NCBI RefSeq assembly: GCF_937616625.2
Contig: NC_065573.1
Span: 21,095,001 to 21,159,000 of the forward strand
DNA: 64,000 bases
Direction of reading: 5' to 3'
Source: Mercurialis annua
Lineage: Eukaryota; Streptophyta; Magnoliopsida; Malpighiales; Euphorbiaceae
In this document: positions 1-64,000 of the stretch, in pieces
How positions within the stretch are numbered: the first letter of the stretch is position 1
How the letters are laid out: each line of letters begins with the position of its first letter
Position numbers and translations under genes: made by a program
The notes under the pieces: model-generated
Databases searched by the model: none
Told to the model about the DNA's origin: nothing
Seen by the model: only the letters and a program-made list of their open reading frames with translations

Positions 1-53
1 ACTCTTCTTCCCAAAAGACCACTGCTCATCTTCTTTTCTTCTTTTAAAATTGA

Positions 54-1024
54 CGGCTAATAATCACTGACGGTCCTCGACTTTTACCCCAAACTTCTCT
101 AAACCTCCTATATTTTCAAAAGCTTCCCTAAACCCCCCGTATTTTGTGGCGGCACCATTAACGGCCCATATGGTCGAAAATACCCCTTAAAAATTTGGCG
201 GCTGTAATTATAAAAAAAAATAAAAAATTGGCGGCGCCAGGTGTCAACTGACACGTCATTAAATATCTAAAAATAATTAAATCACTCAAAATACCCCTCA
301 ACTATTTTAATCAAACCACACTAAATCAAACCCAACCGTTCGGTCAACCTATCACCACCGCCTGCCGCCGCCCACCGCCGCTGATGCCGTTCTCCGCCAC
401 CAACATCGCCGTCCTCCTGTCATATCTGTTCTTGGAACAGATTGCCAAATTTGTTCTCAAGAACAGATTTGGAAATCTGTTCCTGAGAACAGCTGAGAAC
501 AGATCAAGAACAGATTTGGAAATCTGTTCTTAAGAACAGATATCTGTTCTCAAGAACAGAATTTTCTGTTCTTGAGAACAGATCTCAAGAACATAAATTT
601 TCTGTTCTAGAGATCTGTTCTCAAGAACAGAAAATTCTGTTCTTGAGAATAGAACTTTTTGAGAAGACGACCGAAGGGGACGGGTCAGTTTGAGTCGGGT
701 GGGTTAGGTCGCGTGGTGGTTTGGGTTCGAGTAGATGGTTTGGGTTTTGGTTAGAGTTTTTTTCAAATATTAATTTGAGGGTATTTTGGGTTTTCCAATT
801 TTTTAGGGTATTCTGGTGACGTGTCAGCTGACATGGCGCCGCTAATTTTTTTTTTCTTCAAATGACAGCCCAAAAAAATGACGGCGCTGAGGGGTATTTT
901 CGTCCATAAGGACCATGAATAAGTGCCGCCATAAAAGTTGGAGGGTTTAGGGAAGCTTTTGAAAGTATAAGGGATTTAGGGAAGTTTAGGGTAAAGGTCG
1001 AGGACCGTTGGTGATTATTAGCCG
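54..1024. mobile_element. MULE-like foldback (TIR) element, non-autonomous
   Basis: The two ends are long, imperfect inverted repeats of roughly 200 bp, starting CGGCTAATAATCAC on the left and matched in reverse at the right. They are flanked by a perfect 7-bp direct repeat AAATTGA at 47-53 and 1025-1031. There is no transposase ORF. The interior holds a GC-richer CCG-rich stretch (about 350-415) and an array of palindromes (418-655). Long TIRs without coding capacity fit a Mutator-like (MULE) non-autonomous element, although a 7-bp TSD is shorter than the usual 9 bp. Confidence 0.8.
418..655. repeat. Array of CTGTTCT/AGAACAG palindromes
   Basis: About a dozen copies of CTGTTCT or its complement AGAACAG alternate here, most forming short palindromes such as CTGTTCTTGAGAACAG and TGTTCTCAAGAACA. 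The array sits in the middle of the foldback element at 54-1024. It can form several hairpins on either strand. No coding function is seen. Confidence 0.85.
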
Positions 1025-1063
1025 AAATTGACTATTACCTTCAATTTTTCTCTATTCTTTTAT

Positions 1064-1945
1064 GAACAAAGGATCACTTTACCCCCCCGAACTTGGCACA
1101 AAGTATCAAAAACGTCAAAATTGAGAAAACCGGATCACTTTTACCCTGAACTTGGCAAAACCGGTTCAAAATCCCTCTTTATGCTGACGTGGCACTTAAC
1201 TGGAGAGTGAGATTTATAAAATCATAATTAACTCTAATTAATCACACTTAAATACTAATTAATTCTAACTAAATTTTCAGGGATCTTTTTGAACTTTTTC
1301 AAAAAAGTTTGAAATTTTTTTCCTTTTCTGCCACAGGTTGGCCGAAAAATTTTCCGGCCAACCTGTTGAAGAAAAACAGACCCGCCGGTGGAACAGACCC
1401 ACCGGCGGGTCTGTTTCTTTAGCCATCTGGGTTCGCCGGCGAACCCAGATGAGTTTTCATCTGGGTTCCGACGAACCCAGATGACGGATGATGGGTTTGC
1501 CTCAGGCAAACCCATCGAGGAGGAGCTGCTGCTCCTCCTTAAAAAAAAATTTTTTATTAAAAATAATAAAATATATATTTAAAAAAATTTGATTATTTTT
1601 GTAAAATATACAAAATGGTCCTCTTTATTTTTAATTAATATCAATTCGATTTGTAAAGTTTTCAAATAAAAAAAATTCATTTGTTTTTTTTAATATTTAG
1701 GTATTAACTTAAAATGAATTAATAGAACTTAGGATCTTTTGAAACCTTTTGCCATTAAAAACCATCTAGCAAAAGAAAACCACTATCAAAAACCGGAGAG
1801 TGATTCTCACTCTCTCAGGTGAGAGTGGGGAGGGGTGTTTTTGTACCAAATTTGACAAGTTCAGAGTAAACGTGATCCTGTTTTGCTAATTTGGACGTTT
1901 TTGATACTTTGTGCCATGTTCGGGGGGTAAAGTGATCCTTTGTTC
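1064..1945. mobile_element. MULE-like TIR element, non-autonomous (AAAGGATCACTTTACC family)
   Basis: Long inverted ends begin GAACAAAGGATCACTTTACC and run for about 150 bp, including a shared 'aacttggcacaaagtatcaaaaacgt'-type block given here only in part. The flanks carry a 10-bp direct repeat with one mismatch (ATTCTTTTAT at 1054-1063, ATCCTTTTAT at 1946-1955). The interior has no transposase but carries a ladder of six hairpins (1334-1540). The end sequences are recognisably related to those of the element at 11993-13216. Confidence 0.8.
1334..1540. repeat. Ladder of six consecutive hairpins
   Basis: Six nearly perfect palindromes follow one another with few or no spacer bases: 1334-1365 (core GGTTGGCC), 1377-1413 (core CCCGCCGGTGG), 1424-1451 and 1458-1483 (both CATCTGGGTTC arms), 1490-1516 (GATGGGTTTGCC arm) and 1519-1538 (GGAGGAGC arm). 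They lie inside the TIR element at 1064-1945 and are much richer in GC than their surroundings. Short ORFs across them on both strands are palindrome artefacts. Confidence 0.9.
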
Positions 1946-1955
1946 ATCCTTTTAT

Positions 1956-2491
1956 CAAAAGTTCTACATCTCATCATTACACAAGACTTCAGATCGGACC
2001 AATTTTTAAGTATTGGAAAAAAAAAACTTCTAAATTAAACTATTAATTTTGCAAAATAAGAGAAATTAATTGAAGATTTTGACAGCAGCATTTGGCTTCA
2101 GTTATGGTGATGATTCTTCTCAGTTCGTTATTCTTATTGTAGCCGTAGCAGCCGGTGTAAGCGGTTGTCATCGGAACTACTACGCTGCCCCCCAGAAGAT
2201 TTAGCTCTGCCCATCCTCCATTAATAGAGGAAAATGAAATACCTTTGATATTTAAGAAAATGGCGAGCTGCTACGAGGAGAAGGAGAAGGTGAATCTGAA
2301 ACCTACTTTTGTTTTTGGTAAAAGGCACTAATCAGTCCTTTAGTTATTCTTAAAATAGCACCCAAGCCCTTAAAAACAATTTCAGATTATCAAATCCTTA
2401 AAATATAATAAGTGAATCATTTAAGTCCTTAATTAACAAAGTACTAAAAATATTATAAATTACATTGGCAGTATACTACTTTTATAGTATA
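1956..2491. other. Intergenic stretch, no gene recognised
   Basis: A moderately GC-rich piece (about 2090-2320) looks more gene-like than its surroundings but has no ORF or domain I can recognise. About 2330-2450 is made of low-complexity 'ccttaaa/agtcctt' text typical of the ends of plant foldback elements. No promoter, RNA gene or splice-supported exon could be established. Confidence 0.5.
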
Positions 2492-2988
2492 CTAGTTTCG
2501 CATTACGTGCTATGCACGTGGCTCGTAACGTAACTCCTCAATAAACATATTAGTAAATTTATTATAATTATATCAATTTTTTATTTATAATTAATATTAA
2601 ATTAGTTAAGAATTTTTGTAAAAGTAAATATAATAACTATAATTAAATAATTAACTTAATTTTATTAATAATATCTTTAAAAATAATAAGATAGAAATTT
2701 AAATAATAATATATTGACCAAATACAGTATTTTAATTTTTTAGTTCAATCAAACTAAAAGATAGATATTCCTACTAATTTGGAGACAATTTAGTTTATTT
2801 TTACATACTAAAGATTTAATTGGAGATAATTTAGCTACCTATTCTAATTAGAACTTTAATTACAATAGTGAGTAATTAAATATCTAATTAGTTAATGACT
2901 ATAAAACCTTTAATTAGTAGTGAACTGAAAAGGATTATTTAGTAAATTTGTCTGTCCTCCCCATCCGTGCTTTTATATATAGTATAGA
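2492..2988 (-). mobile_element. Short non-autonomous Helitron
   Basis: Read on the minus strand the unit begins TCTATACTATATATAAAAGC and ends CTAG. The palindrome ACGTGC-TAT-GCACGT (plus 2505-2519) lies about 10 nt before that 3' end. The host bases are A before TC and T after CTAG, so the insertion lies between A and T without a TSD. These three signs (5' TC, 3' CTRR, GC-rich hairpin close to the 3' end) are the Helitron signature. At 497 bp it encodes no Rep-helicase and would need an autonomous partner. Confidence 0.8.
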
Positions 2989-3894
2989 TAATAAATTAAA
3001 AAGAGACATACACATCTTTTCCATATTAAAAAATTGATATTAAAATTGATGAAAATAATAAATTTGATTAGTAGGATCTAAATCACAAAACATTATAACA
3101 AATAAATAAAAAATAAACCAAAAATAAATGAAATATAAATAGAAGATAAATAATAATGATGCATAAAATATTTTTGAAGTTTCTGTTTATAATTTCAGTA
3201 ACATAATATAAAATAAATGAAATATAAACAATTGTTTCTATCCCGAATTCTTTTTTATTTATTTGCTATAAGATTCCTTCAAATTGAATAGCTTCGTAGA
3301 TTTTAAGTGTCATCTCATTTATCACTGTAATTTACAAAAGTTAATTTGTCATGCTTTAATTATGCAAGATTAATGTATATAGTTAAAATAAACGATGGCA
3401 AAATATAAAATTGTTTTTAAAACTATAGCTTTATAATGTAGAGAAAGATAAGCAGAAAAACAAAAGATAAACAATTACGACGCATAAAATATTTTTAAAG
3501 TTTCTATTTTATAATTTAAATAAAAATAAAATAAATAAAATCAAAAGATAAACAATCGCGTAACATATTCTTTATTTTATAATGTAAGAAACAGTTAAAC
3601 ATAAAATAAACAAACATTGACGTTCTATTAAATATCTGTTAAGTTTCTATTTATAATGTAAAGGAATGTAAACAGAATACTAACTGAATATAAACAATAT
3701 GGTAAATAAACCGAAGATAAATGATAAATTTGTATTAAAAATGGAAAACAAATACAAAACAAACGTAAAACAAATGTAAAATATATTATATAAATATAAA
3801 AAAATAAAATAAAAAAGATAAACAATGATGTAACAAGAAATTAAAAGAATAAAATACATTTACAAATATATTTAAAGTGAATTTATGATCGTAA
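2989..3894. repeat. AT-rich degenerate tandem repeats (left arm of a large inverted structure)
   Basis: The stretch repeats variants of 'ATAAACAAT..CGTAA..AAAATATTTTTAAAGTTTCTATTT.ATAATGTAAA' with irregular spacing. The reverse complement of the same text, including a 'GTGTCATCTCATTTATCACTG' block (here at about 3308), recurs at 5390-7100. No gene is present, and the AT-rich ORF at 3628-3825 (minus) has no recognisable content. Confidence 0.6.
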
Positions 3895-4650
3895 TCGCAT
3901 ATATTATTGTGAGTGGAGCGGGGTTCGGAGGCCGCTCGCTCAAGGCTTATGGCTGACTTCTCGATCTGGAAATAGTTTGAAAAATGGAGTAGCCACCTAG
4001 TTCAACTAGGAAATGCGTTTTAACCAATTGGATAGCCTTACTCGCCTCCGGTAAGACTATCGTGCATCGGACCAAAGACAAGGGTTCGTGCACCTCCCCG
4101 AGTCTCATGCATATATTATCTGTTACCGGCTTTATTTTCTGGACATATTCATTTTATATCTCATCTCAACAGTATATGCAGTTCACAGGATATGAAAGCC
4201 GTAAATAAATAATGATGAAAGCAGTAAACACGTTTGACGCACATATGACTCGATCTGGACTGGCATTTGAGGCAAGTAGCAGGTATTTCTAAGCATACAT
4301 CTGACCTTAGAGGTTTCTAACAAGTAGTATAAGTCTGGTAGGTCTGGATATTTTACATGCACAAAGCCTAAAACCGGATGTATAAGTGTGATTGATTGAT
4401 TTTATTAGGTGAGTCTTGAAAAACCTATACAACCATTACTACTTTTTCATATTAGTCCTACCCTACGATGTCTAAGTGATGGGCTGGATTTGTATTAATG
4501 GGCAATTTTAGGTGATTAGTCCTTTAACCGGTTATTACTGGATTTGGATGCTTTTGGAAAGTAGTAAACATTGCAGACATGTTCATGGGCAGTTGGATAT
4601 ACATATAAGGTTAGAGATACTTTTAAACCTCGTTAACTTTTAGTGCCTGG
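3895..4650 (+). mobile_element. Ty3/gypsy (Ogre/Tat-like) LTR or UTR fragment
   Basis: A stretch around 3960-4110 contains text resembling the conserved 'GGAGTCGCCACCTAG... GGTAAG... AAGGGTTCG' region found near the ends of many plant Tat/Ogre-type retrotransposons, here with GGAGTAGCCACCTAG. About 4480-4640 is similar to the reverse complement of 23190-23365, so this is a dispersed retroelement family. No gag or pol ORF is retained. The lineage is recalled from familiar sequence text and not tested. Confidence 0.4.
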
Positions 4651-5389
4651 CACTTGCGCGGTTTTTGACCATCGGTCTGATCGGAATTGGCTTTCGGTCA
4701 GATCACGGGATTTGTGCGTCTCATCGATCCGATTCTACTGGTTTGATCTGGAGTCGATTTCCAATTTGGGTTAGCCCGAAATCGGCTCTGAAAGTAACTG
4801 GTTTGATGGGCCTCGGGCTCGTGGTTTATACGCTATGTTACATATCTGGACTTCTGAGTCCGTTTTGCATCGGGTCTGGCCCGTTACAATACAGAATATC
4901 AAACTACATTAAATTCTCTACGTCTGAGTTCAAACTGGGCCCTGGTTTATATCTGGATGGGCACGAAAACGCGTCTGGAGTTTAGATCGAAGTCTGGAAG
5001 ATCCGGGAAGTAAATCTAGAAGCTGGGAGAGGAAGAACACGGCGCCGGTTCATAGTGCCGGCGCCGGCAGGTTGATGCGGCGGCGCCACCTTATTTTGGC
5101 GGCATTGTCGGTTTGATTGGCGGCGGTTCGTCAGTAGCAGACAGCAGCAATTTCCTTCATACGTTTTAATCCTCCAAGTTTGAAGCTGTGCATAGATTAC
5201 GCCTGCTTAGATTCCAGCAAGCAAATCAAAAGCTCGCCATCCGGACAGATTTCTCTGGAAATCATCATTGGACGCTTCAGTTCCTTATCACTTTTTACCT
5301 GTCCGAAAAATAAACGTGTACAATTATCAACATTGAATCACTTGCATAAAGTTTCATTATATAGTTATAATATCATTTACACAAAAGAT
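4651..5389. other. Region between repeat arms, no gene recognised
   Basis: A 106-codon ORF at 4665-4985 (plus) and a 71-codon ORF at 5180-5395 (plus) have no domain, start context or splice sites that I recognise. The segment is GC-richer than its flanks and includes a GCCGGCGCC-rich patch near 5040-5100. It probably belongs to the decayed retroelement at 3895-4650. Confidence 0.4.
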
Positions 5390-7110
5390 AAATAATGTCA
5401 TAAAGAGTAAAATTCTATATAAAATAAATAAAAAGATAAATCATAAATAAAAATAAATATTTTAACTTTTAAAAAATGAATCAAAAACAAATATATGGTT
5501 TTGAAATTATTGAATAATTCTTAATTATTTATCAATAAATTTTTTTGTTATACAATTGATTATTTTTATTTAAATTCTAAAACGAATTCTTTAAAATGTT
5601 TATGCGCTTAATTGTTTATCTTTGCTTTATTTATTGTTTATTTTATGTTCATCTTGTATATATTATAAAAAACTTTAAAAATAATTTTTAGTGGCGCCTA
5701 GAAGGAGAGCTCGTAGGAATCTACCTAGGTACTGTGAGGCGGTGATACCATTCATTTTGATTATATTCATCATTATCTTACATGATTAAATAGATGATAA
5801 TCAAATTTTATACATCATAGTGGTGCATGAGATGACACCCATAATTTACGAATCTTTTGAATTTCAAAAAATCTCATAAAAAATGAGAAGAAAAAAAACT
5901 GGAATAGAAATATGTTTATACAATAATTTCTTTGTTTCATATTAATTTCATTTTTATTTTCATTGTAAAACATAAATTTTAAAATATTTTATGCATCATG
6001 ATTGTTTATCTTTTTTTTTTATATATATATATTAGTGTATCAACATGTTTAATATAGTTGTTATTTACATTAGTTATCAATATTCTTTTAATACAATATA
6101 ACGCTTATGTTGCTTTATAAAATAAAAAAGAGGAACACACCATTCCTCCAAATTCCATATTTTAAATATGATTTTCTACAACAACAAGCCAAAATTCGGC
6201 CATGACAAACTTCATTTCTTCTGCCAAAACATTATTGTTGATTCAGTCGAATATTCGTTCAACGTAGCTATTGATACAAATCATAATAAACTAGATCATC
6301 TTGAAATACAAATGATAATAATTTTGATAAATTTTTAAGGTTTAATTTCTTATAAAAACCCCACCTTGCATTTTTTTTTCGTTTATATCCTGACCTTGTA
6401 AAAACACCATTTGTACCCAATTTTGGGTTTTTATGTTTCATCCCTACCCAAAAGAATTAAATTGTACTTTTTTCATTTGGAAAAGAGTTTAAAACATACT
6501 TTTTTCTATTTTAAAAAATACAAATAAATCCTTAAACTTAAAAAATAATCAAATACATCCAAATAATAAAAACTTTAAAATTTAAAATTATATATTAGTA
6601 TATATATAATTTTAAAATTGTCCTTACATCATATAATAAAAACTTTAAAATTATTATATATTAGTATAATATTGTTTATCTTCAGTGTGTTTTCTATTTA
6701 TTTTTTTTATATTATAAATATAAACTTTAAAAGACATTGAACCTCAATGTTTATCGTTTGTTTATTATTTTTACATTATAAAACAAAAAAAATTTAAAAT
6801 AAAATATGTTACATAATCGTTTATTTTTCATTTATTCTATATTTTTTATTTATATTCTAAAATAGAAAATTTTAAAATATTTATACATCATCCTTGTTTA
6901 TTTATTGATTATTTTATGTTTATCTTTTTTCTTTACATTATAAAGAAGAAAATTTTAAAACAATTTTATGTCGCACTATCGTTTATTGTTTGTTTATTTT
7001 GACCATATACATTTACCTTACCGGATTAAATGGATAACCATCCAATTTTTGAATACCACGGTGGTAAATGAGATGAGATGACACCTAAAATTTTGATGAG
7101 TTTCAAATAG
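5390..7110. repeat. AT-rich degenerate tandem repeats (right arm of the inverted structure)
   Basis: The text is the reverse complement of the repeat type at 2989-3894, with many copies of 'TTTTAAAATATTTAT.CATC.TTGTTTAT'. Two direct copies of a ~100-bp block ('GATTAAATAGATGATAATC... GTGCATGAGATGACACC') lie at about 5755-5850 and 6995-7090, and an inverted copy lies near 3290-3340. 6330-6480 holds half of a foldback element whose other half resembles 58395-58490. No gene is seen. Confidence 0.55.
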
Positions 7111-7155
7111 TTGATATATTAATATCAATTAATTTTAAATTTCCGGGGCTATAAC

Positions 7156-8060
7156 CAATGTTTTTAAAACCGGACCGGAGATCGAACCGGCTTCGTCGAG
7201 GGTTTACGGTTCGACCGGTTCAACCGGGTTCAACCGGATTTTTTAATTATAATAAATATAAATTATTTAAATTAAAAATATGTATCATAACTATTAAATA
7301 TGATAAAATATTTAAATAAAATTATCTTTAAATAGAATTTATTATCAAATGTGTGAAATATAATAATAATTGATCAATATTTATGTGTATAGAATAATTA
7401 TATGTATGAGAAAAACTATAATTTTTAAAAAACATAACTTTTGATTTAACATGTTATTATATTTTAATTTTAAAATAATTTACTATGAACTATAATTATA
7501 TAATAATATTCAAGAGATAAATATATAATTTTTAGATTCTAATAATTAATAATAATTAAATCAAAAAATATAATATAGTATATTATAAATAAAAATATGA
7601 TAATTTATTTAAAAAAATAATTATAATTTTTTTCATGTAAAATATAATTATAAATAATTAATATTTAAAAATATATTTTTTTGATTTATATTTAAGAGTA
7701 TATATTAATACTAGAAGAGTTGGTGTTTTTTTAGTGAAAATTTTATTTCATAACAATTAAAATGACATATGAGAGAGAAAATAGTAAGAGTAACTAATAT
7801 GAGAGAGAAAAATCAATGCACATAGGTGAGAGAAAGAAAAGACACACATGGTAGGGCCACAAATGTACTTTTTAACCAAAAAAGTGTTTTTCTACCTATT
7901 TTATTAAAAACCGGATTTGTCCGGTTTTTGTGCAAAATCCGGTTTTTCCGGTCAAATCCGGTTTTTGACCGGTTTTGACCGCTTTTTTAATATTCCGATT
8001 TTCACAGAAAACCAAACCGGACAACCAGCCGGTTCACGGTTTATCCGGTCCAACATATAT
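7156..8060. mobile_element. CAATG-ended, ACCGG-rich TIR element, copy 1
   Basis: The left end (CAATGTTTTTAAAACCGGACC) and a right end packed with ACCGG/CCGGTT motifs are inverted relative to each other around an AT-rich core. A second copy lies at 19273-20348 and a third, interrupted copy at about 38300-41994. No transposase is present. The right terminus of this copy is decayed, so its exact edge is uncertain. The termini suggest a hAT-type MITE, but no clear TSD is preserved here. Confidence 0.6.
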
Positions 8061-8237
8061 GGATGAATCGACCGAAAATATATTATAAGAGGACAATAGT
8101 TGATATAAAATGATTTGATAATTTATTTAATACCGCTGATAACTTAATATATTTTTTATTTTTTAGTCTAGCCGTACCTTTTTTCCACCCAATAACAATA
8201 AAACAATAAAAAATGCTACCAAAAAGATAGTATTATA

Positions 8238-8562
8238 CTCTCTCCGTTCCATTTTATTTGTCCACTATTCTATATTTGTATGTCCCAAAATGATTGTCAC
8301 ATTTGTATTATATACAAATATGTTCCTCTTTTACCCTTAATATAAATGGATATAATTTATAAAATATTGTGTACCATAAATACATATGTTTGACTATCTT
8401 ACATTTTTAATGCAAAAATTAATGACTACTTCTTTTCTAATATAGTAATTTTAAATTAACTCAAGAATCAAAAAGGGTACAAAGGGAAAAATTGTTAGTA
8501 ATTAAAGATTTTTTAATATGTATAAAATTAGAAAGTGGACAAATAAAATGGAACGGAAGGAG
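8238..8562. mobile_element. Stowaway-type MITE
   Basis: The ends CTCTCTCCGTTCCATTTTAT and its inverted partner at the right match the Stowaway consensus CTCCCTCCGTYCC. A TA dinucleotide flanks both sides (8236-8237 and 8563-8564), as expected for Tc1/mariner-related MITEs. The 325-bp unit has no ORF. Confidence 0.9.
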
Positions 8563-8564
8563 TA

Positions 8565-9689
8565 CATATTAACTAGAACTAACCATATATTTTAAATAAA
8601 GGAATCATAACAATTTTTTTAAAACAAAAAAATATTCATATCCATATCAATTATTTAGTTTATCTTTTTAGTTCGTATATAATATTTTTATGTACAATTT
8701 TACCGATTTATGACATAAAAAGATTTTTATTATTGTCTTGAACAAATTATTATTTTTATGTATCAAGTTAAACAAATTGTTTAAAAGTGAAAAAAATACC
8801 ATTTAATTCTATATAATATATTTAAGTAGCTTTTTCCCTTTATCATTCATTAGTGATGGCTAAAGTATCAATTTAACCCCATTTTGAATCAATGTGATAC
8901 TTTTTCCATCATCTTCAACCTCTAATCTTCTGTTTTTTTTTCTCATAACTCAGCCACAATTCTTTTTAAGCAAACACTGATACGATTTCATCCCACTTTT
9001 TTTTTCTTACACACCTATTTAGCTTCAAACCATTCATGTCAAACAGACACATAATTGGTCTCTGAAATGAGTTCGTGAAACCTCCACCTTTTGAAAACAA
9101 ATTATTATTTAACATTAAATATTCCTTCATCTGTAATCTAAAACTGAGTCAACCACAAGGAAACCTAATAACCCGAAACAGTACCTATTATTGCTAACAC
9201 AACCATATTTCTCAAAATTCTATCATTCGATTTATGAATTTAATGTCTCAGATGCAATATTTTCAAGAACAAAACATGTAATAAATCATAAAAATTTCAA
9301 GTGCAAAAAACTACCATGGAGCGATTTTGAAGCATCGGCAACAGTTTTTGAATGATAACTTGAGTTGCTTGCACAAAATAAAAACTGGTAAAGAAAGTAA
9401 ATCCAAAGACATAATTCTGGTATACATGTAAGGCTAAAAAAAGACATGGCATAAAGGAAAGTATTCCCAGAAAAATGTAGGATTTTCGGTAAATTTCTCA
9501 AAAGTAAACAAAAAAATGCATTATAAAAACAATGCTACTACAAAATAAATAAGTATATTCTTGCAAGCAAACTCTGATATTCAGACTAGGAAATAGAAAT
9601 GAAATTTATTTAAAAATCTAATCAGAAACTTTCAACCATTCAACAAGAATTGCTTCAAAATTGCAAGAATGCAGGCAACTCGAGCTCCC
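8565..9689. other. Intergenic stretch downstream of the snoRNA cluster
   Basis: No gene recognised. The ORF at 9286-9501 (minus) has no recognisable content. It probably contains the 3' part of the minus-strand snoRNA precursor and ordinary AT-rich spacer. Confidence 0.45.
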
Positions 9690-9774
9690 AATTTCAGCAA
9701 CACTCTTTACCGGCAAGAATTAGTCACTGTTTGGAGATTCAAAGCCCTTTTAGAATAATCCACTCATCAAAGAA
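9690..9774 (-). ncRNA. Candidate box C/D snoRNA next to the U14 cluster
   Basis: On the minus strand a box C-like TTGATGA (plus 9764-9770) is followed 66 nt later by a box D CTGA (plus 9694-9697). The spacing to the adjacent U14 copy (about 115 nt) resembles the spacing between the U14 copies. I could not assign a guide target, and no clear terminal stem closes the boxes. It may be chance. Confidence 0.25.
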
Positions 9775-9887
9775 CAGACACAATCACCTGCACCAAACAC
9801 TCACACAACAAAAACTAACATGTAAATAAGTAAAAATTGTGAGTACAAGAAATATATTTATTCGACGGATAACAGAGAGTAAATGAA

Positions 9888-10005
9888 GTTTCAGACATCC
9901 AAGGAAGGATAAAGCAGCATCAACTCTCAAGCCTGGCAAGGCGAAAGTTCTTAGGCGGCCACTGCGAATGTATTGAGAAACAAGCCTTGAATTTATCATC
10001 ATCAA
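9888..10005 (-). ncRNA. U14: U14 box C/D snoRNA, copy 1 (3'-most in the cluster)
   Basis: Read on the minus strand, box C ATGATGA (plus 9996-10002) and box D CTGA (plus 9891-9894) are 112 nt apart end to end. Just before box D is CCTTCCTTGGATG, complementary to the 18S rRNA segment CATCCAAGGAAGG; this is the methylation-guide domain B of U14. Further upstream is ACATTCGCAGT, complementary to ACTGCGAATG near the 18S 5' end; this is U14 domain A, required for pre-18S cleavage. Both domains are intact. Length and spacing fit plant U14, which is longer than the animal form. The RNA would act in the nucleolus with fibrillarin, Nop56/58 and the 15.5K protein. Confidence 0.93.
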
Positions 10006-10121
10006 CAATGATACTACAATATTAAATTGAATAGAACAACAAAGACACTAGAAATTGTTAACATAGCAGATAGTAAAATTGAAAGCATCAAGACATAATT
10101 CATGTAGTTCTTAAGATTGAA

Positions 10122-10239
10122 ATCTCAGACATCCAAGGAAGGATAAAACAGCACTAGCTCTCAAGCCTGGCAAGGCGAAAACTCTTAGGCGGCCACTGCG
10201 AATGTTTTGAGAAACAAGCCTTGAATTTGTCATCATCAA
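10122..10239 (-). ncRNA. U14: U14 box C/D snoRNA, copy 2
   Basis: This has the same architecture as the neighbouring copies: box C ATGATGA (plus 10230-10236), domain A ACATTCGCAGT, the 18S-complementary domain B CCTTCCTTGGATG, and box D CTGA (plus 10125-10128). It is nearly identical in the rRNA-pairing domains to copies 1 and 3, and most differences lie in the central linker. It sits between them with about 90-115 nt spacers, as expected for a polycistronic plant snoRNA precursor. Confidence 0.93.
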
Positions 10240-10331
10240 TAGAGAAACTCAACAAGCAAAAATTCAATAATTTTAAATGAAAGTTCAATAATACAATTGA
10301 TTAAATTCTATTAATTTGGTAAAGGATTGTA

Positions 10332-10450
10332 GACTCAGACATCCAAGGAAGGATAAAACAGCACAAGCTCTCAAGCCAGGCGATGGCGAAAGCTCTTAGG
10401 CGGCCACTGCGAATGTTTTGAGAAACAAGCCTTGAATTTATCATCACTGA
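10332..10450 (-). ncRNA. U14: U14 box C/D snoRNA, copy 3 (promoter-proximal)
   Basis: Box C is GTGATGA (plus 10441-10447), the only copy with the ideal G at position 1, and box D is CTGA (plus 10335-10338). Domain A (ACATTCGCAGT) and domain B (CCTTCCTTGGATG) are intact. One extra base in the middle region (near 10381-10386) makes this copy 113 nt from box C to box D. It is the first copy downstream of the presumed promoter at 11218-11348. Confidence 0.93.
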
Positions 10451-11217
10451 CCAAAAATTGAGCCAATTATATCGATTGCAAAAACAAGTCTATGTGTCTA
10501 AACATATGCAAATCGGGGGCAACAAATCATACAATTTAAACAGATCAAGTACAAATTTCAAACATCAACAGCATAATCAAAGTAATAAAACTAACGACAT
10601 TAACAGCAAGTCAGCCAATTCCAAATGCCTCAAGAGTTTAATTTCAGAATGGATTAAGATTAATCCATTCAAACATCTAATTGAATCATCATTCTTGCCC
10701 ATTTCATCTTTTCAAATACACAACACTAAATCTAAATAAAACTAAACCAATTCGACAAATACAAATTTTTTAAAAAGTTTAAAAATTGAGCTTATAAAGA
10801 GGATCAAATGTTTGAAGAAAACAATGGGAAATGTTTCCCACCAAAAAGTGAGTCATTCGTAAACAATCCAAGCACCTGATTTCCATTTCTGAATTAAAAG
10901 AAACACAGAAATAAAAAAAACAGGTACAAAGATTAAAGGGATGCCTCAAAAGATTTAAAATTTCAGATGGGAAGATAAGGGAAACTCCATAGGAAAACCC
11001 TAAAGAGAAACCCTAGAAAAGGAATTAATTTAGCGCACCAATGACTCAAAACGCTTCCATTGTAAATTGAAAGGCGATCTTAAGGGCTGCGCTTATAACT
11101 CATGAAAATCGCGAACTGAAACAAAATTAATTGAGCAATAAGAGGCGGAAATAGATTGCAGAAACCCTAGCTACGTGAGTAGAAGATGAAGAATAGAGGT
11201 GTATTAATAGGGGTGCG
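10451..11217 (-). other. Presumed 5' leader/spacer of the U14 precursor transcript
   Basis: This stretch lies between the promoter block and the first U14 copy. No conserved protein ORF is seen; the 93-codon ORF at 10458-10739 (plus) is antisense and unrecognised. The minus-strand sequence near 11040-11210 looks like a plant 5' leader (pyrimidine-rich, with a telo-like AAACCCTAG on the opposite strand at 11162-11170). A host non-coding transcript with introns cannot be excluded. Confidence 0.4.
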
Positions 11218-11348
11218 TTAGGGTTTTGAGCTATTATTTACTGATTCCACCATGTTGTTTGGGCCGTCAACATCTGTGAAGAAGAGCCAGGCCCATCATC
11301 AAGATAATAAGGCTTTTTTGGAAAATATCATGTTTTCGCAAAATAATT
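11218..11348 (-). promoter_or_regulatory. Telo-box and Site II promoter block of the U14 cluster
   Basis: On the minus strand this block has a telo-box AAACCCTAA (plus 11218-11226) and two Site II motifs, one as TGGGCC on plus (11260-11265) and one as TGGGCC on minus (plus 11290-11295). In plants this pairing is typical of ribosome-biogenesis and snoRNA genes, where Site II binds TCP factors and the telo-box binds Pur-alpha or related factors. The 11253-11348 part is nearly the same sequence as 29713-29809 upstream of the OSCP gene. Confidence 0.7.
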
Positions 11349-11982
11349 GGAGAAAATTATACATATGGGCTAAATAAGGGCTTTTATTATAAAAATGCTA
11401 AGACTCTTAAATTCTTTCATCAATGCTAAATTTTTCTTTATAATTTTGAGCTAATAACGGAGAATTCTTACAGTCTCTACATAAATGATCTCAGCCCTCC
11501 ACTTGTCATATTGGCTTTATATTTTCATAGATTTCATGTCTTATTATTTCACACCTGAACGACAACTTCTTCTGTAAAGCAACCAACCCATACCCCAATT
11601 ATCACTCTCCTAATTAACACTCACACTAACCCACTCTCTCTCCTTCACCCAATGGACAAACCCATAACGGATCCATGGGGTCGAACCTCCTCTTTTTTCG
11701 GCCACCGGAGACTCCACGTGAACCCATGGAGTTTCTTTTCCGTTCTAGGAGTGTTTCAGCTTTAGAAGTATTCAAAGCTCTGACTCTGCCACTATCGAGG
11801 ATTATTATACCTGCTAATTACATCCATTAAAACAAGTTGAAACAAAAATAAAAGCATTGAAAGGACATATAGCAGCCTCAGCTCTAGCATTATTTAGATA
11901 CAAGTTATTCGTGGCTTAACCACAAAAAGAAAAACAACTTTCATGTCCCTGTTTTTCATCAAGGCCCTCATAGGATTCATCT
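11349..11982. other. Intergenic, no gene recognised
   Basis: AT-rich spacer upstream of the U14 promoter. No ORF or RNA gene with supporting features was seen. It ends at the target site of the element at 11993. Confidence 0.45.
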
Positions 11983-11992
11983 ATTTACTAAC

Positions 11993-13216
11993 GAAAAAAG
12001 GATCAATTCACCTCCTCAACTTGGCACGAAATATTAAATAAATCATTTTCACCGTTTTTAGATCAAACATACCCGCAACTATGCACTTCAGCATCAAAAT
12101 CACCCCTCCGACACAAAAACATATAAAAAAGCGAGTGGGATTCTTTAATTACAGATTTTAATCTTAAATCAACACTAATGAAGTCTAATTAACTAATTAA
12201 CCTTAATTATAAGCCCATTTTAATTAACTCTAAATTATCTTAATTAAATCTAAATAAACATAATAATATCTAATTAAACCTAATCTAATTAATTTCTTCT
12301 TCTCCACCAGTTTACAGCCGCCATCACACAATCACAAACCACCTTCTCCATCTCGTCACCACCACGATCCATGTTCTTCAATTCTACCAACCAGCAACTC
12401 CTTCATCGTTTTAGCACCAGCGACAACCACACCACCTCCCTCACCGTGAAACCCAGCAACAACAACAACAACAGAAAAAATCAAAAGAAAAAAAATCAAA
12501 ATTGAGAGCAGCAAACCACCAGCAACAAAATTAAAATCATAAAGCAAACAAATTGAACCAGCCACCATTCCCTACCACTTACCACCATCACCACCGTCGT
12601 TTTCAAAAACAAAAGAAATGAAGGAGGACCGGCGGCGAGGAGGACCCACAGTAAACGGTGAAGAACCAACAGAAAAAGTAGCAGCCGTGGAGAAGGTTGC
12701 CATTTGTACAGGTTCGTTGGTTGCCGCTTGTACAGGTTCGTTGTACTTCAGTTGGAGGACGACCCTGGTTGCTACTCGGAGGTTGCTGGCAAAGAAGACC
12801 TGGGTTGAAAGAAGAAGAAGATTGAAGTTTAAAGGCTTTGTTTCACAAAATTAGGTTAGATTAAGTTTTCTTTTAATTTTGAACTAGGTTTAAATTAAAT
12901 AATAAAAAAAATATAGAAATATCCTTCAATTTTTATGTAAAAGTTAATTTGATTTGTGGAATTGTTAAAAATAATGATTTAATTGAAATTTCAAAATCAT
13001 TATTTACCAATATAAAGAATGAAATAAAAATTAAGTACTATTTTAAACTTTTTTACATTTTTAAATGAGAGTGTAACTCACTCGAGGGGCTGAGAGTGGG
13101 AAAGGACCTTTTTGATGCTAAAGTGCATAGTTACGGGTCTGTTTGATCCAAAAACGTTGAAAATGACTTATTTGATATTTCGTGTCAAGTTGAGGGGGTG
13201 AATTGATCCTTTATTA
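11993..13216. mobile_element. MULE-like TIR element, non-autonomous (AAAGGATCAATTCACC family)
   Basis: Inverted ends of about 130 bp begin GAAAAAAGGATCAATTCACC on the left and are mirrored at the right. They are flanked by a perfect 10-bp direct repeat ATTTACTAAC (11983-11992 and 13217-13226). The interior between about 12300 and 12850 is GC-richer and rich in ACC/ACCACC triplets, with two unrecognised ORFs (12356-12568 minus, 12618-12854 plus) that may be fragments of captured DNA. The ends are related to those of the 1064-1945 element. Confidence 0.85.
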
Positions 13217-13539
13217 ATTTACTAACCCTTCTCTTTGCATAGTTTTAGAGAGGGCTTCAGTCACAGTCGGTGAGTTTATTTTCTTGAAAAATAATGACAA
13301 GTTTTTTGTTGTGTTTTTCAGTTTTGATTCTTGATTTTTATTTTTTATTTTTATACTTTGGAAAAAATATTAGTATTTCTTGATGTTACAGCTATGTTTT
13401 TGGCTCTTTTCTGGTGTTTGAATTTGTTTCTTGGTATAATGTGGTGAATTTAATTTATGTAAAAAAATTAAAAAATAACTAAACATACAAAAAGCCACTT
13501 GAAAGATAAATTTAAATATAATATTATTAAATTTTATAT

Positions 13540-14945
13540 AATGAATACATCGTTTGATACATTTTCAATACATATCTAATACATTTTCGACACATCTCAT
13601 ATATATTAGATAATTATAAATTTACTATTTAAAAAAAATAGTTAATCGACGCATAGATGATTTAATATTTTTTTTAATATTGGATCGGAAAGAAAACTAG
13701 ATGTAGTAAATTGAAGTTTAATTAATTGAATTAATTAAACTTTTTATTTTTTATTTTTTTATTTTTATCGATTTAATTGAATCAACCGATGAATATTTAA
13801 TACATACAAAAGATATTTTAAAAAAATATTTGATACATCTACGATACATATAAGGTACACCTCGAATACATATCCGATACATTTACAATACATATTTGAT
13901 ACATATTCGTTGTTCGGAACCTTTTTCTTATTGTCTTTTCTTAAGTTTTATTACTACTATTTTTATACATCTCAAAAACTTATCGAAAATTTTATTACAT
14001 GTATTACACATATATTTTGTATACATATTTGATATATCTCTGATAAATAATTTATATATATGATAGATATATTTTTAAAATGTATTAAACAGATACATTG
14101 TTGACATATAATTTATACATGATATATACATCCTTAATATATGTCTTTTAGATGTATTTGTTATATATCTTTCATATACAACTAAAACATGATAAAATAT
14201 CCTTAATATGTATCATTGATAAATATTTTATACAATTTACAGAGCATGTGGCATATTTTTATTTTAATATATGTTATAGATACATTTCAACTACCCGTAA
14301 ATTATATATTCAATGCGTTAAATATACAACTCAAATACACATACTATACATATACGATAGAAATAGTTTAGACGCATAATGAGAAATTGTTGCAAATAAA
14401 GAGAAAAATATATTTTCATGCTAATGAAGTGGATAATATTGTTATTAGTTCTTTTTTTGTGTATATATCATGTATGTTAAAGATATTTATATCGAGTAAC
14501 ATATAAAGATGTTATTGATGCGTGAATTTCAATTAAAGTATGTGATTGGTGTATCTTTAATTTAAAATATATTATATATACACTTCAAAGACAATAATAT
14601 ATCAAATAATATCAATAACATTTTGATATTATATATACACCTCATAACTTATTATTTTTATGCTTCAATTTATAGTGAATAGTAACATATCAAAATATTA
14701 TTGATATTATTTGATGCGTGAATTTTAATTAAATCACGTGATACATATATATATATATATTTTAATTTAAAATATATTATAAATACACTTTAGAGACACA
14801 CAAATAATATATATTAATAATATATTTATTTATTTATAAATTTATTTTTATTTTAGAAATATGAAAAAATAATAATCAGATATGTCCATGATACATATCT
14901 GATACATAACAAATACATAAATGATACATGTTTGAATTTTTAACA
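13540..14945. repeat. GATACAT-rich degenerate repeat block
   Basis: The motif GATACAT and close variants (AATACATAT, GATACATAT) recur irregularly at roughly 10-20 bp intervals, with breaks, over about 1.4 kb. It reads as an old, diverged minisatellite. Short ORFs such as 14152-14379 (plus) are translations of the repeat. No gene is seen. Confidence 0.65.
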
Positions 14946-15045
14946 AACTGACACGTGACTGAAGCACGCATCTGACGCGCGTGTCAGACGGATGTCAGAC
15001 ACGTTTCTGACGCGTTTTTGACCTATTCTGACGCGTTTTTGACCT
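14946..15045. repeat. Short TCTGACGCG repeat patch
   Basis: TCTGACGCG, GTCAGACACG and 'TCTGACGCGTTTTTGACC' variants are repeated four to five times. The patch is GC-richer than the GATACAT block it borders. Confidence 0.7.
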
Positions 15046-15169
15046 TTTTTTATTTGTTTTGTGTGTGTCATGTGTTGCACTCTCATTGGGAAGGTATTAA
15101 ATGTAAAGTTTCAATTTTTTGAGGTGCTCATGTAATATTTAACCAAATTTAGCATTATTGTTATTTTCT

Positions 15170-15440
15170 TTCTCTTTTTGTATAGTTTTGTTATTTTCTC
15201 AAATAATTGTATCTATGTGTGTGGATTTTCAAATCATTACAAAGACAAATTGTTCAATCCAACCGTTGCGACATGTTATCTGTGCAATAACTAATTATGT
15301 ATTAATTATGTGAAATTTTTAATGATTAAAAAAATAAATAATAATCAAAAGATTGTCAATCGCATGTCTATTCTCAATAAAATATATTAAATAATAAATA
15401 ATACTCATGCTTTTCATTAATTTGTTGTTATAAATAACTA
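15170..15440. repeat. Dispersed repeat, copy 1, left part
   Basis: About 270 bp is similar in order and orientation to 30885-31100 (shared text includes 'CAATCCAACCGTTGCGACATG' versus 'CAATACAACCGTAACAACATG', and 'TTTTTAATGATTAAAAAA'). The copy continues at 17090-17565 after a break containing the TRIM. Nothing coding is recognised. Confidence 0.65.
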
Positions 15441-15487
15441 CACATGTGAAAGGTTTGTTGTCCTTCCTCTGCGGAAGGTTTGCTGTC

Positions 15488-15596
15488 TGTTAGATTCCAT
15501 CTTAAAACCAATTGGTATCAAGTGGAGGTGCCCAACTAATATATAAACACAAGTCCATTCACACACACAACCAATGTGGGATTTCCCACTTCAACA
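15488..15596 (-). repeat. TRIM LTR A (3' LTR of the compound element)
   Basis: This 109-bp LTR starts TGTTAGATTCC and ends TTCAACA in plus orientation. It has TATATAA-like text at its centre and appears identical to LTR C. The polypurine tract is directly adjacent on the right (plus CTCCCCCTC). Confidence 0.92.
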
Positions 15597-15708
15597 CTCC
15601 CCCTCACGGGTAGCGTGTACGGGCCGAGCAACAAAGTCCCCCCTCACGCACATCTCACGTGGGCCAGGCCAAACTCAAATTGTGTGAATGGACAAGGCTC
15701 TGATACCA

Positions 15709-15817
15709 TGTTAGATTCCATCTTAAAACCAATTGGTTTTAAGTGGAGGTGTCCAACCAATATATAAACACATGTCCACTCACACACACAACCAATGTGG
15801 GATTTCCCACTTTAACA
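15709..15817 (-). repeat. TRIM LTR B (internal LTR)
   Basis: This LTR has the same 109-bp length and ends as A and C but about seven substitutions. On the minus strand it is followed immediately by the intact initiator-Met primer-binding site (plus 15696-15708). It is an older, internal LTR carried within the compound element. Confidence 0.92.
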
Positions 15818-15921
15818 CTCCCCCTCACGCTTAGCGTGTACGGGCCGAGCAACAAAGTCCCCCCTCACGTACATCTCACGTGGGCCGGGCCAAACTTAAA
15901 TTGTGTGAATGGACAAGGCTC

Positions 15922-16614
15922 TTTTTTTTTAATAAAGAATGAATAATAATATGATTATCAAACAAATGACAGCAGCTGACTCTTTCATTCTTTCTACTAC
16001 ACTTTTTAATAATTCTTAATACTCTCAAGACCGCATATATACTTATATATGGGGTAGCTTAAAAAAAATTAAAAATAAAAAAGCCATTCAGGCAAAACCA
16101 AGCAAACAACATAACACTTTTAAGTTGCAGAGAATCGGCACATACAAATTTAAGCTTGAGGCTTATCCCATTTGAGGGGCTTCACCACCTCCCATGTGAA
16201 ATCGGGGTCATCCCTTCCGAAGTGACCATAGGCAGCAGTCTTCAAGAACCTGCCGTTACCGCCTCTCTTCAAATCCAGGTTGATCGACATCATACCGGGC
16301 CTGAAATCAAAGTTCTCCTTCACAATCTTGAGAATCTCTCTGTCTGGGATCTTTCCGGTGCCGTAAGTATCGACAAACACGGACAATGGCTTTGGCACAC
16401 CAATGGCATACGACACCTGAACAATGCAACGAGGAGCAAGCCCGTTGGCGACGATGCTCTTGGCTGCCTGCCTAACAATGTAGGCTCCACTCCTGTCGAC
16501 CTTGGTGGGATCCTTTCCGGAGAAGGCACCACCTCCGTGGGCTCCCCAGCCTCCATAAGTATCGATAATGATCTTACGGCCAGTGAGACCAGCATCACCA
16601 TGTGGGCCACCAAT
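15922..16614 (-). pseudogene. S-adenosylmethionine synthetase 3' cDNA fragment captured in the TRIM
   Basis: The minus strand from 16614 to 16150 reads in one frame as the last 154 codons of SAM synthetase (methionine adenosyltransferase). It starts at [12 protein letters not shown], continues through [20 protein letters not shown] and ends [10 protein letters not shown] plus stop. The full enzyme is about 390 residues and makes SAM from methionine and ATP; the N-terminal 60% is absent, so this copy cannot be an active enzyme. A 3' UTR of about 220 bp (15931-16149) ends in nine A residues (plus 15922-15930) joined directly to TRIM sequence. No introns are present, and the copy is in sense orientation to the TRIM. 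Two substitutions from familiar plant sequences are visible (proline in GLAPRC; lysine in GVPKPL). The frame is still open, so the capture appears recent. Confidence 0.93.
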
Positions 16615-16618
16615 ACCA

Positions 16619-16727
16619 TGTTAGATTCCATCTTAAAACCAATTGGTATCAAGTGGAGGTGCCCAACTAATATATAAACACAAGTCCATTCACACACACA
16701 ACCAATGTGGGATTTCCCACTTCAACA
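16619..16727 (-). repeat. TRIM LTR C (5' LTR of the compound element)
   Basis: This 109-bp LTR looks identical to LTR A. On the minus strand it is followed by only TGGTAT of the primer-binding site before the SAM synthetase sequence begins, with AT shared by both partners at the junction. Confidence 0.92.
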
Positions 16728-17089
16728 CTGTCTATTTTTAATGAAGGAGTTATCAAGTGGTGGTTAAACCAGATGATGTGAGTTTGCGGGTGATGGGTGA
16801 TGGATGAAGTTTGATCGAAGATTGATTGAAAACTGCACTTAATTAGCGAAACAGATAATAATTTATTTTTATTTTCGTAAGTAAGATCTGCGAATCAGAC
16901 AGCATGTTGTCTGTTCCATGTCAGGTCATCGGGTTTCGTTTTCGAATTATTCCGAATTTCTTACAAATGTAACTGTTTCATATTCGATTTAATGAGATTT
17001 GATGAATTCAAAAAAAAAAAAAACTACACCACATGTTATATATTAAATGGATGGTTCATAATCCTACATGGTGTATTTTATTCACCTAA

Positions 17090-17565
17090 AAATTTCTCCT
17101 TAAAATGGATTTATATTTGAGGTTAGGTATTATTGAGGTGATTGAATGGTGATTTTTGAAGATCTAACGGTGGTTGTTAAGAAAATGGATGACATAATAG
17201 ATCAGAATAATTATATTTATGGATTGCGGCGGTAAAAACTGGTGAAGATGCGAGTGACAAAAATAACAACTATTGTGATGAAGCATTTGTAATATAATTT
17301 ATTTTTGTGCAAATTTGCTTGAAGAACATTTCATAAAATTTAACATAGTAATAAAACTTGTTTGTCTTTAAAATGGTATATATTATTTGGATTGAGGGCT
17401 GAAAAGAGTAAGTAAAAGTTGACAGGGGTTAAAAAAATGTCAACTTCTATTTTAGAAAAAAAAATTAAATAAGAGATATGGATTTTAAAAAGTTGAGAAG
17501 TCTTTCTCAGCCAACCCAGCAAATTAGATTGTAGGAGAAAGATTAAAAAAATATACATTTTTTTT
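17090..17565. repeat. Dispersed repeat, copy 1, right part
   Basis: The text matches 31205-31570 closely, for example 'GTGATGAAGCATTTGTAATATAA' shortened to its shared core, GGCGGTAAAAACTGGT and 'CTTGTTTGT.TTAAAAT'. Together with 15170-15440 it forms one diverged copy of the repeat seen at 30885-31700. An ORF at 17340-17558 (minus) is not recognised. Confidence 0.65.
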
Positions 17566-19110
17566 ACTCTTTTTTTTATAAATTCATACTGATTTTAGTC
17601 CAATTAAAACTTTTTTTGCCGTAAGATGTAATTTCATTAACGAAATGGACTTCAATAGTCTCAAATCTAGTGACACCAAATGGATTAAAAAATTACAACA
17701 AAACTCATTATCACTAAAAGTTTTTTTTGGCTACTTTATGTGCCACTCAAATACACACTTTTAATAAACTTGAAGAAATAGTATTATAAAAAAAAAATCT
17801 CGACAATCCTGCATAGTAACTTCGCAACCTGTCTCTAATGTCGAACCAATTCTTATGGCATGTATAGTCCTTTTAACATCGCCATCAAAATTTTAATCAT
17901 TTATTCATGTATTTCATTCATTTTGATATTTAGATGGTTAAGAGTAAGCATCATTCATTTTTGTATTTTGATGGTAAATAGTAAGCATCATTCATTAGCA
18001 TTAACATGAACGTTTAACGTATTAAATTGAAACGATGAGGTTTTATTTAATGCAATAACTATTCAAAATGATGAGTAGTTAATATATGAAAAGGTAATAT
18101 ATTATAATTAAATTAGAATGAAAGTACGTCGGTAAACAAGGTATTATTTTGGTCACCATGAAATTTATTAAAATATAAAGTTTAAGTTAGACTTGGAGGA
18201 TGGACTATAAAAGATATTAGTGTGGATACGTGACTCCATAAGATTTATTCTATTTTAACATGTTAGAGGTTAAGATTCACCTCTTCACTGTTTCTTCTCT
18301 ATATATCAAAAAGAGAAAGAGAGACGAGAAAGATAAATTTTGAAAACACAAACCTAACTCAAGCTAAAAAAGAAAATTGAATTATATTATAATTAAAGTT
18401 GTGAATCAAATAAGAAGATACTTGGTAAGTAATTTAAAGTATCTTTGTTAATTAAATTAGGGTTCATCATTTTTATGTATGAATTCTGCATATGTTCAAA
18501 AATTTCATCTCTAGTTTTTTTATCATAATTAAAGTTAAACAACTCCAAATCAAATACTACTTGATTCTATAGAAACTATAATTAGTCTATTATAATTGTT
18601 ATTTTTTGAGTTTAATCATTTTCAATGTTTATCGCAGTGTTACAGTACATAATGTTTTGTTCTTTCTCTGTAAATACAGTTTGATAGTATGTCATTAAAA
18701 CTTGAACAACTCATTGTATTGAGATCTATTTGAGTTTGTTATTTTTGATATATCTTATAGACTCATATATCTACCATTTAATGGTTTTGCAAAATTATAT
18801 TTATATTGAAGTTTGTATAACTTTTAAGGTAAAATACTATGTCTACAATGTAAAACTATGGTTGCACCCCTATCTCCTTGTGTGATTGATCAATTGAGTT
18901 ATACATGTCTAAATGCTATAAAATTCAATTATGTAAAATATCGGGATGATATCTAAAACTGTTAAACTTTGATTTAAGACTAATTTGGTTACTTGGATAG
19001 TAAATAAGGAGAGAATAATTAATTGTACGTTCAGTTTAGACAGTTTAACCTTATTTTATAATAAATTGCATGATTTGTTTTATACTAATCCAATCGATGT
19101 GCTTTCAATA
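17566..19110. other. Intergenic, no gene recognised
   Basis: AT-rich spacer. A TATA-like stretch and GA-rich run near 18290-18340 look promoter-like on the plus strand but no ORF follows. 19105-19260 resembles the left part of a hAT-type MITE (TAGGGGTGTAACTGAG start) broken by the element at 19273. Confidence 0.4.
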
Positions 19111-19272
19111 GGGGTGTAACTGAGTCACGCCAACGCATGGGCTACTCGAAATTGTATTGAAAAAAAAACTCAGGATCGACTCGATGTAAATCGAGCTTGA
19201 GCTACCGAAGTTATATTTTGAGTCAAGTTCGTGTATCAAATTACTCGACCTGAGAGACTCGCGAGCTTAAGG

Positions 19273-20348
19273 CAATGCTTTTAAAACCGGACCGGAGATC
19301 GAATCGGCTTCACCAGGATTCATGGTTCGACCGGTTAAACCGAGTTCAAACAGGTCAACCATATTTTTTAATTATAATAAATATATATAAATTATTTTCA
19401 TTAGAAATACATATATTATAAATTAAAAAATATAATTAAAAATTTAAACAAATTAGTTTTTAAATTTTATGATATAAAATATAATTATAATAATTAATAT
19501 TTAAAATATATAGAATAATTACTCTAAATGAGAAAAAATAATTTATTTTAATAAAAATTGTTATTAAATTAAAATTATACAATTAAAGTTTTTAAATAAA
19601 AACATGATAATATATTTAAATACAATTAATTACTGAATGTGTGAAATACAATTATAATTTATCAACATTTAGGTGTATATAGAATAATTATATTGTAGGA
19701 GGAAAAAAGAAGACAATAAATTTTCGTTTAACGTTTCATCATATTTTTATTTTAAAATTTTAAAATAATTTATTATATGAAATATAATCATAAATAATAA
19801 TATATAAGAGTATATAAAAGAATTATTTTATATGGAAGAGACAAATATACACTTTTTTAATTTTACTGATTATTAATTATTAAGTTGAAAAATATAATAT
19901 GGTATTTTATAAAATATAATTATTAATTTTTTTTATGTATGATAGTATTAGAAAAAGTATAATTATTTTTTTGAGTGAAAATAATATTTTATGAAAGTTG
20001 AAATGACACGTGAGAGAGATAAAATAATGTGGGTAAGAATTGTAATTAATATGAGAGAGAAAAAGAGTGCACATGGGTGAGAGAAATAAAGAGACACATG
20101 GATATGGGACCATACATGCATTTTTGTCAAAAAGGTATATTTTTTTACTCATTTTTTGAAAATCGAATCTGTCCGGATTTTATGCAAAACCGGATTTTTC
20201 CGATTAAATCCGGTTTTTGACCGGTTTTTAACCGGTTTTGACCAATTTTTATGTATCACGATTTTTATAAGAAGCCGGACTAAATAGGTAGACGGATCCC
20301 ATTTAACCAGGTCCGACTAGCCGGTCCAAATCGGTTTTCAAAACATTG
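19273..20348. mobile_element. CAATG-ended, ACCGG-rich TIR element, copy 2
   Basis: This is the best-preserved copy, 1076 bp. The left end CAATGCTTTTAAAACCGG is mirrored by a right end CGGTTTTCAAAACATTG. Subterminal regions are packed with ACCGG/CCGGTTTTTGACC motifs and the core is AT-rich and non-coding. Flanks GCTTAAGG and GCTTAGAA share five of eight bases, a weak sign of an 8-bp hAT-type TSD. The ORF at 19907-20152 (minus) is part of the AT-rich core. Confidence 0.75.
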
Positions 20349-20372
20349 GCTTAGAATACTTTATAATTTACC

Positions 20373-20375
<3 letters not shown>

Positions 20376-20435
<60 letters not shown>
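20376..20435. repeat. (TA)n microsatellite
   Basis: About 60 bp of uninterrupted TA repeat. Confidence 0.97.
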
Positions 20436-20442
<7 letters not shown>

Positions 20443-20543
20443 TTGTACCATAATATATATAAGAAAATCTCAAATTTTATTCATGTTGCTCTTACTCATT
20501 TTTACTTCACTATCTACCATCACCTCTTTCACTACACTCAAAT

Positions 20544-21056
20544 GGCTTAACCCCTGAAAAACCTCCCACCTTTCAATCCCCCTTCGTTTGCACTTTTACC
20601 TTTCAAAATCTCCAATTTTATCCAAATTATCACCTTCCATTTTTAATTGCACCCTAAAAGTATTAAATTTGACTTTTGACACTAGAAAAAAGTTGAAATC
20701 GATACTTTATATTTTAATTCATGGTCTAAATAGTCCTTAATGTTTAAATTTCAACAACAAAACCATATTTAATGATATTTTTAATTGATTTTTATTTTAT
20801 ATAAAAAAAATTAAATTTTAAAATTTAAAGAAATATGGTTTTATTGTTGAAATTTAAACATTGAGAACTATTTAGAATATGAATTAAAATATAAATTATC
20901 GATTTGAACTCTTTTATAGTGAAAAAGGGCTAATTTAATACTTTTAGGGTGCAATTGAAAATGAAAGGTGAGAATTTGGGTAAAATTGAAAATTCTGAAA
21001 GGTAAGAGTACAAATGAAGGGGGTTGAAAGGTGGGAAGTTTCTCACAAGATTAGCC
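20544..21056. mobile_element. Foldback MULE-like MITE
   Basis: Almost the full 513 bp folds on itself. The arms begin GGCTTAACCCCTGAAAAACC and its mirrored partner at the right, and continue for over 200 bp of imperfect pairing. A perfect 9-bp TSD CACTCAAAT (20535-20543 and 21057-21065) is the Mutator hallmark. No ORF is present. A decayed relative lies at about 51650-51890. Confidence 0.9.
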
Positions 21057-21065
21057 CACTCAAAT

Positions 21066-21539
21066 TCTTTCTATTTCATTCTTCCATAAATCATCAGTTC
21101 CTATTTACTCTGGTATCAATTAATTTTTTTTTCTTCTAATTGAAACAAACATGCTTTTTTTCCTCTTCTTCTTTACTTTTATTTTTTTTACCATGAAAAT
21201 GAAATTGATTTATACAATGAAATTAAAATTAAATTGATAGCAACTAAGCATCTGTTTTGTTCACACTAATTCTATGTAATTATATAAATGTTAGTGTTTG
21301 TATTGTGAAGGCCATCGTTTGATCGGCTTAATTTGATACTCTTAATTGGATTTTGCCTTTTATTTATATAACTATAGATTATTTTCTTTAGTCAATTTTC
21401 CAATTATTATATAAATTATAAAATGTATTTCTATGGGCATGTTTTAGTTAATTCTAAAACAAAAACTAGGTCTTAGTTTCTCACATTTAATTCTTCCATA
21501 AATGTACTAACTCATTTCCATTTCGAGAACGAATTCCAA
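21066..21539. other. Intergenic, no gene recognised
   Basis: AT-rich spacer between the foldback MITE and the LTR-like region; nothing recognisable. Confidence 0.5.
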
Positions 21540-23142
21540 CCATAACAATTTCGGCTTTTAAAACACGAAAACCATCTTTTTCGTAAAACGCCAAAGTATA
21601 TCTCGGAACACGTCTAGACTCTAGGATATAATCCAAAAACAACTTCAAATTTTTTTCCATGAAAACCTTGTGTTTAAATAAACATTAAGGCTCCAAACTC
21701 AGCACGTGGCCAAAATGCCAAAAACACCCTGAAATATGGGAAATCGTCAAAATTGCTTTTCGAAGCAAAACCTTTCAAAACGAAAAATAATCCTTTCATT
21801 TTGTACAAAGTGCACTTTAGTGCTATACTTTGAAAATCGACCAAAACCACTTAAATCAAACCCAAACAAATCTAGATAGCCAAACCACATAACCAAACAC
21901 ACAAAAAAGCCCCTAAGGCATCTAAAACTTAGGTTTGGAAAATTTACAGTTTGGCCCCTCAAATTGTCAAAATTGACAATTTGAACCCTAAAATTTTCAA
22001 TTCGCCAAATCACACCAAAAACACCAAACAAGCATAAACAGCCCACATACAATTTACAGCAACATAAACATACCACAAATATGTCAAACATGTAATTAGA
22101 TCCTCGAACTTTCCAAATTGGCGTTTAAGCCCAAAATCATGCAATTCCTGCCAAAACCACCAACACCAAGGACTAGACATGGACTAATACCAAACATCAA
22201 GAATTTCCAGATTCTTAACAAACCCTTAATCACCTTGCATGTCATTATAAATTGATCAAACCCACAATTAAGCATGAATTCATCTTTTAACCAAAAATTA
22301 ACATGTATGAACATGTGAAACAACTCAAAACTTCAACCAAACACTTTGCATGTGAATTTCTAGCAGCTACAAACCATATAAACACTTTGCATATCGAATA
22401 AACTAGCTCATAATTCAAGAACAAGCATGACAACATGAGTAATCAGAGAATCAAGCCAAAACTCAAGTAAAATCCAAAGCTTAACCAACATGCAACTCAA
22501 GATATCAAAATAAAAGGATAGCCACAAACCTCTTGAAGACACAAAGTTGGAAATCAAAGACAAATACAGAATATGAAGCTTCCAAGAATAATAACTCAAA
22601 AATCAAACTTCAAGAAACATATTGCATGCACCAAATATCTCTTAAACCATGAAAAAGGTATTCTAAAATGGTGTTTGATATTTGAAACACTTAGATTAGA
22701 TCTTAGTTGAGAGAAAATCAGTTTGAGAAGAAAATGAATAGTGTCTGAATGAAGAAAATCGAGTGAACTAAAATTTAAAACGAAATTTGAATATATAAAC
22801 AAATCGCAATGAATGATCGTTCAAATTTTGCACGATCGTTCAAAATCTTGAAAGTGCACGATCGTTTTAACCAAATGGACGATCGTGCAAAAGCCATAAA
22901 CAGCTTAAATCCCGATTAAAACTCTTGCTATGCAAACGATTCAAGACCGAATTCAAACTCAAGGCAACCTAACCATGAAAACATGCTTATGAACATTTTG
23001 AAACTCAATGGAAGCATAATACAAACATCAAGCCAACCAAAAACAAATACGTGGACAAACTTTACACATAAACTAATCGGAAAATATTCCGATACCAAAA
23101 CAAAACCATCGGAAAAACTACCGGAAAATGTGGGATATTACA
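21540..23142 (-). mobile_element. Probable solo or truncated Ty3/gypsy LTR
   Basis: Read on the minus strand the unit starts TGTAATATCCCACATTTTCC, a typical start for plant chromoviral LTRs. It has a TATA box (plus 22789-22798, GAATATATAA) followed by a pyrimidine-rich leader and long AT-rich text with only short unrelated ORFs. Several ACGATCGT palindromes sit just upstream of the TATA box (22815-22890). The other LTR end and TSD were not found, so the boundary near 21540 is approximate. Confidence 0.4.
22812..22893. repeat. Cluster of ACGATCGT palindromes
   Basis: ATGATCGTTC, CACGATCGTTC, CACGATCGTTT and GACGATCGTGC occur in 80 bp, four copies of a CGATCG-centred palindrome. Their position upstream of the putative LTR TATA box (minus strand) suggests promoter elements. 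Confidence 0.75.
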
Positions 23143-23189
23143 TATTTCTACCACCCCGACGGCTAAATCGCATCGAGTACCAGACATTC

Positions 23190-23365
23190 TAATCTACAAG
23201 GTTTAAAGTATATTTAACCTTGTATGTATATCACATGCCTTGTGTGTATGCTTGCAATGTTTAAACGCTTTCCAAAAGCATGTATAATCCAAATATTAGC
23301 AGGTTAAAGGACTTAACCATATAAATTAGTAATCAAATTCAGCAAATCCAACAAATCACTTAGAA
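23190..23365 (-). repeat. Retroelement-derived repeat related to 4480-4640
   Basis: The reverse complement aligns with 4480-4640: shared text includes TTAGTCCTTTAACC/TTAAGTCCTTTAACC, GGATTTGGATGCTTTTGGAAAG-like blocks, and 'ATACAT.CAAGGTTA.A.ATACTTT.AAACCT.GT'. It supports a common dispersed family, probably LTR-retrotransposon LTR or UTR. Confidence 0.6.
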
Positions 23366-25339
23366 ATTATAAGATTGCCATGAAAATGTAAATAATAATA
23401 TATACAAGGAATGTTAGAGTCATGTGCTCTAATTTATTTTATAATTTCACTTTTCAGTAGCAATCTAACTATAGCTTAGATAGGTTTTTTTTTTATCTTT
23501 TTCTTGTTTACTTTCTTATTTTCAATTTTTACTCATTTAAGTTCTTAAAAATGTGATGTAATTTGTAAACACTCACAAAGAGTAACATCCTAATAGTATT
23601 ATTTTATTGTCTAATTTTTCATTATTCAGCTTATAATAAATAAAATAAAAAGAGTAGTAAAAACGATTTGAATAGATATTAAGCATTTATAATGATGAGA
23701 TAAAGTAGTTAGCATAATTTCTGACTGCTTCAAACAAAATCATTTGAAGGTCTTAAGTAGCTTTCAACATCATTATATCGTTTGCCGAAATCTTGTAAAA
23801 GACTTGCGAGGTTTTGCCGAACGATATCTTACGAAATACAACAATTGCAACTTCATAAGTTTGACTCAATTATGCCAATATGGACTTTCAAGTTTCGTCT
23901 CTGAAAGGGACTCCTTACATTTAAATCCCGTCATAATCACTAAAAAATGTTCACATTTTGAATTTTTTTTATTTGTATCTCTCTTTTAAAATGTTGATTC
24001 TAGTCTAATTTCGATAAATATATGTTAATTATAGCCAATTATTTAATTTTTTAAAATAAAAACCAAAAAAGTTAATTATAGCTTAACTATCTCGATTTAA
24101 GTAAGTATTTTTCCATTGGAAAGGAAAAAACATGGACCATAAATAAAAATATCAAAAAGATAAATAATTGAAATGTAATTATCAAAATTAGATTAAAATT
24201 AAATTTTAAAAAATTAGAATATTATTTAAAAAATTGAAAAGATGAAATGGTTTTGATTATGCTAGGATAAAAGAACCTTGAGCAACTCCACTTTTATACC
24301 CTTCTATGTAAATAAATTTCTCCCATTGCATATGGAGTTAAAAGTTAGAAAAACAGTCCCTCAACAGAAAATATTGTCAAACTCATAATTTATTTAGAAT
24401 TAATTCAGGAAAACATTCAAAATCAACTCAAACTACTCGAGACAGTCGAACATCAAAAACACTCAACTCAATATGCTTACAAATCCTATCGAACTTCAGT
24501 TAAATTACTTTTTTTTATATAATTGTACATATTTACAAAATTCTCTTATTTTTGAACTAGATTTTGTTTTTAAAAAATTCTATACAAATAATCAAAGTTA
24601 AACTCAATTTTCGGTTACACTACTACATTACATCTCGAGTTCCTCAAATCAATCTAGATCATGTTTAAATCCATTGGAGTCTTAAATCTTTATAATCAAG
24701 TTTTCTTGTCAAATCAAACTCAAATTTAAGAGAAAATCAAATAAATGGTCTAATAACAGCCAAAATTTTCAAAAACACATTTTTCTAAAACAATTTTACC
24801 TAACAATTGATGTCACACTAACACCTAAAACTTTATTTTGTCCACTACGTAAAAAAGATGTTTAGAATGTATTTTTTAGATATTAAATATAATTTTACAA
24901 GGTATTTTCTTATGGGTAAAATTTAAGGTGTAAAAAGTGAAAATAAAGATAATTTTTTTGGATAATCGGACTCCAACAACAAAATTTTAACCCACAAATG
25001 TTGTAATCATGCTCGATTCGAAAAAATATCATGCTAACAGAAAATGAAAGGCAACAATATCGACAAAAATTGGCAAAACGGCACATGAATTCTATTACTG
25101 TGCAGGGTAAAGTCAAATTTGAACAAATTATGACCTCCATGTATTATGGTAGAACTAAGAACTCAAAAACAGAAAGCTTAGGTCTACCAATGGTTGCTCT
25201 GAACAATTTTTATTGCAAAGAGATGCATTCGCATCATAAAAGAAAGGCCGACGTACAACCGAGAAAAAACCAAGCCAGAAATTTAAAATTCCTTTAATTT
25301 CTAGAGGACGACATGTATCTCAGATGAGGCAAAGCCCTT
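23366..25339. other. Intergenic, no gene recognised
   Basis: AT-rich spacer downstream of the OSCP gene. ORFs at 23744-23989 (plus) and 25031-25297 (plus) have no recognisable domain. The last few hundred bases probably contain the OSCP 3' UTR and its poly(A) signals. Confidence 0.45.
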
Positions 25340-28300
25340 TTAAAGTGTACCGACATTTATAGGCTCGCGCAGGAACCTCTCCATCTGCTTCGCCCGAGTC
25401 CTAATGGACATGTCGAACACTTTCTGGCTAAACTCTACCACAAGGCCACCAAGAATACTGGCATCAATCTGGAACAGGACGAGATATCATTAACATTACT
25501 TCGATTCAACACTACTTTGGCGGAAAAACAATGATATAACTGATATTTCATACCTTTTGTTCAACCTTGACCGTCTTCCCTTGTCCAATTATTTCCTGTA
25601 GTGTTTCCTTCAGTTGTTTCTCTTCATCTGGAGGTAGTGGCTGTTGCAGGATTATTTAGCAGTTAATTTTCAACATAAACACAGACAATCAGCTACAGCT
25701 TAAATATTGTAAGAATCAGACATACGATTAGGTGAAAAGTTTGATCTGAACATTATGTTGTGAGGAACTAGCCATGAGCATTTGATTAAATCAATCTTCA
25801 GAGGAAAGAAAACGTAAAAATCACCTCAAAACTCAATTTTCACAAGGAGACCTACGACCTGACTTACAAATATATTAATCGCCTAATATGACCTAAGAGA
25901 ATTAAAATGCTAACAGAACACCTCCTTAATCAAAGCTTCCAAAAACCATAGTAGTTAATCCAAAACATTACTTTTGTTTCCAGTTTCCAGTAATTAAAAA
26001 ATCATTCCAAAATTCAAACAATAGAAGAGGTTATGACAAGATATCAGATAGAGTATCTGTTTAGCATCATTCTCGAAGACTATCAGTGGCTGATACATGT
26101 TCTATAACTTATCCCTTTCAGATTTACTGATTGGTTTATAATTAAATGGCACATAAGATCATCAAGTTCCAAAGCACATCTCAAACATTAGAAAAATGTC
26201 AGCATCATTACGATTGGGTCAAGAAAAAATAAATATCCTAAATTATAGAGGCAAAAACAAAATTAAACAAAATCTTGTTGAGCAATAAGAGGGCGTGCAT
26301 TCCTACACCCATAAGTACTAAAAACATTAAACTAAGACTATATTTGGTTCATGGAAAAGAATAGATATTCTGTACTTTTTGAGAGAAATACTTATTCCAC
26401 AAAATCATGGAATAACGATTCTATGGAATTATTATTCCATGAACCTATACAAGGAATAGCCATTATATATGGATGTTGTTCCTTACATGTTCCATGAACC
26501 AATGATAGCCTAAGTAGTAGTTCCATGCCCATAATTTATACAATTCCTAGAAACAAAAAGGCGTCTGAAAAACAATTATACAAAGAGGGTCAAACTTACA
26601 ATCACAGTTGTGACTACAGCTTTCACTTCTCCTCTATCAGCCATGGTCAACTCGGTAAATCTCTTTGCAATGCTATCTATATACCTCAACCTTCCATTCC
26701 CAGCCAACACAACTAGTAGAATGTAACAAAAAGAATGTTTGGAGTATGAGAACACAAAAGCATAAATACATCAAATCTGATAGCCATAGATATGTAAGAA
26801 CAGTTTATATAGATGTTTGAGAACAATAACAAAATGCTTAAGCAAAGCTTTGTAAAATGAACAGACTGACAAAATTAACTAAAAATATTCTAAGAGAATA
26901 CTACAAAACCAATATTGTCAATGCAGGCAAATCCAACCAGCAAGACTTTCTGAAACAAGTACCATTCAATGGATGGATGTGCATGAAGCAACTATCATTC
27001 CAAATGAGCTTTAATAGATAATATCTCATCATATTCAAGTTACAGCATGCCTAAAATATTACTAATGTACAGAAAATACTCCATAATGCCCACAAATGGC
27101 CTTTAAGAATAACTGAGGATGAAAATTCCCACAGCACCAGGAGGAGGCAGTAGTTTATTTCTCCTTGCTATTTTAATGTATGACAGCTATTAGGAGGGAA
27201 ACAATTTGTTCTGAAGTTCTTAAGTTGTGCAAGATGCATGCAAGCTGATCCATCAAAAAGGAAGAAATAATGACAACAACTTGTTCCATAAAAGCATAAC
27301 TTTGAGAACATAAATAGTACAAGGGGTAGAGTTCAGATATCCAGCCCTAAACATTTATAAAGAAATTACTAAACATAAAGTTTCCATCAAATTGAGTACG
27401 ATTTAGTAATACATCAATTTTCACCAACCAAAATCAGACACTCATATAAATTTAATTAAAGCATTTGCATATCATATGAACTAAAGATAAAACAGAGGTA
27501 AGGTTAAATGCATTTAAATTCACTTAACTGACTTATATTCTCACCTAAGAAGTTCTTTGTAACATCAGAAAATTTAGCTTGGCCACAAATTTCATTAAGG
27601 GCCTTGACTCTCGTATCAGAAGGCACTGACAAGTCCTTTGTAAATTGGGAAAACATGGGACTTTTCTTTGTAGCAGCCACAATGTCCAGAATTTCTGTCT
27701 CAACCTTGTCCAATGCACTAGCTTTTTTGGCTGCAATGTATAAAGCAGAGGCATAGTTGCCAGATCCTCCATACAAAGCAATTGGCACCTAAATGTCAAA
27801 GATAGCCATTAACCAGAGGTTAAAACTGGAAAAAGAGAAAATGTTTAATTTCAAACTTGAGAGCCCCATATCTATGGTTAAAGATACATAAGAGCGTAGT
27901 TGCATTGCATGACCACATATCAATCACATTTACATACAAGCAAAACTTAGTAATCTAAATAAATACACAAGCATATGACTCAAATAAACATCTAGCAGTG
28001 AAGTGTAATCCAAACGCTGTTGTTCATAATAAGTCAGAAGAACCAACCAAATAAAAAGCAAAAATCATTCACAATTTATCCAAATCTTGCAATGACTAAA
28101 TGACAGCTGACAAGACGTGCCCTGACGTTATTACATGTAGTTAAATGAAACCATTAACTCTTTTTCTAGTTTTTCTCTCCTTATTTTCTTTTACTTTCAA
28201 ACCTTCTGGACTCAAATTATATTCCCCTTTGTTAAATACTAATGAAGGGGTACTTAATGAGTACCAGGCTTAGTAATGAGAAACCTCTTTGACCCAAATT

Positions 28301-29562
28301 CCATTTCACTAGGGGAAAACCATCTTTTGATGAAAAAAACATTGGTCAGGGCACATAATTCTAAATCATACACAGAACTCAGAAGGCTATTTTCCTATTC
28401 AGCAAAACATTTCTCACAAGCACACGATCACAGATAATATGCATAAAATTTCATCAAAAGTTTTGTTACCTTAACTTTCACCTCCTTCTGTCCTGATGCA
28501 GTAGCATAATTCTTCGAAGACTGCAAGCAACAAAATTACCAACCTTTAGATAACAGTCATAAAATACCAAGTTACAATAATGTGTCAAAATAAATATTTC
28601 AACGTCCCATAATAACATGTTTACCTTCCTTTTTTTTGTCCATTCTAATATATAAATCTTTTTCGTTTTTAAAACTATCATTTATACTCTAATTCTTTTA
28701 ACATTGGTATCAAGCAAATATTAAGAATTGAGGGAGTCGTTTAATAAGGAATATCATAGAACATCTATACAAATATAACTATAAAAATTAGGGTTATTTG
28801 CATATTAAATCCTACGTTCCACTTTTGTAGCGATTTAATCCTATTCTTCAAATCGTTGCACCGCACATCCCAACCTTTCAATTTTTGGCATTAAGTATCA
28901 CATTTCTGTTTTGTGATGTCGTTTTATATAAAACGGCACCATTTGTGTACACAATTTGTAGCTTTATATTTGGTGAAAAACGAATGCAGGCTACACAATG
29001 CAAAAGCACGATGTGCAGTGTAACGTTTTAAAGAATGGGATTAACGGTAAAACGTTGGGATTCAATATGCAAATAACCCTTAAAATTATTATTATTTTAC
29101 TTCTGCAAAATGAACTATAAGCCTCCGCATATATCTTAACGGAGAGAGTAAAAACATAAGTGAAAATTTTGAAAAATATAGTAAACAGGGAAACAGAAAA
29201 AAAATCAATTCAAATTTGCTAAAATTAATGTCATCAAACTGTTATCACTCAAATATATGAATAGTCAAAATTGTGCCCCAAATGGACATTTCAGATTCCA
29301 AAACAAACAAAAAAAGACTGCTTTATTGGGATAATAAGTATGAGTAGCTTAGGGTTTACAAAAGCTAGGCGTTAATCAAACACTAAACATTGAAATAAAA
29401 ACCTAAGAAATTAACAATAAGAAATAATTAGATTTAATGGCCTTTTACCTCAGATGTGAAAGCAGCGACGGAGCGTTGAACGGAGGATCCGGGAGCAGAC
29501 AGAGAATCGGATCTTAGGATCCGATTAGCAAGAGGAAGACCCGATCTGGCACGCCCAAACAT
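25340..29562 (-). CDS. ATP5: Mitochondrial ATP synthase OSCP (subunit O / delta-type), six exons
   Basis: The product is the oligomycin-sensitivity-conferring protein, the stator subunit that ties the F1 head to the peripheral stalk of mitochondrial ATP synthase. The coding exons on minus are 29449-29562, 28470-28520, 27545-27788, 26600-26712, 25554-25640 and 25340-25468. All have GT/AG borders and the frame is kept, giving 245 codons plus stop, close to the usual plant length. The start MFGRARSGLP gives an Arg/Ser-rich, acid-poor presequence (about residues 1-46). The core begins VPIALYGGSGNYASALYIAA (from residue 56) and continues through SQFTKDLSVPS, NFLVVLAGNGR, FTELTMADRGEVKAVVTTVI and PLPPDEEKQL. 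The C terminus reads IDASILGGLVVEFSQKVFDM followed by SIRTRAKQMERFL. Introns hold two MITEs (26336-26510 and 28791-29079). The upstream block has Site II motifs, typical of nuclear OXPHOS genes. No damage is seen. Confidence 0.95.
26336..26510. mobile_element. Tourist-like MITE in OSCP intron 4
   Basis: The inverted ends GACTATATTTGGTTCATGG and GGCTATCATTGGTTCATGG (right, reversed) are flanked by the trinucleotide TAA on both sides (26333-26335 and 26511-26513), as in PIF/Harbinger-derived Tourist MITEs. The 175-bp unit is non-coding and lies 90 bp from exon 4. A half-copy resembles 58730-58800. Confidence 0.8.
28791..29079. mobile_element. MULE-like MITE in OSCP intron 1
   Basis: The ends GGGTTATTTGCATATTAAATCC and the mirrored right end (AATATGCAAATAACCC) bound a 289-bp non-coding unit. 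The flanks TAAAAATTA and TTAAAATTA (28782-28790 and 29080-29088) match at eight of nine bases, a 9-bp TSD. A decayed relative is seen at about 58150-58390. Confidence 0.8.
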
Positions 29563-29712
29563 TGTTTTTCTTGTTTTCAATTTGTTTTTCTTTCTCTGCG
29601 ACAGTGAAATGAGTGTTTTTTGAGATAATGAGGGTGGCTGGTCTTTTTTGTTACGGTGATAGTTTCACCTGTGAGTGTATTGTTTTTGTGTGATTGAGTT
29701 TCAATTATGACG

Positions 29713-29809
29713 CGTTGTTTGGGCCTACAACATATGTGAAGAAGAGCCAGGCCCATCATCAAGATTATAAGGTTTCTCTGGAAAATATCATGTTTTCGCA
29801 AAATAATTA
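29713..29809 (-). promoter_or_regulatory. OSCP promoter block with paired Site II motifs
   Basis: TGGGCC on plus (29720-29725) and TGGGCC on minus (plus 29750-29755) lie 150-200 bp upstream of the start codon. Site II elements of this kind coordinate nuclear genes for plant mitochondrial respiratory proteins. The whole ~97-bp block is nearly the same as 11253-11348 in front of the U14 cluster. Confidence 0.7.
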
Positions 29810-29811
29810 TA

Positions 29812-30188
29812 GGCACCGTTTGGATTGATGGATTCTAGACGATAGATTTTAAACAATCAATGGATTTGGACAAAATCCATCGTTTGCCTCAAAAAAAAAT
29901 TAATAAAATTCATAGATTTATAAATTCCCTCATTTTCTACGATCCATCATTTTTTAGGGTTTTGATTTCCCACCTACTAGGTGGGAAAGTCCAAATCCAC
30001 CATTTTTTATGACTGATGGATTGTTATACTATTTTTTTTTTTTCATAAATAATGTTAAAAACCATTGATTTTATTTTCAATCCAAACGATGGAATTTTAA
30101 AATCTATGGATTTAAATTCCATTGATTTAGAATCCATCGATTTTGTTAAAATCTATGGATTTTAAAAACCATCAATTCAAACGGTGCC
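29812..30188. mobile_element. MITE, GGCACCGTTTGGATT family (PIF/Harbinger-like)
   Basis: The terminal inverted repeats GGCACCGTTTGGATTGATGG and the mirrored CCATCAATTCAAACGGTGCC bound 377 bp of foldback sequence. The trinucleotide ATA flanks each side (29809-29811 and 30189-30191). It inserted right at the upstream edge of the OSCP Site II block. Confidence 0.85.
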
Positions 30189-30265
30189 ATAGAGGAAATT
30201 AGACTCAGCACTTGATTATCAAAAATAATTCTATAAATACTTGAGCATCTTTTTTTTTTTTCTGT

Positions 30266-30436
30266 CGACACTTGATCCCACCTTTTTATTTCATCTAGCA
30301 CTTGATTCCACCTTTTTATTTCATCCAGCACTTGATTTCACCTTTTTATTTCATCCAACACTTAACCCAACCTTTTTATTTCGTCCAACATTTAACTTCA
30401 TTTTTTTATTCATCCAACATTTAATTCCATTTTTTT
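30266..30436. repeat. 30-bp minisatellite, about six units
   Basis: Units of the type CACTTGATTCCACCTTTTTA followed by TTTCATCCAG repeat with a 30-bp period. The early units are nearly identical and the last two are diverged. An ORF across it (30241-30438 plus) is just the translated repeat. Contiguous units without spacers rule out a CRISPR array. Confidence 0.92.
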
Positions 30437-30437
30437 A

Positions 30438-30728
30438 AGACTTAGAATTTAGATTTTAGGATTTTAGGGGTTTAGGGTTTATGATTTTAGGGTTAGGGTT
30501 TAGCATGATTTAGGGTTTAGCATGATTTAGGGTTTAGGATTTAAGATTTAGGATATAGGGTTTAGCATGGTTTACGGTTTAGGATTTAGCATGATTTAGG
30601 GTTTAGGATTTAAGATTTAGAATTTAGGGTTTAGCATGTTTTAGGGTTTAGAGTTTGGAATTTAGGGTTTAGGCTTTAGCATGATTTAGGGTTTAGGGTT
30701 TAGTATGATTTAGGGTTTAGGGTTTAGA
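30438..30728. repeat. Interstitial telomere-like (TTTAGGG-derived) repeats
   Basis: About 290 bp consists of TTTAGGG and variants (TTTAGGATT, TTTAGCATGA, TTAGGGTTTAGGG) in one orientation. Perfect TTTAGGG heptamers are interleaved with TAGCATGAT spacers at about 21-40 bp intervals. This is the plant telomere unit in degenerate, internal form. Confidence 0.88.
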
Positions 30729-30884
30729 GAAATAAGATTTTAAGTGTTAGGTTTAATGTTTTTATTAAATCAAGTGCTAGGTGCAATTTATTTTCTTTTA
30801 TAAGTATTGTCCGCAAATAAAAACGAACATAAATATTTTTGAGATTATTTTAACAAAATCAAGTATTTTTCAACTTTTCTCATA

Positions 30885-31700
30885 ATTATATCTAGGTGTT
30901 GGGATTTTGAAGTGATTACAAACGAGAAAATTATTCAATACAACCGTAACAACATGTCTTTCGTGTAATAAATTAATTACGTATTAACTATAAAAAATTT
31001 TAATGATTAAAAAATAAATATAATTATAAAATTGTCTATCGTAAATGCTCATTAATTTGTTGTAAATTTAACATAAATTGTATGGTATAAATACTCTTAT
31101 AAAAGTATTTGAAATGTGAAATCACTTTACATCAATCTTTGGCGCCCATAATACGAAAAAAATACATGTTTTTTAAACTGATTTTCCCCTTTAAAATGTT
31201 TTTTTGTTTTCTCGATTTGCCACTCGAAATGGGTTTGTATTTGAGGTTGGATATTATTGAGATGATTGGATGGTAATCTTTTAGGATCTGGCGGTGGCTG
31301 CCAAGGACATGGATAACAAAATATATCAGAATAATCACATTTGTGGACTGTGGCGGTAAAAACTGGTAAAGATGTGAGTGACGAAAGCAGTAACTATTGT
31401 GATGAAGCATTTGTAATATAAGTTAATTTCATCTAAAGATAACAAATTTACTAGAAGAATATTTCATAAAGTTTAATATAGTAATTAAACTTGTTTGTTC
31501 TTAAAATTGTATACGTTATTTGGATTGATAGCTGAAGAAAATTAAAAAAAAGTTGGCGGGGAGTAAAAATTTTCAACTCCTCTTTTAGGAGAAAGTTTTT
31601 CTTTTTAATCTCCTATCTTAAAATTGTACTATTTCTTTTGTTTTCCCTCACCAACTGTTACAACTCTTTCTCAACCAATCCCGAATCGTAGGAAAAAACA
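30885..31700. repeat. Dispersed repeat, copy 2 (intact order)
   Basis: This is the uninterrupted counterpart of 15170-15440 plus 17090-17565. It carries the shared blocks in the same order over about 800 bp, including GGCGGTAAAAACTGGTAAAG. No coding sequence was recognised and ORF 31132-31410 (minus) has no known domain. It may be a non-autonomous DNA transposon or an old duplication. Confidence 0.65.
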
Positions 31701-32210
31701 CAAGTTAAAGAGTTTGTAACTTTACAAATTAAAGAGTTTGTAAAGGTGAAATATTTTTTATTTCAATTGATTTATACTGTATATTAATATTTATTTCAAT
31801 ATAATCTATCTCGTTAAGAAAACCGGTTTTCGTTAATAGAGGAAAGGAGGTGACAATCTGGGGCATAGCACGTCGTCCATCCTCACCCCTGATTCAGTCC
31901 CGGTTTCTAGCCACAATTAATACTTTCGACTCTAGGGAGTTTTGTGATCTGAAGATTTAAATTTAGAAAATATAAGTTATAAATTGAAACTTAAAGATTT
32001 TAATGAGATAGAAAAAAATTTAGGGATGGTGAATGGAAATAAGCCGATAAAGCTTGCATGACTTCTACAAGTCTACACTACGTCCAAAGGCTCTTCAATA
32101 TAATTTGAAAGTCTCTAATTTATATGTGACTCGCTGACTTCTTCTTGACTTCATTCTTCCAACCCTTTTATACGATTCACACGACTTATAATTTAATAGT
32201 GTTTAATTAA
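31701..32210. other. Intergenic, no gene recognised
   Basis: Spacer between the dispersed repeat and the LINE target site. A GC-richer patch at about 31845-31930 is not recognised. Confidence 0.5.
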
Positions 32211-32234
32211 TATGTTTTCTAATTAAGGGAAATT

Positions 32235-33830
32235 ATGAGTGACTCTTTGGAGAAAGAAAACAGGGAACCTTCAACGGAAGACAGGTCAACCAAGAAAGCA
32301 AAATTTAGAGAAGAGGACAGTTTGAAATGCTATCCACAGGCTATGTCATTCAGGGATAAATTGGTTCAGAATGATAGGGAAAGGGAAGAGTATCTGGCCG
32401 GGAATTATGACAACTTTAAGGTCAGCGATGAGGAAGTTACTATTCTCAGAAATGGTTGTATGCCATCCATTGAATTCTCAAAACGCATTCAAGAGGAACT
32501 CGCTAAGCAGTGGAAGACTACCGTCGTTGTGAAACTCCTTGGGAGACCTATTGGATATCGGAATCTCTGTAATCGCCTCGATGCCATGTGGAATTTTACA
32601 CAGGGGTTCGATGTTATTGACCTTGAAAATGGCTACTTTTTAGTCAAACTCAAAAGTGGAGGGGATGTTGAAGCAGTTCTAACAGGCGGGCCGTGGGTTA
32701 TTCTAGGTCATTATTTGTCTGTACAGGCATGGAGTACGAAGTTCGATTGCCTTACGGATGACATTCAATCTGTTCAAGCATGGATTAGACTCCCGGGGAT
32801 GCCAATTCACTACTATAATAAAAAGGTCCTCAGGTATATAGGGGAAATGGTGGGCAAGGTTATTAAAATCGATTATTGTACTGAGACCGCCGAGAGGGGT
32901 AAATTCGCTCGTATTGCCGTGGAGCTTGACCTCAAGAAACCCCTAGTGGCTCATTTTTGCCTTGATGGCAAAGTCCAATTTGTGGAATATGAATGCTTGC
33001 CTAGAATCTGTTTTCATTGCGGTAAGTTTGGTCATACCAAGGATTATTGTCCTGAGGTCATTACTCGACAACATCCTGACCGGAACGAGGGTGGAGGAAG
33101 GAATGAGGTGGAGCGGGGCTTGCCGGCGGTAGAAGTTACCAAAGAAGGAAACAATAAAGCTATCCCTAGTTTTGGGCCTTGGATGTTGGTGAACAAGAAA
33201 GGTAGGTCAAATGCTAATTTTGGCAAAAAGAAGAATACTGATGCGGGGAGTGCAGGCAGGGAAGGAAATCAGCAAGGATCTCGGTTTCACGTTTTAGAAG
33301 ATGTTGCTCAGGAAGATCCCCTTGATTTAGGCAAAGATCCAAGTTTGGAATTTGAAGTTGACCAAAACACTAAGACCCACGCTGATACTCAAAAGATGCT
33401 TGATCGCATGAAACATGCAGGGAAAGACAAATCTGCCCTTAATGAAAACGCTGGTTTGAATGGTTCTCAATGGCAAGCTTCTAAGCCCAGGAGCCCAGCC
33501 TTACAGAATAAGGCCCGGTTTATTGTTAACAAGAATACCACGTCACTAGATCCTCTGCAACACTCTGTGGTTACTGTTCAATATAATTCTAATATTACTA
33601 ATGCTGGAAACTCCTTGTCAGATACTTTGTCTGATAAGGGAGGGTCTGCTAATCCTACTCCGAATACTTTTGAACCTCGCCCTCCTGATATTGTGCAGAA
33701 TGGTGCTCTCCAAGATTTTGTCGAAGGGAAAGATGTCGATATGAGTTTAGTTGAAGAAGATATGTGTCCGGATAATGATGACGATATTGAAGCCGAAGAT
33801 ATGGAAGGGCTGTCTCAAAACCCCATCTAA
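32235..33830 (+). CDS. LINE ORF1: DUF4283-type RNA-binding protein with CCHC zinc knuckle
   Basis: This 531-residue protein has the layout of plant LINE ORF1 gag-like proteins, which coat the element RNA. Residues about 85-245 match the DUF4283 type of domain (with motifs such as LLGRPIGYRNLCNRL and GGPWVILGHYLSVQAW). A zinc knuckle follows with C259, C262, H267 and C272 (spacing C-x2-C-x4-H-x4-C). The C-terminal 250 residues are polar and low-complexity, ending in an acidic tail. The ATG at 32235 lies 10 bp after the 5' TSD; there is no in-frame upstream Met inside the element, so the original start could have been further 5'. ORF2 starts 32 bp after the stop in another frame. Confidence 0.93.
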   Translation: MSDSLEKENREPSTEDRSTKKAKFREEDSLKCYPQAMSFRDKLVQNDREREEYLAGNYDNFKVSDEEVTILRNGCMPSIEFSKRIQEELAKQWKTTVVVKLLGRPIGYRNLCNRLDAMWNFTQGFDVIDLENGYFLVKLKSGGDVEAVLTGGPWVILGHYLSVQAWSTKFDCLTDDIQSVQAWIRLPGMPIHYYNKKVLRYIGEMVGKVIKIDYCTETAERGKFARIAVELDLKKPLVAHFCLDGKVQFVEYECLPRICFHCGKFGHTKDYCPEVITRQHPDRNEGGGRNEVERGLPAVEVTKEGNNKAIPSFGPWMLVNKKGRSNANFGKKKNTDAGSAGREGNQQGSRFHVLEDVAQEDPLDLGKDPSLEFEVDQNTKTHADTQKMLDRMKHAGKDKSALNENAGLNGSQWQASKPRSPALQNKARFIVNKNTTSLDPLQHSVVTVQYNSNITNAGNSLSDTLSDKGGSANPTPNTFEPRPPDIVQNGALQDFVEGKDVDMSLVEEDMCPDNDDDIEAEDMEGLSQNPI

Positions 33831-33862
33831 GGGGTCGGTCTCGTTTCTCTTTATTGTTATCT

Positions 33863-36800
33863 ATGTTAGAAAACAAAAAAATAATGGTGTGGAATGTGCA
33901 AGGTGCTGGATCAAAGAAGTTTAACAGGACTTTTAAGAATTTTTGTCGTAAACATAATGTTGATATAGTTGGCATTCTCGAGCCAAGGATTAGTGGGAGT
34001 AATGCTGACCAGTTTATCAAGAACAGCGGTTTTAATTTCTCTCATAGAATTGAAGCAGTTGGTTTTTCGGGTGGGATTTGGATCCTTTGGAAACCTGGTT
34101 TATCTATCTCGATCTTAGAGAATAATAAGTATTATGTCCATATGAGAGTGGAAGTTGGTGTGAATACGTTTCTCTTAACTATAGTGTATGCGAGTCCAAA
34201 CGCCACTCTTCGTCAACACCTTTGGTATGACTTATCCATTCTGGCTAGTTTGGTCACGGAGCCGTGGATTCTGGGGGGTGATTTTAACGCTGCTTTATAT
34301 GACGAGGAGAGAAAAGGAGGGGCGAGTGGTAGAATGGGTGGTTGTCGCTTGTTCAGAAATTGGTTTGAGCAGTGGAATTTTATTGATCTTGGATATCATG
34401 GGTCCCCTTTCACTTGGAGACGGGGTAGTTTGCTTAAGAGGTTGGACAGATTCATTTGTAATGAAGCTTGGGCTCTTAGATTCCCTCATCACTTTGTTCT
34501 TCATTTACCTAGAATTCACTCTGATCATAATCCTATCTTCCTCCAGTTCAACAAGCTTTGCGGCAGAAATTTCGGTCCCAAGCCTTTTAAGTTCTTAGCT
34601 GCTTGGACGGGTAATAGTGGTTTTAAAAACATTGTCGAAAAGAGTTGGGCTACTTCTTCTTCGTTTGTTAATTCTGTTCAAAAGTTTACCGAAGATGTCA
34701 AAATCTGGAATACTCGTGAATTTGGGAACATTTTCAAGAGAAAAGATGAGCTCTTGTCGAGACTAAATGGTATCCAAAAAGCGAGAGAGAATTATAATTC
34801 CCAAAAGTTGAATGATCTTGAGCAGGAGATCACTCATGAGCTGGATAAAGTCCTCTATCAGGAGGAACTTTTCTGGTTTCAGAAATCCAGAAGTGAGTGG
34901 ATTGCGGACGGAGATCGCAATACCGCTTTTTTCCATAAGAAGGTCGCTGAGAGACGCCGTTTCAATAAAATTACTGTTCTAAAGGATTCTGAAGGGCGTT
35001 TTGTTGAAGATCAGAATGCTTTGAAGCAGATGGTTTTGAATTATTACTCGGATCTTTTTACTAGTTCGAATGGTCATTTTAAACCACTTTCTCTCTATGG
35101 TAGCTTTCCGAGTATTGAAAGGGGATTGGAGGAAGAGATGTCTCTGCCTGTTACGGATGATGAAATAAAATTGGCACTTTGGAATATGAAACCGCTCAAG
35201 GCTCCTGGGGTTGATGGGCTTCACGCTCTTTTTTATCAAAGTCAGTGGGAAATTGTGGGGAAGAGTCTTTGCAGCTTTGTCAAGAATATTTTCAATGGCA
35301 ATCCTTTGCCGGAGGAGATCAACCAAACTCTTATCACTTTGATCCCGAAGTGTAATAACCCGGAGTCTCTCAAGTCTTTTCGTCCAATTAGTTTATGTAA
35401 TGTATCGTACAAAATCATTACAAAACTTATAGCGAATCGGCTCAAGAAGATTATGCCTCTCATTATTAATCCGGCTCAAACCAGTTTTGTCGAGGGTCGA
35501 CACATAACTGACAACATCATCTTGGCACAAGAGGCGATGCACTCGATGCGTCAGAAGAAAGGGCGTAAAGGTATTATGGCTATCAAAATAGACTTGGAGA
35601 AAGCTTATGATAAAATCTCTTGGGATTTTCTTAGAGATACGCTAGTTGATGCCGGTATTCCGAACTATTTGTCTAAAGTGATTATGCAATGCGTGACCAC
35701 TCCCTCTATGCGTATTTTATGGAATGGCTGCTCGTTGGATCCGTTTAAGCCTACTTGTGGGATTCGTCAAGGAGACCCGTTATCCCCATACCTCTTTGTT
35801 CTTTGTATTGAGCGGCTTGCGCATTTAATTAACCAAGAGTGTAGAAGCAATCATTGGAAGCCTCTCCGATTGGGTCGTGGTAGTCCCCCTCTTCCCTATT
35901 TATTTTTCGCAGATGACCTTTTGCTGTTTTGTGAAGCTTCGACTGATCAGGCTGTAGTAGTTCATCGTGTTCTGTCCACATTTTGTGAGTCCTCGGGTCA
36001 AAGAGTTAATAAAGAGAAAACTAAGGTGCTGTTCTCTAGAAATATCTCGATGGCTCAAGGAAATATGATTGCGGCTAAGTTAGTTTTTTCAATTACTTCG
36101 GACTTGGGTAATTATTTGGGCATCCCTCTCCTTCATGGGAGAATGCTCAAGAAGCACTCTTCTGGATTCATGAGCCGTATCAGAACGAGATTATCGAATT
36201 GGAAAGCTAAATCATTATCGATGGCCGGGCGAGCGACTTTGGCAAAATCTGTAGTGGAAGCTATTCCTATCTATACCATGCAAACTATGGAGCTGTCGAA
36301 AGGCATTTGTGATGAAATCGAAGCTCGTTGTAGACAATTTTTGTGGGGATCCTCTGAAGAGGAAAGGAAGCTCAGCCTGGTTAAATGGTCTACTATTTGC
36401 CAGCCAAAGTCTCATGGTGGTCTTGGTTTTAAGAATATGAATTTGATGAATCACTCTTTGTTAATGAAACTGGGGTGGAGCATTTTTTGTAATGAGGAGA
36501 AGTTGTGGGTTACCATTATTCGGGCAAAATATAAAATGGATAATGACAACAGGCTGACTCCAAAGTTTAAGGCTAGGGGATCTCACCTTTGGAAAGCCAT
36601 TCATCATATCTGGGATAAAGTCTGTGCAGGCGTTAGATGGGCTCTTAGTGATGGTGCTACGATTCGTTTTTGGCTTGATCCGTGGCTTGGTGAAGAGACG
36701 ATTTTACAACAGGTTGCGTTAACCCCAATTCCCATTGCTGAGCTTGAGTTACCTGTTAACGCCTATGTTGATAATAACTATAACTGGGCATGGGGAAAAT

Positions 36801-37981
36801 TTGCTAGTTATGTTCCTCATTCTTGGTTGCTAAAGATCTCTAACTATAGTCCACCTCGTCCATCGTATGGTAAAGATTTTATATTTTGGGGTCTTTCTAC
36901 TTCGGGGAATTTCACTGCTAGATCTGCTTATAACTACCTTGCTGCTCCTGATTGGAATGAAGCTGAAACATGTTGGAAGGCCGTTTGGAGTTGGGATGGG
37001 CCTGAGAAAATTCGTCAAATGATGTGGTTAGCTGTTCACGGCAAGCTGTTGACTAATGTCGAAAGATTCAGAAGACATTTAACAGATGTAACTACGTGCA
37101 GCCGATGCCATGCTGTGGAGGAGGATATTGATCATGTTCTAAGAGGTTGTTCTTTTGCCATGCAAGTTTGGCTGAGACTCATTGACAAATCCAAGCTCAA
37201 CAGATTTTTCACGTTGAACTTTAAGGATTGGCTGCTGGTTAACATAACAGGGAAAGAAAAATTTGGGTATAATGTTGATTGGGCTATAATCTTCGGAGTT
37301 ACCATTTGGCGTATTTGGCAATGGAGGAATACCTCAGTCATTGGTAACAAACACACAACTATAAACCAGGTAGTAATTGACATCTGCCGAAGAGTTGATT
37401 ATATTAATATCTCAAAGACGAGACTTCACTGCTCGGGAGGTTCTAGCCGTACCCAAAGAGATATTCAGGTAGGATGGGTCTGTCCTCCGGTCATGTGGGC
37501 TAAGATAAACACAGACGGGGCCTATAATTCAACTACAGGTATTGCGAAAGCCGGAGGTATCATCAGGAACGACATGGGTCGATGGATAGCTAGTTTTTCA
37601 GCCACTATTGGTATGGGTTCGGTTTTGGAGGCTGAATACCGAGGAGTGTTGCATGGCCTGCAGTTGGGTTGGAATTTGGGTTTGTCCAAGGTTATTCTTG
37701 AAGTTGACAGCAAGCTTGTGGTGGAAAAGATATCGAGCAGTTCAGATGCGGCTCAATTCTCCAATATTGTTACTGCCATTCGTGAGTTGCTCAAGCGTGA
37801 TTGGGAAGTCAAGGTGTGCCATACCTACAGAGAAGCGAATTTTGCGGCGGACCACCTCGCGTCGCTTAGTGATGATTACATTATTGGTTGCTATTTCCAT
37901 GAGAACCCTCCTGCTACCTTATTACCCTGGATCATGCATGATCTTCATGGGACTTCTTATACTAGGGTTATTTCTTCTTAG
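33863..37981 (+). CDS. LINE ORF2: endonuclease, reverse transcriptase and RNase H polyprotein
   Basis: Starting at the first true ATG (33863) this reads 1372 codons without a break. An APE-type endonuclease occupies residues 1-230, with the catalytic set N11, E40, D140, N142, D221 and H222 all present (motifs WNVQGAGS, LEPRIS, GGDFNA, SDHNP). The reverse transcriptase follows (about 440-760), with KAPGVDGLHALFY, LIPKCNNPESLKSFRPISLC, the IDLEKAYDKISW motif and the active-site FADD at 682-685. A zf-RVT zinc-binding region (CSRCHAVEEDIDHVLRGC, from C1079) is next. The C terminus is an RNase H domain with D1218, E1256 and D1282 and a DHLAS end. RNase H is present in only some plant L1 clades. 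All key residues are retained, so it could be active. Confidence 0.95.
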   Translation: MLENKKIMVWNVQGAGSKKFNRTFKNFCRKHNVDIVGILEPRISGSNADQFIKNSGFNFSHRIEAVGFSGGIWILWKPGLSISILENNKYYVHMRVEVGVNTFLLTIVYASPNATLRQHLWYDLSILASLVTEPWILGGDFNAALYDEERKGGASGRMGGCRLFRNWFEQWNFIDLGYHGSPFTWRRGSLLKRLDRFICNEAWALRFPHHFVLHLPRIHSDHNPIFLQFNKLCGRNFGPKPFKFLAAWTGNSGFKNIVEKSWATSSSFVNSVQKFTEDVKIWNTREFGNIFKRKDELLSRLNGIQKARENYNSQKLNDLEQEITHELDKVLYQEELFWFQKSRSEWIADGDRNTAFFHKKVAERRRFNKITVLKDSEGRFVEDQNALKQMVLNYYSDLFTSSNGHFKPLSLYGSFPSIERGLEEEMSLPVTDDEIKLALWNMKPLKAPGVDGLHALFYQSQWEIVGKSLCSFVKNIFNGNPLPEEINQTLITLIPKCNNPESLKSFRPISLCNVSYKIITKLIANRLKKIMPLIINPAQTSFVEGRHITDNIILAQEAMHSMRQKKGRKGIMAIKIDLEKAYDKISWDFLRDTLVDAGIPNYLSKVIMQCVTTPSMRILWNGCSLDPFKPTCGIRQGDPLSPYLFVLCIERLAHLINQECRSNHWKPLRLGRGSPPLPYLFFADDLLLFCEASTDQAVVVHRVLSTFCESSGQRVNKEKTKVLFSRNISMAQGNMIAAKLVFSITSDLGNYLGIPLLHGRMLKKHSSGFMSRIRTRLSNWKAKSLSMAGRATLAKSVVEAIPIYTMQTMELSKGICDEIEARCRQFLWGSSEEERKLSLVKWSTICQPKSHGGLGFKNMNLMNHSLLMKLGWSIFCNEEKLWVTIIRAKYKMDNDNRLTPKFKARGSHLWKAIHHIWDKVCAGVRWALSDGATIRFWLDPWLGEETILQQVALTPIPIAELELPVNAYVDNNYNWAWGKFASYVPHSWLLKISNYSPPRPSYGKDFIFWGLSTSGNFTARSAYNYLAAPDWNEAETCWKAVWSWDGPEKIRQMMWLAVHGKLLTNVERFRRHLTDVTTCSRCHAVEEDIDHVLRGCSFAMQVWLRLIDKSKLNRFFTLNFKDWLLVNITGKEKFGYNVDWAIIFGVTIWRIWQWRNTSVIGNKHTTINQVVIDICRRVDYINISKTRLHCSGGSSRTQRDIQVGWVCPPVMWAKINTDGAYNSTTGIAKAGGIIRNDMGRWIASFSATIGMGSVLEAEYRGVLHGLQLGWNLGLSKVILEVDSKLVVEKISSSSDAAQFSNIVTAIRELLKRDWEVKVCHTYREANFAADHLASLSDDYIIGCYFHENPPATLLPWIMHDLHGTSYTRVISS

Positions 37982-39654
37982 TTTGTTTTAAGCTTTTGCT
38001 TCATCCCTTGTACCAAAAAAAAAAATATGTTTTCTAATTTTTTTTTTCTCATAAATAGAATTCATCGATGAAGAATAACTTATAAATTAAAAATTATATA
38101 TAAAAATAATATATAACTTTTTAATGTTTAATTTAAAGTACTAATAAATAGCCCAAAATACATAGATCGAAATAAGACAAATCTAGATATCGATTCCGCA
38201 TAAGAGGACCAAACGAGAATTTAAGAGCGAAGTTATGTTGAAGCGGGTATTTCGATTGTCCTTCTGATTTGACCGACAATCCGCTCGATCCGTTGAAACC
38301 TACTATTTCCGATTCTCATTTTAAGAATAAAATATATGATGATATATTTAAATAAAATTAATTACTAAATATGTGAAATGCAATTATAATATCAACATTT
38401 AGGTGTATATAGAATAATTATATTATATGAGAAAAAAAAACTATATTAACTTTTAATATTTTTATAAATAATAATTGTTAAATTAAATAGCCAATTAATA
38501 AACAAAAAATAAGAAGCATATTTAAGTAATAAATAAAAAAATATGTAACATAATTCATAAATATATTTGGATGAAATATAATAATATGTTAAATTTTTTC
38601 GTATGACTTTTTAAATTATATTTTAATTTGGTTCTAATAGATTCTAATTTTTGAAAAAAAAAATGATGATGTGTGAAAGAGAAAAAATATGTGGTTGTGT
38701 AAGAGAGAAATAAAGGCTTAATACATCATTTGACCTCTAAATTACACCATTTTATTTTCTACGACCTTTAAACTAATTTCGTATTTTTTGGACCTCTTAA
38801 CTCTTTTTTTGTTCTATTTAACCCCTCATTCAGAATGTGCACACCACGCGCGACGACGTGGATAAAATTGCTGACATGGAGTTAAATAGAATTGAAAAAA
38901 CAGTTAAAAGGTCCAATGGAACACTAAAGTAGTTTAGAGGTCATAGGGAATAAAAGGGTAAGGTGTAGGGGTCAAAAAATATATTAAGCCTAAATTTTTT
39001 TTAATTTAAAATAAAAAGTGATGTAATTTACATATTATTTGAAAAAAATCATTTAAGGCTTTAAAAATCATGAAATTTAGCGTGTTTTCCAATTTCATCA
39101 CAAATTTTAAAAATTCAGAATTGATTTGAAAAGTTTAAAATTGCAAAAAATTAAAAACTGGTGTATTAAAAAATTTTAAAATTGGAAATTCGTGAAACAC
39201 ACTAAAAATTATTTTTTAAAAAAATCAGTTTTTAAGTACAGTAAATTTATATATTTTATAATATCGTTAAAAACAAACAAACTCCATTTATCATTATTGA
39301 AATGTAAACAAATATTTACATGTACAAGAAGTTATATTATGTAATTGTTTGACTAAATTTCAATATATTTTTATTTTTCTAGAAGATTAAATGGGTAGAA
39401 TTTAAATAAGTGTATTTTCGAGAAGATTAAATTGGTAAAAATTTAAAAGTTTGAAGGTGCAATAGGAAAATAAAATAAGTTTAGGAGTCAAATAGAATAA
39501 AATAGTGTAGTTCGGGGGATAAATAGAACAGGGTTTTTGACAAAAATGTTCCCCCATTATAGGGAAAATTCCTTTATTGTGCCCCAGAGCACAAAATTTC
39601 TCAATTTGTGCCTGGGGCCCACGCTGCCAGCAATGGCTCTTTACGGGCAGAAAT

Positions 39655-39792
39655 CTGGCCCGCAAAGAGCCATTGCGGGCCAGTTAATCCAGCTGATTAA
39701 CAGCTGGATTAATTCTTAAGCAGCCCGCAATGGCTCTTTGCGGGCTGCTTAAGAAGCCAATGATTGGGGAGATTCTCTCCCCAATCATTGGC
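39655..39792. repeat. Ladder of four hairpins inside the MULE left end
   Basis: There are four back-to-back palindromes: 39655-39683 (CTGGCCCGCAAAGAGCC arm), 39684-39712 (TTAATCCAGCTG arm), 39715-39753 (CTTAAGCAGCCCGCAA arm) and 39756-39792 (GCCAATGATTGGGGAGA arm). Related GCCCGCAA...TTGCGGGC hairpins occur near the right end at 41303-41412. Confidence 0.9.
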
Positions 39793-40032
39793 AGCAATAT
39801 TATTTAAAAAAAAATAATTTTGTTATTAATTTTTTTAAAAAACTTAACAAATAAAAATTATAATATTATAAATAAAAATTATCTACAATTTCGATATTTA
39901 AAAGGACTCGAGCGTCTTTCCGACTAATATGCAAGCGATAAAGATAAATTAATAATGAAATTATACACAATTAAAAGTAACCGTAAATAAATTAATAATG
40001 CAAAAATAAAAAACTGTACAAAAATAATAAAA

Positions 40033-40743
40033 CTACTCAGTAAAGTCTGATCTATCAGGACTCCGTAAGCGTGTCCTCATGTCGTAACCCTTGTTGACAC
40101 GTCGACTCATCTGACTATTAGTTAATCGGCGGTAACGTCTTCCATCTGGTCCGGAGCTTCTCTCTCCACTATCGGCGACTGAACTGGCCACATCCTCAAT
40201 CTCGTCATCATCATGCACATCAGGAGCAGGAGCCTGTGAGGAGGGGTCTAACCCTAATCCCAGAGAAAAAGAAGGAGCCTGCATTCCTTGGAAGTCACTA
40301 AACGGCTGTTGGTCCTGAACCAAATTATAGATCCAAGGGTCATCCAGAGAAAAATGCATCTGGGAGGGACTCTGAGTCGGGCGAGAAGAGGAGCCCGGAT
40401 CTTGACCTGGCAGCATCGGAATGTAGCCCCCCTCCATAAGTCGGGACCGCTGTGAGGGAGGAGTGGTCAGGGAGCTAAAGTTCCAAGAATCGTCAAATAC
40501 AGGAACAGTCGGCAAATACGTAGGTGTCTGAGGAGGAGGTGTCTGCGCCGTCTGAGTCGCCTGGAACGGGGTAAAAGCAAAAGCCGGATGCTGTGAGAAC
40601 TGTGGAGGAGGAGTGGCCAGCGGCGTGATGTAATCTGCCTGCCCAAATGACGGGCCTACATAGGGTACAGACGCAGGCGGTACCGTAAAAGACGAAGCTG
40701 GATATCGGCGAATGAAGTCCTCGGTATCCCCAAAGAAATCATC
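40033..40743 (-). pseudogene. Captured last exon, Pro/Ser-rich (possibly from a plant-mobile-domain gene)
   Basis: On the minus strand a good 3' splice acceptor (CTTTTCTTTCAG, ending at plus 40744) opens a frame starting DDFFGDTEDFIRRYPASSF. It runs 236 codons to a stop at 40033. The composition is rich in Pro, Ser, Gln and Thr, followed by an acidic stretch (DVHDDDEIEDVASS) and a basic tail (RRYRRLTNSQMSRRVNKGYD). No methionine start is near the acceptor and the upstream part of the gene is absent within the element. This style resembles the C-terminal tails of MAIN/plant-mobile-domain proteins that often associate with MULEs, but I cannot confirm that. Confidence 0.6.
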
Positions 40744-41994
40744 CTGAAAGAAAAGAAATTAATATTTATTATAATTGATATTGTAATGGAAAATATTTAA
40801 ATTGAGATTGAAACGTACATGCGTAATAAATTAATATTAAAATAATTTCTACAAATGTACATTTCTAGGCTTAATTCATATTTTTAGATTAAAAAAATGA
40901 TAAATTTAATTCACTTAGATATATTTATAAAGTAATATTTTTAACAATTTATAAACAATTTATTTAAAAATTTAAATTAATTTATTTAACTATTTAGCAA
41001 ATCGTCCACATTTTAACCAAACTATTATATATTTTATCAAATATTTATGAGTAATATTCATTCTATAATGTTTTTGTATTTTATATTCATACAAATCGTT
41101 CTTGTAGTCCTTGCAAAATAATAATAATAAAATTTTAAGCTCCAAAATAATTCGATTAAGCTCCAATATAATCCGGTTAAGCTCAAAAAATAATCCGCCA
41201 AATTACTCCAAATCCGCCGAAACTAATCTAAAACAATTTTTTTTACTTGTAGTGTAAGTGTGGTGAATTGTTTCACCACACACCCCCTTTATATAGGGGA
41301 TGTCGCCCGCAAACAGCCATTGCGGGCGACATTAATGGCAGGGAATTTAATTACTGGCCCGCAATGAGCCTTTGCGGGCCAGTTTGCTGCCCGCAATGGC
41401 TCTTTACGGGCAGCGTGGGCCCCAGGCACAAAAATGTAATTTTTGTGTTCTGGGGCACAAAATCCGAATTAGCCTTTGTAGAGGGGAACTTTTTTGTCAA
41501 AAACCCAATAGAACAATTTATGCATTTTAATTATCCTTCACGCGTTTTAAAACGTTTGAAAACACGCGATTTTGCCACGTTGGAGGAAAAAGGTTAGATC
41601 GGCAAAAAGTTGCAGTTGACGGGTTATATAGAATAAAAAATAAGTTAAAAGGTCCAATAAAATATAAAATTAGTTTAAAAGTCTCAGAGAATAAAAGTGT
41701 ATATTTTAGAAGTCAAATGATATATTAAGCCGAGAAACAAATAACATATGCGAGGTTCACACATGTATGAAGGACCATAAATATTCTATTGGACAAATAA
41801 ATTAATTTTTGACCATTGTTTTTAAAAGTTGGGTTTGTACAGTTTCAGTTAAAGACCAAATTTTTTCGGTTCAATCCGGTTTATAATCAATTTTTTAAAA
41901 CTTTAATTTTGGTGCCTAATCAGATCGGACTGGAGATCAACTCCCAACTAACCCGGTTCAATTGGCCTATCCGGTCGGATTTTTAAAATATTGG

Positions 41995-42654
41995 TTATAA
42001 CTAACACCTCATTGTTTAAGTATTTCGTTCCTATTTTTATTTTTTTATTTTTAAAAATTGTTGTCCCAATAAGTTATACTGATAATGTGAATTACCCGAT
42101 TTAAATTAATAATTCTAAAGTATAATTGTTCAGTGAATAATGACAAACCTAACCATTAAATAAAATCATATGTAATAAGAAAAAATATCTATCTTTAATG
42201 ATTTTTTTAAGTCAAATAATATTTTAAATTTTGATTTTGATATCTTTTAACAGTTATTTTTTTTTAATTTAATCTATTTTTTTTCCAATTTTGTCCAAAC
42301 ACTTGAGTTTTATATTTTAAATTTAAATCTTTGTATTCTTTTATCAATTAGGATCAAAATTTTACAATAATCCTTTTCAAAAGTTAGATAACATTATAAA
42401 CTTAAGCCGCAATTAAAGAAAATAAATGTTTGATTTTAAAAATAAAATTACAGTTTTGGACATAATTAAAAAAAACCTTTCAAATTGATATATAATTGTA
42501 AAAATTAAAAAGTTTGTATCACAATCGATAAAAAATACAAAATACTTAAATTTAAAAAAATATTAATTTCTTTATAGTAAAATAATTTCATATATCCACA
42601 AATTTGATCCTTTTGATAGAGATTTTTTAACAAAATATTTAGACAATCTGATTC
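41995..42654. other. Intergenic, no gene recognised
   Basis: AT-rich spacer leading into a decayed Ty3/gypsy remnant; the ORF at 42505-42759 (minus) spans the MITE boundary and has no recognisable content. Confidence 0.45.
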
Positions 42655-42662
42655 GTCAATTT

Positions 42663-43219
42663 TAGGAGTGTTAAAATGAATCATGACACGACAACACGAT
42701 TTGCCTAACACGTAATTTGACAAATTCAGATAGAAATTTAGCGAGTTTGTATCAAACAAGTGTCAACCCGTTTATGACATGAAATAAATCGATCATGTCA
42801 TAGGTTAACTCGTGATTCTATCTAAGTTGATTACAAATTATATTATTTATAATAATACAAAAATAAAATACTTATACTTTTATAAAATAAAAAAATAATA
42901 ATTATATTAATATATACATACAATTAATCACATGAAAATTTTACAATTTAAGATGAAAACTGTATCTATATGTTCTAAATACTTTTATAGGTTAAGTAGG
43001 TCATATTAGCTGTGTCGTGTTAGCCGTGTAACAGTGTTATATGTTACCTGTTTATCTTAACGTGTTAATCGTATCGTGTTATTTGTTAAAAATTCGTGTT
43101 GTGTTAGAGTTTAAAATTTTGACACGATTAGTTAAATGGGTCGTGTTGATTCGAATCGTGTCAACAGGGTGGGCCGACATGATATGAATACGACCCGCCA
43201 ATCCATTTTGACACTCCTA
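42663..43219. mobile_element. hAT-type MITE
   Basis: The inverted ends TAGGAGTGTTAAAATG and the mirrored CATTTTGACACTCCTA fit the hAT consensus TAGGGGTGT. They are flanked by a perfect 8-bp TSD GTCAATTT (42655-42662 and 43220-43227). Subterminal text is rich in GTGTCGTGTTA/TAACACG motifs. No transposase is present. It split the integrase remnant that continues at 43220. Confidence 0.92.
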
Positions 43220-44150
43220 GTCAATTTGACGAGTTGCAAATGCCAAAGATTCAACATCATAAGGACACAAACAACAACCCAATCAACAATTGGAAGCTCA
43301 TGGCCTTCATGACATGGGGCGTCGATATTTTAGGACCGTTACCCCTCTCGAAAGGCAAGTTAAGTTCGTCGTGTCGCCATAGACCACTTTATCAAATGGG
43401 TGAAAGTGGAACCATTAAACACGGTAACCACCAAAAAAATCCAAAATTTTCTCACAAGAGAAGTCATCAATAGGTCTAACATTTATTCATTTCATTTTTT
43501 ATGCTTCAAAAACTAACAATGTTAACAGGTTTGGCATACCATATTCAATAGTGACAGACAATGGAAAACAATTCGACAGCGAGAATTTCAAAGAAGATTG
43601 CAATAACCTGTACATACAATTGATGTTCACCTTTGTGGCTCATCCCCAAACAATAGGTTAACTGAGGTCATCAACCGAACCATACTTTCGGGATTCAAAA
43701 AGCGGTTGGACAATTTGAAGGGAAGATGGGTGGAGGACTTGTACCGTGTGTATGGACATATTGTACCACACCTAGGAAAGCATCATGAGAGACACTATTC
43801 CGCCTCACATATGGAGTTTAAGTTGTATTGCCAGTCGAAATAGGAATGCACTCTAAGGGTACAATTCTTAGATGAAGAGCGCAACAAAGAACCCATTAGG
43901 CTATGCCTAGATCTGTTGGAAGAAAGGAGGATTGATGCCGCCATAAGGGCATAAGCATACCAAAGGCAAATGGTTAAGTATCACAACGCCAAGGTCAAAG
44001 AAATACTGTTCCAACAAGAAGACTTAGTCCTTAAAAAGGTAGAGATTGGTAAAGGACAAACAAGAGTTGGCAAACTAAAAGACAATTGGGATGGACCATA
44101 TCGATTGACCGAGTTATATGAAGATGAGCTTATAAGATAGCATATCTAGG
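43220..44150 (+). pseudogene. Ty3/gypsy integrase remnant (Tat-like)
   Basis: Across several frames the translation gives integrase landmarks in order: a degenerate zinc-finger end, FMTWGVDILGPLPLSKGKL, then AIDHFIKWVEVEPL with a frameshift before it, FGIPYSIVTDNGKQFDSENF, a degenerate AHPQT...INRTI segment, and a chromodomain-proximal KYHNAKVK...GDLVLKKVE-like piece. Frameshifts and stops (for example after SHQ at 43471 and at 43840) make it non-functional. The core D and D/E-type motifs are only partly recognisable. This would be the pol end of a decayed retrotransposon on the plus strand. Confidence 0.85.
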
Positions 44151-44779
44151 CAGAACCGTCCTACGTAGAACATAGAATGTTGAAATGAAAAGGTACTACC
44201 AATGAATGTAATGCCTTCTCCCATTCAATAAAGCAATATATATTTTTCTTATTTCTTCTCAATATGCACTTGAATGAACAAGCATTATCTAAGCAAACAA
44301 AACAGTTGAACGATACATGACCCAAAAATCATGCCTAGTAAAACCATAGATAAGGTCAGCAACCTTGCTAAAAATAGGCAATAGCCTAAGAATGCAAAAC
44401 CATTTATAAGATTAGCAGTATTGTAGAAAATAGATGAAAATCTAGGAATGTGAAATTATAAACAAGGTTAACAATGTGAAACCATAAACAAGGTTAACAA
44501 CCTTTGCAGAATATAGGTGACAACCTGAGAATGCAGAATATGTTTGAGGATAACACCCTCGCTGAAAATAGGTGCCCAAAACACCTAAAAATACATAATG
44601 TATGAGAATTAAGAAACTTATCATTGAACATGAATATTATATACATTAATGAAATTGAAATGGATCCATACAAGACAAATCATCACCAAGAAAAGAAGAT
44701 TGTTTTGTTTTAAACTTACTACAAGAAAGTAAAAATAAAATCACAACTTAAACATCAGAAGGAGGAATCATTTCCTCCT
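44151..44779. other. Retroelement-derived spacer, no intact ORF
   Basis: Short repeats of the form 'AACCTTGC.AAAATAGG.AACCTAAGAATGCAAAACCAT' recur three to four times (about 44310-44600). No gene is recognised; it probably belongs to the gypsy remnant. Confidence 0.5.
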
Positions 44780-46530
44780 CGTCAAACTTTTTGTCTCCTG
44801 AATCAGTATGATCAACTGTGGATGGAGAGCGCTTCTCGAAAGTCTCGCCGGCTGAACCATTAGGAATCAATGACTGGAAAGGGGGAACTGTCTCATATCC
44901 AGTCGGAGGGTCAAGTTAGTAGAACCAGAGTTTAACTATGAAACCTTAAGATCATCATTAGCTTGACCTTCCATGGGAGGAACCACACCTTGGGAACCAT
45001 CAGTTACAGCATCACCATAGTGCAAATCAGCAACACTTACAACATCATTAAGAGCAGGATTAAGTTCAAGACCTCTCTTAGCAGCAGCACAAGCCATGAC
45101 CCTTTGACCTAATGCCTTCAAACCAATGGCTAACAAATTGGAGATATCATAATCAAGGTAGTCTTTCTGGATTATCTTCACAGCAGTACCACAGAGAAAT
45201 CGATTAGGCACCCACTGATGTCGATAATGGTTTCTTTCTTACTATTTCTTTATTCCAGCAGCAGAGCATCGTATTGGACTTTCAACGATGTTAAGGTATC
45301 TTCCCAATCAACAACCTTTTTCTTCAAGATCTTGTTGACATCCATAGCACTTTGTAAGGACCTCCTCAATTTGGCAATTTCAGTAATAGAAGATTGGCGA
45401 AGAAAAGACAAACCCTACTCATGTGAGGTCACCATGGTATCCACTTTCTCCTTATGAATTTTGAGCAAAGAAATACCATGAATCACATAATAAAAAATAG
45501 CAATAAGTTTTAAACAACAAGGCATAACCAAAGAAAGCATTTATGAGAAAGAAATATACCCAAAGAAGGAAAACAACAAAATAATCGTAAGTCTCATCCT
45601 CTAAAACCTATTTCCAGGCTTCCATATCTCCTGCCAAAAGTACGAAAGACGCCAACACCCGAGAAACTACTGAATTATGAATGAAGGGATCAATTTCTTT
45701 ATTTTCAAACCATGCATGTAGATCAGGACAAGAGAAAGAATCTTTCTTGAGGGACTTGGAAACACCTAGCTTCGAAAAGCCACAAATAGTTTGGAATCTT
45801 TTTGCCAAAGGAGACCCGAAGTCACTGGAACTAGAGAATCTTTTATACAGAGTACGAGCAAGAGATGGTGGCATCATAGTAGATGCAACAGTTGACGGAG
45901 GAGGAACCAACCTAGAGGATGAAGATGGAACCATACCAATAGTTAGGGGAGGAACCATACTTGCAAAAGGCACATCGATCTCCTCCAAATTAAGTTGTAG
46001 ACCACTTAAGAAATCCATCTTTGGGATAACACAAAGGGACACACAAAGTCACAAAAACATAAATACACATGTATAAGAAAGATATCACATGAATACGTAC
46101 CTTGATAACAAGAAGTTGAATCCACAAAAGAAGAAGAAGGAGAAGATTTGAGAGCTCGAATTTTCAAAAAGCGTTTTTCAAAAATCAGAAGAAGGAGGGG
46201 GTAATATCAGGATATCCACGACTCAAATAACAAGAAATAATGGCATAGACATTTCCAAATTAACACGACAAACAGTCATCAGAGTATTGACTTTCCCCAC
46301 ATCAATATCACTAAGGCATGAACATCAATCTCAGAAGGTTGGTCTAACCATCCCACGAGAAAGTCATCAAAAATAGAAGCATGAGCATTCAAAAAAAAGG
46401 ACCTTTGCCAACGTTTCACAATTTTCGGCAAATTATCCACAATCTTACAATTTTTATGAACAATCAGATAATGATAATATTCATTGGCCCTACGAGAGAC
46501 GTAATAAATTTCCGACAAAGAACTCAACGA
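44780..46530 (-). pseudogene. Antisense ORF remnants downstream of Ty3/gypsy pol
   Basis: Several open stretches run on minus: 46279-46527 (with VKRWQRSFFLNAHASIFDDF), 45608-46042 (Ser/Pro-rich with FSCPDLHAWFENKEIDP) and 44936-45211 (GLKALGQRVMACAAAKRGLE). Their position, antisense to and just after a Tat-like integrase, matches the antisense ORFs known in some Tat-lineage elements. The W-x-x-x-FF motif is reminiscent of the 'putative gypsy type transposon' family (Pfam PF04195), but I could not test it. Stops and frameshifts between the blocks show decay. Confidence 0.4.
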
Positions 46531-48136
46531 AGAAAGTAAATCAAAGGAAGAAGCAAGTTTAATAAAAGAGCGTAGTAAACATATAGCATCTAGATGAATT
46601 GTGCTAAAAGAATTTTGTAAGTCAACGCAATGTTTTCAATCAAAGGATGCAAGGAAAACCTAAAACCAGCCCTAAATTATTCTTGATACACTACTGTCTT
46701 TCGAGCACCAGGATCATGATTAACCCTAATAAAAGCCCCACATGGAGACAAAGTATAACCATCAAGATTCCCATAACTATTTTTAATCATAGACAAAGCC
46801 GCATTGTTGATATTAGGGAAAAGTAGACATAATATTACGATAGCTAACAACAGTATTAGTAGAAGGGCTAGTAAATCTAATAGCTTTTCGAGTATGCATC
46901 ATAATTAGAGAAAAGGGGAGACAAAGAAATACCTGAAAAGCACTAAAACCATAATGACATAGATTTTAAAGGATGATTTGTTTTCTCGCCAAAAAAAATA
47001 AATGGGAAGAGCTTTATTTTTATAGGAGGATAACCGCCTGAATGAAGTAACTTGAAGTTGGTAGAAAATGAAAAGGCATGAGAAGCAATTTCAAGATTCA
47101 AAATTCAAAAAAGGAGTTTTTAACATAACACGAGGAAGGGCTACAACTAAAAATGGAATATAAGCAATGACACGTGTAGGAAAAAACCCGCCATAAATTA
47201 ACAAAAAACGGACAAAAAAAAGGCACAAGAAACACAAAAAAAAAAGACAACACTCAAAGCAAAACAGTACCTGAGGGGAATGCCTAACCAACCTTAAAAG
47301 GAACCATTCAATTTCTTTCACAACGAACATAATTATTTGGCATACCAACTTCGAAATCGGAAGGGACTAATGATGGATAAGGAGAACAACCCGGACCTAG
47401 ACGACACTCTTGATCAACTATTCAGTTACAACAAATCTTATCTTATACGACATAAATTTGATGGGAATACCAAACAGAAAGGAGAAGTCCGACTTAAATA
47501 CTGAATTAACAGTAGAATTGCGCTACTATACGAATACTAAAGGTAAAAATAACTACAATTAAACCGATGCGAAGGTACATAAACTCTAATTTTACTCATA
47601 TATATTGTTCAATCATCTTCTAAATAGACTGTTGCTGACTTGAGTATCAAAGTGTTGCCGGACTCCACGGTCCGACTCATTCTAACCATTATGTGATTTC
47701 ATGTTTAAGAGAAGAAAATCCACCCGGTCTGGACATAAATCACTCATTCTTTTAATTAATAATAAACTTTATTTGTATTTATTTTAAAATTTATTTCTAT
47801 TTTTTAATTAATTAAATTTCTCACACAAACAGAGTAATTGATTAATTATATTTATTTATAAAATAAAGTTGATAAAATTTATTTAATAATGCATGTACTT
47901 TTTTTACTTTATATTTAAGTGTTTTTATTTTTTTATTTGATTGTATTCCGAATAATGTTTTATGAAGTTATTCTATTAATAGAAATGTGAAAGTGCGCTG
48001 CACTTTTTATTAGTACATGAACCAAGTAAAACTGTTTTTAAAAGTGTAAGAATTACATAAAAAATTAAAGAGTCTATAAAACTATTTTTAAAAATAAAAA
48101 AGTAAAATTAGAAACGCTCGAAAACAAAATAAACAA
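46531..48136. other. Retroelement tail and probable LTR, no gene
   Basis: AT-rich, with unrecognised ORF 47091-47348 (minus). About 47370-47720 on plus ends in text resembling plant gypsy LTR tails (TTGCTGACTTGAGTATCAAAG and TGCCGGACTCCACGGTCCG), so it may be the 3' LTR of the element whose integrase is at 43220. No partner LTR was found. Confidence 0.35.
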
Positions 48137-48145
48137 AATAAAAAA

Positions 48146-48530
48146 GGCTAAATCTATTTTAAGGTACATGAACTATACGTTTTTGGTTCATTAGATCCCT
48201 CAATTTTTTATTTAGCTTCCTCAAGTCCCTAATTTTTTTTAGTTCATCAGATCCCTCAACTTTTATTTGGTTTCCTCAGATCCCTAAACTTTCATTTTTT
48301 GGTTTCTTAGGTCCTTAAACTTTTGTTTTTTTTACTTCATTAAGTTCTTAAATGGATATCCCTTTAAGGATCTAATGAACCAAAAAAATAAAAATTTAGG
48401 GATCTGAGAAAACTAAATAGAAGTTGAGGGACCTGATGAACCAAAAAATGAAAATTTAGGGATTCGAGGAAGTTAAATAGAAGTTGAAACTAAAATTATA
48501 TAGTTTAGGGATTTCAAAATGGGTTTAGCC
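48146..48530. mobile_element. Foldback MITE, GGCTAAATC-ended
   Basis: The arms beginning GGCTAAATCTATTTT and AAAATGGGTTTAGCC are mirrored across 385 bp and contain repeated GATCCCTCAA/TTGAGGGATC-type blocks. Flanks AATAAAAAA (48137-48145) and AGTAAAAAA (48531-48539) match at eight of nine, although low complexity weakens the TSD. No ORF is present. Confidence 0.8.
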
Positions 48531-48599
48531 AGTAAAAAATAAAGTGGTAATTTCTCAAAATACATGTTTTGGCATTTTATTTACAACTTTACATTGCAA

Positions 48600-49690
48600 G
48601 TTTTGACTTTTCTTATTTGACTTTTTTCATTTACGAAAAATACTTTTTTTTTAATTTCATAAATACCTTTTTTGGTTTTCAATTTCGGTTTTTGGTTTTT
48701 TTCGGTTCGGTCGACCGAACCGACCGGCAGTTTTTTTATATAGTGTAGTGTATATATAGTGTTAATTTTTATTTTTTATAGATTTTTTCCTGGAATTTTT
48801 TATTTTATTTTTTATAGTGTAACAGTTGTGTTTTTATGGTGTTTATATAGTGTAAAATTAGTGCATATATAGTGTATAAGTAGTTTATAAGTAGTGTATT
48901 TATGCAATTTTGTAGTATTTTTGTGGTTTCACCATGAAACACTGCAAATACATCATAAACACTGCAAATACACCAGAAACACTGTAAATGCACCATAAAT
49001 ATACTAAAAAACGGCAGAAATACACTATTAATACACCAAAAATACACTAAAACGTAAAGATATTATAAAATTATTACAAATGCACCATAAATCAACATTT
49101 TCTATACAAAATCAGTAGCAATAAACAAATTTATGAATAAGAGAAGACAAAATAAATAATTATATGAATAATAGAACAATTTTATAAAAAAAAAATTATA
49201 GATCTACAATAATTTATTTATAAAATATTTAAATCATTACAAAAAATCTAAAAAATTACACAAATCTAAAAACGAGTCGAGAAATCCATAGCGTGAACGA
49301 AAAAGACGAACGGACTAGCGCAAACGGAAAAGACGAACGGAAAAACGACCGGAAACGACGAGAAATCCATCGGAAGTAGACGAAAGGAAGCGCGACCGGA
49401 AAGACGAACGGAAAAAACGAACGGAAAAATAATCGGAGGAGATAAACTGAAAATCAAATGAAAAAGAAGAAAAAAAGAAGAGAGAAGAAGAAAGAGAAGA
49501 GAGAAAAGAGAGAGAAAAAAAAGTGGATATGAAAAAGTTTAATCTAAAATGACATAAGATTTTTTATATAGTAGATATTTTTTGTTGATAAATTAGCTTA
49601 TTAGGTAATATAGGATAAGAGGAAAAGATGGGTCAAAATAGTGTAAATACTTTATCCAAATTAGGTATTTGGAAAATAATCCCAAAAATA
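48600..49690. repeat. Repeat-rich probable TIR element with short-period internal repeats
   Basis: About 48830-49075 alternates AGTGTATATATAG-like and AACACTGCAAATACACC units in opposite orientation. About 49275-49440 repeats GACGAACGGAAAA several times. Weakly mirrored ends near 48540-48660 and 49560-49690 suggest a decayed foldback element, but I could not fix the boundaries. ORFs in it (48805-49047 and 49266-49457, minus) are translations of the repeats. Confidence 0.4.
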
Positions 49691-50069
49691 AATTCATGCG
49701 ATAATAAAGTTTGGAAGAACACAATCTTTCTCATGCCATAAAATGTGCTTTAATTTTTGTACATTCTTCCATCTCCATCACGTAAACTTCGGGGAAATTA
49801 TATGTATAATTTTCCTTTTGTTAAATTGCAATTGACTATTTTTATACATAATTGTTAGGATTGACTACTAGTATATAAGACAACTCTTCTCCACTAACAT
49901 TGACTAATTATTGAATCTCATGCGTGGCAGATACTAAAATTTCATATTAAAGTTTTTATGGTTGAAAGTAAAAGATTATAAGGTTTAATGTCACCAAGAA
50001 CCTCGATTTTTTTGTCTTTTTTAAATTTTACTCTAACGTTGTTAAATCATTAATTATATCTAAATTTAC
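49691..50069. other. Intergenic, no gene recognised
   Basis: AT-rich spacer between the repeat-rich block and the gag remnant. Confidence 0.5.
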
Positions 50070-50073
50070 ATCT

Positions 50074-50304
50074 TTAGATTTTAATTGTATTTTTTTTATT
50101 GAAACAAAAATTCAAAAAAAACCTTTCAAAATTTCGTGGTACATCTTTACTCATCTTTCCATGGAAAGGTAATTTTTCTTTCAGGATGTTTCTGACTATG
50201 TGAGCCACATAGTCTTCATGTCCTACATATGCAGAAGTAGGATCATCCACTGCATCCTGAGATACAATAACATATTTTTCTTTCTGACTTCGAGTTCTAG
50301 CCAT
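50074..50304 (-). pseudogene. Ty3/gypsy gag N-terminal remnant
   Basis: An ATG at 50304 opens 76 codons (MARTRSQKEKYVIVSQDAVD start) on minus. It lies 10 bp after a primer-binding-site-like sequence TGGCACGCCCAGTGGGAC (plus 50315-50332). This LTR-PBS-gag order is that of a plant Ty3/gypsy element. The frame is lost after about 60 meaningful residues, and nothing recognisable as pol follows. Confidence 0.6.
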
Positions 50305-50342
50305 GACTCTCAGTGTCCCACTGGGCGTGCCAAAAATTATTA

Positions 50343-51400
50343 CTGCGTTTTGCGTTTATAACAATAAGTGTGTGAATGCGGGCGTGCCAGGAAGCGGATT
50401 CCAATTTGTGAACTTAACTTCTTAAAACGAGCGATTGGGGTTTGGTTAACCTTATAACAAATACTCCAATCAAGTAATGTTAAAACAGAGAAATGCAATT
50501 GTAAATGTGTTTACTAATTGAATACAGTGAAATTACAAGTGTTTGAGTAAAAAATGCAGAAGTTCAATCGTAAAGTTCTTTACTGATTGAAGAAAATTGA
50601 TTTGCTAAGTGCTGAGTGTTTTTGCTTTTGAGCTGGTTTTTGTTGGATTTGATCGAGGCTTTTTCTCTTCCTGCTCTTGTCTTATTTATAGACTTTGTCA
50701 CTTGAAAACTGCTGCTTCATCTTTCAACTGCACACGCTCTTTCCCACCTTCAAGAACTGCCAATCGTGTCTTGTTGCTTCTGCTCGTGCTTTTTGACTTC
50801 TAATTTTATGAAAATAACCTCCTTGGACTTATGGGCCATTTAAAACATAATTTAATGCCCATTTAAAATATGGGCTTAACCTTATGAAAATGGACTTAAG
50901 CCTTCTGAAACTTCTAGGAATAACTTGTCAACTTCTGGAATCAACCTCTGAAATCAATCATCTAAAATCAACCTCTGAAATAGGTTGAGTCAACCTTTGG
51001 AATTAACTTCTAGAGTCAACCTCTGAAATTAAACTTCTGGAATAGTCAACCTCTGGAAATCAACTTCTAGAAATTAACTCCTGGAGCCGACCTCTGGAAA
51101 TTAACCTCTAGAAATTAACTCCTGAAGCTGACCTCTAAAAATTAACCTCTAGAAATTAACCTCTGGAAATCAACTTCTGGAATTATCTTTGGTCAAATCT
51201 TGGTCAAAACTTCTGAAATAAACCTCTGAAATTATCTTTCGTCAAATCTTGGTCAAAACCTCTGAAATAAACCTCTGAAATTATCTTTGGTCAAATCTTA
51301 GCCAATTATTCACGGTAGTTTTTTCCTATCTTTTAAAAAAATATGGGCTTTTATGGCCCTTTGGCCATATTTTTAATTTTGATGCAAACAGAAGGTTTTC
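50343..51400 (-). mobile_element. Probable Ty3/gypsy 5' LTR
   Basis: This is inferred from its position directly upstream (minus strand) of the PBS-like site and gag start. It contains a TATA box TATAAATA (plus 50683-50690) and a tandem repeat tract at 50900-51310. The far LTR boundary and a partner LTR were not found. The 64-codon ORF 50609-50803 (plus) is antisense. Confidence 0.5.
50900..51310. repeat. Tandem repeats of AACCTCTGGAAATT type
   Basis: Units of roughly 16-22 bp, AACCTCTGAAATTAAC / AACTTCTGGAAATC, repeat more than fifteen times with variations. A ~55-bp unit (ATTATCTTTGGTCAAATCTT + GGTCAAAACCTCTGAAATAA) repeats near 51180-51300. They lie within the probable LTR upstream of its TATA box. 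Confidence 0.85.
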
Positions 51401-52130
51401 GGGGCTATTTTAAAATAATTATTAGCCTTAAATAATTTAAAAAAGTTTAAATAATTTTTCTAAATATAAAATTAATCATTAATTTTTTTATTTAAATAAT
51501 TGAAACATGTTCGTCTTTCTCGTGACAAACACGACATGTTTTCGTTTCGAGGAAGACGAACGAGTTTTAATTTTCTATATTATTTAATGATATATTAAAT
51601 TGAATCATGTTTAATAGTAAAATTATTATTAATTTTTAAAATTTAGGAGAGATGGTGTTTTTATTTTAATTATAAAATTGAGAACTATTTAGAATATTTA
51701 TTAAAATTTGAAGTATTTAAAAAAAGTCAATTTGATACTTGAGGATGTAACTGAAAAAAAAATATGGATTTTAATGACTGAATGAGCAATTAAGACCGAA
51801 GGTGAAAGGTCATAATTTAGGTAAAATTGATAATTTTACAAAGTGAAGGTGTAAAAAAATTGAAAATAAAAGATGAGGAGATTTTCAGAGGATTGTCCTT
51901 ATTTCGAAGAGTTATGAATGGATTAAATTATGAAAATAAACTAGATTTAAAATTTAATAAACTAGATTTTCAGAGAAATACCGTTTGCTACAATATTTTC
52001 TTATGCTGAAACGCGTTTTTGAAATTTATTAAATTTCCCGGCAAAACCCAATGACATGTACGCGCGTACGTATTCCTCATCTAATTTCTTCTTAGTCTCA
52101 CGTAAATAATAATTTCAGGATAGATCCATC
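51401..52130. other. Intergenic with a decayed foldback MITE
   Basis: 51650-51890 is similar to the right half of the foldback MITE at 20544-21056 (shared GAGAACTATTTAGAATAT). No gene is recognised. The stretch ends at the NAC promoter, close to a palindromic ACGCGCGTACGT at 52058-52070. Confidence 0.5.
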
Positions 52131-52254
52131 TTCACTTCACAGATATTTTTTCCTTATATATATACACACCCACGCACAATATAAATAATACCAATGTCCA
52201 AATATATAAACTATCTAGAGAGAGAGAGAGAGTTAGAGAGAGAAAGTAGAAAGA
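52131..52254 (+). promoter_or_regulatory. NAC gene core promoter and GA-rich leader
   Basis: TATATATATAC at about 52155-52165 and TATAAATAA at about 52181 are plausible TATA boxes. They are followed by a GA-repeat leader (52217-52250) typical of plant 5' UTRs, ending 5 bp before the ATG at 52255. Confidence 0.6.
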
Positions 52255-55200
52255 ATGGAGGGTTTGCCCCCTGGTTTTCGGTTCTACCCAACTGAAGAAG
52301 AGTTGGTCTCGTTCTACCTTCATAACAAGCTAGAGGGCCGGCGAGAGGAGCTGAACCGGGTCATTGATCGGATTATTCCTGTTCTTGATATTTATGACTA
52401 TAATCCTTGGGATCTTCCACGTAAATAAATCAATTCTTCTACATTTTTTCTTTCATTTTGTTAGTATAAATATGTCTAGACGGCTAGACTATCGCCACGA
52501 TGTGCACCAAACCGAACGGAAAATAGTTGGTTTGATTTTTTTATTTTAAATCTTTAAAATATTTTGATTCCGTCGTGTTTTATATTTTACAAAACCGAAG
52601 AAAACCAAACTATCTATGCAGAATATATTTTTTAAGAAAATAATATTACTATATTATTATGTGTTCAAGCGATTAAAATGTATGCTTTTTTTTTTATTTG
52701 ACATAGAGTTAATATGTAAATATGTCATACTTTTTGTTATTTTTATTATTATGTATAATTTTTTATTTATTTTTTTGCTTTAAAGAAATAATAATTCCTC
52801 TTGTATTTCGATATAATCAGAAACTAAACCGAACCAAATGCAATTTTACTCTTTCAATTTGGTTTGCCTTTTCATTCCTTTTAAATTAACCAATCAATTT
52901 TAATAAATTCACTTTCAAATATAATCAAAACCGATTTGCATATGCACACCCCTCATAATGCGTGTGTATGTATATATATATATATATATACATATATGTA
53001 TACATACATATATGTATACATACATATATATGTATACATACATATATATATATACATACATATATATATATATATTGTTGGAATATGCCTAGAATTTTAA
53101 TTCCTATTTGAATTAGGACTCTATTGTGGAGTATTTAGGTGAAGGATAACTTTGTTGTCATTGAGTAATTAGGAAGTATAAATCCAATTAGGATTAATAT
53201 TCCTAATGCCATATAGACTATTTACTCACTATATATACACTACCTTATTCACCTTTTAGAAGACACCAAAAACCGAACACACAATGTAGACATTGATGTG
53301 AATAAGGGAAAAGGGGGTGTGTGTGATGTGAGAAATATAAGTTAATTCTTACCCTTTTTGGTACTTCTTGTAGAGAGAGAAACACTTTGTGAGTTTTTCT
53401 TCTAAGGGCATATTTACTAGAGATGTTCTCTATTTGGTGATTCTCCACCAATTTTGTACTCCTTTTGATGATTAGTGGATGGCTCGAATCTTTCGCCCGT
53501 GGATGTACGCTTTAAAGCAGAATCACGTAAATCTCTTGTGTTATTTATTATTTTGCTATATTGTTATTTGTTGATCAAATCCATTATTAAATACCTACCA
53601 ATGGTTTCGATTCCGCTGCGCATACCAATCCGGTCACGAACCGGTCACGACAATTGGTACCAAAGATTCAAGAATCGGTATCAATGTTACAACAATTGGT
53701 ATCAGAGCCAATTTGGTTTTCAGATTTAATTTTGGATTATGGTTATTATGGCAAAGTATTATTTGAACGATTTCGCAAGGCGCAATTACTTGACACAAAG
53801 AATATTTTTTGGAGATAGAGAAGCCACCAAATTTTGGAAGTGCCGAAAGTCGTTTAATTGAAGACAGACTTGGGTATTAAAATTCTTAAGGAGATTTTTG
53901 TGATGGAGATCAATATGCTACTTTAAACTACAAAGAAAAAAAAGGTATGACTTTTCTAAACACACAACTATTTGAGGATTTTATAGAGTCTTTGTAAGAT
54001 GAATGATTGGGGTAATCTCTTTATACTCTCGTAAAATTCTATTGGTAATATAAAAATTGCTTTTAAGAGTTTGTTGAATGAAGAGTTCGTTTGGGCATAA
54101 TCAGATTTTTGATAAAATCATGATATTGCAAAAGAGATTTTGTTTTGATTAAGTAGCAATCTTAGACACAAGATGGATTACAACGTTTGTAATTTGAAAC
54201 GGCGTCACTATTGAATCGCTCATAAGCCAATTTGTTTGGAGATAGGCAGAATATTTTTTATCCAAAATTTATGCAGATTCAGGTTGTTCATATCACATAT
54301 GTGCCAATTTCGATTGGTTTTCCGTCTACAACTGAGTTGATAGTGGAGTGTAGTTATGGGTAACGGTCAATACATGCAGAATTTTGGGATATTGGTTCAG
54401 TCAAGGGCAAGATGCATAATGAGACAGTTAGAGCAATAATGAATGTTCAACATGATTTCTATATGCACATGTATGATATCTCAATATATAAAACTACGAG
54501 TTTTATGGGTTATTTGGCGATGAAGTGAGATTGGATGCTGCACTTGTGATGTATGCTCATTGGGTTGGTCGACTTATGAAGATTAAGGGATATGCTACGA
54601 CCTCAACATTTGTTTTTTGATTTAATCATTATAGGCTACTAATGACGTTTGTTTCTGGTATCAGTTTTAAGACCAACAAAATTCGAAGCTTCGTGAAATT
54701 TTGATTGATACACCCGAAGATAGTAAATCTTCAGTCATTTTGGTTTCAGCAAGTTCAAGACGTTCTTGAAATTTGTATGGTCCTCCTCAAAGAACCTCTT
54801 TTGGAATAAGTTCAGTTTGGACTTAAATGGAGAAGGTGGAGCACAACAGTAATCACAGTTTATTGGAGAATTCAAGTCAAGGTGGAGATTGTTGGAATAT
54901 GCCTAAAATTCTAATTCCTATTTGGATTAGGACTCTATTGTGGAGTATTTAGGTGAAGGATAACTTTGTTGTCATTGAGTAATTAGGAAGTATAAATCCA
55001 ATTAGGATTAATATTCCTAATGCCATATAGACTATTTACTCACTATATATACACTACCTTATTCACCTTTTAGAAGACACCAAAAACCGAACACACAATG
55101 TAGACATTGATGTGAATAAGGGAAAAGGGGGTGTGTGTGATGTGAGAAATATAAGTTAATTCTTACCCTTTTTGGTACTTCTTGTAGAGAGAGAAACACT

Positions 55201-55502
55201 TTGTGAGTTTTTCTTCTAAGGGCATATTTACTAGAGATGTTCTCTATTTGGTGATTCTCCACCAATTTTGTACTCCTTTTGATGATTAGTGGATGGCTCG
55301 AATCTTTCGCCCGTGGATGTACGCTTTAAAGCAGAACCACGTAAATCTCTTGTGTTATTTATTATTTTGCTATATTGTTATTTGTTGATCAAATCCATTA
55401 TTAAATACCTACCAATGGTTTCGATTCCGCTGCGCATACCAATCCGGTCACGAACCGGTCACAACAATTGGTACCAAAGATTCAAGAATCGGTATCAATG
55501 TT

Positions 55503-55545
<43 letters not shown>

Positions 55546-57374
55546 GTACAATTCCCATTTTATTATTTTCTTTAAAACACATTCATGTTTTGCCGTAAAC
55601 TAATTGAGAATTTGTTTATTTTCATAAAGAGTTTGGCGGAGATGTATCGAGCAGAGACGTAGAGGAGTGGTTTTTCTTCATTCCGAGGCAAGAAAGTGAA
55701 GCTCGTGGAGGAAGGCCGAGGAGGATTACAAGTAGCGGATATTGGAAAGCCACCGGCTCTCCCGGCCATGTTTACGCCAACAATCGCATCATCGGCATGA
55801 AAAGGACTATGGTTTTCTATAGAGGACGAGCTCCTACTGGCCGCAAAACGGATTGGAAAATGAATGAATATAAAGCCAATCGTGGAGATTCATCTTCTTC
55901 CTCCATTTCTGCAACACCAATGGTATATTTCATGTCATTTTATTTAGGCCGAATCACTCAAAAATAAATATATTTCATTTATGTCAACTACTCAATATTT
56001 TTAATCTTTAAATTTCGGTTTTTTATTTATGACCAAATTTTTTAATTTCATTAATTTTAATCAGCTACAATTGAAATATAATTATCAAAATTAATTAAAA
56101 ATAATGTTTTTAAAACATTGAATCATAAATGAAATAAGTCCAAATAATAATGTATTTTTAGTTATTAAAACAGCAAAAAAAGAAATATAAGGAATTTGTA
56201 GGTATATTAATAGGCAAAATAGATAAACTTATTACTAAAATATATCCTAAATAACAGTTTAGTCTAATAATTGTATCATTTACATCAAATAATATTTTAA
56301 CAACAAATAAAATAGTTGAATAATTTAATCGATAAAAATAAAATAATTTTAAGTCCTTTAAATTACATTTTTAAAAGAAAATCATGTCGTTACCAAGTTC
56401 TTTTGTGAACTTTTATGTTATTACAAGAGAAATTATAAATATTTTTCAAATTTGGACATTTATCCCCCAAAAAACCCTTAAATATCGAATTACATCTTAT
56501 TTTTATCATTAAACCATTCATCTTTTTTATTTGCTATTTAGATATAATTGACTCAATAAAATGTTAGAAAAAATTGTCTTGTTTTTTGTTAATGCTATAT
56601 TTATCAATTTTGCCATAATTATAAAAAAACTAATTCATTTTGCCATAATTATAAAAATACTAATCAATTTGTTTTGACATATACATTGCACACAAGTATA
56701 TGTGAGATTCATAGATGCAATTTTAACTATTTCATCAAATATATTTCTAATATTTAGTTTAGACTTTTTAGTCCGTTAAATTTGTGAATTGAGACATATA
56801 TATATCTAACCTTAATTTAAACCTATTTTTAGACATATAATTTTCTAAATTCAAATAAGCATTCTTAAACTGAAATTAAAGGTTGATTGTGTAAAATAAT
56901 CATTTATGAAATTAAAAATTTAGAAAAAAAATCTCAAAAATATGTATAATTTAGAATTTGGATATATTTGAATCAATTTTACAAATTGATTTTTTTGTAT
57001 ATTTTGATTAGATGACTAAAATTATATATATAAAAATTTATGTTGTCTATAATACATGTGTAAACACATTTTTGTAGGCAATGCATGAGTTCACATTGTG
57101 CCGAGTATATAAGAAATCCAAAAACATACGAGCATTTGATAGAAGGCCATTAGCATCGGAGATTGGTGACATCAGATCAGCTCAACCCCAACCCGAAGTT
57201 TCCATAAACGCCGATGATCATCAAAATCTCCCAACGACGACAGAGACTGCAAATTCTCACGAGAGTTCATCATCGGAAGATCGTCATGTTACTCAAATCG
57301 GAGAAAGCAGTAACATGCTAATGTCTACTGATAGTGAACCTTTGTGGGATTGGGATCAACTGGAATGGTATTAG
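52255..57374 (+). CDS. NAC-domain transcription factor, NAC090-like, three exons
   Basis: The coding exons are 52255-52420, 55630-55922 and 57078-57374. All borders are GT/AG and the frame is kept, giving 251 codons. The NAC DNA-binding domain spans residues about 4-165. It opens [20 protein letters not shown] (subdomain A), has [11 protein letters not shown] (B), [11 protein letters not shown] and [11 protein letters not shown] (residues 92-101, C), the [16 protein letters not shown] block (D) and FTLCRVYKK (E). The C-terminal region is Ser/Asp-rich and ends DWDQLEWY, similar to the NAC090 tail that activates transcription. Exon positions at the two conserved NAC intron sites support the model. 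Intron 1 (3209 bp) is enlarged by a 2433-bp LTR element and a hAT MITE remnant. Arabidopsis NAC090 acts in salicylate/age-related regulation, but no role can be read from this sequence. Confidence 0.95.
52470..52965. mobile_element. Decayed hAT-type MITE in NAC intron 1
   Basis: The right end ATATGCACACCCCTCA and a left GATGTGCACCAAACCGAAC segment are mirrored, with AACCGAA motifs typical of plant hAT MITEs. The edges and TSD are too decayed to fix, so coordinates are approximate. Confidence 0.45.
52971..53075. repeat. TA/CATA microsatellite, target of the LTR element
   Basis: TATATA and CATACATATATG repeats cover about 100 bp. The LTR element inserted here with TSD TATAT. The repeat resumes after it (55509-55540). 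Confidence 0.95.
53076..53694 (+). repeat. 5' LTR of the copia-type element
   Basis: 619 bp, TG...CA, with a TATATATAC box near 53231 and the PBS two bases after its end. Confidence 0.95.
54890..55508 (+). repeat. 3' LTR of the copia-type element
   Basis: 619 bp, nearly identical to the 5' LTR, following the polypurine tract; its end joins the (TA)n repeat. Confidence 0.95.
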
Positions 57375-59602
57375 CTAGATATAAGAAAAATAAATATAAG
57401 TAATTTATTGATACCAATTTTTTGTAGATTAATTGGTACAAAAATCGTTTTTGAAGATGTTCGACTCCGACTCGACTGTTATGATCAATTAATTCAAAAT
57501 TATTAATTTAATGCATTGATAATAAATTAAAATTAATTCATTAAAGATAGTAATTATTTTTAAAAATTAAAAGGAGTAATCTAATAACGTTAAATTATCA
57601 TAAATTAACCGTATTATAATATTTGTGGTTTTGTAATTTTTTTATGGTTCATATTACTTGTTATTCTAAAATATCAAGAAAATTATTACTATTTTTTTAA
57701 TTTTATGCATAGCAATAAATGATTAATTGAGACTAAAAAGATACTAATTAAACATAAAATAGTAGTAATTAAGTAATACGGATAATTTAATAAAATTATG
57801 TAGCTAAAATATATTTATTGTATTTTTAGTTTATATGAAATAATTTAAAACGGTAGATATTATAAACCCAAAAAAATACAATTAAATATATTTTTAATTT
57901 TTATGAGAGTGTTACTTTTATTGTTTTAACGGGACAGAAGTAATAAGTGTTGAATTCAAACCAGATTTTCTTTTGATTGGCATGCACTTAATTGTCGCTT
58001 AAAAGTTAAAAATAAAATACCATCACTTTCTACCACATAAAAGTGTGACTTCGGCCGGCTAAGAGAGAGAAGTAACACTTCGGAGTTGTTTGATTCGGTC
58101 CTCGAATCTGTAATTCCACACCAATCATTTTAAATTTTTAATCCGTTAAGGCAAGAGGTATCAACAAAATAGATACTAAAATTTTATTTTTTTAGCGATT
58201 TAAGTTTAACGTTTAATATATTATAAAATAAATTTTAATCTTTATAATTTTTGCATTTTGTAACCTCATCCCGAATTCTGACAATTTTGTCATCTTTTTT
58301 AAGATATAAAGTGCAAAAATGCAAAATTTTGAGATTTTATTTGCAAGATTTTAAAACGTAAGGATTTAATATGCCAATAACTATCATATATGCAAATAAT
58401 GGGTACAAACGAACTTTTTTTAGGTGAAGGTATAAACGAAAAAATATTATAAGATGAGATTTTTTTAAGTAATTAGGTCTTAAAATAAAGGTTTACCTTC
58501 ACGAGATAAAAACTTGGAATTCCATCCTTTTGATTGGGGTATAATAGATTTCTGCCACTATAAGGAGAATGGAGGTGAACAAGTCACCTTGTATTACCTT
58601 CCCCTTTCTATCAATCATATAAAAAAAATTCAATATTATCTTCCCTTTCCATTCTATTAAATCTAATCCATGTAAAGCGTATGTGTAATTTGTGAAATGA
58701 AATAACTATTATTTATTTTTTTAAAGAAAATATCTATTCCATAAAACTATGAAATTACAATTTTATTTCTTCCATATTCCATGAACTAAATGTAGTATAA
58801 AAGATCCATAATTATTGTATTTTCCATTCAGTTTGAATTAATTTTAATTTTTTTAAACTAATCCAAATTTTGTAATAAAATTTTAAAATATTTCAAACTG
58901 AACCAAAACCACTCAGAATTGGTCATATTTTATATTCAATTTGCATCAAAATTTATTTAATTTTTTTACCACAAATGGATCAAACCAAAAAGCTAAATCT
59001 GTTTAAAACTTGAAACTGAACCAAACTAAATGCATCAACTGAATTAATCATTTTCATTGATTTTGCACACACCTAATCCAATAGGGAGAACAAATGAATG
59101 AAACAAATTAAATAGCACACTAACCCTTTCATACAAGAAAGACTTGACATACTTAAAATATAAAACAAAATGCTAAAAATATGTGTATAAGCACTTCTTC
59201 ATATTATGAGTAATTTATTTGGCATCGATGAACGGATAGGATTATCCGGCCAAAATTAGCTTCAGTTATAAATTGAACAGAAGCAAAAGCCATAGTAACA
59301 GTTAATAGTAAGTCATGGCAAATAGGCTTGACTGCTCAAATAACTGGTAAGTTACAAGTATAATTGTTGCTCATATTCACAAGAAGAACAAAAGTACAAA
59401 AAGGAAGAGCTTTAGAAGCTATTTCCAAAAGAAGACCAGCAATATTAAGTCACCACCATAGTGGTGCTTCCTTTAAAGATGTACACCAGTAATTTACAAA
59501 GTAGGAACTCCTGTTTTTTTCTTCCCACAATATATGCATATCGCTAATTGATCACAAATATCCGCTAAACAAACGAAAGCCTAATGTTAGAGTTTGTATT
59601 AA
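57375..59602. other. Intergenic between NAC and VPS55 genes, decayed MITE pieces only
   Basis: 58150-58390 resembles the MITE at 28791-29079. 58395-58490 resembles the foldback half at 6330-6480, and 58730-58800 resembles the Tourist MITE at 26336. 58810-59070 carries AACCAAACC-type hAT MITE text ending TGCACACACCTA. No gene is seen. The two genes converge here, so both 3' ends lie in this stretch. Confidence 0.55.
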
Positions 59603-62600
59603 TTACCAATCATCCTCGAGGCTTGCACGATGAAAGCACAAGACGGTGCAGACAAAAATGAAGAATGATGTGAACTCGATCAACATAGCCCCGGTTTCAA
59701 TCATATGAGCATGCCTGAGGATAATTGGAATGGCTAAGCTCCCAACAGCTGATGCCCCTGTAAGGAATTTAGCAGCATCTATCCAACTGCATATCCAAAG
59801 AAATTTCAAATGATTATTTAGCATTTTGATGACTGCAGAAATCAAATTCATTATGACAGTTCAGTAGAAACAAATGTTTTTGATACAACACTTAATAAAT
59901 AATTGCCATTTCTAGTAGGGTAATATTGATTCAAGTTCTAACTCGCCAAGAATAGAAAAAGAAAATTAACAATATAAGAAAGAAAGATTGATAGGCACAT
60001 ATATAGGGGTGAGCAAAGGGCTGCTGGTTAGATTAAAAACCAACTGATTTAACCGAATTACTTTATTTCTTTAACGAACTGACCGACTTATTAATTTTAA
60101 CCGAACCAATTTAATCAAAAAAACCACAATCTTAAAATTACAAAACTGAACCAACCAATTTTGTTGGTTAATTTGGTTTAACCGATAAAAATATAAAAAA
60201 TAACAATTAAAAATAAATAAAAAATATGAGATTTTTTGGTTAATTAGATTAAATAATTTTTTTAAAAATCTTATCCATAATCGGACTAACTACATTAATA
60301 AAAACATTTAACCAAATCTAACCGAAATAGATTGGTTAACCTGGTTAATTTGAATTAACCGATCGAATAATCACAACTACACATATATGCAAGCAAATGT
60401 AGTAAATACGTTAATACTTTTAACATACCAGCAGGATAAGAAATATTTACGCATAACAAAGTTGATAACCTTTTAAAAAATTACATTGAAGTTTAACATC
60501 TATTTCAGTAGATAAGATTCACAGATGGAAGATAGATTAGTAAATGTTGATGAAGACCGATTTGAGTTGAATATGCAACTTTTCTATGGGTATTTTCAAA
60601 GGACCCTCAAATGATTTTCTTCATGAATCCAGAGTGTCAACAAAGCATGTGAATTATTATATCTAAATGGCCCGGATTCAGTTCTTCGCATCCAAATTCA
60701 AGTTGGAATACAGTATTGGTCAACTTAACCAGTCAACCTTAATAGTATCGCACTAATTTATCCTAGAAATCAAATGCTGAGTGAGATGTAATTCAGCTTC
60801 AAAAAAAGAAACATGCAAGTTATCTGCTAACAAGTAACTTGCCATAAAAGATATATGAATCAGCCCAACACCAACTCCGGTGCAAGTTATCACACAAAAA
60901 TATTATAGATGACGCAATTTATGAAATTAGCACAATGCAAAAGCCCTAGAGTTAGTACTCGGTACTCACCCCCCACCATCCCGGCTGATCAAAAACTGAG
61001 TTGACCCACCTCCAAAGAATAAACAAGGCATAGGTACCACCACATACATGAGAGCTGTTGGACAACGAATTCACTCCATCAACCAGAAATGTGAATAAAC
61101 TGAACCATAAAAGTCATATACCAACAGGTCATACCTGATAGCATTGGCCACCAATTGCTGTAAATTACACAAGCCTGCCAATCCAACCAGATACTTTTAG
61201 AGAGCAGTTAAAGAGAAATTTGCATACAGACGAAATAAGTCTTATTGATAAATGAACAAACTTCATGTTACCCATTTACAAATGAGTTCAATAAAGTTAA
61301 CAAATTTAATAGTAAATGACACTCCAATCATGTTAGATATGATACTCCATGGTCCAAGCATAAGAAATAGAACAGAATATTGAAGAGAAGAAGTAGTCAT
61401 CATGAAAGAAAGAAATTACCATCCATCAATTTGAGACTCCTTCCCTCCTATCGTCTAAATTCAATCAAAATAACTCCTACAAAATCACCAGCAACTAACC
61501 ACTTCACCTCAAAAGATAGACTACCAGTCTACTTCTACTAACTCACTCTCCTCTTATCCACAATACAGTCAAGGAAATAGGAGTTAGAAAGTCATTAACA
61601 AACTCAGTAATCATTAATCTGTCAGCCATCATTGTATTCCTGTAGTAAAAAGTAAAAAGCATCTATCTTTACTTTAAGTATAACATTACCCAAAAGCATA
61701 GGATGAATTAAAACTACCACCTTATAAATGTATCCTTCAAAGACATCAGGATGATAAATGTAGAATTATAACTCAAGATACTTCCAAAAAGAACATTTAG
61801 CGAATCATCCTTAAGAGCTTCCCAATGCCCCTTAAAGAAAATTTTTTACCCATACCCAAAACTGACCTCAAACTCCTCCTCTTGCAATTAGGTATTTTAT
61901 CCCAGTGGACACAACCCATGAGGCGTGGGAACCTCCCTTATGACCAAAGATAGAAAAACTCTTCTTTTTTAAAATGCCTCTCTCGCTATCTATAGTTCTT
62001 TTCAGAAAATTAGGCTACGAATATGAACCATCTAAAAATCACTTCAATATTATTGATGAAGTTGTCAACTGCGCCATGAAGAAAAACTAGAACTGGAGAT
62101 AGTCTCCGCATCAGTTTCTAACTCTCTCACCTCCTACGTTATCCAACCCTAGGAGAACAAACCTGTTATAATCTCCTTCTCAATCTACTTAAACATAAGC
62201 TCATTCTCTGTTTCAAACAAATTTTCCTCCTTTAATTGACTAACTTACGATTCCTATGAAGCCGTCAAGCTTCAATTTATACAGACAAACTTGCATCATA
62301 TATGTTTGACTAGCCACTACCTAAAGAGGATGGACATTCATTGAAAGAAAAAATAATAGAGTTTTTTTACTATTTGCTACAGTGATTTGATTGCTAATCT
62401 CTCAAGTGTTAAAATTTGGTCAAACACATCAAGGAGAAGTCCTATATATAAGCTTTATCAAATCTTAATTCGTTATTTGTGCAGAAAACACAAGCACAAT
62501 CTAAGATAAATAAAATCATCAAGAAAAATGAAACAAAGTAAACTGATTAGAGTTTCAGGTACTTTGTAGGACAAGCATGCGATCTTTCCCAAATCTTGTA

Positions 62601-63653
62601 GAAAAAGGACAGTAAAACAAAAACTTCAGTCACAATGAGTCAGAGCAACAAAATTACATCAAAACATATCTAATTCTAATAAACATGAAAAGAAAATCAC
62701 AAATTAATAACAAGTAGATGCATCATAGTAATAGAAGCCTTGTGTCGACAAACTCGTTGAAAAACACTTTATAATGTATAACCAAGAATAAAGTAAGAAC
62801 ATCAAAACCAAATCAGACTTATTAGAGCATACCATTATCTGTAGTAGAATGCTAGACGAAAACATAAAAGCAAGCCCAGCAAGCCTGCATTTGAATTAAG
62901 ATGTGTATCATAAAATCTTCTCATACCAAAGAACAAACTGAAATTTACAAATCAAATCGCCCGACTTACACTGTAGAGAAAAATCAATGTCCATTTATTA
63001 ACCCCCGGAAGGAGCAATGCACATAACCAAAAAAAGAGTAGTTAGTTAGCAGCAGAAGCTATCACATCAACAATTGACCAAATCTAAGAAAATACATTAT
63101 AATCTAAATTGCAGAAAGTGACCTTCACAAATACTACAACCTAGTGAAGATTAGAATAGCTACCAATCGTCACCATTTGATAAACCTTAGGTTCAAATAA
63201 TTTTGACTTTCGAGCGTCTACCTTAAAAAAAAACCAATTAATTTGACATTCAATAGTAAAAATATTAGAACCCGTGTAATAATTCAAACTAAACTAATTT
63301 TATCGACGAATAATCGGTTCAACTTCTGAAATGGCGTTCAGTGTGAATCAAAATGCAAAATCAAATTCAAATAGATTCCAATTCAGTTATATAGTGGGTT
63401 TCGATTCTTTCTAACTTACAGGCTATAATGCAATGAAAAGTAATCTTTTTGATTTCAATTCTTGCCCAAATCCTTCTTTTAAGTGAATTAATCTCAAATT
63501 TTACAGTAACATGATCAAAAACTAAAAACCTAAAATTCAATTCTATAATTTGAAGAACAATTTGATACACAACCAATTACGATAGCATTAGAAGCAGATA
63601 AAATTGAAGATTTCGAACAAGAAAAAAAAGTTACCTTCAATTGTCATGGCCAT
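59603..63653 (-). CDS. VPS55: VPS55 / OB-RGRP-like endosomal membrane protein, six proposed exons
   Basis: The VPS55 family are small four-helix membrane proteins that help late-endosome-to-vacuole transport. The minus-strand exons are 63635-63653, 63164-63185, 62833-62884, 61135-61174, 60970-61054 and 59603-59786. They total 402 nt, or 133 codons plus stop. The four downstream exons are secure: LAGLAFMFSSSILLQIM, ACVIYSNWWPMLS, ALMYVVVPMPCLFF with GGGSTQFLISRDGGG, then WIDAAKFLTGASAVGSLAIP and ILRHAHMIETGAMLIEFTSF, ending HRASLEDDW. Four hydrophobic stretches are visible (about residues 15-37, 40-60, 80-100 and 103-125). The first 14 residues depend on exon 1 (MAMTIE) and a 22-nt exon 2 chosen because it restores frame, so the N terminus is less certain. 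Intron 5 contains a hAT MITE. Confidence 0.88.
60004..60379. mobile_element. hAT-type MITE in VPS55 intron 5
   Basis: It starts TAGGGGTGAGCAAAGGG, ends with an inverted TAG-type terminus (...CAACTA), and is flanked by a perfect 8-bp TSD CACATATA (59996-60003 and 60380-60387). The body contains many AACCGA/AACCAA motifs and no ORF. Confidence 0.85.
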
Positions 63654-63759
63654 TTTAGTAATTTAACTTGCTTTCTATCTCCTCGCAATCAAATAAAAAC
63701 TGACTCAATTTCCGTGTTCACGTAGCTTGACGAATAAGTGTGTTTTTCCAGCTACTGAA

Positions 63760-64000
63760 GGGATGCTTCCTTTTTTTTTTTTTTTTTAAACAACAAACGT
63801 TCATTTTGCCCCCTCAATTTTGCACAAAATATCAATTAACAATACATTTATGATATTAGATGAAAACACTCACACTTAACTAATTCAGCTTGTTTTACCT
63901 CCTTACTTGAGGTGGCAAATAATTATTGGAGTAATTAAAGTTGAGATGGTATCAAATTATTAGATCATTTGGAGTCTGAAGAGTCAAATGAGTTAAAACG
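63760..64000. mobile_element. Left end of a TIR element cut by the window edge
   Basis: Following a poly-T run, the text 'CATTTTGCCCCCTCAATTTTGCACAAAATATCAATTAACAATACATTT' (given in part) has the pattern of the MULE-like ends at 1064 and 11993 (pyrimidine-rich 'CCCCCTCAA.TT.GCACAAA.TATCAA'). The rest lies outside the window. Confidence 0.4.

Follow-up and report, generated by a model that had tools for sequence, protein, structure and literature searches.

A three-LTR TRIM insertion with a polyadenylated SAM synthetase cargo joined inside the PBS

The insertion at positions 15488–16727 of the window (the whole 64,000-nucleotide stretch of Mercurialis annua DNA analysed here) is a TRIM of 1,240 bp whose sense strand is the minus strand. 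It has three 109-bp LTRs and carries the polyadenylated 3′ part of a SAM synthetase mRNA, both ends of which lie within one 13-nt PBS. We judge the chances to be about even that this L3I2 TRIM was made and integrated in a single aberrant reverse-transcription cycle that also captured the mRNA. Three-LTR TRIMs, template-switched three-LTR insertions and exon-only gene capture by TRIMs have each been published already, and the insertion is a young, instructive example of these known processes with one new anatomical detail, namely the position of the cargo in the PBS. With both copying accidents present in one young insertion whose junctions can be read, template switching becomes testable at the nucleotide level.

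Read along the minus strand from 16727 to 15488, the order of parts is LTR C, TGGTAT, SAM synthetase 3′ cDNA, poly(A), INT2, LTR B, INT1 and LTR A. LTR C (16619–16727) is the element’s 5′ LTR and LTR A (15488–15596) its 3′ LTR. These two are identical at 109 of 109 positions, whereas the middle LTR B (15709–15817) differs from either at 7 of 109 and is of another sequence type. INT1 (15597–15708, 112 bp) is a complete TRIM internal region, with the PBS TGGTATCAGAGCC at 15696–15708, intact beside LTR B, and its PPT side at 15597–15607; INT2 (15818–15921) lacks the 5′ half of the PBS and starts in the sense direction with GAGCC. Of the 105 bases that align between INT1 and INT2, 5 differ. LTRs B and A are each preceded by the purine-rich sequence GTGAGGGGGAG, which we take to be the PPT, and TGGTATCAGAGCC is presumably a PBS of the iMet type.

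A single perfect 5-bp TSD, CTGTC, encloses the whole three-LTR unit (left copy 15483–15487, right copy 16728–16732, by direct reading) and no smaller part of it. TRIMs are recognised here by short direct LTRs with TG...CA ends, a PBS and a PPT, a 5-bp TSD and no coding capacity of their own, and the element has LTRs of 109 bp, an internal region of 112 bp, both priming sites and the TSD. The initial annotation had described three LTRs around two shared internal regions, identical outer LTRs, a middle LTR with about seven differences and a TSD around the entire unit only, and had deduced that the three-LTR unit integrated in one event. The alignments and the flanking sequence bear out each of these points, the single TSD and the identical outer LTRs both indicating one integration.

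The cargo runs in sense with the element and encodes the C-terminal domain of S-AdoMet synthetase (PF02773, E = 2.2e-61). It had been annotated as a SAM synthetase 3′ cDNA with its poly(A) attached, for which the parent gene was to be sought; that gene was found on contig C3 (the window being on contig C4), and its stretch C3:1180025–1180709 is the same as window positions 15930–16614 at 683 of 685 bases. All of the cargo lies on the minus strand, with the 3′ coding part and stop codon at 16150–16614 and the 3′ UTR at 15930–16149. The UTR is without differences to the parent, and the coding part has two, a silent change at 16453 and a change from Glu in the parent to Lys at 16392. Among the best 120 database matches of the fragment, 119 have a residue at the latter position, which is Glu in 94 and Lys in 13. 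Database identities reach 96% for the fragment and 95% for the full parent, the named top matches coming from several flowering-plant families. The 5′ end of the cargo falls in the ATT codon of the parent’s VIGG motif, at about codon 240 of 393.

At its 3′ end the parent reads TTATTATGTTCTC, continuing with TGTTCTC after the first A, whereas the element reads TTATTA, eight more As and GAGCC. The resulting run of nine As (15922–15930, minus strand) holds seven or eight that are untemplated, as the A at 15930 is also present in the parent and the last, at 15922, may belong to the PBS (CAGAGCC). Because these terminal As have no counterpart in the parent gene, the cargo derives from a polyadenylated mRNA; a polyadenylated host sequence thus lies between LTRs while its parent gene lies elsewhere, on C3. 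The initial annotation had further stressed that the cDNA is intron-less. This is true of the cargo, but we rejected it as proof of mRNA origin, since the parent CDS is itself one uninterrupted frame of 393 codons and the stretch that was captured contains no intron in the parent either.

A frame of 103 codons begins at the first ATG of LTR C (sense base 97). It is not the SAM synthetase frame, and it was rejected as a candidate fusion protein for being out of frame with the latter. Judged from the sequence, the cargo is unlikely to be translated and a function for it is likewise unlikely. With its first PBS broken and its cargo lacking an in-frame start codon from LTR C, the insertion is probably a dead end.

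Both cargo junctions fall inside the 13-nt PBS of the first unit, in the arrangement TGGTAT / cargo / (A)GAGCC, with the loss of 1–2 nt of TRIM sequence. What is left before the cargo, TGGTAT (16613–16618, minus strand), gives the PBS beside LTR C only 6 contiguous bases out of its 13. At this 5′ junction the parent reads TTCGTC ATTGGTGG and the element TGGT ATTGGTGG, so that the final AT is common to the gene and the PBS, a microhomology of 2 nt. Two independent breakpoints would both fall in the 13-nt PBS with a chance of about 0.3% if the 221-nt LTR-plus-internal unit is the target, or 1.3% for the 112-nt internal region, both being post hoc figures.

Two genome searches were made for comparable junctions. 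The poly(A)/TRIM junction AAAAAAGAGCCTTGTCCATTCACA, allowing at most one mismatch, occurs in the 451-Mb assembly at this element only, in a pattern that covers captures ending at the same point. The other search used the LTR end followed by TGGTAT, and its pattern covers intact LTR ends and a non-C base at PBS position 7. It returned 13 sites, comprising 11 point variants of the PBS ahead of ordinary TRIM sequence, this element, and L115 (around C3:58711966); no other mRNA stands directly behind TGGTAT at any of the 13. At L115 (positions 1363–1560 of the locus) a 145-bp non-TRIM stretch is duplicated together with an LTR-end hairpin beside TGGTAT, and this stretch gave no Rfam match at the gathering threshold and no sign of mRNA. 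The single poly(A) junction and the lack of other mRNA after TGGTAT count against PBS capture being a frequent event. A second PBS-internal junction was seen in L079 (C1:4425400–4427000), where, at 544–550 of the locus, an LTR with the first 7 nt of the PBS (TGGTATC) runs directly into a second LTR at the latter's base 40, inside a TSD-flanked array. The outer LTRs of this array differ at three diagnostic sites despite its TSD, CCCGT.

The LTR types were then placed among relatives in the genome. A 46-nt core of LTR A is exact in LTRs A and C only, and 50 more sites carry it with one or two mismatches (52 in total). The 47-nt core of LTR B has no exact match elsewhere, and 11 other sites carry it with a single mismatch; 8 of these 11 form four pairs 221 bp apart, which is the spacing of ordinary two-LTR elements. 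Such ordinary relatives were found near the LTR A type (L038, L039, L096) and near the LTR B type (L030, L034). Among 83 full-length internal regions fetched, the nearest to INT1 is that of L039, with 2 differences. No donor identical to LTR A/INT1 or to LTR B/INT2 was found among the loci and genome matches compared.

Pairing of LTR and internal types was assessed in 139 adjacent LTR–INT pairs from the fetched sample, the window excluded. LTRs with GAG at bases 39/45/60 stand beside internal regions with TA at bases 58/60 in 69 of 69 pairs, and ATA LTRs beside GG internal regions in 14 of 25. LTRs A and C are of the ATA type and INT1 is GG, LTR B is of the GAG type, and INT2 combines G at 58 with A at 60; this combination stands beside AAA LTRs in 11 pairs, beside ATA in 2 and beside GAG in none of 69. 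The two LTR types thus point to two templates, and INT2 is no clean partner of LTR B. This mismatch led us to lower slightly, from a little better than even to about even, our confidence in a single cycle, to trim that in the capture route through the PBS described below, and to raise a little that in a tandem that already existed.

LTR B also contains a perfect 22-nt palindrome, CTTAAAACCAATTGGTTTTAAG, at window 15722–15743, where LTRs A and C are symmetrical in the central 10 nt only. Such a palindrome could aid RNA dimer formation.

The family sample comprises 70 loci obtained by two biased routes, one by best match to the unit and the other by match to the LTR A core; the parent gene (L009) is not counted. 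With the window this makes 71 loci, from which 13 with fewer than two full-length LTRs were dropped, leaving 58 for array counts. Truncated or interrupted LTRs are uncounted, so some two-LTR loci are really larger arrays (L017, L018). Two full-length LTRs on the same strand occur at 41 loci, where a perfect 5-bp TSD was found in 33 and identical LTRs in 15. Another 13 loci have at least three full-length LTRs (in mixed orientation at L010 and L016), and in 11 of the 13 one perfect TSD surrounds the whole array. Identical outer LTRs with a different inner LTR were found in 3 of 13 (L012, L013, L089). In 4 of 13 the outer LTRs resemble each other more than they resemble any inner LTR.

Arrays are therefore frequent among the fetched relatives, and a tandem structure as such is nothing special there; for this family, the counts contradict the earlier opinion that preservation of an internal LTR is unusual. 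In 8 of the 11 other TSD-flanked arrays (e.g., L014, L020, L022, L079) the outer LTRs are not identical, which may result from age, gene conversion or irregular priming. Head-to-head arrays with one TSD, whose joins hold LTR-end palindromes, were seen at L088, L081 and L016. L108, like these three, has oppositely oriented TRIM units within one perfect TSD. L014 (C1:8028500–8030400) is a five-LTR array with TSD ATAAT in which LTR variants alternate, the first being the same as the third and the second nearly the same as the fifth.

In LTR retrotransposons, minus-strand synthesis ends at the PBS, which is also the site of the plus-strand transfer. A single cycle could have produced the element as follows. 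RNAs of two different TRIM copies would have been together in one particle. Minus-strand synthesis would start on the copy with the A type of LTR, pass through U3, INT1 and the PBS, and, rather than stop there, run into the second template, placing LTR B in the middle. Near the end of this second template, in the PBS, the strand would switch to a SAM synthetase mRNA, entering at the poly(A) end, and copy about 690 nt towards the 5′ end of this mRNA. Plus-strand strong-stop DNA with a partial tRNA-derived copy of the PBS (TGGTAT) would then join the cDNA through the 2-nt AT, LTR C being a copy of LTR A, and the integrase of a helper element would insert the product once, giving the 5-bp TSD.

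Such a cycle is suggested by the one TSD, the identical outer and different inner LTRs, the untemplated As, the junctions in the PBS and the finding of one copy. The jump from PBS to poly(A) and the closure by strong-stop DNA would account at once for where the two junctions lie, for the cDNA orientation and for the identity of the outer LTRs. The existence of both LTR types elsewhere as two-LTR elements also counts in its favour, as do the switch-like junctions of L079 and of the head-to-head arrays L088, L081 and L016. The lack of an identical donor for LTR A/INT1 or LTR B/INT2 counts against it. The eight TSD-flanked arrays with non-identical outer LTRs also argue against simple copying, unless these arrays are older or were altered later. 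A single cycle further predicts LTR B to be a U3/R-U5 chimera; all seven LTR B differences lie within sense bases 5–80 and none in 81–109 (chance about 0.11), so a chimera would look the same as an unmixed LTR.

More specifically, the minus strand may, on reaching the PBS, have jumped end-to-end onto the poly(A) of a packaged mRNA, with strong-stop DNA closing the product by its tRNA-derived PBS end, and this may be a general route of capture. We put this forward only tentatively. If true, captured cDNA would separate the 5′ LTR from the internal region, its tail abutting a remnant of the PBS, and one and the same fault in strand transfer would underlie both tandem arrays and gene capture. The PBS position of both junctions predicts where other captured cDNAs would be located in LTR elements.

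The strongest competitor to the single cycle, which we hold to be possible though rather unlikely, is that the genome already contained an array of three LTRs, LTR B being the middle one, and that this array was transcribed and copied, so that the last cycle added only the mRNA, captured at the first PBS. The frequency of arrays with one TSD (11 of the 13 others), the three with identical outer and different inner LTRs, and L010, in which A-like LTRs adjoin a B-like unit, fit this account, and concatenated Cassandra transcripts are mentioned in the portions of PMC7215508 considered. An array with the same middle LTR was not found, however, and the LTR B core is exact here only. In the whole-unit search the best 40 of 470 candidates were scored, so a plain tandem precursor could be missed.

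The initial annotation had instead proposed that the mRNA was captured first and the cargo-bearing tandem, formed elsewhere, was then copied here as a unit. The single TSD and identical outer LTRs would also be expected after re-copying, and the divergence of the cargo from its parent (2 of 685) against that of the outer LTRs (0 of 109) is compatible with a slightly older cargo, although these numbers are far too small to tell. Against it, no other composite was found among the best 40 of 470 candidates, and no copy of the poly(A) junction. Nor did any relative carrying the cargo appear among those 40, and the junction is single in 451 Mb; instead of several genomic copies with separate TSDs, one copy was found, in one assembly. 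Repeat counts from the whole-unit search are lower bounds, and absence from this assembly is not absence from the species. In addition, the first PBS, on the LTR C side, is down to 6 nt, and normal priming from the element’s own RNA should fail. Its transcript is thus probably not primed normally, which favours an insertion that is itself the first product over one copied from an older composite. If a helper TRIM RNA supplied the strong-stop DNA, a composite RNA could still be copied, and the broken PBS is therefore no strict bar to earlier movement. On balance we find movement of a ready-made composite improbable.

More doubtful still is an origin at the DNA level, in which a plain TRIM (LTR A-INT1-LTR) at CTGTC received a cargo-bearing LTR B TRIM, or a one-LTR circle, by recombination into its 5′ LTR. 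This would give the same order of three LTRs, the same TSD and identical outer LTRs, with the crossover placed in the final 29 bp of the LTR, where no variants lie, and LTR-LTR recombination is the other array route given in the portions of PMC7215508 considered and in the discussion of PMC11899658. Yet it requires two rare events and a separate cargo-bearing TRIM, of which none was found among the best 40 of 470 whole-unit candidates or by the junction search, and by itself it leaves the PBS position of both cargo junctions unexplained. Recombination between sister chromatids at the two LTRs of a single TRIM was rejected as sole cause, LTR B being no copy of A or C. An assembly artefact joining unrelated pieces is very improbable: repeats of about 220 bp can mislead assemblers, but the TSD is perfect, the junctions consist of poly(A) and PBS, and the 1.2-kb element is shorter than a typical long read.

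The three-LTR form itself is well documented. In the sections consulted of Gao et al. 2016 (PMC4717578), TA-TRIMs occur in 35 of 43 genomes and L3I2 is the commonest maize form (63 of 93); the present element is alike in having three LTRs, two internal regions and one 5-bp TSD, but one of these two regions contains an insert derived from an mRNA and is without a complete PBS. The same paper describes gene-capturing TRIMs of 1,172–1,449 bp with exon-only host sequence and 5-bp TSDs, a range in which our 1,240-bp element falls. These have both LTRs and, in all but two cases, at least two copies, whereas a single copy was found here. Neither a third LTR nor a retained poly(A) nor a PBS junction is mentioned for them in the main text of PMC4717578, as far as consulted; all three are present here.

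An internal LTR, a flanking TSD and alike outer LTRs are attributed by Sabot and Schulman 2007 (PMC1950507, in part) to template switching between two packaged RNAs. Our element shares the TSD and outer LTRs that are more alike than the inner one (0 of 109 against 7 of 109). The complexes in the portions of that paper considered are much larger (Angela of Copia type, Squiq, Opie); they have two complete cores and carry no host mRNA, whereas INT2 here is without the first half of the PBS. Tandem LTR-retrotransposon insertions reported by Morales-Diaz et al. 2025 (PMC11899658) likewise share an internal LTR within a single TSD-flanked insertion, but they are not TRIMs with cargo, and host mRNA is not mentioned in the sections considered. 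In LTR-mediated retroposition (Tan et al. 2016, as cited in PMC8232201), host mRNA is copied by LTR machinery and comes to be flanked by LTRs, sometimes with poly(A); the likeness is host mRNA between LTRs, and TRIMs and PBS junctions are not mentioned in the portion of the review considered. Cassandra arrays are treated in PMC7215508, with reviews in PMC13317346 and PMC8232201, each seen in part.

No three-LTR TRIM with mRNA cargo, and likewise no PBS-located capture, was met in the literature searched, which comprised titles, abstract openings and selected sections of mostly non-subscription papers without their supplements.

Elsewhere in the window, a LINE-type element lies on the plus strand at 32223–37978, with two long open frames, one encoding DUF4283 and a weak zinc knuckle and the other an endonuclease, RVT_1, zf-RVT and an RNase H-like domain. 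The plus strand also carries, at 55608–55964, a NAM-domain fragment (PF02365) that probably represents a NAC gene exon.
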